Assembly (NCBI RefSeq): GCF_028282265.1 | Contig: NZ_JANQIH010000189.1 | Coordinates: forward strand, 1 to 35,373 | Direction of reading: 5' to 3' | DNA: 35,373 bases | Source: Allomuricauda sp. | Lineage (GTDB): Bacteria > Bacteroidota > Bacteroidia > Flavobacteriales > Flavobacteriaceae | Part shown: positions 1 through 35,373 of the stretch, one piece after another | Position numbering within the stretch: position 1 is the first letter of the stretch | How the letters are laid out: each line of letters begins with the position of its first letter | Translations under genes and position numbers: made by a program | Notes under the pieces: generated by a model | Databases searched by the model: none | What the model saw: the letters and a program-made list of their open reading frames with translations, nothing else | What the model was told of the DNA's origin: nothing

Positions 1-345
1 AGTTCTAGAGTCAATTAGAGTTGCATAGGGTTCACTTTCCAAACGTTTTCTTTTGTAAAGCAAAACATCTTTTCCATTTATTACTTCTCCAAACACAAAT
101 CCATCTTTTTCATAAAAATTCAGCTCAATGTCCATTAATTTAGCGTGAGTGAATTCCAGCTTTATTTTTTTAATTTCTCCAGCTTTATATTCTGTCGTTG
201 TAGATTTTCCTTCTTTTTCTTCAACTACTTTAGAGTTAATTAAAACAGCGTTTTCATCAGTTTCAGATATCGATTTTTTAGTTTCATTTAGCCAGTCAGT
301 TTGAAGTCCAAAAACGACAAATATTAAAATTAAAAATTTGTTCAT
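1..345 (-). CDS. Secreted hypothetical protein, 3' end outside window
   Basis: Not in the ORF track; I read it by hand. An ATG at 345-343 on the minus strand opens a frame with no stop down to base 1 (115 codons seen, C-terminus missing). The N-terminus (MNKFLILIFVVFGLQT) is a likely signal peptide or anchor. The rest is charged and beta-like (KIKLEFTHAKLMDIELNFYE), with a Lys/Glu-rich stretch around residue 40. I recognise no family. It is the last visible member of a run of three same-strand unknown genes separated by hairpin-rich spacers, so a cassette origin is possible. Reading frame is fairly sure; function unknown. Confidence 0.7.
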   Translation of the reverse strand, partial: MNKFLILIFVVFGLQTDWLNETKKSISETDENAVLINSKVVEEKEGKSTTTEYKAGEIKKIKLEFTHAKLMDIELNFYEKDGFVFGEVINGKDVLLYKRKRLESEPYATLIDSRT

Positions 346-634
346 AATGCTGGTTTTAAAATACCTACAACGGTTGAGCTATGAACAGTACGGGAGTAAA
401 AAAGCGTTTGCTTTCCGCCACGCAAGTAGCGAAATCTTTTTGTTTCGATTTATTTTTTCCTATTCAGAGCAAAATCCAAAAGATTTTGCGAACTTTATGA
501 AAATACGCAAACCTTGTGATAAAACCTGAAGCCCTTATTGTTTATAGGTTTTGTTGCCATTAGTAGTTTAACACAATTGTTCATCCCCCAATGTTTAGGA
601 CAGCTTTTGATATAAAACTAGCTTAAATAGACAT
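346..634. other. Hairpin-rich spacer, candidate recombination site (attC-like)
   Basis: Gene-free spacer between two minus-strand genes. It holds a perfect 8-bp stem with a 5-nt loop (GCAAAATC/GATTTTGC, 469-489) and a 7-bp inverted repeat (AAAACCT 521-527, AGGTTTT 546-552). Its two ends match those of the spacer at 1532-1734. On the minus strand one end is AACAAAACCTATAA (542-555). On the plus strand the other is CAACGG (368-373), 4 nt, GCTATG (378-383). The 63-aa plus-strand ORF inside (338-529) looks like noise. Shared ends plus internal stems suggest a site-specific recombination or repeat family; this is inference. Confidence 0.4.
469..489. repeat. 8-bp inverted repeat in spacer
   Basis: GCAAAATC, loop CAAAA, GATTTTGC: a perfect stem. 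Its core (AAATC-loop-GATTT) is the same as that of the hairpin at 1621-1640 in the neighbouring spacer. Confidence 0.6.
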
Positions 635-1531
635 TTATAACTCGTCGAATAAAATATTTCCATCAGCATCATATTTCAAATTCCATTCTCTATAGGTTGA
701 ACTGAAGCTTGAACTTCTTGGAGTCGTAGTAAAAACTTCAAACCAATAAAGCGAATAATTGTTTTTTGAAAGAGACCGATAAAATAATTCTTCAAAAATT
801 AAAAATTCCCTAATGGGATTTTCTGCAGAGTCATAATTCTTAAATCTTTCACGAGTTTTTATGGTTTTATCTAATTCTTCGTCGTATTCTACGGTCACAA
901 TACTATCTAAGTTTTCATTATTGTTATAATAGAAAGAAGATTCTTTTGGAATAGTTAATGTTTTGTAAAGAATCTTTGAAATCTTTCCGTTCAAGTTATA
1001 CTCAAAATCCAAGGTGTCAGTTTTAACTGGGTCAGAAGTTTCAATTATCTTTTGAACTATGTTATTATTTGAATCGAGGATAAAAGTTCTCTTAAAAACG
1101 GGAATATCTAATTCTAGATTATTACTTAATTTTTCTATAATAATTTTATTTTCATCATAAATGACTTCATCTGAAATTGAGTCATCATAAAAATATCTAA
1201 TTCCGGTTTCTGGAGCTACATTAGGATTATATATGCCTCCAGTTCTTTTAGTTATTTGTCCGTCTTTATTATGAAAAATACTTATTTTTTTAGAGAGGTC
1301 GGGGAAAGGTATTCCATTGGGATAATTCATGTAAGAGATAATGTAATTAAAGATATTTTGCCTATCCTCGCTTTCTTCCATTACCTCCGGTTCCTCATTT
1401 ATACCTTCAATTTCCGACGTCGGCATGTCGTCTGAAGTTGAACAACTTAGAGTTTGAAAAAAGATGCTTAGCATAAGTATTCTTAAAATTGCGTTTGACT
1501 TGGTAAATCGCATAGGATTATTTTTAGGCAT
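635..1531 (-). CDS. Hypothetical lipoprotein with YD-repeat-like beta strands
   Basis: 298 aa. The N-terminus has a basic stretch, a hydrophobic core (ILRILMLSIFFQ) and a loose lipobox ending at Cys30 (QTLSC). It is followed by the acidic/Ser-rich stretch CSTSDD that resembles Bacteroidota surface-lipoprotein export signals. The body has several motifs of the form Y-x-N/D-x(2-3)-G/N-x-I/L (YNLNGKISKILY, YNNNENLDSIV, LKYDADGNILF). These are reminiscent of RHS/YD-type beta repeats in uncharacterised Bacteroidota lipoproteins. Met7 (base 1513) is an equally possible start and gives a more typical signal peptide. It lies alone between two hairpin-rich spacers, so it probably is not in an operon with its neighbours. 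Function unknown; likely exposed on the outer membrane. Confidence 0.75.
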   Translation of the reverse strand: MPKNNPMRFTKSNAILRILMLSIFFQTLSCSTSDDMPTSEIEGINEEPEVMEESEDRQNIFNYIISYMNYPNGIPFPDLSKKISIFHNKDGQITKRTGGIYNPNVAPETGIRYFYDDSISDEVIYDENKIIIEKLSNNLELDIPVFKRTFILDSNNNIVQKIIETSDPVKTDTLDFEYNLNGKISKILYKTLTIPKESSFYYNNNENLDSIVTVEYDEELDKTIKTRERFKNYDSAENPIREFLIFEELFYRSLSKNNYSLYWFEVFTTTPRSSSFSSTYREWNLKYDADGNILFDEL

Positions 1532-1734
1532 ATTTAAAATTAGTTGATTTCAAGTTTAAAAAATGAAAATATTTTTAGACTATTAATGCCAACGGCCACG
1601 GCTATGATTTGTGGTGGCCTTGGAAATCGTTAGATTTCCAGTCGAGGCAAACCCAGCCGTTGCTAGTTTCTAAATTTGAAAGTAACGAATTGCAGCTATA
1701 AATTATAGCCCTTGTTAGCTGCAGTTTTTGAATT
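1532..1734. other. Hairpin-rich spacer, candidate recombination site (attC-like)
   Basis: Spacer with nested symmetry. There is an outer stem CAACGGC (1590-1596)/GCCGTTG (1656-1662), a perfect 8-bp hairpin TGGAAATC-GTTA-GATTTCCA (1621-1640), and TGCAGCTA (1691-1698)/TAGCTGCA (1716-1723). Its ends match the spacer at 346-634: AACAAGGGCTATAA on the minus strand (1703-1716), and CAACGG, 5 nt, GCTATG on the plus strand (1590-1606). The layout (variable gene, short end motif, long foldable stretch, matching end motif, next gene in the same orientation) is that of integron attC sites. The classical RYYYAAC/GTTRRRY boxes are only approximate. The 63-aa ORF 1602-1793 is judged to be noise. Confidence 0.45.
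1713..1723 (-). repeat. 11-nt inverted repeat, downstream copy
   Basis: TGTTAGCTGCA on the plus strand. Its exact reverse complement is at 2465-2475. The two copies sit 11 nt after the stop and 10 nt before the start of the 239-aa gene and so bracket it almost symmetrically. Confidence 0.7.
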
Positions 1735-2454
1735 TTATAGTATATCAATTTTCCTGTTGTCCATTGGATAAAAATGGTCAGACCAATATTCATTGCTCAA
1801 TCCTAGTTGGTTATTTTCATCAACGAGTTTCCATCGTTTTCCGTTAAATTGATACAACCTATAAGATTGTTTACAATAACTCGGGGTCATTTCGAAAACC
1901 GCATGTTGGACCGTTCTATTATTTCGTGTAGTAATTTTTATTTCTAGGTGTTTTCTTTTTTCGCTGGTTGTTAAATTATAATTAGGAAAATGTGATGACC
2001 TCGTTGGAATTCCAGGGATTTTGTCTGCTTTCGTGTTTTCATAAAAACAATCATGGTCAATTATAAATTTGCCATTTACATTTTTAGTTTTGCATTTCCG
2101 TATTTTATCTGCGTCGGTGACAAGTAAGCTTAAATCATAAATATTATAATCGCTTATACTTTGCAGTGTTCCATAATACTTTGATTTTTCAGTTCTTCCG
2201 ACAAGTCCAAATATTGCAAATCCATCACCCATTACTGATTTGTTCAGCTCCAAAGAAGTTTTGGTTAGCTTTTCGGATAGAATTTGATTGTCCTCTGTTA
2301 AGGTGCCTATTTTACCTTCAAGAGTTTCAATTTTTGATTTATTCTTAAGCTGATTTCCGCTGTGAATTAGCAGAGTCCCTATAAGTATAAACAAAGCGCC
2401 TAGTACCGTAAAGAGGTGTAATCCGAATATCGATATATCTGTCATTTTTGGCAT
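1735..2454 (-). CDS. Hypothetical membrane-anchored coiled-coil protein
   Basis: 239 aa, family not recognised. Visible parts: one hydrophobic segment at about residues 8-30 (HLFTVLGALFILIGTLLI); a probable coiled coil at about 38-74 (KIETLEGKIGTLTEDNQILSEKL); then a C-terminal mixed domain with four Cys residues. The short N-terminus before the membrane segment suggests an inner-membrane anchor with the C-terminal domain on one face; which face is not clear. The gene is bracketed by exact 11-nt inverted repeats 10-11 nt from its ends, which suggests it moved, or moves, as a unit. No motif indicates an enzyme or a toxin. Confidence 0.7.
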   Translation of the reverse strand: MPKMTDISIFGLHLFTVLGALFILIGTLLIHSGNQLKNKSKIETLEGKIGTLTEDNQILSEKLTKTSLELNKSVMGDGFAIFGLVGRTEKSKYYGTLQSISDYNIYDLSLLVTDADKIRKCKTKNVNGKFIIDHDCFYENTKADKIPGIPTRSSHFPNYNLTTSEKRKHLEIKITTRNNRTVQHAVFEMTPSYCKQSYRLYQFNGKRWKLVDENNQLGLSNEYWSDHFYPMDNRKIDIL

Positions 2455-2707
2455 TTGTTCAATTTGCAGCTAACACGTGTATATAAACAACCCCCTAAAT
2501 TTCCATAAATTCCAAAGGAAATCCAACAAGAATGCCCGTAAAGAGCGATGTACTTGTTTGTAACCAAGTATAAGCGTATACAAACGTTTCTTTTTTCTTA
2601 AACGCTTACAAACGGGTCTGATAAGTATGCTGTTTTTTATCTTCAATTTTTGACCTTCCAATCCCGCCCAATCCTTATTTATTTGCGGAAACCCCTATAT
2701 TTAGACC
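2455..2707. other. Spacer between cassette-like genes and radC
   Basis: Gene-free spacer. It starts with the second copy of the 11-nt inverted repeat (2465-2475), followed by CGTGTATATAAACAACC, which resembles the spacer-end motif of 346-634. It also has a bipartite stem: GTTTGTA (2556-2562) pairs with TACAAAC (2607-2613), and AAGCGT (2572-2577) with ACGCTT (2602-2607). The two stems share one base and the 5' arm has a 9-nt bulge. I see no clear TAnnTTTG promoter for radC. The ORF at 2470-2661 is low-complexity and rejected. Confidence 0.4.
2465..2475 (+). repeat. 11-nt inverted repeat, upstream copy
   Basis: TGCAGCTAACA, the exact reverse complement of 1713-1723, placed 10 nt before the start codon of the 239-aa gene. 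Confidence 0.7.
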
Positions 2708-3406
2708 ATGCAACCAAAAACCGAATCTTTATCCATTAAAAACTGGGCCGACGACGACAAACCTCGTGAAAAACTTTTGCAAAAGGGGCGAGCCATACTT
2801 TCCGATTCCGAACTTATCGCTATTTTAATCGGGTCGGGCAACCGGTCCGAAAGTGCTGTGCAACTTTCGCAACGCATTTTGGCCTCGGTAAATCATAATC
2901 TTAACGATCTAGGCAGGTTGTCCGTAAGCCAACTGATGAAGTTCAAGGGTATCGGCGATGCCAAGGCTGTCACCATTGCAGCCGCGCTAGAGATCGGAAG
3001 GCGAAGAAGGGGGGAAGAGCTCAAAAAACTAGAAAAGATAAATAGCAGCCAAGATGCCTTTGAACTGCTGTATCCGCAAATAGGGGAACTTGAACATGAA
3101 GAATTTTGGATTGTTTATCTCAATAATTCGAACAAAGTGATGCACAAGTCCCAATTGAGCAAAGGGGGCATTACGGGTACTTTGGTCGATGTGAGGTTGG
3201 TATTGAAACAGGCCCTTGAACTTGGCGCTGTGGCCCTGATATTGGCCCATAACCATCCCTCGGGAACCTTAAAGCCCAGTAGTGCCGATAAACAACTGAC
3301 GCAAAAACTCAAAATCGCCGCAGAGGCATTGGATATTAAAGTTCTGGACCATTTGATTTTGGCTCAAGACAATTATCTGAGCTTTGCCGATGCTGGAATT
3401 TTATAA
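2708..3406 (+). CDS. radC: RadC family JAB-domain protein
   Basis: 232 aa, the usual RadC length. The N-terminal third has a helix-hairpin-helix segment (LMKFKGIGDAKAVTIA, about 76-91). The C-terminal two thirds are the MPN/JAB domain, with the metal site HNHPSG at His181/His183, Asp194 ten residues on (SSAD), and an upstream Glu in EHEEFW (about 129-132). The family is named after a supposed radiation-repair gene, but its biochemical role is unsettled; a metal-dependent hydrolase fold is clear. The ATG starts just after an AT-rich stretch, and the next gene begins 5 nt after the stop, so it probably leads an operon with the deacetylase-like gene and yjjG. RadC genes often sit at the border of mobile regions, as here. 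Confidence 0.93.
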   Translation: MQPKTESLSIKNWADDDKPREKLLQKGRAILSDSELIAILIGSGNRSESAVQLSQRILASVNHNLNDLGRLSVSQLMKFKGIGDAKAVTIAAALEIGRRRRGEELKKLEKINSSQDAFELLYPQIGELEHEEFWIVYLNNSNKVMHKSQLSKGGITGTLVDVRLVLKQALELGAVALILAHNHPSGTLKPSSADKQLTQKLKIAAEALDIKVLDHLILAQDNYLSFADAGIL

Positions 3407-3411
3407 TTAAC

Positions 3412-4707
3412 ATGCTACTCGTCTATACCCATAAAATCACAAATCGGCTTTCCTACACGGCGAAGCAGATTTTTGATGGTATTCTGGGTATAGAGACCTC
3501 CTTTACCACCAAGGTTGAGGATTTCATCAAACATAAGGGACCTAAAATTACCTATTCCAAACAACCCCTACAGAACGAATTCTTTATTCGTAGCAACGAC
3601 CTGCTGTTCGAACAGGGGATAAACGATTTTTCAATCAGTGTAGAGCATTGGGACGGAATTCCTTGCTTTTTCGCTTGTGATGAAAAAAGTTCAATACCCT
3701 ACGATGTTTTATCGGCAAGTTTCTTTTTGCTAAGCCGCTACGAGGAATATTTGCCCCACGTAAAGGATAGTTTTGGGCGATTTCCCGCTAAGGAGAGTTT
3801 GGCGCACCAAAACGGTTTTTTGGAGCTACCGGTGGTTGATTTATGGGCGTATAAGCTGTTCAGAAAGCTTAAGGAACGTTTTCCCGACATGGAGCGTAAA
3901 AAAAGAAAATATCGCTTCTCATCCATTGTCAATGTCACCACTTCCCATGCGTATGCCTACCGAGGGATATCGCGCTCCCTAGGAGGTTTTTTACTCGATT
4001 TGGGTAATTTCCGATTGAGACGTGTGGCTGAAAGAACAGCTGTTCTGTTGGGCCTATCAAAGGATCCTTACGATAACTTTGAAACCTTGGTAGGCATTCA
4101 TAAGGGGTTCCCAATTAGAACCATGTTCTTTTTTCAGTTTGCCGAGTATTCGGCCCATGATAAGAACATTTCTACAAACAATAACAAGTTTAGATATCTC
4201 ATTAAATCAATGGCCGATTACAGTAAGGTGTCACTGAGTACCTCTTATTTGTCGTCGACCAACACCGAGGTTCTTGAAGAGGAAAAAAGACGCCTGGGCG
4301 ACCTGATTCATCGCCCCATCACCTATTCTAGGTTAAGATACAATCGGGTCAATGTGCCAATTACCTATCGCAACCTAGTCGATGTTGAGTTCACCGACGA
4401 TTTTTCTATGGGGTATACTCACGAAATAGGGTTTCGGGCCGGGACCTGCACTCCTTTCTATTTTTATGATATCCCACTGGAAACAAAACAGCCCCTAAAA
4501 GTGCATCCTTTTGCAGGATTTGACTACGCCTTTATGAAATACAAAAAGGCCAATGAGGTCTTTGCGAAAATGGATACGGTATTTCGGTCGGTGAAGGAGG
4601 TAAATGGGGAGCTTGTTGTGGTTTTCTCAAATGAGTTGCTTGGCAGCCCCCACAAAATCAATTGGATGGAACTTTATAAAGCCCTTTTAAAGAGATACTA
4701 TGTTTAA
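3412..4707 (+). CDS. Polysaccharide deacetylase-like protein, active site apparently lost
   Basis: 431 aa. It matches my memory of the Bacteroidota polysaccharide-deacetylase-like family usually found next to radC: an N-terminal domain (about 1-160, with SFFLLSRYEEYLPH) and a C-terminal NodB-like barrel. In that fold catalysis needs an Asp pair near the start of the barrel and a His-rich metal site. Here the first position reads SIVNVTTSHAYAYRG (about 171-185) with no Asp pair. The later segment reads VSLSTSYLSS (about 273-282), where I would expect a His. The terminal GFRAGTCTPFYFYD (340-353) is intact. It may therefore be a non-catalytic, structural or binding version. No signal peptide is seen. 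Its stop overlaps the yjjG start by 8 nt, implying translational coupling. Confidence 0.75.
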   Translation: MLLVYTHKITNRLSYTAKQIFDGILGIETSFTTKVEDFIKHKGPKITYSKQPLQNEFFIRSNDLLFEQGINDFSISVEHWDGIPCFFACDEKSSIPYDVLSASFFLLSRYEEYLPHVKDSFGRFPAKESLAHQNGFLELPVVDLWAYKLFRKLKERFPDMERKKRKYRFSSIVNVTTSHAYAYRGISRSLGGFLLDLGNFRLRRVAERTAVLLGLSKDPYDNFETLVGIHKGFPIRTMFFFQFAEYSAHDKNISTNNNKFRYLIKSMADYSKVSLSTSYLSSTNTEVLEEEKRRLGDLIHRPITYSRLRYNRVNVPITYRNLVDVEFTDDFSMGYTHEIGFRAGTCTPFYFYDIPLETKQPLKVHPFAGFDYAFMKYKKANEVFAKMDTVFRSVKEVNGELVVVFSNELLGSPHKINWMELYKALLKRYYV

Positions 4708-5389
4708 AGGATTGGTTACCGATGTCTTTTTTGATTTGGACCACACTCTGTGGGATTTTGAAAAAAACTCCAAACTCACCTTCGATAAAATACTTAATTC
4801 AAATAAGGTTGAAGTGAACCTTGAGGAATTCATGTCGGTGTACCGACCGATTAATTTAGAATTCTGGAAATTGTATCGCGAAAATCGCATTGAAAAATCT
4901 GAGCTTCGTTATCAAAGGCTCAAAAGAACTTTTGATTCTTTAAATGTACCTGTATCGGACCGGACCATTAATACGCTGGCTGAGGAATATATTGACCTTC
5001 TATCTTCATTCAACCATTTGATTCCCAATGCTGTTGAGGTGTTGAGGTACCTCTCACCCAAATATCGATTACACATTATCACCAACGGGTTTGAGGAAAT
5101 TCAGGAAAAAAAACTGAGAAACTCAAATATTCATCATTTTTTTGGTCAGATTATCGATTCTGAGACAGCAGGGGTAAAAAAACCCCATCCCCGTATTTTT
5201 CAAATGGCTCTTGAAAAGGCCCAAGTGGCTGCCGATAAGTCAGTTATGATAGGTGATAATTTGGAAGCCGATGTGATGGGAGCGAAACAATTGGGCTTCC
5301 ATGCCGTGCATTTCAACGTACATAATGACCCAGAGCACGATTTGTGCAAAACAATAGATGACCTTCTTGAAATAAAAAGCATTTTGTAG
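4700..5389 (+). CDS. yjjG: YjjG family noncanonical pyrimidine nucleotidase
   Basis: 229 aa HAD-superfamily phosphatase. All four HAD motifs are visible. Motif I is DLDHTLWD, with Asp12 nucleophile and Asp14 acid/base in FFDLDHT. Motif II is ITNG (Thr128). Motif III is Lys161 in KKPHP. Motif IV is GDNLEAD (Asp186, Asp191). The helical cap after motif I fits the YjjG group, which removes phosphate from noncanonical pyrimidine nucleoside monophosphates and so cleans the nucleotide pool. Cytosolic; no signal peptide. The start overlaps the preceding stop by 8 nt. The exact substrate cannot be read from sequence; other HAD subgroup I phosphatases are the alternative. Confidence 0.88.
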   Translation: MFKGLVTDVFFDLDHTLWDFEKNSKLTFDKILNSNKVEVNLEEFMSVYRPINLEFWKLYRENRIEKSELRYQRLKRTFDSLNVPVSDRTINTLAEEYIDLLSSFNHLIPNAVEVLRYLSPKYRLHIITNGFEEIQEKKLRNSNIHHFFGQIIDSETAGVKKPHPRIFQMALEKAQVAADKSVMIGDNLEADVMGAKQLGFHAVHFNVHNDPEHDLCKTIDDLLEIKSIL

Positions 5390-5446
5390 AGTTATAGTAG
5401 GGTATACCGACCTCGTCATTGTTTCATCTAAAAAAGTAAGATTGCT

Positions 5447-5998
5447 ATGAAAGCATTTTTCAAGTGCTTATGTACACTTATCCTTTTATCGACAGGGGTG
5501 TGGTCTTGTTCTGAAGAACAGGATTTTGACCAGTTTGATGATCTCTCCATAACCCCAACACTGGCGTCAAGTCTTTTTTCGGTGGAAGCCGAGGAGAGCT
5601 TTATCAACTCGGTTCCTGTTGTAAATACGTTTTACAGCAACACTTTTAATTTTGACCCATTCAACGAGAATTTTGTAGCTGAAAGGTTGTTGGAAGGTAC
5701 GATCAACTATGAGTTTGTGAATTCCACAAGCAAACCTATAGCTATTACTATTGAATTTTTGGATGAAGCAGGGAATATTCTGGATACAGAGATATTTGAT
5801 ATTGCTGCCGGTCCAGGATTTACAGCAACCCGTGATGTGACCTATGGTACTGGTGGAAAACCTTTGGCAATCTTAACCACAACTTCTCAGATAAGGGTGA
5901 ATGGATTCAATCTGGGAGATAACATGAGCGTATCTTCTGAATCCGACCCAAGAATAATTATGAACTCTGCCGCTGAATTCTTATTTCGATTAGAATGA
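5447..5998 (+). CDS. Hypothetical lipoprotein, first gene of envelope trio
   Basis: 183 aa. Signal peptide with lipobox VWSC at Cys21, followed by SEEQDFDQFDD, an acidic stretch typical of exported Bacteroidota lipoproteins. The remainder has an Ig-like beta pattern (GTINYEFVNSTSKPIAITIEF, then DEAGNILDTEIFDIAAGPG), suggesting a single beta-sandwich. The stop overlaps the start of the DUF5723-type barrel by 4 nt (ATGA), so the two are translationally coupled and probably work together at the outer membrane. The start lies 57 nt after yjjG without a visible terminator, so readthrough is likely. No enzymatic motif. Function unknown. Confidence 0.8.
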   Translation: MKAFFKCLCTLILLSTGVWSCSEEQDFDQFDDLSITPTLASSLFSVEAEESFINSVPVVNTFYSNTFNFDPFNENFVAERLLEGTINYEFVNSTSKPIAITIEFLDEAGNILDTEIFDIAAGPGFTATRDVTYGTGGKPLAILTTTSQIRVNGFNLGDNMSVSSESDPRIIMNSAAEFLFRLE

Positions 5999-7449
5999 GG
6001 TTCAAATTCATAGTGTTGTTTCCCATCATTTTGATGGTATTTGGCCTGCATTCCCAAAATAAGCAGTTGCTCTATGATTTCTATGAAATTCCACAGTCAT
6101 TGATGGTGAACCCTGGGGTCAATGCCCAAGAAAGATGGCATGTGGGAGTTCCCGTAATATCAGGACTTTCACTTCAAGCAGCTACTAGCGGGGTCACGGT
6201 AAACGACCTTTTCGCCAATGACGGAATCGATTTCAATGTTAAGGTAAGGGAACGGGTCTTGGATGCCATGGGCAGAAGGGACGATTTTAGCACAACCACC
6301 CAAATTGAAGTAATTAGCTTTGGGTATCGAGGTAGAAATAGGCCCGATGATTATTATTCATTCGGTATGTACGGTGAGACCGATGTTATTGTCTATTGGC
6401 CGAGAGATTTAGCAATATTGGCCTTTGAAGGCAATGGGGGTGCCAATATTGGAAGAGGTTTTGACCTTGGCCACTTGAATGTAAGGGGTGAAATGGTCAA
6501 CGTTTTTCATTTCGGAGTCAACCGGAAAATGAACGATGCCCTTACTCTTGGCGTTAGGGCCAAACTATACTCAAGTATTTTCAATTTTAAATCGGTCAAC
6601 AATTCAGGAACTTTTAGTACCGTACCAGGGGAGAACAATACACTGGCCAATACAATAACAGCAGATATGCAACTTCAAACGGCCGGGGTGGAAGGGTTTA
6701 TTGATATTCTTGAACAGGATGGAGGTAGAAGAGATGATTTAGAGCGATTATTTGCCCAAAGAGTGCTATTGGGAGGAAATCTGGGAGTTGGTTTTGACGC
6801 GGGTTTCACATACAAACTGAATCCGCAGACCACTATTACCGGAAGCATTCTTGATGTCGGGTTCATCTATAACACCAAGGATATCAAAAACTATACGCTA
6901 CAGGGAAGTGCGAGCAATGAAGGAATCAATATTTTCTTGCCTGAGGATATTGACGATTTGGGTGCTGATTTATGGCAAGAATTGGTTGATGAAATAGAAG
7001 CAGCCGTTCCCTTTGAGGATAACAGCGACGGTTTTATAAGCTTTAGACCGCTAAAGGTGTACGGCTCAATTCGGTATGATTTTGGTCAAGGAGGGAAAAC
7101 ACTTTCTCGGGAATGTGGTTGTGCCATAAATGTAACAGAGAGCACCACTACCGATTATTACAAAAACAGCGTAGGCGGGCAGTTGTTTGTGATAAAAAGA
7201 CCTTTAGGGTTCCAGCCAGCACTTACCGGATTCTATCAAAGAAGATTTGGCCGGACTTTTACATTGAAAACTACCTACACAGTAGATAAATACTCCTTTT
7301 CCAATGTGGGATTGGGCATCAATCTTCAAGCCGGTCCCATTAATTTTTATCTTCTAGGAGATAATCTTTTGGCCTATCGCAACATAGCCGACAGTCATTA
7401 CGCTTCTTTACAGTTCGGAATTAATATTCTATCTTGGAACGATAATTGA
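5995..7449 (+). CDS. DUF5723-type outer-membrane beta-barrel protein
   Basis: 484 aa. Signal peptide (MRFKFIVLFPIILMVFGLHS) followed by alternating beta strands. The mature start YDFYEIPQSLMVNPG is typical of the DUF5723 family, a PorP/SprF-like or porin-like group of Bacteroidota barrels. Many strands end in aromatic residues, and the last is SHYASLQFGINIL. A Cys pair (RECGCAINV) sits in a likely surface or periplasmic loop at about residue 375. The gene overlaps the upstream lipoprotein by 4 nt, and a secreted protein starts 13 nt downstream. The trio may form one outer-membrane complex, but this is inference from gene order. Substrate and role are unknown. Confidence 0.8.
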   Translation: MRFKFIVLFPIILMVFGLHSQNKQLLYDFYEIPQSLMVNPGVNAQERWHVGVPVISGLSLQAATSGVTVNDLFANDGIDFNVKVRERVLDAMGRRDDFSTTTQIEVISFGYRGRNRPDDYYSFGMYGETDVIVYWPRDLAILAFEGNGGANIGRGFDLGHLNVRGEMVNVFHFGVNRKMNDALTLGVRAKLYSSIFNFKSVNNSGTFSTVPGENNTLANTITADMQLQTAGVEGFIDILEQDGGRRDDLERLFAQRVLLGGNLGVGFDAGFTYKLNPQTTITGSILDVGFIYNTKDIKNYTLQGSASNEGINIFLPEDIDDLGADLWQELVDEIEAAVPFEDNSDGFISFRPLKVYGSIRYDFGQGGKTLSRECGCAINVTESTTTDYYKNSVGGQLFVIKRPLGFQPALTGFYQRRFGRTFTLKTTYTVDKYSFSNVGLGINLQAGPINFYLLGDNLLAYRNIADSHYASLQFGINILSWNDN

Positions 7450-7462
7450 TTCTAAACAATAC

Positions 7463-8305
7463 ATGAGATCAAGAGTATTATTTTTTTTAATGATAGCCTT
7501 ATTGGGCACCCAATTGGGTATGGCACAATTCAATCAATACAAATATATCGTGGTACCTAAAAAGTTTGATGCTTTTAAAGATTCCAATCAGCATCAAACA
7601 AGCACTATGCTAAAGTATATGCTTGCCCAAAGGGGTTTTAATGTGGTCTATGATGATGCTATGCCCGAAGAACTTTTTAAAAACAGATGTTTAGGGTTGT
7701 ATACAGATATTGATGATGTTTCTGGAATGTTTACCACGAAACTTTCCGTAGTTTTTAATGATTGCCAATCAAAAGAGGTCTTTAGAACTATTGAGGGTAG
7801 AAGCAAGATTAAAGACTATAAGGAAGCTTACAAAGACGCAATGCAAAAGGCTTTTGTTTCCTTTGATGGAATCGAATACAGTTATCAGCCTGTTGAGGCA
7901 AAAGAGGAAACGGCAAAGGAAGAAACTCTTACCATTAGTTTTAGAAATGATGTAAAGACCCTGGAAGAAAAAAAAGATACTAAGCTGATAGAGCAGGTTG
8001 CGACTCCAGAAAATCAAACGTACAAAAATCTTGAGCCGACACCATCGGACTACGTTAAGGCCGGAAAAGATTCCGAAGGCGATATGATGGAATTGCTCTA
8101 CGCGCAGCCTACTGAAAATGGATACCAACTTGTGGATAGTACACCAGAAATAAGATTAAGACTGGTTCGCAGTTCTTTGGATAACCTTTATTTTGTGGGT
8201 GGCGACAAGGGCAACGGTATTGTTTTTCAAAAAGATGGTTCTTGGTGGTTGGAGAAGATTGAAAATGGAGAAAAGAGTACCAAAAAACTGAATCTCAAAT
8301 TTTAG
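7463..8305 (+). CDS. Secreted hypothetical protein, last gene of envelope trio
   Basis: 280 aa. Signal peptide MRSRVLFFLMIALLGTQLGMAQ, then a short alpha/beta domain (about 25-130) opening with YKYIVVPKKFDAFKD. This pattern is common in Bacteroidota periplasmic proteins that sit near barrels. A Glu/Lys-rich linker (about 140-180) leads to a C-terminal beta segment with WWLEKIENGEKSTKK. It probably belongs to the same operon as the lipoprotein and the barrel (13-nt gap). Its stop overlaps the stop of convergent rarA by 4 nt (TTAG), leaving no room for a terminator between them. No catalytic motif seen; role unknown. Confidence 0.75.
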   Translation: MRSRVLFFLMIALLGTQLGMAQFNQYKYIVVPKKFDAFKDSNQHQTSTMLKYMLAQRGFNVVYDDAMPEELFKNRCLGLYTDIDDVSGMFTTKLSVVFNDCQSKEVFRTIEGRSKIKDYKEAYKDAMQKAFVSFDGIEYSYQPVEAKEETAKEETLTISFRNDVKTLEEKKDTKLIEQVATPENQTYKNLEPTPSDYVKAGKDSEGDMMELLYAQPTENGYQLVDSTPEIRLRLVRSSLDNLYFVGGDKGNGIVFQKDGSWWLEKIENGEKSTKKLNLKF

Positions 8306-9579
8306 AACTCATATTTTCCCTTCCAGCGCTTTTTTAAAAAGTCTTTCATGGCTTTTTCCCTGCTGTTTTCGCCTGGCCTGTAAAAAGTAGTCCCTGAAAT
8401 CTCTTCCGGTAAAAATTCCATATCGGCAAAATTATCGGTATGATCATGTGCATAAAGATACCCCGAACCATAACCAAGTTCCTTCATAAGCTTTGTCGGG
8501 GCATTTCTAATTTCCAAAGGCACGGATAAATCCCCGGTCTCTTTTACTTTGCTTTGCGCTTCTTGTATGGCAAGATAACTGGCATTACTCTTGGGAGAAC
8601 TGGCTAAATAGGTGGCACATTGACTTAATATGATTCTCGCTTCTGGGTACCCGATGGTGTTAACCGCCTGAAAAGTTGTATTGGCCAGTACCAGTGCCGT
8701 AGGATTTGCATTACCGATATCCTCAGAAGCCAATATCACCATTCTACGGGCAATGAATTTTACGTCCTCACCGCCTTCAATCATTCTTGCCAACCAATAG
8801 ACAGCGGCATTAGGGTCACTGCCCCTGATTGATTTAATGAAAGCAGAAATAATATCGTAATGCTGTTCCCCTGTTTTATCGTAAAGCACCGTATTTTTCT
8901 GAACCTTGTTCAAAACCAGTTCGTTGGTTATGGAAATTTTTTTGGATTCATCTACTCCAACGATTAATTCAAAAATGTTCAAAAGCTTTCTGCCATCTCC
9001 CCCAGATAGTCTAAAGAGCGCTTCGGTTTCCTTTAGCTCAATCTTCCTCTTTTTCAGTATTGGGTCGGTTTCCATTGCCCTTTTCAATAGGGCTTGTAAG
9101 TCGTCTTTCCCAAAAGGGTTCAACACATAGACCTGACATCGGGATAAGAGGGCCGGAATTACCTCAAAACTAGGATTTTCGGTGGTTGCGCCAATCAAGG
9201 TCACCCAACCTTTTTCTACGGCACCCAAAAGTGAGTCTTGCTGCGACTTACTGAACCTATGAATTTCATCAATGAACAAAATCGGATTTTTGGTAGTAAA
9301 GAGGCCGCCACTTTGCTTGGCCTTTTCAATCACTTCCCTAACGTCTTTCACCCCACTGCTTATGGCACTTAGTGTGTAGAATGGCCGTTGACTTTCTTCA
9401 GCAATGATTTGGGCCAAAGTGGTCTTCCCGGTACCTGGGGGACCCCAAAAGATAAGCGATGGAATATTGCCACTTTTTATTTGTTGTGTCAAAGCCCCAT
9501 TTTTCCCAACCAGGTGAAGTTGGCTCACGTAATCTTCTAGCGTTTTCGGGCGAACGCGCTCTGCCAAGGGTACATTCAT
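8302..9579 (-). CDS. rarA: Replication-associated recombination protein A (AAA+ ATPase)
   Basis: 425 aa, normal for RarA/MgsA. Visible: Walker A GPPGTGKT (46-53), Walker [10 protein letters not shown] (101-109), sensor 1 GATTENPSF (130-138), and a likely arginine finger in LLSRCQ (about Arg147). After these come the clamp-loader-like C-terminal regions ([24 protein letters not shown]). RarA acts in the cytosol at stalled or collapsed replication forks, related to clamp-loader ATPases and eukaryotic Mgs1/WRNIP1. It is divergent from the rhomboid gene and convergent with the envelope trio. The start at [11 protein letters not shown] agrees with the family, which opens with PLAxRxRP. No oddities. 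Confidence 0.95.
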
Positions 9580-9661
9580 AAGACTAAATGTACTATAAAT
9601 TAAAATGAATTTTTCATTTGTTGAGGAGACAAAATGCTGAGTCCATATTCTTGGGAACCTG

Positions 9662-9679
9662 ACAATTTGCCTAAATTGT
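9662..9679. repeat. Inverted repeat in rarA-rhomboid divergent gap
   Basis: ACAATTT-GCCT-AAATTGT, a perfect 7-bp inverted repeat with a 4-nt centre. It overlaps the -33 element of the candidate rhomboid promoter, so a repressor operator is conceivable. Confidence 0.5.
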
Positions 9680-9695
9680 AAATGTGGTTAGATTG
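9666..9695 (+). promoter_or_regulatory. Candidate rhomboid promoter
   Basis: TTTG at 9666-9669 and TAGATTG at 9689-9695, separated by 19 nt, close to the Bacteroidota TTTG/TAnnTTTG pattern but with an imperfect -7 box. Transcription would start near 9702, which puts the ATG at 9682 upstream of the transcript and favours the ATG at 9712 as the real start. Confidence 0.4.
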
Positions 9696-9711
9696 TTGTT
9701 TTTCATTCCAT

Positions 9712-10452
9712 ATGTCTAGAAAAGGCCAATTTGAATTATCTGATAAGATTTTACTGGTTCCGCTTTTTGCTGTTCTCAGTATATGGATCGTTTTTTGGAT
9801 TGAGGTAAAGTTTGGGTTCAACTTTAACGAATATGGTATTTATCCAAGAAAGCCAATAGGTTTGCGAGGTGTCTTTTTCAGTCCGTTTATCCATGGTTCA
9901 GTGGAACACCTTTACAACAATACCATTCCATTGGCAGTTCTCACCGCATTTCTGTTTTATTTCTATAGGAAGGTGGCCTTTAAAACGCTGATATGGGGAG
10001 TTCTGCTATCTGGTTTGCTCACTTGGCTTATTGGGAGACCATCATATCATATCGGTGCAAGCGGTATTATCTACGTCCTTGCCAGTTTTATTTTCTTCAA
10101 GGGAATCATTGCCAAACACTTTAGATGGATAGCGTTGTCACTGATTGTCGTTTTCATCTATGGAAGCATGATATGGTATATTTTCCCGGTTAAGGATGGT
10201 ATTTCATGGGAAGGACACCTTTCCGGTTTTTTAACTGGTTTGGTTTTGGCATTCTTGCTAAGGATAGAAACTCCATTAGAAAAGCGCTTTGATTGGGAAA
10301 AGGAAGATTATAATGAGCAAGATGACCCTTTTCTAAAGCATTTTGATGAAGATGGAAATTTTATTGAGCATCACGACGAGGAAGAAGATTCGAATAAAAT
10401 CCAGATTAGATATCATTACAAATCAAAAAGCGATGATAGTTCCTCAGCTTAA
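9712..10452 (+). CDS. Rhomboid family intramembrane serine protease
   Basis: 246 aa from the chosen start MSRKGQFELSD. The ORF track starts 10 codons earlier at 9682, but that extension (MWLDCCFSFH) is unlike the family, and a candidate promoter overlaps it. About six membrane segments carry the rhomboid signatures: HLYNN (His66, Asn69), the catalytic GASG with Ser117, and EGHLSG with the catalytic His169. Rhomboids cut membrane-protein helices inside the lipid bilayer. The C-terminal tail is cytosolic, acidic and His-rich (FDEDGNFIEHHDEEED). It overlaps convergent rlmB by 9 nt. The substrate is unknown. Confidence 0.9.
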   Translation: MSRKGQFELSDKILLVPLFAVLSIWIVFWIEVKFGFNFNEYGIYPRKPIGLRGVFFSPFIHGSVEHLYNNTIPLAVLTAFLFYFYRKVAFKTLIWGVLLSGLLTWLIGRPSYHIGASGIIYVLASFIFFKGIIAKHFRWIALSLIVVFIYGSMIWYIFPVKDGISWEGHLSGFLTGLVLAFLLRIETPLEKRFDWEKEDYNEQDDPFLKHFDEDGNFIEHHDEEEDSNKIQIRYHYKSKSDDSSSA

Positions 10453-11181
10453 TCGCTGCCTCACCACTTCATAGAGAAATACACCGCAGGCCACAGATAC
10501 ATTTAGGGAACCGATTTTGCCCATAAGCGGAAGTTTTGCGATTTCATCTACTGATTTGAGTACAGATGCTGAAATACCTTTTCCCTCAGAACCCATCACT
10601 ACAGCTACGGGATAGTTCAGTTGAATGTCAAAAACGGATTTTTCACCTTTTTCGGAAGCTGCGATTAACTTTACTCCTAAAGATTGCAAATAGTAAATGG
10701 CATCCTTTAAATGATCGACCTTTGAAATAGGGACATTGAAAGCTGCCCCAGCAGAGGTTTTAACGGTGTCCTCGGTTATTGGAGCTGCTCCGTTTTTTGG
10801 AATTATAATACCATCCACCCCACAGCACTCCGCCGTTCTGATAATGGCACCAAAATTCCTAACATCGGTTATGTGGTCCAAAAGCAAAAAGAAAGGCATT
10901 TTCTTTTGAGAGCTAATAGACTCGACCAGTGTGCTGAAATCATGAAACTCGATAGGGGAAACATTTGCCACAGCACCTTGATGGTTGTTTTTTGTCATGC
11001 GGTTCAATTTCTCAAAAGGAACATATGAACTGCTTATTCCTTTTTTTCTTATCAATGACTCAAGTTCCTTAAACAGGTCACCTTTTAGCCCTTGTTGTAG
11101 AAAGATTTTGTTTATGGGTTTCTCGGCTTCAATAGCTTCAATTACGGCACGCAAACCATATATGTGAGGGGTTTTTTGCAT
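10444..11181 (-). CDS. rlmB: 23S rRNA (guanosine-2'-O)-methyltransferase RlmB
   Basis: 245 aa from Met27 of the track ORF (MQKTPHIYGLRAVIEAI). The upstream 26 codons read through two terminator-like hairpins and are not credible. SpoU/TrmH knot motifs are all present: motif 1 NFGAIIRTAE (Asn109, Arg115), motif 2 MGSEGKGIS (197-203), motif 3 SLNVSVACG (225-233). An N-terminal L30e-like RNA-binding domain (1-75) marks RlmB rather than a bare SpoU enzyme. The enzyme uses SAM to methylate a 2'-OH in the peptidyl-transferase region of 23S rRNA (G2251 in E. coli). The start lies 11 nt past the T-run of a minus-strand terminator, so its transcription signal is unclear. Confidence 0.93.
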   Translation of the reverse strand: MQKTPHIYGLRAVIEAIEAEKPINKIFLQQGLKGDLFKELESLIRKKGISSSYVPFEKLNRMTKNNHQGAVANVSPIEFHDFSTLVESISSQKKMPFFLLLDHITDVRNFGAIIRTAECCGVDGIIIPKNGAAPITEDTVKTSAGAAFNVPISKVDHLKDAIYYLQSLGVKLIAASEKGEKSVFDIQLNYPVAVVMGSEGKGISASVLKSVDEIAKLPLMGKIGSLNVSVACGVFLYEVVRQRLS

Positions 11182-11192
11182 GCGGCTAAAAT

Positions 11193-11224
11193 AAAAAAAA
11201 CTATCCACCGGTGATGGATAGTTT
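11193..11224 (-). terminator. Intrinsic terminator 2 after RiPP precursors
   Basis: Minus strand: ACTATCCA, 7-nt loop, TGGATAGT (11200-11222), followed by a run of eight T (11200-11193). It ends 11 nt before the rlmB start codon. Confidence 0.75.
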
Positions 11225-11232
11225 ACTGATTG

Positions 11233-11260
11233 AAAAAAAACGATTGAATTACTATTCAAT
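11233..11260 (-). terminator. Intrinsic terminator 1 directly after second RiPP precursor
   Basis: Minus strand: ATTGAAT-AGTA-ATTCAAT (11243-11260), 2 nt, then eight T (11240-11233). The stem begins inside the stop codon of the 53-aa precursor. The stem is AT-rich, so on its own it may be weak. Confidence 0.55.
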
Positions 11261-11421
11261 TAGTTGCAGGCTAAGGGACATTGATGGTTATCAAGGCTGG
11301 AGTTACAGGCACCAGAGGTAATTGTGCAACCTAAAGTACTACCGCCCAAAACTTGAGTGGTTTTGAAAGTTGAGATCACTTTCTTGTTCAATGATAGACT
11401 AATTCTACGGGCTTTTTTCAT
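11260..11421 (-). CDS. Class I lanthipeptide-type RiPP precursor (53 aa)
   Basis: Too short for the ORF track; translated by hand. It opens MKKARRISLSLNKKVIS, continues through a leader to VLGG (24-27), then has a core of 26 residues with four Cys (32, 39, 48, 52) and seven Ser/Thr. The leader is nearly the same as that of the upstream 63-aa peptide (MKK..+I.LSLNKKVIS, then GG), so they are paralogues. The pattern matches the Bacteroidota class I lanthipeptide precursors, in which Ser/Thr are dehydrated and joined to Cys, and the leader is removed at a double-Gly site on export. No LanB, LanC or peptidase-transporter is visible, so maturation must come from elsewhere, or the locus is relic. 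Two terminators follow. Confidence 0.82.
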   Translation of the reverse strand: MKKARRISLSLNKKVISTFKTTQVLGGSTLGCTITSGACNSSLDNHQCPLACN

Positions 11422-11458
11422 TATATAGGAATTTAAGGAGTTACTTATTTTTCAAAGA

Positions 11459-11650
11459 TTAGCAACAACCGCATGGCCTGGATTCATGGGTAGGATGCAT
11501 GGGAACGGTAGGGTCTGGTGGTAAACTTGCTCTAGTTTCCCATTGGCACCCAGAGACAAGGGTCAATCCGTTGCCACCAATTTTTTGTTGTTTCAGTTCA
11601 GAAATTACTTTTTTGTTAAGCGATAGCTTGATTTTTTTTGATTTTTTCAT
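11459..11650 (-). CDS. Class I lanthipeptide-type RiPP precursor (63 aa)
   Basis: 63 aa: leader MKKSKKIKLSLNKKVISELK up to the double glycine at 25-26, then a 37-residue core with Cys at 35, 60, 62 and 63 (ending RPCGCC), two Ser and four Thr, and many prolines (SLPPDPTVPMHP). The leader is shared with the 53-aa peptide encoded 37 nt downstream, while the cores differ completely. That is the usual behaviour of tandem RiPP precursor genes. The cysteine-rich C-terminus could form up to four thioether rings, or disulfides if the peptide is not modified. No biosynthetic enzymes are within the window. Product activity cannot be predicted; antimicrobial or signalling roles are the common options. 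Confidence 0.82.
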   Translation of the reverse strand: MKKSKKIKLSLNKKVISELKQQKIGGNGLTLVSGCQWETRASLPPDPTVPMHPTHESRPCGCC

Positions 11651-12216
11651 AGGTGCTAATTTTAAAGATTTGTAGGAAAATACTTTAAATATGATTGAGT
11701 ATAGTGCTGTTTAAAATATAATTAACTATTTATATAATTCATTATTTACATAAAATAAGTAAATAGATTGTTGAGTGCCCAAACTCTTTTTTGGTTAGCT
11801 TGAATGAAGTCCTCTTTTAGTGTATCCAAACTAAATTTTAGTTCGTATAATTTGGATTACATGGAATAAGGTTTCCTCCCTCTAATTGAATTCCTACAGA
11901 GAAACCGATGGCTAATCATCTTATTTAGTATGTTTTTAGATTTGAACAAACTAGTCACTAGTGCTTAGATATGACTTTCGGTTACATCATTAGGTGGAGC
12001 AAAGGATTGTTATCGCTGGTTTGCTGCGGGATTTTTATCGTAATAAGAATTTTTTGTTTCTTCTCTTAATGCTAAGAATGTGAGCAAAGTGAGGTTCATC
12101 CATTTCGTTAAACTTTATGAGATTGGTTATCGTTCTATGCTACTCGCTGACCTGTGTATCAATACAAATTGATGGTTAATTCCTATATTTAATGAAGCAA
12201 AACCTAAAGCAATAAA
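11651..12216. other. AT-rich 566-bp intergenic region
   Basis: Divergent gap between the RiPP precursors and the 247-aa secreted protein. No ORF of useful length on either strand, no tRNA-like fold that I can see. It holds a nested palindrome at 11824-11857 and a short odd palindrome CTAGTCACTAG. No clear TAnnTTTG box was found for either neighbour; TATATTTA at 12184-12191 is a weak -7 candidate for the plus-strand gene. Confidence 0.5.
11824..11857. repeat. Nested palindrome, possible operator or structured RNA
   Basis: Outer arms ATCCAAA (11824-11830) and TTTGGAT (11851-11857) enclose AACTAAA-T-TTTAGTT (11829-11843). The inner and outer stems compete for two bases. It lies in the promoter region of the RiPP precursors. 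Confidence 0.45.
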
Positions 12217-12960
12217 ATGAGAAAATATATAGCCTGTATAACTATAGGTCAGTTGATTGGACAATCGATTCTGGCTCAGGTTCCAGCCAATTATAATGCA
12301 GATAACGAATCTTTCGGAATGCTACCTATGTTGCAATACGCATTTCAGCAACTAAATAGCAAAAGTATGGAAGCTTTGGACAAAAAAGTGAATTACAAGG
12401 GATCGCCATATGTAATAAGAACTTTTGTTAAAGGTAGAATTTACAGTGGAGATGGTCTTGAAGGAGAGGCTTATTTAAGGTACGATGGGTATAACGATGA
12501 AGTTCAACTTAAATCAAGTGTGGAGGACTCGATTATACTTAAGCTTACCCAGAATGATGACATTTATTGCGTTTTGGGAAGGGAAAAGGTTTTTTTTAAA
12601 GAGTATTATGATAAAAATGATGAAGTAAATCAGGGCCATCTGTTTCAACTAGCCGAAATTGATGAAATGGTTCTTTTTGAAAGGAGAAGGAAAATCTACA
12701 AAGAAGGTAAGGAGGCCACTACCTCTTTTGAGCTTCCGGTGGCAAACAGATTTGTTTTGGAAAGACAATTATATTGCTCTAACAAAGAAGATGGAAAAAT
12801 CAAGTTTTTTAAACCTTCGAAAAAAAGCTTGCTCAACTTGTTGGCAAGTGAGGATAAGGAGAAAAACAATAAGATGAAAAGCTTTTTATCTAAAAGTAGA
12901 TTAAACCTTAAAGACCCCAAGGATGTGGTACAAGTCTTTTATTATTACAACACTCTATGA
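12217..12960 (+). CDS. Secreted hypothetical protein
   Basis: 247 aa, family not recognised. The signal peptide is MRKYIACITIGQLIGQSILAQ. The mature part begins VPANYNADNESFGMLPML and has a probable beta-rich domain (about 65-180; FVKGRIYSGDGLEGEAYLRYD). A basic C-terminal tail (KFFKPSKKSLLNLLASEDKEKNNK) precedes the end FYYYNTL. Two Cys residues lie at about 118 and 188. It is a single-gene unit: 566 bp of gene-free DNA lies upstream and a strong terminator downstream. Nothing connects it functionally with the RiPP precursors other than adjacency. No catalytic motif, membrane segment or barrel signature was found. Confidence 0.75.
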   Translation: MRKYIACITIGQLIGQSILAQVPANYNADNESFGMLPMLQYAFQQLNSKSMEALDKKVNYKGSPYVIRTFVKGRIYSGDGLEGEAYLRYDGYNDEVQLKSSVEDSIILKLTQNDDIYCVLGREKVFFKEYYDKNDEVNQGHLFQLAEIDEMVLFERRRKIYKEGKEATTSFELPVANRFVLERQLYCSNKEDGKIKFFKPSKKSLLNLLASEDKEKNNKMKSFLSKSRLNLKDPKDVVQVFYYYNTL

Positions 12961-12978
12961 AGCAATAATTATCATTAC

Positions 12979-13012
12979 AAAAAAGGCCACGCTACTCAGC
13001 GTGGCCTTTTTT
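12979..13012. terminator. Strong bidirectional intrinsic terminator
   Basis: AAAAAAGGCCACGCT, loop ACTC, AGCGTGGCCTTTTTT: a perfect 15-bp stem with T-runs in both directions. It serves the secreted protein gene on the plus strand and the susC-susD-lipoprotein operon on the minus strand. Confidence 0.95.
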
Positions 13013-13030
13013 AAGTTAAGATAAACTGTA

Positions 13031-14092
13031 TTATGGATTATTTGATAAGAAAATATCTGGCCAGTCCACACCACCTTCTCTTGTAAGAACTACAGTCCCT
13101 GAATCACCAAGTGCGTTAGAAAACTCTATGGTCATTTCAGCTCCTACAACACTTGTAATTGAGTACCCATATGCAAAAGCTCTGTCTTCATCATCATCAT
13201 CGGGGATAACAATACTGTCCTTTATGTATACTTCTCCATCTGGAGTTAACGAAGTACAATCCCATACAATGGTAATATCGTTGCCAGTTGCAGGTCCTCT
13301 ACCAGGATAACAGCTGTCGAACTGACCAAAGCCCATGTCCGTTGAGGTATATTCTCCAGGAGTGCCATCTACCGTTGTCCAGGTAACATCACCCATCACG
13401 ACCGTTGTTCCTGGGTCACAGCCCAAAGGAACATTATCACCAGGAGGATTTTGTCCCGGAGCGGTAGTTGTGATGGTAGTTACATAAGAGTGTGTCCCTG
13501 ACAAATCATCAGTGATAGAGCAAGCTATAACTGGGAAGTACTCAAAAGGAGCCGAGAAATAAGCTCCACCACTTACGGGTCCTCCCACATCGTCGTTAGA
13601 ATACTCCTCTCCATTGGTCAGGGTCAGTACCAAACGAAACTCGAAACGATCTTTACCCACAATCATGGATTCGTCAATGCCCGTGGCAGCAACTAATTCA
13701 CCTGAAGTATAAGAAATGGTTGTTATGGGGAGTCCCCTTTCTCCGGCACTAAAATCACTTGCCGCCAATGTCTGCAGAAGTACCTCATCAGTATCCATAT
13801 CTGTACCTCCAGCTGACCTGTCATCAAAGTTGACAAATACTTGGACACTTTCCAAAAGGGCACCACCTTCTGCATCTTGTTCTTCCAAATCTATAGTATA
13901 AGAAGAACCAGCATCAAATGCATTGGTATCAAAATTGTACACCAAATTATTGTCCTCGTCTATGGTTCTTAAAACCGCTCCTGTTCCCACGGTCGCTAAA
14001 ATCTCATCGACAACTTTGTCCTCGTCATCACAAGCAAATAGGGTAGCGATGGCTAGACCTAAAATTGCAATTCTTTTGTTATATGTTTTCAT
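13031..14092 (-). CDS. Lipoprotein, third gene of SusC/SusD operon
   Basis: 353 aa from MKTYNKRIAILGLAIATLF. The ORF track starts 21 codons earlier inside susD, but this Met gives a proper lipoprotein signal (LFAC, Cys21). After CDDEDK follows a beta-rich region. It resembles surface lipoproteins found as the third gene after susD, which often bind the same ligand, but I cannot name a family. Notable are several Cys residues in the C-terminal half (SCYPGRG, WDCTS) and an acidic run (PDDDDED) that may bind calcium. The gap to susD is 17 nt, the same as between susD and susC. A strong terminator lies 18 nt past its stop. Confidence 0.8.
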   Translation of the reverse strand: MKTYNKRIAILGLAIATLFACDDEDKVVDEILATVGTGAVLRTIDEDNNLVYNFDTNAFDAGSSYTIDLEEQDAEGGALLESVQVFVNFDDRSAGGTDMDTDEVLLQTLAASDFSAGERGLPITTISYTSGELVAATGIDESMIVGKDRFEFRLVLTLTNGEEYSNDDVGGPVSGGAYFSAPFEYFPVIACSITDDLSGTHSYVTTITTTAPGQNPPGDNVPLGCDPGTTVVMGDVTWTTVDGTPGEYTSTDMGFGQFDSCYPGRGPATGNDITIVWDCTSLTPDGEVYIKDSIVIPDDDDEDRAFAYGYSITSVVGAEMTIEFSNALGDSGTVVLTREGGVDWPDIFLSNNP

Positions 14093-14109
14093 CTCTGTAT
14101 ATCTATTTT

Positions 14110-15825
14110 TTAGTTTGATATTGGGAATGCTGGAAACGGCGGATTCGTATCCCAAAAGACCTGAGTAGTTTGATCTTGTTTCGGACTAACTGAAGAGTTG
14201 TTATTAACAAAATCTGCAGGATAGTTCAAAGAACGGATAAATGCACCTGGTTCTGGTTCCAGATTAGGTTGTAATGTTGTTGGAAAACCAGTTCTTCTAT
14301 AGAAATTATAACCATCAATACCATTACCAAAAAGGGTTACAAAATATTGTTCCGCCAATAAATTCCACTTGCCATCATCATCCGCTGCGGTAAAATCTGC
14401 TTCGACCACATTTAGGAAATTTGTGATTGCTCCAGCGGTTGGGGCAAAAGATTGGTCTGCTGAACTATCTAAAGGACCAAATGAAGTAACCTTTGCAATA
14501 GACTTATCAAGCCCCGACCTAACAAAATTACCGGCAGTAACAAAGTCGTTAGATAACATGGCAACTTCAGCTTGCATGAAATCCACCCAAGATGCTAAAA
14601 GTATTGGTGTGATTCCTGCACCACCGCCACCCGAACCAACGGATAGACCTGTGAAACTACTGTCGTCAAATTTACCTCCAGATGGGTAGACACCGTAAAC
14701 TGTTCTAGTAAAACCATCGGGTGGAATACCGGCATTTTGACCGTGGTCCCTACCCCAGAAGCCGTTTGGCAAAAAGCAGAACGTGAATCCTGCATAATGT
14801 GCAGGGAAAGGCTCTAGCGAACACGCTAATGTTTCTTCATTAGGTGGAGCTTCTGCACCAGGAGTTGCCGATACCTGTCGATAAAAATAATAACGAAGTC
14901 TTGGATCATCGCTCTCGTTCATGTAGTTCATGAGCCAGTTTGGTAAATAATCTGCGCCTCCGGAAGGAGTATAATTGTCGGCATACCTTGGGTGCCTTGC
15001 GTCAGGTTGAACTGGATTGGTTCCCCACTGGAATTGAAAATCTTCTGAACTAGTGGTAATATAATCTCCAGATGTTACAATATCGTTAAAGCTGGAAATG
15101 GCATTTGAATCAACCAATCTTCTTTGAAGATAGATTTTCATTTTAAGTGTATTGGCAGCTTTTATCCAATTACCCCAATTTCCATTATAGAAAAAATCAT
15201 TTGCAGGTTCAACTTCAGGATCCAATCCAAAGTTTACAATTGCAGCGTCCAGAAGGGCCAAGGCAGCATCATAAATGCTAGCTCCTGAATCTACGGCAGG
15301 GTTTAAGATTGGGGGCTCTCCCTCACCCTGAATTGCTTCTGAGTATGGAACATCACCAAAGAGGTCAACTAAAGTAACAATGGTATAGGCCTCAATAACT
15401 TGGCCCATTGCGGTGTGGTGGAATAACCCACCTTCCACAGCTTCCGGAGCCATAGCTCTTATGTCTGCCAAAATTCCATTTACTTCCAAACCACTATCAA
15501 GAGACTGGTTAGCATCTGCTTGATAAGCCAATTGCCATTCCAAATTCAACAGGGCTGGAGCGAAGTTGGCTATATTTTGATAGTTACGTCCATTCAAATA
15601 GCTTATTCGCACCATATCTCCAGCATTCCAACTCATCAACTCGGTAAATGTTGCAAAATCAACCTGAACAGAATTCAAAAACAAATCTGCACTGGATTGA
15701 TCTGGTCTCAAAAAGTTTGGGTTTTCTGCAAGGTCCAGCTCTGTAGATTCACAGGAGGTCATCAAGAAACTACCTGACAGCAAGACCAAACCTAAAAATT
15801 TATATATGTTTTTCATTGTCTTCAT
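14110..15825 (-). CDS. SusD/RagB family nutrient-binding lipoprotein
   Basis: 571 aa. Lipoprotein signal with SCES lipobox at Cys25, then the helical TPR-like SusD fold. LVDLFGDVPYSEA is a hallmark of SusD proteins, and YTPSGGADYLPNWLMNYM with DPRLRYYF fits the SusD-like group 2. In the family the protein is a surface lid over the partner SusC barrel and captures the substrate. It is encoded 17 nt downstream of the susC-like gene, which is the normal order. Gly-rich loop SVGSGGGGAGI at about residue 398. No glycoside hydrolase or sulfatase is nearby, so the substrate may be a peptide or other oligomer rather than a polysaccharide. Confidence 0.93.
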   Translation of the reverse strand: MKTMKNIYKFLGLVLLSGSFLMTSCESTELDLAENPNFLRPDQSSADLFLNSVQVDFATFTELMSWNAGDMVRISYLNGRNYQNIANFAPALLNLEWQLAYQADANQSLDSGLEVNGILADIRAMAPEAVEGGLFHHTAMGQVIEAYTIVTLVDLFGDVPYSEAIQGEGEPPILNPAVDSGASIYDAALALLDAAIVNFGLDPEVEPANDFFYNGNWGNWIKAANTLKMKIYLQRRLVDSNAISSFNDIVTSGDYITTSSEDFQFQWGTNPVQPDARHPRYADNYTPSGGADYLPNWLMNYMNESDDPRLRYYFYRQVSATPGAEAPPNEETLACSLEPFPAHYAGFTFCFLPNGFWGRDHGQNAGIPPDGFTRTVYGVYPSGGKFDDSSFTGLSVGSGGGGAGITPILLASWVDFMQAEVAMLSNDFVTAGNFVRSGLDKSIAKVTSFGPLDSSADQSFAPTAGAITNFLNVVEADFTAADDDGKWNLLAEQYFVTLFGNGIDGYNFYRRTGFPTTLQPNLEPEPGAFIRSLNYPADFVNNNSSVSPKQDQTTQVFWDTNPPFPAFPISN

Positions 15826-15842
15826 TTTTTACTTTAATACGA

Positions 15843-18800
15843 TTAAAAGGTAGCTTTAATACTCACTCCGTATCTTCTGCCACTAGGTCCAGCTAAATAA
15901 TCAAAACCTCTACCGTTACCTACACCTAGACCAGCTTGATTTGGATCAAAGTTGGTTCCATCTGGCACGTTAAGAGCATCAAAGTAAAGGTTCTGACCGG
16001 ACAATGTAACTGTTAAAGAACCGAAAGGTGTCTTATCCAAAAACTTGGAAGGTAAGGTGTAACCGAGGGCAACTTCCTGCAAACGGATTACAGTACCATC
16101 GTATACCCCAAGTTCATCTGGACCAAACAATACATTATTGAAGTAGAAGGTAGAGTTGTTGATTTGTTTTGTGTTTGGACTTCCATCAGAGTCCTGAACA
16201 CCTGGAAGTATAAAGGTATTGATACGGTCAACAGTATCAGTAGTCAAACCTCTACCTAACAGCGTAGAAACTGTTCTCGAATATATATCTCCACCCTGAG
16301 TGTAGTTTAACAAGAATGAAAAGTTGAATCCTTTCCATGAGAAGTTATTGTTGACGTTAAGAATCCAATCAGGATTCGGATCTCCAATTACAAACTGACC
16401 TTGCTCTTCAACAAAGTCTCCAGCACTATCAACCAAAAATTCTCCTGCTTCGTTTCTAGCAATACGGCTACCTACTATTACACCTAGTTGCTCTCCTTCA
16501 ATTGCGGCATTACCTAGGTTACCATTCGCTCCCGCAAATACAATAAGATCAGCATCTTGTCCCAAATCTTCCACTACAGAATTGTTCGTAGTAAAGTTTC
16601 CATTAACGGACCAGTTGACACCTCTATCATCATTTCTAAAAATATCGACACCTAAGTCAATCTCTAAACCATCTCCGGAAATTTCACCAACATTGGTCTG
16701 TTGTGCGGTAAATCCAGTTGAAGGATCAAGTGGACGGTCTATAATAAGGTCTGTAGTTGTTCTGTTATAGTATGAGGCCTCTAGTCGTACTCGATTGTTA
16801 AAAAATCTTGATTCGATACCTACTTCAAACTCGGCTAACAGCTCAGGTTTCAAATTCGGATTACCAAGTCTAGTACCCACAGAATTGGTTACAATATCAA
16901 CACCTTCATCTTGGAAGAATTGGGTATTAATGTCCAAAGTAGATACAGTTGGGTATCCAACAGGAAAGTTAGCGGAAGTTCCATAACCCGCTCTAACCTT
17001 TAAGTAGTTAAGACCTCCCTCACTTTTGAGCTCTTCGAATACTGTTGTAGGGATAAACGATAGACTCGCACTAGGATAAAAAGCTGATCTGTTTTCAGTA
17101 TCCAAATTGGAAACCCAGTCATTCCTAGCGGCCAAGGTTACATAAAACCATCTGTTGTAATCAAAATCTGCTTGAGCAAATACCCCTGCAATATTTCTTT
17201 CCTGGAAGAATTGAATCTCATTCTGGTTTGCAAAGTTAACATGACGTAAAACGTTGAATACTTGTTGCCCATTACTGGCAACACCATTTCTATCCAATAT
17301 TTCTCTTCTGGAAGTAGCACCAAGGTTGAAGGTCATGCCTATTTCCTCTGACAAATCATAATCACCATTCAAGATAAAGTCATGGTTTTGAATAGTATTG
17401 GTATTGTTCCAAGTCTGATAAATTCCACTGACTAGAGCAGCATCTTCCTGACCTCGCCCTCCCTTGTTCTGGAAGTTAACATTGTTCTCGCTAAAGACAT
17501 CAAGTCCGAAACGATAAAGAATATTTAGATTGTCGTTAAAGTTATACGTGACTGAAGATTGTCCAAAAACCCTATTAGTGTTTTGGCTAAATCTTGCATT
17601 CTCAACCGTCCACAAAGGGTGCTGAATACTATTGTTCTGGCGATAGTATGTACTGGAACCATCAATAGGGTTTTGAAAGGGAAGCCCAATCAAATCAACA
17701 CTACGAGGTGTGAAAAAGAGTTCTCCAAATATGGAAGAACCTGTTCCAAATGCTCCGTTACCTGTACTTGCGGCAACAGGAGGTGATCTGAAGTTAGTGT
17801 TTGAGAAATTAAGGGTCCCCGAAACTGTAAACTTGTTAGATAATATTGCACGTCCACCTACACCTAATGTATAGCGACGCAAGTTGTTTCCTGGTGTAAA
17901 TCCTTGATCATTAAGATGGCCGAAGTTTGCATTATAAGAAACTTTGCCATCATCTGATGAACCCCGTACGTTCACAGAGTTGGAAGAGACCGTGCCAGTT
18001 CTGAAAAAACGACCAACGCTGTCATAAGGTCTCCACTCGTAACGTGCTCCATCAAATTCAGGGAACGCCTGTGGAATCCCAGTGGCGCTTGAAGCTGTAT
18101 CATAAGGGTGTGCCAAAGTTCCGTTTTCATCGAAACCTACGTTAGGTCTGGAATCAATTCCATTGCCCCAACCGGCAACCCCATCTCTATCGAAACTTGG
18201 ACCCCAGTTACTAAAGAACCATCCAAATGCTTGGTCAAAACCATTTCCAAATTCGTTTTGATAATCTGGAAGTGAGGCTATCTCATTGAAAAATAGAGAA
18301 GAATTTACTGTAATTTCTGTTTTCTTGACTGCTCCCGCAGAAGAACCATTTTTGGTGGTGATTAAAATTACCCCATTACGTCCTTGCGTACCATATAACG
18401 TGGCGGCAGCTAGACCTTTAAGAATGTTTACACTTTCTATATTGTTGGGGTCTAGGTCCAAAAATCTACTAGAACCTGAGTTACCATTTATAAAATCATC
18501 ATCGGCATTACCCGTCGCAACACCAGAAGAGTTGGTCTCACTAGAAAAAGGTACTCCATCGACAATAAAAAGAGGTTGGTTACTTCCACTAAATGAACTA
18601 AAACCTCTAATGATGATGTTCGTTCCAGATCCGGAAAGGCCACTTTGTTGGGTGATGTTAAGTCCAGACGCCTTACCTGTGAGCACCCTTCCTACATCAC
18701 CTTCTGGACGTTGTTCTAGAGCCTCGCTGCCCACCTCAGAAACCGCATATCCCAATGCTTGTTTCTCACGACGAATACCTTGAGCTGTGACAATTACCTC

Positions 18801-19109
18801 TTCCAAAGCTTCGGCATCTTCCTGCATTTGGACATTGATTGTACTACCTGCACCTACAGTTCGTCTTTCTTCTCTTTGACCTATGTAAGTAAAAAGAAGG
18901 GTTTGACCCGTGCTGGCCGAAATTGAATAGTTACCATCAAAATCAGTTTGAGTACCGGTGGTCGTACCTTCAACGACAATGTTGACACCAGGAAGCGGCA
19001 GACCGTCGGAATCTGTAACTGTACCTGAAATCGTCTTGTCTTGTGCAAAGGATAGATGCACAACAAACGCCAATAGCAGCGTTAACAATCCATTAAGTTT
19101 TGTTCTCAT
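15843..19109 (-). CDS. SusC/RagA family TonB-linked outer-membrane transporter
   Basis: 1088 aa. Domains in order: signal peptide (MRTKLNGLLTLLLAFVVHLSFA); carboxypeptidase-regulatory-like domain (about 26-100; ISGTVTDSDGLPLPGVNIVV); TonB box region and plug (about 100-235) with RGFSSFSGSNQPLFIVDGVP and the SusC signature ESVNILKGLAAATLYGTQG; then a 22-strand type barrel ending in an aromatic residue (GVSIKATF). In the family it imports SusD-captured substrate using TonB energy. It is the first gene of a three-gene operon. The upstream gap with rpsL is 449 bp. No sigma/anti-sigma pair or SusR-type regulator is visible, although the N-terminus is not of the long signalling type. Confidence 0.95.
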   Translation of the reverse strand: MRTKLNGLLTLLLAFVVHLSFAQDKTISGTVTDSDGLPLPGVNIVVEGTTTGTQTDFDGNYSISASTGQTLLFTYIGQREERRTVGAGSTINVQMQEDAEALEEVIVTAQGIRREKQALGYAVSEVGSEALEQRPEGDVGRVLTGKASGLNITQQSGLSGSGTNIIIRGFSSFSGSNQPLFIVDGVPFSSETNSSGVATGNADDDFINGNSGSSRFLDLDPNNIESVNILKGLAAATLYGTQGRNGVILITTKNGSSAGAVKKTEITVNSSLFFNEIASLPDYQNEFGNGFDQAFGWFFSNWGPSFDRDGVAGWGNGIDSRPNVGFDENGTLAHPYDTASSATGIPQAFPEFDGARYEWRPYDSVGRFFRTGTVSSNSVNVRGSSDDGKVSYNANFGHLNDQGFTPGNNLRRYTLGVGGRAILSNKFTVSGTLNFSNTNFRSPPVAASTGNGAFGTGSSIFGELFFTPRSVDLIGLPFQNPIDGSSTYYRQNNSIQHPLWTVENARFSQNTNRVFGQSSVTYNFNDNLNILYRFGLDVFSENNVNFQNKGGRGQEDAALVSGIYQTWNNTNTIQNHDFILNGDYDLSEEIGMTFNLGATSRREILDRNGVASNGQQVFNVLRHVNFANQNEIQFFQERNIAGVFAQADFDYNRWFYVTLAARNDWVSNLDTENRSAFYPSASLSFIPTTVFEELKSEGGLNYLKVRAGYGTSANFPVGYPTVSTLDINTQFFQDEGVDIVTNSVGTRLGNPNLKPELLAEFEVGIESRFFNNRVRLEASYYNRTTTDLIIDRPLDPSTGFTAQQTNVGEISGDGLEIDLGVDIFRNDDRGVNWSVNGNFTTNNSVVEDLGQDADLIVFAGANGNLGNAAIEGEQLGVIVGSRIARNEAGEFLVDSAGDFVEEQGQFVIGDPNPDWILNVNNNFSWKGFNFSFLLNYTQGGDIYSRTVSTLLGRGLTTDTVDRINTFILPGVQDSDGSPNTKQINNSTFYFNNVLFGPDELGVYDGTVIRLQEVALGYTLPSKFLDKTPFGSLTVTLSGQNLYFDALNVPDGTNFDPNQAGLGVGNGRGFDYLAGPSGRRYGVSIKATF

Positions 19110-19484
19110 TTTTTAATTATTTGAATTAGCTAGCCCCTAAAGTCATAATTTCATGTTAATAATCCAAAGGAATTTTCAGAAAATTTTAGGATTCGTTAAG
19201 AATTTGGAAAGGTTTTAAAAAAGAATCTGCTGATTGCAAAAAAGTTAGTATTAATTCTAATTTTTGAGGATATGATAATAATCCGGTAATGTCAAAAGTC
19301 GTCCATGTATACCTTAATATATACATAAGTTTAGAAAGAGGTGAATTTAGACTATTCAGTAAATAGCTTTAGAATATTTCAACTCAAATGCAAAAAACAG
19401 GTTTCAAAAAGTATTAATTAGAATGATGTCCTTTGGGTATGTTTCCCTTCCGTTAAATTATGATACAAAAAAAATGCTACGCAT
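19110..19484. other. AT-rich divergent region between susC and rpsL promoter
   Basis: No gene seen. It contains two near-palindromes closer to susC: AATTTTC-A-GAAAATT (19171-19185) and TTAG-T-ATTAAT-T-CTAA (19245-19260). No convincing TAnnTTTG box could be found for susC on the minus strand. Confidence 0.5.
19171..19185. promoter_or_regulatory. Palindrome upstream of susC, candidate operator
   Basis: AATTTTC-A-GAAAATT, perfect 7-bp arms with a single central base, 62-76 nt before the susC start. Chance occurrence is possible in DNA this AT-rich. Confidence 0.3.
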
Positions 19485-19514
19485 TTGATTTATTCCTATT
19501 TATCACTACATTTG
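19485..19514 (+). promoter_or_regulatory. Promoter of rpsL operon
   Basis: TTG (19485-19487, within ATTTGAT), 19 nt, TACATTTG (19507-19514). This is an exact match to the Bacteroidota -33/-7 consensus TTTG...TAnnTTTG. Transcription should start near 19520, giving a leader of about 40 nt. Confidence 0.85.
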
Positions 19515-19517
19515 CAC

Positions 19518-19541
19518 CCCTCAAAACGAGGGTTGTTTTGA
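19518..19541 (+). promoter_or_regulatory. Competing hairpins in rpsL leader
   Basis: Two mutually exclusive stems: CCCTC (19518-19522)/GAGGG (19528-19532), and TCAAAAC (19521-19527)/GTTTTGA (19535-19541). They occupy the predicted 5' end of the mRNA. A short AAAAGGA follows 7 nt before the ATG. Confidence 0.45.
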
Positions 19542-19558
19542 TTTAAAAGGAAATTTTA

Positions 19559-19933
19559 ATGCCAACAATTTCACAATTAGTACGAAAAGGAAGAGTCACA
19601 ATTACCAAGAAGAGTAAATCGGCTGCTTTGGATTCGTGCCCTCAACGAAGAGGGGTTTGTACCCGTGTCTACACCACTACACCTAAAAAACCAAATTCTG
19701 CAATGCGAAAAGTTGCCAGGGTTAGGTTGACCAATGGTAAAGAGGTGAACGCGTACATCCCCGGTGAAGGACACAATCTCCAGGAGCACTCGATAGTATT
19801 GGTAAGAGGTGGAAGAGTAAAGGACTTGCCAGGTGTAAGGTACCACATTGTTCGTGGTGCATTGGATACAGCTGGTGTAGCAGGTAGAACACAACGTAGA
19901 TCTAAATACGGTGCAAAACGTCCTAAAAAGTAA
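19559..19933 (+). CDS. rpsL: 30S ribosomal protein S12
   Basis: 124 aa, full length. S12 sits at the decoding centre of the 30S subunit. The signature [17 protein letters not shown] (41-57) and the loop [16 protein letters not shown] (85-100) are intact. Both lysines whose change gives streptomycin resistance in other bacteria, Lys43 and Lys88, are wild type, and Asp89, the usual methylthiolation target, is present. First gene of the str-type cluster, driven by the consensus promoter just upstream. The start is supported by AAAAGGA before the ATG and by family alignment ([12 protein letters not shown]). rpsG follows after 6 nt. Confidence 0.98.
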
Positions 19934-19939
19934 GAAGCG

Positions 19940-20416
19940 ATGAGAAAAAAGCAAGCAAAGAAAAGGCCGTTATTGCCAGATCCAAGATTTAATGATCAGT
20001 TGGTGACCCGTTTTGTCAACATGATGATGTGGGACGGTAAGAAATCAGTAGCCTTCAAGATTTTCTATGATGCCATTGACATTGTGGATGAAAAGAACAA
20101 TGACGAAGAAAAGACTGCTTTGGAGCTTTGGAAAGATGCCCTTTCCAATGTGATGCCCCATGTTGAGGTAAGAAGTAGAAGAGTTGGAGGTGCCACTTTT
20201 CAGATTCCAATGCAAATCCGCCCAGATAGAAAGATTTCAACAGCGATGAAGTGGTTGATCAGTTATGCTAGAAAGCGTAATGAAAAATCAATGGCTCAAA
20301 AATTGGCTGCAGAGATTTTAGCTGCTTCCAAGGAAGAAGGTGCAGCGGTTAAGAAAAGAGTCGATACACACAAAATGGCCGAGGCCAATAAAGCATTCTC
20401 ACACTTTAGATTCTAG
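19940..20416 (+). CDS. rpsG: 30S ribosomal protein S7
   Basis: 158 aa, within the usual 155-160. S7 starts assembly of the 30S head by binding the 3' major domain of 16S rRNA and lies near the E site. Typical segments: [20 protein letters not shown] near the start, [19 protein letters not shown] in the centre, and the C-terminal [14 protein letters not shown]. It lies 6 nt after rpsL and 8 nt before fusA, so all are cotranscribed. In E. coli S7 represses its own str mRNA; no similar site could be recognised in the short gap here. Confidence 0.98.
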
Positions 20417-20424
20417 TTGGTAAA

Positions 20425-22554
20425 ATGTCAAGAGATTTAAAATATACAAGGAATATAGGTATTGCCGCCCACATTGATGCAGGTAAGACCACGACTACAG
20501 AGCGTATTCTTTTTTATACAGGTGTAAGTCACAAAATTGGTGAGGTGCACGATGGAGCGGCTACCATGGACTGGATGGAGCAAGAGCAAGAGCGGGGTAT
20601 TACCATTACCTCTGCCGCTACTACTTGTACCTGGCAGTTTCCTACAGAGCAGGGCAAGCCTACCTCTGACGCCAAAGATTATCACTTTAACATTATTGAC
20701 ACTCCCGGGCACGTTGACTTTACTGTTGAGGTAAACCGTTCTCTTCGTGTTCTGGATGGGTTGGTTTTCTTGTTCAGTGCTGTTGACGGTGTTGAGCCTC
20801 AATCAGAGACCAACTGGAGATTGGCCGATAACTACAAGGTGCCTCGAATTGGGTTTGTAAACAAAATGGACCGTCAAGGTTCCAACTTCTTGAATGTTTG
20901 TAAGCAAGTTCGCGAAATGTTGGGTTCCAACGCAGTTCCAATTGTATTGCCAATTGGTGAGGAAGCAGATTTTAAAGGAATTGTTGACTTGGCGAAAAAC
21001 CGAGCAATTGTATGGCACGATGAGAATTTCGGTTCTACGTTTGATGTTATCGATATTCCTGCGGAGATGGAAGCTGAGGTTAAAGAATATAGAGCAGCCT
21101 TGATTGAAGCAGTGGCGGAGTATGATGAAGCTTTGATGGAGAAATTCTTCGAAGATGAGGATTCAATCACTGAAGAAGAAGTTCATGCTGCACTAAGAGC
21201 CGCCGTTATGGACAGGGCTATCATCCCAATGATATGTGGTTCTTCATTTAAAAATAAAGGGGTACAATTTCTGTTGGATGCAGTTTGTCGTTACTTGCCT
21301 TCTCCTTTGGACAAGGATGATATTGTAGGTACTGACCCTGACACTGGAAACGAAATTACAAGAAAGCCAGACCCAAAAGAACCTTTTGCTGCTTTGGCTT
21401 TTAAGATTGCTACCGACCCGTTCGTAGGTCGTTTGGCCTTCTTTAGAGCTTATTCAGGGAGACTAGACGCAGGTTCTTATATATTGAACAACCGTTCTGG
21501 TAAAAAAGAACGTATCTCTCGAATCTATCAAATGCACTCCAATAAACAGAATGCCATCGAGTACATCGAGGCTGGAGATATTGGAGCAGCAGTTGGATTT
21601 AAGGACATCAAGACTGGTGATACCATGTCTTCTGAAAAACATCCTATCGTTTTGGAGAGTATGGATTTCCCCGATCCCGTAATCGGTATCGCGGTTGAAC
21701 CAAAAACCAAAGCTGACGTTGATAAATTGGGGATGTCTTTAGCGAAATTGGCTGAGGAAGATCCGACGTTCCAAGTTAAAACGGACGAAGCTTCAGGACA
21801 AACCATTATCTCAGGTATGGGAGAGCTTCACTTGGATATCATTGTTGACCGTCTAAGACGTGAGTTTAAGGTGGAAGTGAATCAAGGTCAACCACAAGTG
21901 GAGTACAAAGAAGCTCTTACTGCCACAGCCAATCACAGAGAGGTTTACAAAAAGCAAACTGGTGGTCGTGGTAAATTCGCTGATATTGTCTTCACTATGG
22001 AGCCAGCAAGCGAAGAAGCTGGAGCAGGCTTAGAATTCATAAATGAAATCAAAGGAGGTAACATTCCTAAAGAATATATCCCATCTGTTGAAAAAGGATT
22101 TAAGGAAGCCATGAAAAATGGTCCTTTGGCCGGATTTGAGATGGATAGTATGAAGATTACCCTTAAAGACGGTTCGTTCCACCCTGTGGATTCTGATTCT
22201 CTTTCGTTTGAACTTGCTGCCAAGCTTGGATACAAGGAAGCTGCAAGAGCTGCAAGGGCCGTATTGATGGAGCCCATTATGAAATTGGAGGTATTGACTC
22301 CAGAGGAAAACATGGGTGATATCGTCGGGGATTTGAACCGAAGAAGAGGTCAAGTTAACAACATGGATGACAGAGCTGGTTCCAAAGTGGTTAAAGCTGA
22401 GGTTCCACTTTCAGAAATGTTCGGTTACGTAACCGCGTTGAGGACGTTGTCTTCTGGTAGGGCCACTTCAACCATGGAATTTTCACATTACGCGGAAACT
22501 CCTTCCAATATCGCAGAGGAAGTAATCAAATCTGTAAAAGGGGTAACTGCATAA
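20425..22554 (+). CDS. fusA: Elongation factor G
   Basis: 709 aa. Translational GTPase that drives translocation of tRNA and mRNA. GTP-binding motifs: P-loop [11 protein letters not shown] (15-25), switch [10 protein letters not shown] (92-99), and NKMD (146-149). The switch [12 protein letters not shown] region (57-67) is intact. Domains III-V follow, with GMGELHLDI and the C-terminal [14 protein letters not shown] typical of canonical EF-G1 rather than the EF-G2 paralogue. It follows rpsG by 8 nt and precedes rpsJ by 12 nt. The tuf gene that often follows fusA in other phyla is absent here, which is normal for Bacteroidota. Confidence 0.98.
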
Positions 22555-22566
22555 ACTTTCAGCAAG

Positions 22567-22872
22567 ATGAGTCAAAAAATTAGAATAAAGCTTAAGTCTT
22601 ACGATCACAATTTAGTGGATAAGTCTGCTGAGAAGATAGTGAAGACGGTAAAAACAACAGGTGCTGTGGTTACAGGTCCAATCCCGTTGCCAACGCATAA
22701 AAAGATATTTACGGTTTTGCGTTCACCTCACGTGAACAAGAAATCGAGAGAGCAATTCCAGCTAAGTTCTTACAAGAGATTACTGGATATTTACAGCTCT
22801 TCTTCAAAAACCATTGATGCTTTAATGAAATTAGAGCTTCCAAGTGGTGTTGAAGTCGAAATAAAAGTGTAA
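22567..22872 (+). CDS. rpsJ: 30S ribosomal protein S10
   Basis: 101 aa. S10 belongs to the 30S head and in other bacteria also acts as NusE in transcription antitermination. Standard segments: [40 protein letters not shown], and [11 protein letters not shown] at the end. It is last in the str-type transcript: only 12 nt after fusA, but followed by a 227-nt gap holding a REP-like palindrome and an intrinsic terminator. In many bacteria rpsJ leads the S10 operon; here it is separated from rplC and apparently grouped with str genes. Confidence 0.98.
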
Positions 22873-22905
22873 ATTTGCGCGCCTTTTGAGATAAAGGTGA
22901 ACATG

Positions 22906-22926
22906 TCCTGAGCTGCGAGCGAAGGA
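22906..22926 (+). repeat. REP-like palindrome
   Basis: TCCTGAGC, 5 nt, GCGAAGGA: TCCT/AGGA and GC/GC pair around a tandem G-A mismatch. It resembles the widespread extragenic TCCTGAGC...GAAGGA palindrome seen in many bacterial genomes. It lies between rpsJ and the terminator. Confidence 0.5.
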
Positions 22927-22948
22927 AAAACGGGAAAAAGAAAAAATC

Positions 22949-22985
22949 TGGGTCACAGAATTATTTTCTTTGACCCAATTTTTTT
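22949..22985 (+). terminator. Intrinsic terminator between rpsJ and rplC
   Basis: TGGGTCA (22949-22955) pairs with TGACCCA (22971-22977), and AGAA (22957-22960) with TTCT (22966-22969), across one C-T mismatch. After one further A comes a run of seven T (22979-22985). It splits the ribosomal cluster into two transcripts or attenuates the downstream one. Confidence 0.8.
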
Positions 22986-23019
22986 GCCGGGAAACTGGCT
23001 TGAAATATTGTAATTAAAA

Positions 23020-23060
23020 TGTCCCCTTGAGAGGACTTCAGAAGTGTTTCAAATAGGACA
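23020..23060 (+). promoter_or_regulatory. Branched, possibly switching leader of rplC
   Basis: TGTCC (23020-23024) can pair with GGACA (23056-23060), enclosing two small hairpins: CCT-TGAG-AGG (23025-23034) and ACTT-CAG-AAGT (23035-23045). GTCC (23021-23024) can instead pair with the nearer GGAC (23033-23036). It begins 35 nt past the terminator and ends 39 nt before the rplC start. Possible ribosomal-protein autoregulatory leader; no consensus promoter was found. Confidence 0.35.
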
Positions 23061-23099
23061 CCTTTTGGAATTGAATTTAATATATAATTAGTAATACAT

Positions 23100-23717
23100 A
23101 TGTCTGGGTTAATAGGAAGAAAAATCGGCATGACCAGCATCTTTGACGAGAATGGGAAGAACATCCCATGTACTGTGCTTGAAGCTGGACCATGCGTGGT
23201 TACCCAAGTCAGAACCGAAGAGGTAGACGGGTACAGTGCCCTTCAACTCGGTTTCGATGACAAGGCAGAAAAACGTGCTAATAAGGCTGAATCAGGTCAT
23301 TATAAGAAAGCAGGTGCTTCTCCAAAGAAGAAAGTCGTTGAATTCCGTGATTTTGAAGGAGAATACAAATTAGGTGACACTTTGGGTGTAGACCTTTTTG
23401 TGGAAGGAGAATTTGTTGATGTGATAGGTACATCAAAAGGAAAAGGATTTCAAGGTGTTGTAAAGCGACATGGCTTTGGCGGTGTCGGACAGGCTACCCA
23501 CGGTCAGCACAATAGACTGAGAGCTCCTGGTTCCATTGGTGCTGCATCATATCCAGCTCGCGTTTTCAAAGGAATGAAGATGGCCGGTAGAATGGGTGGA
23601 GAAAGAGTTACAGTTCAAAACTTGAGAGTATTGAAAGTGGTTCCTGAGAAAAACCTTATCGTAGTAAAAGGTGCCGTTCCAGGTCATAAAAATGCTTACG
23701 TAACAATTGAGAAGTAA
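23100..23717 (+). CDS. rplC: 50S ribosomal protein L3
   Basis: 205 aa. L3 binds near the peptidyl-transferase centre and starts 50S assembly. Start [20 protein letters not shown] fits the family. The long central loop ([19 protein letters not shown], about 140-158) holds the Gln that is methylated by PrmB in some bacteria. First gene after the internal terminator, so it leads the long S10-spc-alpha type transcript. The ATG overlaps a run of AT-rich leader (TAATACATATG) with no Shine-Dalgarno sequence, as is common in this phylum. The stop shares one base with the rplD start (TAATG). Confidence 0.98.
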
Positions 23718-24346
23718 TGAAGGTTGCAGTTTTAGACGTTAAAGGAAAAGAAACAGGAAGAAAGGTTGACCTTTCTGACGATGTTTTCGCAATAGAGCCA
23801 AATGAGCATGCCATCTATTTAGATGTAAAGCAATATTTAGCCCACCAAAGACAAGGTACGCACAAGGCGAAGGAAAGAGCGGAGATTGTAGGGAGTACCA
23901 GAAAAATCAAAAAGCAGAAAGGTACGGGTACCGCAAGGGCCGGTAGCATTAAGTCACCTATTTTCAGAGGAGGTGGTAGAATTTTTGGTCCAAGACCTAA
24001 GGATTATACCCAAAAATTGAACAAAAACGTTAAGCGTTTGGCCAGAAAATCTGCCTTAAGCTTAAAGTCTAAAGAGAAGGCTTTGGTAGTAGTGGAAGAC
24101 TTCAATTTTGAGGCTCCAAAAACCAAGGATTTTGTTGCGTTCTTAAGCTCACTTGGAATAGAAAACAAAAAGTCTCTCATAGTATTGGGCAACGCGAATA
24201 ATAACGTATATTTGTCGTCGCGCAATTTGGAGCGTTCCGAAGTTATAACTAACTCAGAATTAAGTACTTACAAGATAGTTAACGCTAAGAACTTGGTATT
24301 GACTGAGAGTGCTTTGGAAGGAATTGAATCGAACCTAAAGAAATAA
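23717..24346 (+). CDS. rplD: 50S ribosomal protein L4
   Basis: 209 aa. L4 lines the polypeptide exit tunnel through a long loop, visible here as [20 protein letters not shown] (about 69-88) with [13 protein letters not shown]. In E. coli L4 also represses its own S10 operon by binding the leader and promoting termination. That is relevant here because a terminator and a structured leader lie just upstream of rplC. The start codon overlaps the rplC stop by one base, implying coupled translation. rplW follows after 7 nt. Confidence 0.97.
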
Positions 24347-24353
24347 GAAAACC

Positions 24354-24644
24354 ATGGGTGTGTTGATAAAGCCAATCATTACGGAAAAAATGACCGCGGA
24401 CAGCGAGCTTTTCAATCGTTACGGATTCTATGTTGACCCAAAGGCGAACAAGCTCCAAATCAAGGAAGCGGTTGAAGCTACCTACGGTGTTTCTGTAGAA
24501 AAGGTACGAACCATGAATTATGGTCCGAACCGTAGGACGAGATATACAAAAACAGGTATCCAGCACGGTAAAACAAATGCGCTTAAAAAAGCCATTGTTG
24601 ACGTAGCTGAAGGAGATATCATTGATTTTTACAGCAATCTATAA
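24354..24644 (+). CDS. rplW: 50S ribosomal protein L23
   Basis: 96 aa. L23 sits at the tunnel exit and is the docking site for trigger factor and signal recognition particle. Conserved: MGVLIKPIITEKMTADSE at the start, NKLQIKEAVEATYGVSVEKV, and VRTMNYGPNRRTRYTKTG, the basic loop into the tunnel. The trigger-factor contact Glu of E. coli L23 lies in a loop not clearly identified here. It fits between rplD (7 nt) and rplB (9 nt). Confidence 0.97.
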   Translation: MGVLIKPIITEKMTADSELFNRYGFYVDPKANKLQIKEAVEATYGVSVEKVRTMNYGPNRRTRYTKTGIQHGKTNALKKAIVDVAEGDIIDFYSNL

Positions 24645-24653
24645 GGACAAGAA

Positions 24654-25478
24654 ATGTCAGTTAGAAAATTAAAACCGATAACCCCCGGGCAGCGTTTTAG
24701 AGTAGTAAACGGATTTGACGCGATTACTACTGATAAGCCGGAAAAAAGCTTGCTTGCTCCGTTAAAAAAGTCCGGAGGTAGGAACAGTCAAGGAAAGATG
24801 ACCATGCGCCATAGAGGTGGAGGTCATAAAAGAAGGTATCGTCTTATCGATTTCAAAAGAGATAAGCAAGATATGAAAGCCACTGTGCTTTCCATTCAGT
24901 ACGATCCCAACAGAACGGCATTCATCGCCTTAGTTGAATACAAGGATGGTGAAAAAAGATACATCATTGCCCAAAACGGATTGCAAGTAGGTCAGAAGAT
25001 TTCTTCTGGGGCTAAATCAGCGCCAGAAATTGGAAATGCATTGCCTTTGAGTGAAATTCCATTGGGAACCATCATTTCTTGTATCGAATTACGTCCTGGT
25101 CAAGGTGCGGTTATGGCACGAAGTGCTGGAACATTCGCGCAATTGATGGCTAAGGATGGAAAGTTTGTGACCATCAAACTACCTTCAGGTGAAACTCGTA
25201 TGATTTTGGCCAATTGTTTGGCTACTATTGGTGCGGTTTCTAACTCAGACCACCAATTGTTGGTATCTGGAAAGGCAGGTAGAAGTAGATGGTTGGGCAG
25301 AAGACCAAGAACAAGGCCTGTAGCTATGAACCCTGTCGATCACCCAATGGGTGGTGGGGAAGGAAGAGCTTCCGGAGGTCACCCAAGATCGAAGAACGGT
25401 ATTCCTGCAAAAGGATTCAGAACCCGTTCCAAGACCAAGGATTCCAATAGGTACATTGTAGAACGTAGAAAGAAATAA
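24654..25478 (+). CDS. rplB: 50S ribosomal protein L2
   Basis: 274 aa. L2 is needed for subunit association and supports the peptidyl-transferase centre. Conserved: [20 protein letters not shown] (about 44-63), [15 protein letters not shown], and the C-terminal [20 protein letters not shown], which contains the His equivalent to E. coli His229 in DHPMGGG. Length and ends are normal. It is located 9 nt after rplW and 12 nt before rpsS. No anomaly. Confidence 0.98.
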
Positions 25479-25490
25479 AAGAAAAGACAA

Positions 25491-25769
25491 ATGGCACGTT
25501 CATTAAAAAAAGGACCATACGTTCATCATAGTCTGGAAAAGAAAGTCCAGAACAATATAGAATCAGGAAAGAAGACCGTGATTAAGACTTGGTCTCGAGC
25601 TTCAATGATAACTCCTGATTTCGTAGGACAAACCATTGCGGTTCATAACGGAAGGCAATTTGTTCCTGTTTATGTAACGGAGAACATGGTAGGTCACAAG
25701 CTAGGGGAATTTTCACCTACACGATCTTTTAGAGGTCATGCAGGAGCTAAAAACAAAGGTAAAAAGTAA
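25491..25769 (+). CDS. rpsS: 30S ribosomal protein S19
   Basis: 92 aa. S19 binds the head of the 30S subunit with S13 and touches the A-site tRNA through its tail. Typical sequence: [19 protein letters not shown], then [20 protein letters not shown] and [20 protein letters not shown] (the signature), ending in a basic tail ([10 protein letters not shown]). It lies 12 nt after rplB, 7 nt before rplV. The start is fixed by the family motif. Confidence 0.98.
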
Positions 25770-25776
25770 GTAAGCT

Positions 25777-26184
25777 ATGGGAGTTCGAAAAAGACAAATG
25801 GCCGAGAGGCTTAAAGCTGAAAAGAAGCAACTTGCTTTTGCTAAGCTCAACAACTGCCCAACTTCACCGCGGAAAATGAGGTTGGTCGCAGATTTGATCA
25901 GAGGAAAACAGATTGAAATGGCTTTGGCTATTTTGAGGTTCAACCAAAAAGAAGCTTCCAGAAGATTGGAGAAGTTGTTATTGTCAGCTATCGCTAACTG
26001 GGAAGCAAAAAATGAGGATGCCAGCATTGAGGATGCAGACCTTTTCATTAAAGAGATTCGAGTAGATGGTGGAACCATGTTGAAAAGATTGCGTCCAGCG
26101 CCTCAGGGTAGGGCACATAGAATTAGAAAACGCTCCAACCATGTAACGTTGGTTTTGGAAGCTAACAATAACGTTCAAAGCTAG
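25777..26184 (+). CDS. rplV: 50S ribosomal protein L22
   Basis: 135 aa, slightly longer than the E. coli form because of a basic N-terminal extension ([20 protein letters not shown]) that is common in Bacteroidota. L22 lines the exit tunnel. Its beta-hairpin is [20 protein letters not shown] (about 103-122), the region where macrolide-resistance changes occur in other bacteria; no obvious duplication or deletion is seen. [20 protein letters not shown] matches the family N-terminal core. It lies 7 nt after rpsS, 9 nt before rpsC. Confidence 0.97.
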
Positions 26185-26193
26185 AACAGAAAT

Positions 26194-26913
26194 ATGGGAC
26201 AGAAGACCAATCCGATAGGAAATCGCTTAGGAATCATCAGAGGATGGGAATCCAACTGGTACGGCGGAAACGATTACGGTGATAAGCTGGCTGAGGATGA
26301 TAAAATCAGAAAATATATCCATGCACGTTTGGCGAAGGCCAGTGTGTCAAGGGTAATTATAGAAAGAACCCTAAAATTGATAACCATTACCATTACCACG
26401 GCTCGACCAGGTATCATTATTGGTAAGGGAGGTCAAGAGGTAGACAAGCTTAAGGAAGAGCTTAAGAAAATTACCAATAAAGAGGTTCAAATCAATATTC
26501 ACGAAATCAAGCGACCTGAATTGGATGCCAACTTGGTAGCTGCAAGTGTTGCAAGGCAAATTGAGAGTAGAATCTCTTACCGTAGAGCCATCAAAATGGC
26601 AATCGCGGCTGCAATGCGAATGAATGCTGAGGGAATCAAAATTCAGATTTCTGGACGTTTGAACGGTGCTGAGATGGCGCGTTCTGAATCGTACAAGGAA
26701 GGTAGAATTCCATTGTCTACATTCCGTGCCGATGTGGATTATGCACTTGTGGAAGCTCACACTACCTATGGTAGATTAGGAATCAAGGTGTGGATCATGA
26801 AAGGTGAGGTATACGGAAAAAGAGAGCTTTCTCCATTGGTAGGATTGTCCAAGAGCCAAGGAAAAGGTGGTAAGCAAGAAGGTGGTAAGCGACAACAACG
26901 TCGTAGAAAGTAA
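26194..26913 (+). CDS. rpsC: 30S ribosomal protein S3
   Basis: 239 aa. S3 forms the mRNA entry tunnel with S4 and S5 and has helicase-like activity. The KH domain is visible as [18 protein letters not shown] (about 70-87), and the C-terminal domain includes [13 protein letters not shown] and [20 protein letters not shown]. The tail is rich in Gly, Lys and Gln ([17 protein letters not shown]) as in relatives. It lies 9 nt after rplV and 19 nt before rplP. Start at [13 protein letters not shown] is standard. Confidence 0.98.
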
Positions 26914-26932
26914 TAAGATAAAGTAAAGGAAG

Positions 26933-27352
26933 ATGTTACAGCCCAAAAGAACTAAATTTCGTAAAGCCCAGAAGGGTAGAATGAAGGGGAATTCACAAAG
27001 AGGTCACCAACTTTCCAACGGAATGTTTGGTATCAAATCCTTGGATTCCCATTTTATCACTTCCCGCCAAATCGAGGCTGCGCGTATTGCTGCGACAAGA
27101 TATATGAAAAGGCAAGGTCAGTTGTGGATCAAAATTTTCCCAGACAAGCCTATCACCAAAAAACCACTTGAGGTACGTATGGGTAAGGGTAAGGGTGCTC
27201 CAGAATATTGGGTTGCCGTTGTAAAACCTGGCCGTATTATGTTCGAGGTGGCCGGAGTTCCGCATGACATTGCCAAAGAAGCACTTCGTCTTGCTGCTCA
27301 AAAGTTACCAGTTAAAACCAAATTCGTTGTAGCAAGGGATTATTCCGCTTAA
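26933..27352 (+). CDS. rplP: 50S ribosomal protein L16
   Basis: 139 aa. L16 helps place the A-site tRNA acceptor arm and is one of the late-assembling 50S proteins. Conserved: [20 protein letters not shown] at the start, [40 protein letters not shown], and the Arg-containing segment equivalent to E. coli Arg81, which is hydroxylated in some species. It lies 19 nt after rpsC; rpmC follows after 19 nt from the chosen start. No anomaly. Confidence 0.98.
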
Positions 27353-27371
27353 TGCTTAATTGGAAAGAAAG

Positions 27372-27563
27372 ATGAAACAGTCAGAAATAAAAGAGCTTTC
27401 GGTTGAAGAGCTAAGAGAAAGATTGGCCGATTATAAAAAACAGCACGAAGATCTAAAAATGGCACATTCCGTTACACCATTGGAAAATCCTATGCAAATA
27501 AGAAGTACCAGAAGAACGGTAGCACGATTGGCAACAGAATTAACAAAAAGGGAATTACAATAA
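27372..27563 (+). CDS. rpmC: 50S ribosomal protein L29
   Basis: 63 aa from ATG at 27372 ([20 protein letters not shown]). The ORF track begins at a TTG four codons earlier, but the family starts at MK-x-SEIK, and the stretch GGAAAGAAAG before this ATG looks like a ribosome-binding site. L29 is a two-helix protein at the tunnel exit close to L23, near the docking site for targeting factors. The helices are residues 10-32 and 40-60. rpsQ follows after 13 nt. Confidence 0.95.
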
Positions 27564-27576
27564 TTGGTTTTGCCTT

Positions 27577-27834
27577 ATGGAAAAAAGAAACTTAAGAAAA
27601 GAAAGAATAGGGGTAGTTACCAGTAACAAAATGGAAAAGTCCATTGTGGTTTCTGAGGTAAAGCGAGTGAAGCACCCCATGTATGGAAAATTCGTTTTGA
27701 AGACCAAGAAGTATGTTGCCCATGATGAGAAAAACGATTGCAACGAAGGCGATACTGTAAGAATAATGGAAACCAGACCATTGAGCAAGACAAAATGTTG
27801 GAGGCTGGTCGAAATCCTTGAAAGAGCTAAATAA
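27577..27834 (+). CDS. rpsQ: 30S ribosomal protein S17
   Basis: 85 aa. S17 is a primary binder of 16S rRNA in the 30S body, with an OB fold. Recognisable: [20 protein letters not shown] (about 6-25), [20 protein letters not shown] and [20 protein letters not shown], which is the family signature. It lies 13 nt after rpmC and only 2 nt before rplN, so the last two are tightly coupled. Confidence 0.97.
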
Positions 27835-27836
27835 TC

Positions 27837-28205
27837 ATGGTACAACAAGAGTCTAGATTAAAAGTTGCGGACAACACTGGTGCAAAAGAGGTTTTGACCA
27901 TCCGCGTATTGGGAGGAACAAAAAGAAGATATGCTTCTTTGGGTGATAAGATAGTGGTTACCGTAAAAGAAGCCACTCCTAACGGAACTGTAAAAAAAGG
28001 TTCGGTTTCTACCGCCGTAGTGGTACGAACCAAAAAGGAAGTTAGAAGACCTGACGGTTCTTACATCCGATTCGATGATAACGCTTGCGTATTGTTGAAT
28101 CCAACTGGAGAGATGAGAGGAACCCGTGTTTTTGGCCCTGTTGCCAGAGAGCTTAGGGATAAGCAGTTCATGAAGATTGTTTCATTGGCCCCAGAGGTAC
28201 TATAA
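27837..28205 (+). CDS. rplN: 50S ribosomal protein L14
   Basis: 122 aa, the standard length. L14 lies at the subunit interface and forms a bridge with 16S rRNA; it is also the target of the silencing factor RsfS. Start [20 protein letters not shown] and the central [20 protein letters not shown], with [20 protein letters not shown], match the family. It starts 2 nt after the rpsQ stop (TAATCATG) and is followed by rplX at 14 nt. Confidence 0.98.
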
Positions 28206-28219
28206 AGCAGTAAGTAGAG

Positions 28220-28531
28220 ATGAAATTAAAGATAAAAGCAGGGGATACGGTTAGAGTCATTACTGGAGACCATAAAGGTTCTGAAGGTAAGGTCGTAAAA
28301 GTTGACCGTGAGAAGAACAAGGCCATCGTGGAAGGTATCAATATGGTATCTAAACATGAGAAACCCAGTGCGAAAAATCCTCAGGGAGGAATTGTAAAAA
28401 AAGAAGCTCCTATCCATATTTCCAACCTTTCGTTGTTAGACCCAAAATCTGGGGATGCCACTAGAGTGGGATACGAAGTAAGGGATGGTAAAAAAGTGAG
28501 AGTCTCTAAAAAATCGAATGAAGTCCTATAG
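28220..28531 (+). CDS. rplX: 50S ribosomal protein L24
   Basis: 103 aa. L24 is an assembly initiator that binds the 5' domain of 23S rRNA. The KOW motif is visible as [20 protein letters not shown] (about 6-25), followed by [20 protein letters not shown] and the conserved [12 protein letters not shown]. It lies 14 nt after rplN and 2 nt before rplE. Length and ends are normal. Confidence 0.97.
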
Positions 28532-28533
28532 TT

Positions 28534-29085
28534 ATGAGTTACATTCCTAGACTTAAGCAAGAATATAAGGAGCGTGTGATGAAGGCTCTATCCGAAGAGT
28601 TTGGATATAAGAACATCATGCAAGTTCCTAAATTGGAAAAGATTGTAGTGAGCCGAGGTGTAGGTGCTGCGGTTTCTGACAAGAAACTGATTGACCATGC
28701 GGTTGAGGAATTGACCAATATTACAGGTCAAAAGGCCGTGGCCACCCTTTCTAAAAAGGATGTGGCTTCCTTTAAATTGAGAAAAGGAATGCCAATCGGT
28801 GCCAAGGTGACCCTTCGAGGAGAGCGTATGTACGAATTCTTGGACCGTTTGATTACAACAGCTTTGCCAAGGGTTCGTGATTTCCAAGGGGTGAAAGCCA
28901 ATGGATTTGATGGAAGAGGAAACTATAACCTAGGTATAACAGAACAAATCATATTCCCAGAGATCAATATTGACAAAATCAATAGAATCAACGGAATGGA
29001 TATCACCTTTGTAACGTCTGCACAGACCGACAAAGAAGCAAAATCATTATTAAGCGAATTGGGAGTACCCTTTAAAAAGAATTAA
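28534..29085 (+). CDS. rplE: 50S ribosomal protein L5
   Basis: 183 aa. L5 is part of the 5S rRNA complex in the central protuberance and contacts P-site tRNA and S13. Characteristic: [20 protein letters not shown] near the start, [40 protein letters not shown], and [20 protein letters not shown] towards the end. It lies 2 nt after rplX and 1 nt before rpsN, implying coupled translation of all three. Confidence 0.98.
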
Positions 29086-29086
29086 T

Positions 29087-29356
29087 ATGGCCAAGGAATC
29101 AATGAAAGCCCGCGAAAGAAAAAGGGCAAAAATGGTAGCCAAGTATGCTGAAAAGCGTAAAGCTTTGAAAGAGGCCGGTGATTATGAGGCCCTTCAAAAA
29201 CTTCCTAAGAATGCATCGCCAGTACGTATGCGTAACCGTTGCAAACTAACGGGAAGACCCAGAGGCTACATGAGAACCTTTGGAATTTCAAGGGTAACTT
29301 TTAGAGAAATGGCCAATCAAGGCTTGATTCCAGGAGTTAAAAAGGCTAGTTGGTAA
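29087..29356 (+). CDS. rpsN: 30S ribosomal protein S14 (zinc-free long form)
   Basis: 89 aa. This is the long S14 type without a zinc ribbon: only one Cys is present ([11 protein letters not shown]), so the CxxC pairs of the short form are absent. S14 belongs to the 30S head, next to S3 and S10. The conserved C-terminus [20 protein letters not shown] with final KKASW is intact. It begins 1 nt after the rplE stop. Having zinc-free S14 and L36 together reduces the zinc demand of the ribosome, an inference from the family pattern. Confidence 0.97.
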
Positions 29357-29375
29357 ACGATTTTAAAGAAAAGAA

Positions 29376-29774
29376 ATGCTTACAGATCCAATTTCAGATT
29401 ATCTGACCAGAATTAGAAATGCCAGCAAGGCAGGTCACAGGGTAGTGAACATTCCAGCTTCCAATTTGAAGAAGCAGATGACCAAGATCCTTTTTGACCA
29501 AGGGTACATATTGAGCTACAAGTTTGAGGAGGATAAGGTTCAAGGGAACATTAAAATCGCTTTGAAATACGATAAGTTTACCAAAGAGCCCATCATCAAA
29601 AAAATTCAAAGAGTAAGTAAGCCAGGTCTTCGTAAGTATACGGGTTCAGGTGAATTGCCAAGAGTATTGAACGGATTGGGAATTGCGATAGTTTCAACTT
29701 CCCATGGTGTTATGACTAGTAAACAAGCCAAGCAAGAAAACGTTGGCGGCGAAGTATTGTGCTACGTTTATTAA
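29376..29774 (+). CDS. rpsH: 30S ribosomal protein S8
   Basis: 132 aa. S8 binds helix 21 of 16S rRNA and, in E. coli, represses the spc operon by binding the rplE region. Conserved: MLTDPISDYLTRIRNASKAG, SNLKKQMTKILFDQGYILSY, and the terminal STSHGVMTSKQAKQENVGGE with LCYVY. It lies 19 nt after rpsN and 19 nt before rplF. Whether the spc-type feedback operates here cannot be judged; I saw no S8-binding mimic in the short gaps. Confidence 0.98.
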   Translation: MLTDPISDYLTRIRNASKAGHRVVNIPASNLKKQMTKILFDQGYILSYKFEEDKVQGNIKIALKYDKFTKEPIIKKIQRVSKPGLRKYTGSGELPRVLNGLGIAIVSTSHGVMTSKQAKQENVGGEVLCYVY

Positions 29775-29793
29775 TTGAAAAAAGTAAAGAGAA

Positions 29794-30336
29794 ATGTCAA
29801 GAATAGGTAACAGTCCGGTAGCAATTACAGAAGGAGTTACTGTAGAGGTGAACGACAACACCATCACAGTGAAAGGAAAGCTTGGGGAATTGACCCAAGA
29901 CTTTTCAGGAGTTGAGATTGAGGTTGAGGAAGGTAATGTGATTGTTAAACGACCTTCAGATTCCAAAGAGCTTAAAGCAAAGCATGGTCTGTACCGTGCC
30001 CTGATTGCTAATATGATTGACGGAGTTTCTAAAGGATGGACCAAGGAATTGGAATTGGTTGGGGTTGGATACCGAGCCAGTAACCAAGGACAGAAATTGG
30101 ACTTGGCTTTGGGATTCTCTCACAATATTGTAATGGACATTGCTCCCGAAATCAAAATTGAGACGGTTTCCGAAAAAGGAAAGAACCCTATCGTGAAGTT
30201 GACATCGCACGATAAGCAGTTGGTCGGACAGGTTGCGGCAAAGATTCGCTCTTTCCGTAAACCAGAGCCTTACAAAGGAAAAGGTATCAAGTTCGTAGGA
30301 GAGCAATTAAGAAGAAAAGCAGGTAAATCAGCGTAA
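29794..30336 (+). CDS. rplF: 50S ribosomal protein L6
   Basis: 180 aa, two repeated alpha/beta domains. L6 sits near the factor-binding site and the sarcin-ricin loop. Start [20 protein letters not shown], the mid-protein [20 protein letters not shown] and the C-terminal signature [20 protein letters not shown] (about 153-172) are standard. It lies 19 nt after rpsH and 11 nt before rplR. No anomaly. Confidence 0.98.
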
Positions 30337-30347
30337 TAAGCCGTACC

Positions 30348-30701
30348 ATGAAATTATCTAAGACTGACAGAAAGTTACGAATACGTAGAAGGATACGTAA
30401 GATTTCCTTCGGAACTGAAGCAAGACCAAGATTGTCTATTTTCCGAAGCAACAAAGAAATCTACGCCCAATTGATAGATGACAATAAAGGCGTTACATTG
30501 GCCTCTGCATCTTCAAGGGATAAAGAAATTGAAGCCAAAGGCACAAAAACCGAGGTTGCCGCTTTGGTTGGAAAAGCAATTGCTGAAAAAGCTCAAAAAT
30601 TAGGTGTTGAAACCGTAGCTTTTGACAGAGGCGGAAACCTTTATCACGGAAGAGTAAAATCATTGGCTGAGGGAGCTAGGGAAGCTGGACTAAAATTTTA
30701 A
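30348..30701 (+). CDS. rplR: 50S ribosomal protein L18
   Basis: 117 aa. L18 joins 5S rRNA with L5 to the 50S subunit. The basic N-terminus ([20 protein letters not shown]) and [20 protein letters not shown] are typical. The C-terminal [20 protein letters not shown] and AREAGLKF are the signature. It lies 11 nt after rplF and 7 nt before rpsE. Normal length. Confidence 0.98.
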
Positions 30702-30708
30702 TAAGACT

Positions 30709-31233
30709 ATGTACCAAAAGTATAAGAACGTAGAGATAGTTAAGCCAGGAGGACTTGAGTTGAAAGACCGTTTGGTTGGTGTACAAAGAGTTACCAAAGT
30801 GACCAAGGGTGGTCGTGCTTTCGGTTTTTCAGCCATCGTTGTTGTGGGTGATGAAAACGGGGTTGTAGGACATGGTCTTGGGAAATCCAAAGAAGTGGCC
30901 ACAGCTATTGCAAAAGCCATTGAGGATGCCAAAAAGAACTTGGTTCGCATTCCTTTGAACAAGGGAACACTGCCACACCAACAAAAAGGAAAATACGGTG
31001 GTGCTAGGGTATATATCCAACCAGCATCACAGGGTACTGGGGTTATCGCCGGAGGTGCCGTTCGTGCAGTATTGGAAGCCGTTGGGGTACACGACGTATT
31101 GTCAAAATCACAAGGTTCTTCCAACCCTCACAACGTAGTAAAGGCCACGTTTGATGCACTTCTTCAGTTGAGGGGTGCCCAAACTATCGCTAATCAGAGA
31201 GGTATTTCTTTGGAAAAAGTCTTTAAAGGATAA
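30709..31233 (+). CDS. rpsE: 30S ribosomal protein S5
   Basis: 174 aa. S5 works in decoding fidelity and mRNA entry with S3 and S4. A dsRNA-binding-like N-terminal domain has [20 protein letters not shown] (about 26-45) and the conserved [20 protein letters not shown], followed by [20 protein letters not shown]. It lies 7 nt after rplR. Unlike other gaps in the cluster, the next gene (rpmD) starts 98 nt away, after a heptamer repeat array. Confidence 0.98.
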
Positions 31234-31293
31234 CATAGTAGTTGATAGTCGACAGAAATCAGAAAATAACGATTGAGTTTCAACAAAATAGGA

Positions 31294-31328
31294 TACTGAT
31301 AACTGAGAACTAACAACTGAAAACTGAT
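31294..31328 (+). repeat. Five tandem AACTGAN-type heptamers before rpmD
   Basis: TACTGAT, AACTGAG, AACTAAC, AACTGAA, AACTGAT in exact 7-nt phase, ending 3 nt before the rpmD ATG. The preceding 60 nt has weak heptad phasing of AG-starting units (AGTTGAT, AGTCGAC, AGAAATC, AGAAAAT). The same pattern is found before infA. Confidence 0.85.
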
Positions 31329-31331
31329 AAA

Positions 31332-31511
31332 ATGGCAAAGATTAAAGTTAAGCAGATACGAAGCAGCATCAAGCGTCCACAGAATCAGAAAAGAACACTT
31401 GAGGCATTGGGACTTCGAAAAATAGGCCAGGTAGTTGAGCATGAAGACACGCCCAATATCCTTGGAATGATCAATAAGGTAAAACACTTGGTTTCCACTG
31501 AGGAAGCTTAA
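31332..31511 (+). CDS. rpmD: 50S ribosomal protein L30
   Basis: 59 aa, one residue too short for the ORF track; translated by hand. MAKIKVKQIRSSIKRPQNQK, then RTLEALGLRKIGQVVEHEDT and a C-terminal LGMINKVKHLVSTEEA match L30. It is a small non-essential 50S protein lost from some lineages. It sits between rpsE and rplO as in the classical spc operon. The 98-nt upstream gap is unusually long for this cluster and carries heptamer repeats that end 3 nt before the start codon; rplO follows at 12 nt. Confidence 0.97.
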   Translation: MAKIKVKQIRSSIKRPQNQKRTLEALGLRKIGQVVEHEDTPNILGMINKVKHLVSTEEA

Positions 31512-31523
31512 AAATATATTGTA

Positions 31524-31976
31524 ATGGAATTACATAATCTTAAACCGGCAGAAGGCGCTGTACATAAAGAGGGAAAACGTGTAGGAAGAGGAGAAGGCTC
31601 TGGAAAAGGAGGTACTTCCACACGAGGACACAAAGGTGCCAAGTCAAGATCCGGATACTCCAAGAAAATTGGTTTCGAAGGTGGACAAATGCCCTTGCAA
31701 AGACGTGTGCCCAAGTTTGGTTTTAAGAACATCAACAGAAAAGAGTACCAAGGTGTTAATTTGAGCAAGCTTCAAGAGTTGGTTGACAAAGGAGCTGTTA
31801 AGAAAGAGGTGACCCTTGAAACTTTGGTTGAAAATCGTTTGGCACACAAAAACGACTTGGTAAAAATATTGGGTAATGGTGAGCTTAAAGCTCCTCTAAA
31901 AGTATCCGTACATAAATTTACTGCTTCTGCAAAAGCGGCAATAGAAGCTGCAGGAGGTGAGGCAATAAGTTTATAA
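31524..31976 (+). CDS. rplO: 50S ribosomal protein L15
   Basis: 150 aa. L15 threads into the 50S core with a long Gly/Arg-rich N-terminal extension, seen here as [20 protein letters not shown] (about 18-37) and [20 protein letters not shown]. The C-terminal domain ([20 protein letters not shown]) follows the family. It lies 12 nt after rpmD and 9 nt before secY, the usual order. Confidence 0.97.
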
Positions 31977-31985
31977 GAAAGTAGT

Positions 31986-33329
31986 ATGAAGAAATTTGTT
32001 GAGACCATATCGAATATTTGGAAGATAGAAGAGCTAAGGCAACGAATCATCGTTACTTTGGGTCTTCTCTTGGTATACCGTTTCGGTGCCCAAGTAGTTC
32101 TTCCAGGTATTGATACAGCCCAATTGGCTGAGCTATCATCAAATACCGAGCAGGGTATTTTGGGTATTCTGAACGCGTTCACAGGAGGGGCTTTTGCCAA
32201 CGCTTCTGTTTTTGCATTGGGAATTATGCCATACATCTCCGCTTCCATTGTGGTTCAATTGATGGGTATTGCCATTCCGTATCTTCAAAAATTACAGAAG
32301 GAAGGAGAAAGTGGTAGAAAGACCATCAATCAAATCACCCGATGGTTGACCATAGGTATCTGTATTGTTCAAGCACCAGCCTATCTTTACGGTTTGAGTG
32401 CTTTGGGCGTACCGGAAAGTGCCTTTATTTTGGGCAAGGGTCTTGATTTCATCATTCCCTCAGTAATCATTTTGGTTACTGGAACCATTTTCGCCATGTG
32501 GTTGGGTGAGAAAATAACCGACAAAGGTATCGGAAACGGAATCTCTTTGTTGATTATGATCGGTATTATTGCCACCATGCCCCAATCCTTTGTTCAGGAG
32601 TTTATTTCAAGAACCACGAACAACACAGGAGGCATCATGTTTATGTTGATTGAGGTGATTATCTGGTTCTTGGTGATTTTGGCCAGTGTTCTTTTGGTAA
32701 TGGCTATTCGTCAGGTACCTGTTCAATATGCACGAAGAACAGCATCAGGAGGATATGAAAAGAATATGATGGGTACACGGCAGTACATTCCCTTAAAGTT
32801 GAATGCTTCTGGGGTAATGCCAATCATTTTTGCCCAAGCAATCATGTTCGCTCCAAATTTGATTGGTAGAACATTCAATAATACAGCTGTGGGGCAATGG
32901 ATGGAAGTACAGTTTGCTGATATCTTCGGATTGGCCTACAACATTTTGTTCGGTGTTTTGATCATCATCTTTACCTATTTCTATACAGCGATTACGGTTC
33001 CGACCAACAAAATGGCTGATGATTTAAAACGAAGTGGAGGTTTCATACCGGGAATCCGTCCAGGTAAGGAAACCGGAGATTATTTAGATAAAATTATGTC
33101 GTTGATAACCTTCCCAGGGTCTGTCTTCTTGGCACTGTTGGCGGTATTGCCCGCAGTAGTAGTTAAGTTGATGGACGTACAGGCAGGTTGGGCCCTTTTC
33201 TACGGTGGTACATCACTGTTGATTATGGTAGGTGTGGCTATTGATACGGTACAACAAGTAAATTCATATCTGTTGAACAGACATTATGATGGTCTTATGA
33301 AAACAGGTAAAAATAGAAAAGTAGCATAA
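31986..33329 (+). CDS. secY: Protein translocase subunit SecY
   Basis: 447 aa inner-membrane channel of the Sec translocon, with ten predicted membrane segments. Conserved: GILGILNAFTGGAFANASVF after TM1 (plug region), ALGIMPYISASIVVQLM (TM2), YARRTASGGYEKNMMGTRQY (loop before TM7), and DDLKRSGGFIPGIRPGKETG, the cytosolic loop that contacts the ribosome and SecA. It exports the many lipoproteins and barrels seen elsewhere in this window. It lies 9 nt after rplO; infA follows after a 105-nt gap with two heptamer arrays. No secE is expected here. Confidence 0.98.
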   Translation: MKKFVETISNIWKIEELRQRIIVTLGLLLVYRFGAQVVLPGIDTAQLAELSSNTEQGILGILNAFTGGAFANASVFALGIMPYISASIVVQLMGIAIPYLQKLQKEGESGRKTINQITRWLTIGICIVQAPAYLYGLSALGVPESAFILGKGLDFIIPSVIILVTGTIFAMWLGEKITDKGIGNGISLLIMIGIIATMPQSFVQEFISRTTNNTGGIMFMLIEVIIWFLVILASVLLVMAIRQVPVQYARRTASGGYEKNMMGTRQYIPLKLNASGVMPIIFAQAIMFAPNLIGRTFNNTAVGQWMEVQFADIFGLAYNILFGVLIIIFTYFYTAITVPTNKMADDLKRSGGFIPGIRPGKETGDYLDKIMSLITFPGSVFLALLAVLPAVVVKLMDVQAGWALFYGGTSLLIMVGVAIDTVQQVNSYLLNRHYDGLMKTGKNRKVA

Positions 33330-33330
33330 A

Positions 33331-33365
33331 ATTAGAAGTTAGAAGCAAGAGGTTAGAAGTTAGAT
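33331..33365 (+). repeat. Five tandem RTTAGAN-type heptamers after secY
   Basis: ATTAGAA, GTTAGAA, GCAAGAG, GTTAGAA, GTTAGAT in exact 7-nt phase, starting directly after the secY stop codon. The TTAG core can pair with the CTAA of the downstream AACTAAN heptamers. Confidence 0.8.
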
Positions 33366-33397
33366 GGGCTAAATTGACAGAGTACTGAGAAGGGAAC

Positions 33398-33432
33398 AAC
33401 TGATAACTTATAACTGAAAACTAATAACTAAA
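33398..33432 (+). repeat. Five tandem AACTNAN heptamers before infA
   Basis: AACTGAT, AACTTAT, AACTGAA, AACTAAT, AACTAAA, ending 2 nt before the infA ATG. Same unit and same position relative to the start codon as at rpmD. Confidence 0.85.
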
Positions 33433-33434
33433 AT

Positions 33435-33650
33435 ATGGCGAAACAAGCGGCAATAGAACAAGACGGAACCATCATCGAAGCATTGTCAAATGCGATGTTT
33501 CGTGTGGAATTGGAAAATGGACACGTGGTAACAGCCCACATCTCTGGAAAGATGCGTATGCACTACATTAAGTTACTTCCAGGGGATAAAGTGAAGCTGG
33601 AGATGAGTCCATATGATTTAACAAAAGCAAGAATTACTTACAGATACTAA
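33435..33650 (+). CDS. infA: Translation initiation factor IF-1
   Basis: 71 aa, an OB-fold protein that binds the 30S A site during initiation. Conserved: [20 protein letters not shown] (about 9-28), [40 protein letters not shown], and the terminal YRY. The start is chosen for [11 protein letters not shown], which matches relatives. It follows secY after 105 nt that contain two heptamer arrays; rpmJ starts 3 nt after its stop. Its translation may therefore depend on the A-rich repeat region, as no Shine-Dalgarno sequence is seen. Confidence 0.98.
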
Positions 33651-33653
33651 AAG

Positions 33654-33770
33654 ATGAAAGTAAGAGCATCCATAAAAAAGAGAAGCGCCGAATGCAAAAT
33701 AGTTCGCAGGAAGGGCAGATTGTATGTGATCAACAAGAAGAATCCTAGATTTAAACAAAGACAAGGGTAA
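33654..33770 (+). CDS. rpmJ: 50S ribosomal protein L36 (zinc-free form)
   Basis: 38 aa, too short for the ORF track; translated by hand: [20 protein letters not shown], then [18 protein letters not shown]. The family signature is clear, but only Cys14 of the usual C-x2-C...C...H zinc ribbon remains; the other positions are Ser, Asn and Phe. This is a zinc-free L36 as I recall from other Bacteroidota. It sits between infA (3 nt) and rpsM (2 nt), tightly packed. Confidence 0.97.
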
Positions 33771-33772
33771 TT

Positions 33773-34147
33773 ATGGCAAGAATTGCAGGTGTAGACATAC
33801 CAAAACACAAGCGTGGCGTTATTTCGCTTACCTATATCTACGGAGTTGGTAAAAGTAGGGCCAAAGAAATTTTGGAAACAGCCAAGGTAAGTGAAGATAC
33901 CAAGGTTTCCGATTGGAACGATGATGAAATCGGTCGAATCAGGGAAGCAGTATCCAGTTTTACCATTGAGGGGGAGCTTCGGTCAGAGACCCAATTGAAC
34001 ATCAAGCGATTGATGGACATCGGGTGCTACCGAGGAATTCGTCACAGATCAGGATTACCGCTTAGAGGTCAGCGTACCAAGAACAACTCTAGGACAAGAA
34101 AAGGAAAGCGTAAAACGGTTGCCAACAAAAAGAAAGCAACTAAATAA
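33773..34147 (+). CDS. rpsM: 30S ribosomal protein S13
   Basis: 124 aa. S13 is at the top of the 30S head, bridging to the 50S subunit and touching P-site tRNA through its basic tail ([14 protein letters not shown]). Conserved: [39 protein letters not shown], and the signature [20 protein letters not shown]. It lies 2 nt after rpmJ and 11 nt before rpsK. In E. coli S4 binds the leader ahead of rpsM; here no room for such a leader exists before rpsM. Confidence 0.98.
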
Positions 34148-34158
34148 TAGATAGGTAT

Positions 34159-34551
34159 ATGGCAAAGGCAAATACTAAGTCGACAAAAAAGCGTAAAGTA
34201 GTTGTAGAATCTACTGGTGAAGCGCACGTAGTTGCTTCTTTCAACAATATCATCATCTCCTTGACCAACAAAAAAGGGGATGTGATTTCTTGGTCTTCAG
34301 CCGGTAAAATGGGTTTTAGGGGATCTAAGAAGAACACTCCTTACGCCGCCCAAGTTGCTGCAGAAGATTGCGCCAAGGTTGCTCATGAAGCAGGTCTTCG
34401 CAAAGTAAAGGTTTTTGTAAAAGGACCAGGCAACGGTAGGGAATCCGCAATTAGAACCATCCATAATTCGGGTATCGAGGTAACTGAAATTGTTGATGTT
34501 ACCCCAATGCCGCACAACGGATGTCGACCTCCAAAAAGAAGAAGAGTTTAA
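34159..34551 (+). CDS. rpsK: 30S ribosomal protein S11
   Basis: 130 aa. S11 forms the 30S platform near the mRNA exit and Shine-Dalgarno helix. It shows [60 protein letters not shown] and the terminal [18 protein letters not shown]. It lies 11 nt after rpsM. The following gap of 100 nt, before rpsD, holds a long interrupted hairpin. Confidence 0.98.
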
Positions 34552-34584
34552 TTTTTAATCATAATGGCCCAAAAGGGTCTTCAC

Positions 34585-34638
34585 GAAAGTGCATTGAAGA
34601 TTATCGAAGGATAAGCCTTAATTCATAATCGCACTTTC
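34585..34638 (+). promoter_or_regulatory. Long interrupted hairpin before rpsD, candidate S4 leader
   Basis: Three coaxial stems: GAAAGTGC (34585-34592)/GCACTTTC (34631-34638); GATTAT (34599-34604)/ATAATC (34625-34630); AAGG (34607-34610)/CCTT (34616-34619). The 5' side has a 6-nt bulge (ATTGAA) while the 3' side of stems 1 and 2 is contiguous. It ends 13 nt before the rpsD start. No T-run follows, so it is not a terminator. Confidence 0.6.
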
Positions 34639-34651
34639 AAAAACAGAGAAG

Positions 34652-35257
34652 ATGGCAAGATACACAGGACCAAAATCAAAAATCGCTAGAAAGTTTGGAG
34701 AAGCGATTTTCGGGGACGATAAGTCTTTCGAGAAAAAAAATTACCCTCCAGGACAACACGGTAATAACAGACGCCGTGGAAAAAAATCAGAATACGCTAT
34801 TCAGTTGATGGAAAAGCAAAAAGCGAAGTACACCTACGGTATTCTGGAAAGACAATTTAGAAACCTATTTACCGAAGCCAAAAGACGTGACGGTGTTACT
34901 GGTGAGGTTTTGCTACAACTATGTGAGTCCCGTTTGGACAATGTAGTGTACAGAATGGGAATCTCTCCTTCAAGACGAGGAGCGCGACAATTGGTTTCGC
35001 ACAGACACATTACCGTTAATGGTAGCGTAGTTAACATACCTTCCTATTCCTTGAGACCAGGGGATGTGGTAGGTGTTCGTGAAAAATCTAAATCCGTTCA
35101 ATCCATTCAAGATTCCTTGGCTGCCAATAGCAGTGTTTACGAATGGATTACCTGGAATTCGGAAAAGAAGGAAGGTACGTTTGTTACCACTCCTGAAAGA
35201 ATTCAAATTCCAGAGAACATCAAGGAACAATTAATCGTCGAGTTATACTCAAAATAA
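34652..35257 (+). CDS. rpsD: 30S ribosomal protein S4
   Basis: 201 aa. S4 starts 30S body assembly and in other bacteria represses its own mRNA. Visible: [40 protein letters not shown], and the S4 RNA-binding domain at about 95-155 ([20 protein letters not shown], then [18 protein letters not shown]). No zinc-binding cysteines at the N-terminus, as in the C-minus form. A strong hairpin ends 13 nt upstream, consistent with autoregulation. rpoA begins 18 nt after the stop. Confidence 0.98.
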
Positions 35258-35275
35258 ATCAACATTAGTCCAAAT

Positions 35276-35373
35276 ATGGCATTACTTAATTTTCAGAAGC
35301 CCGATAAAGTTATAATGATCGATTCAACAGATTTCGAAGGGAAATTTGAATTTCGCCCTTTGGAGCCTGGTTA
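35276..35373 (+). CDS. rpoA: RNA polymerase alpha subunit, 5' end only
   Basis: The ATG at 35276 opens a frame that runs off the window (32 full codons seen). [20 protein letters not shown] followed by [12 protein letters not shown] is the N-terminus of Bacteroidota RpoA, whose PLEPG(Y) motif lies in the assembly domain. Its position right after rpsD is the standard alpha-operon order; rplQ is expected next outside the window. Confidence 0.93.

Follow-up and report, generated by a model that had tools for sequence, protein, structure and literature searches.

Introduction

In the prochlorosins and synechococsins, a single class II enzyme, ProcM or SyncM, is combined with scattered procA or syncA genes (PMC10783134). 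Bacteroidota are rich in class I LanC clusters, as found in a survey that read seven genes on either side, and the LanB of the pinensins is split (PMC7268733). A 2024 study, in which Kordia is named, counts as many as 176 predicted RiPP precursors in a Bacteroidota genome and suggests that precursors lacking neighbours are served by enzymes that are distant or tolerant; its accessible text sets out neither an architecture of one LanB serving about 100 dispersed precursors of a single leader family nor the genus under study here (PMC11118758).

The window analysed herein is the whole stretch of 35,373 nucleotides, corresponding to the entire 35-kb contig C250 of a draft assembly from a marine Allomuricauda. 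It carries a pair of small genes whose products, as judged from sequence comparison, are most likely precursors of class I lanthipeptides that undergo modification in trans. The arrangement is similar to that of the prochlorosins with respect to one modification system, here presumably promiscuous, with precursors scattered among unrelated genes, and with respect to the conserved leader, the hypervariable Cys core and the GG-type export protease. It is different from the prochlorosins, which employ class II LanM and a Nif11-type leader in picocyanobacteria, in that class I LanB and LanC and a short KK-LNKK leader are used in Bacteroidota. One system together with several unlinked precursors of the same leader was found both in this genome and in Kordia algicida, modification of all of them being presumed, while the combination of LanM and Nif11-type leader that defines the prochlorosins proper is replaced by LanB plus LanC and a leader of the NF038153 type. 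The leader family and the C39 exporter are shared with the Bacteroidota class I lanthipeptides (NF038153), and the same LanB/LanC chemistry is expected, but the genes of the surveyed members lie near LanC whereas the window precursors stand on another contig. In addition, the LanB of this genome is of full length, unlike the split LanB of the pinensins.

Results

Tandem precursor genes in the window

The following features are referred to throughout.

11459-11650, minus strand: precursor gene 1, 63 aa (open reading frame and translation)
11260-11421, minus strand: precursor gene 2, 53 aa (open reading frame and translation)
11224-11198, minus strand: predicted intrinsic terminator, a 12-pair stem and T-run, after gene 2 and before rlmB
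11719-11735, minus strand: candidate regulatory site ATATAAATAGTTAATTA, form AATAGTTAAT, 85 nt upstream of the gene 1 ATG

An earlier note on this DNA had described tandem minus-strand peptides of 63 and 53 aa with a shared leader and unrelated cores, and both were recovered as open reading frames. The translation of gene 1 is MKKSKKIKLSLNKKVISELKQQKIGG followed by NGLTLVSGCQWETRASLPPDPTVPMHPTHESRPCGCC, and that of gene 2 is MKKARRISLSLNKKVISTFKTTQVLGG followed by STLGCTITSGACNSSLDNHQCPLACN. The leader is closed by GG at residues 25-26 in gene 1, leaving a 37-aa core with four Cys, seven Ser/Thr and a CGCC end, and at residues 26-27 in gene 2, leaving a 26-aa core, again with four Cys and seven Ser/Thr. 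The LSLNKKVIS...GG leader is common to the two, and the Cys/Ser/Thr cores are unrelated. The genes are separated by only 37 nt on the same strand and gene 2 is followed by a hairpin with a T-run, predicted to be a strong terminator, which suggests a single transcription unit that ends before rlmB; the terminator scan gave two sites in the region against a shuffle mean of 1.5. With 53 aa, gene 2 falls under a 60-aa cut-off for open reading frames, in agreement with the warning that such small genes are easily overlooked.

A degenerate leader pattern of the LxLNKK[V/T]IS type gave three matches in the 3.87-Mb assembly, two in the pair and one in the lan cluster described below, and its backward control gave none in the same assembly. 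The leader of gene 2 and the in-cluster precursor at L006:6699-6887 are identical at 17 of 29 residues (E 4e-11 as a single comparison). The genomes searched gave no second copy of either core of the window pair.

Family assignment and selection on the leader

The gene 1 peptide matched NF038153, the class I lanthipeptide leader family, with 16.6 bits, below the curated cut-off of 22, and scored 97 bits against profile A1, of which alignment the peptide itself is a member. The gene 2 peptide gave no NF038153 match, and its sole NCBIfam match was to TIGR04149 with 15 bits, below the cut-off of 25. The NF038153 cut-off was passed by a sibling within the lan cluster (23.8 bits) and by one peptide of G063 (26.1 bits), and at E up to 0.1 a total of 15 among 17 aligned relatives matched this family. 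Both window peptides carry a core with Cys and Ser/Thr after the leader, the cleavage of which is predicted. The Pedobacter lusitanus peptides reportedly belong, with the pinensins, to the Bacteroidota class I lanthipeptides, the group whose leader family is that of the window pair. The proposed assignment to the Bacteroidota class I type was supported by sub-threshold matches and by the sibling; a complete lack of HMM matches and of conserved leader and GG in relatives, named in advance as grounds for abandoning it, was not what was observed.

Comparison of codons 7-17 between the leaders of genes 1 and 2 gave 7.0 changes that are synonymous and 3.0 that are not (pS 0.89, pN 0.12), and pooling the leader codons of the seven precursors of this genome gave pS 0.75 and pN 0.17. 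The large excess of pS over pN indicates that the leader is kept as protein under purifying selection, the DNA having drifted near saturation. Mean identity among 17 related precursors is 58% for the leader and 19% for the core. Such a contrast between a conserved leader and a diversifying core is typical of RiPPs.

Lan enzymes and further precursors in the same assembly

The housekeeping genes of C250 include those for a rhomboid protease and for the SpoU methylase RlmB and, as read from their translations, rarA, a SusC/SusD pair and the ribosomal protein operons. Assembly-wide searches gave no match of LanB, LanC or C39 peptidase on C250, so that the claimed lack of dehydratase, cyclase and C39 transporter nearby extends to the whole 35-kb contig. 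A position beside LanB/LanC, usual but not strictly defining for a class I precursor, is therefore not seen in the window. The description of the pair as orphan holds for the contig but not for the assembly, in which a single LanB, a single LanC and just one strong match to C39 were identified, all on contig C243.

The C243 locus (L006) consists of a C39+ABC exporter, HlyD, four precursors, His_kinase, Response_reg+LytTR, LanB and LanC, and is presumably bounded by rimM/rpsP and dnaE, as read from translations. A search of the genome for LanB/LanC and a C39 transporter, recommended in the earlier note, thus led to one complete class I locus. LanB carries both halves, the glutamylation and elimination domains (PF04738, 456 bits; PF14028, 246 bits). 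LanC (PF05147) is stand-alone and the only LANC_like match in the assembly. The motifs WCYGD and CHG in its translation are taken to be the LanC zinc site, and QMDCGPTC in that of the exporter the C39 active site.

The length of LanB varies among relatives. The copy at L006:10276-13428 is of full length (1050 aa), and most matches in relatives are about 750 aa (split LanB); long copies were also seen in G436, G269 and G111, and the long copy of G062 carries an internal stop. Beyond lanC, L006:15002-15136 is a weak eighth precursor candidate with a different leader, KKFKLEKNVIS...KGG, and a one-Cys core; its leader resembles that of an orphan on G062 C40.

All four C243 precursors carry the same leader as the window pair, and so does a lone precursor on contig C308 among arginine-biosynthesis and housekeeping genes, giving at least seven precursors on three contigs with one LanB. 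The earlier note had left a choice between a two-component and a diversified locus. A dedicated two-component lanthipeptide, alpha plus beta, lying away from its enzymes would fit the single unit, the 37-nt spacing and the different cores with four Cys each. The cluster, however, also holds precursors that combine this leader with other cores, some in tandem and some single, the third unlinked precursor stands alone, and tandem pairs would also arise if members of a diversified library were duplicated locally. As at least five further precursors of the same leader are present in the genome, a dedicated pair is not specially supported and is considered unlikely, and it is the diversified nature of the cores that stands.

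Decay is another possible origin of such an isolated pair. The lack of enzymes nearby and the 0.5 kb of AT-rich DNA upstream, with no obvious genes, would be expected if the two genes were relics of a lan cluster that had moved or been lost, but intact frames, purifying selection on the leaders, the terminator and the four Cys kept in each core render disuse very unlikely.

The genes might instead supply substrates to a radical-SAM peptide maturase, since TIGR04149, the only NCBIfam match of the 53-aa peptide (15 bits, cut-off 25), represents radical-SAM peptides with a similar leader and double-Gly. Leaders of the two kinds are alike, and ambiguous class calls have been described (PMC11118758). 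The profile search for radical-SAM proteins, also recommended beforehand, identified 14 matches in the genome: MiaB, MtaB, RimO, MoaA, HemN, HemW, BioB, LipA, RlmN, PflA-like, QueE-like, ArsS, PA0069-family and UDG-linked types. None of the 14 passed a RiPP maturase cut-off, and no maturase matching the TIGR04149 peptides was found here. Because none is a peptide maturase, LanB/LanC is the only RiPP route found in the genome, and modification by a radical-SAM enzyme, which in an assembly about 95% complete might have been missed, is even less probable than decay.

The assembly is a metagenome-like draft of 312 contigs (94.9% complete, 1.07% contamination) and C243 is only 17.7 kb, but its origin in another organism is the least probable reading of all, given rpsP/rimM and dnaE beside the cluster, GC and tetranucleotide profiles compatible among C243, C250 and C308, and the unlinked precursor of the same leader on C308.

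Distribution in the genus and the family

LanB was detected in 15 of 73 genomes of the genus. Precursor matches below E 1e-4 were found in six, all of them LanB-positive (hypergeometric p 3e-5). Weak matches in G008 and G013, which lack LanB, were dropped because they contain stops and have E above 0.02. In the drafts of G062 and G063, precursors were also located on contigs other than the LanB contig. The core NGSYQSC..HCY is common to C243 and G062 C201, and RGPGTTSCLSC to C243 and G063 C118; these shared cores stand at different places in their genomes.

A survey of 400 genomes of the family gave precursor matches (E up to 0.001) in 21, of which 20 carry LanB. Kordia algicida OT-1 (G426) yielded 97 leader matches (E up to 0.01), distributed around one chromosome that forms a single contig of 5.03 Mb and has one LanB, and G253 of the same genus 109 matches, likewise with one LanB; part of the Kordia matches may belong to radical-SAM systems. 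Under a strict pattern, 38 short stretches of K. algicida contained 47 intact precursor genes with two to eight core Cys, ranging from 0.17 to 4.86 Mb. One K. algicida precursor (L266) differs from the rest in its core, which repeats units of the CPIDT/CPIET type (VCPIDTLVCPIDTRLCPIDTRVCPIET).

History of the rlmB site

Of the 73 genomes of the genus, 71 yielded the rlmB locus, and no leader-like open reading frame was present near rlmB in the 29 other genomes whose DNA was examined. G020 keeps rlmB, the 247-aa open reading frame (60%) and the next lipoprotein (71%); the gap from rlmB to this open reading frame is about 200 nt there and about 960 nt here. The open reading frame also stands beside rlmB in G062 and G005, again with no precursors. 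As relatives keep the same neighbours without precursors, the simplest reading is that a precursor cassette was gained at the rlmB site, loss in the others being the alternative. The 247-aa protein itself (window 12217-12960) has a signal-peptide-like start and no Pfam match, adjoins rlmB in some relatives, and has two neighbouring matches in G005 (L083).

Comparison of the window stretch with phage records gave no match, and LanB on plasmids was below 60% identity everywhere, so that nothing points to a recent origin from a phage or a plasmid.

Candidate upstream regulatory site

A GTTAAT-type site at -76 to -92 was detected upstream of the window unit (p 0.004) and of the C308 precursor (p 0.002) by comparison with shuffled sequences, and a similar site with similar spacing lies upstream of one unit of the cluster and three units of G062. 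A composite form, GTTAA-N36..46-TTGTARG, was present in five of 16 promoters, compared with about 0.1% of shuffled sequences; its second half is missing from the window promoter, and the composite was absent from the Kordia promoters examined. The GTTAAT-type motif was first noticed by eye in the same promoters that were later tested. Unbiased motif discovery on the upstream regions exceeded shuffles weakly at best, so that the evidence for the regulatory motif comes from the targeted test, and a scan for sigma-70-type promoters stayed at chance level.

In K. algicida, inspection by eye of many precursors (L261-L298) indicated a TTTATAAAT-like element about 70-100 nt upstream, often followed by ACGA, which differs from the site of the Flagellimonas group and is a possible regulon marker in this species.

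Discussion

The genome holds a complete set of class I partners for the window pair, and precursors and LanB occur together among relatives. The reading preferred here, to which we assign a probability of about 0.8, is that the pair forms one unit of two class I precursors modified in trans by the lan enzymes of C243. The shared leader would be recognised by both LanB and LanC, of which LanB would dehydrate Ser/Thr of the core and LanC would add the core Cys, leading to thioether rings. Cleavage behind GG and export, with HlyD as the adaptor, would fall to the C39 peptidase-ABC exporter of C243. Through the shared upstream site, the kinase/LytTR pair of C243 may activate the cluster and the dispersed precursors together, co-regulation by the LytTR protein being a hypothesis. 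A single enzyme set would thereby serve a library of at least seven precursors at three places. The products probably act in antagonism or signalling.

At the level of the family, we tentatively suggest, at slightly less than even odds, that the Flavobacteriaceae possess a class I equivalent of the prochlorosins, in which one LanB/LanC, switched together with its dispersed precursors by one kinase/LytTR regulator, serves a genome-wide and fast-evolving library of seven to about 100 members, with cassettes gained at new sites. Taken individually, the peptides are fresh members of a known family, and the RiPP richness of Kordia has already been reported. Neither the architecture of one LanB with many dispersed precursors nor this genus was found in the accessible literature; priority is uncertain, the subscription literature lying mostly outside this scope.

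Mining of the LanC neighbourhood, with seven genes each way (PMC7268733), would miss the window precursors. Because such mining reads the LanC neighbourhood only, counts of class I libraries in marine Bacteroidota are probably too low. If it is true that one LanB/LanC accepts about 100 natural cores, the pair would be a tolerant class I system already at hand for the production of ringed peptides, and would provide a second, independent case in which to test how ring formation in many substrates is governed by a single enzyme. A further, testable question is why libraries of this kind evolve in bacteria, Kordia algicida among them, that attack algae or live on them.
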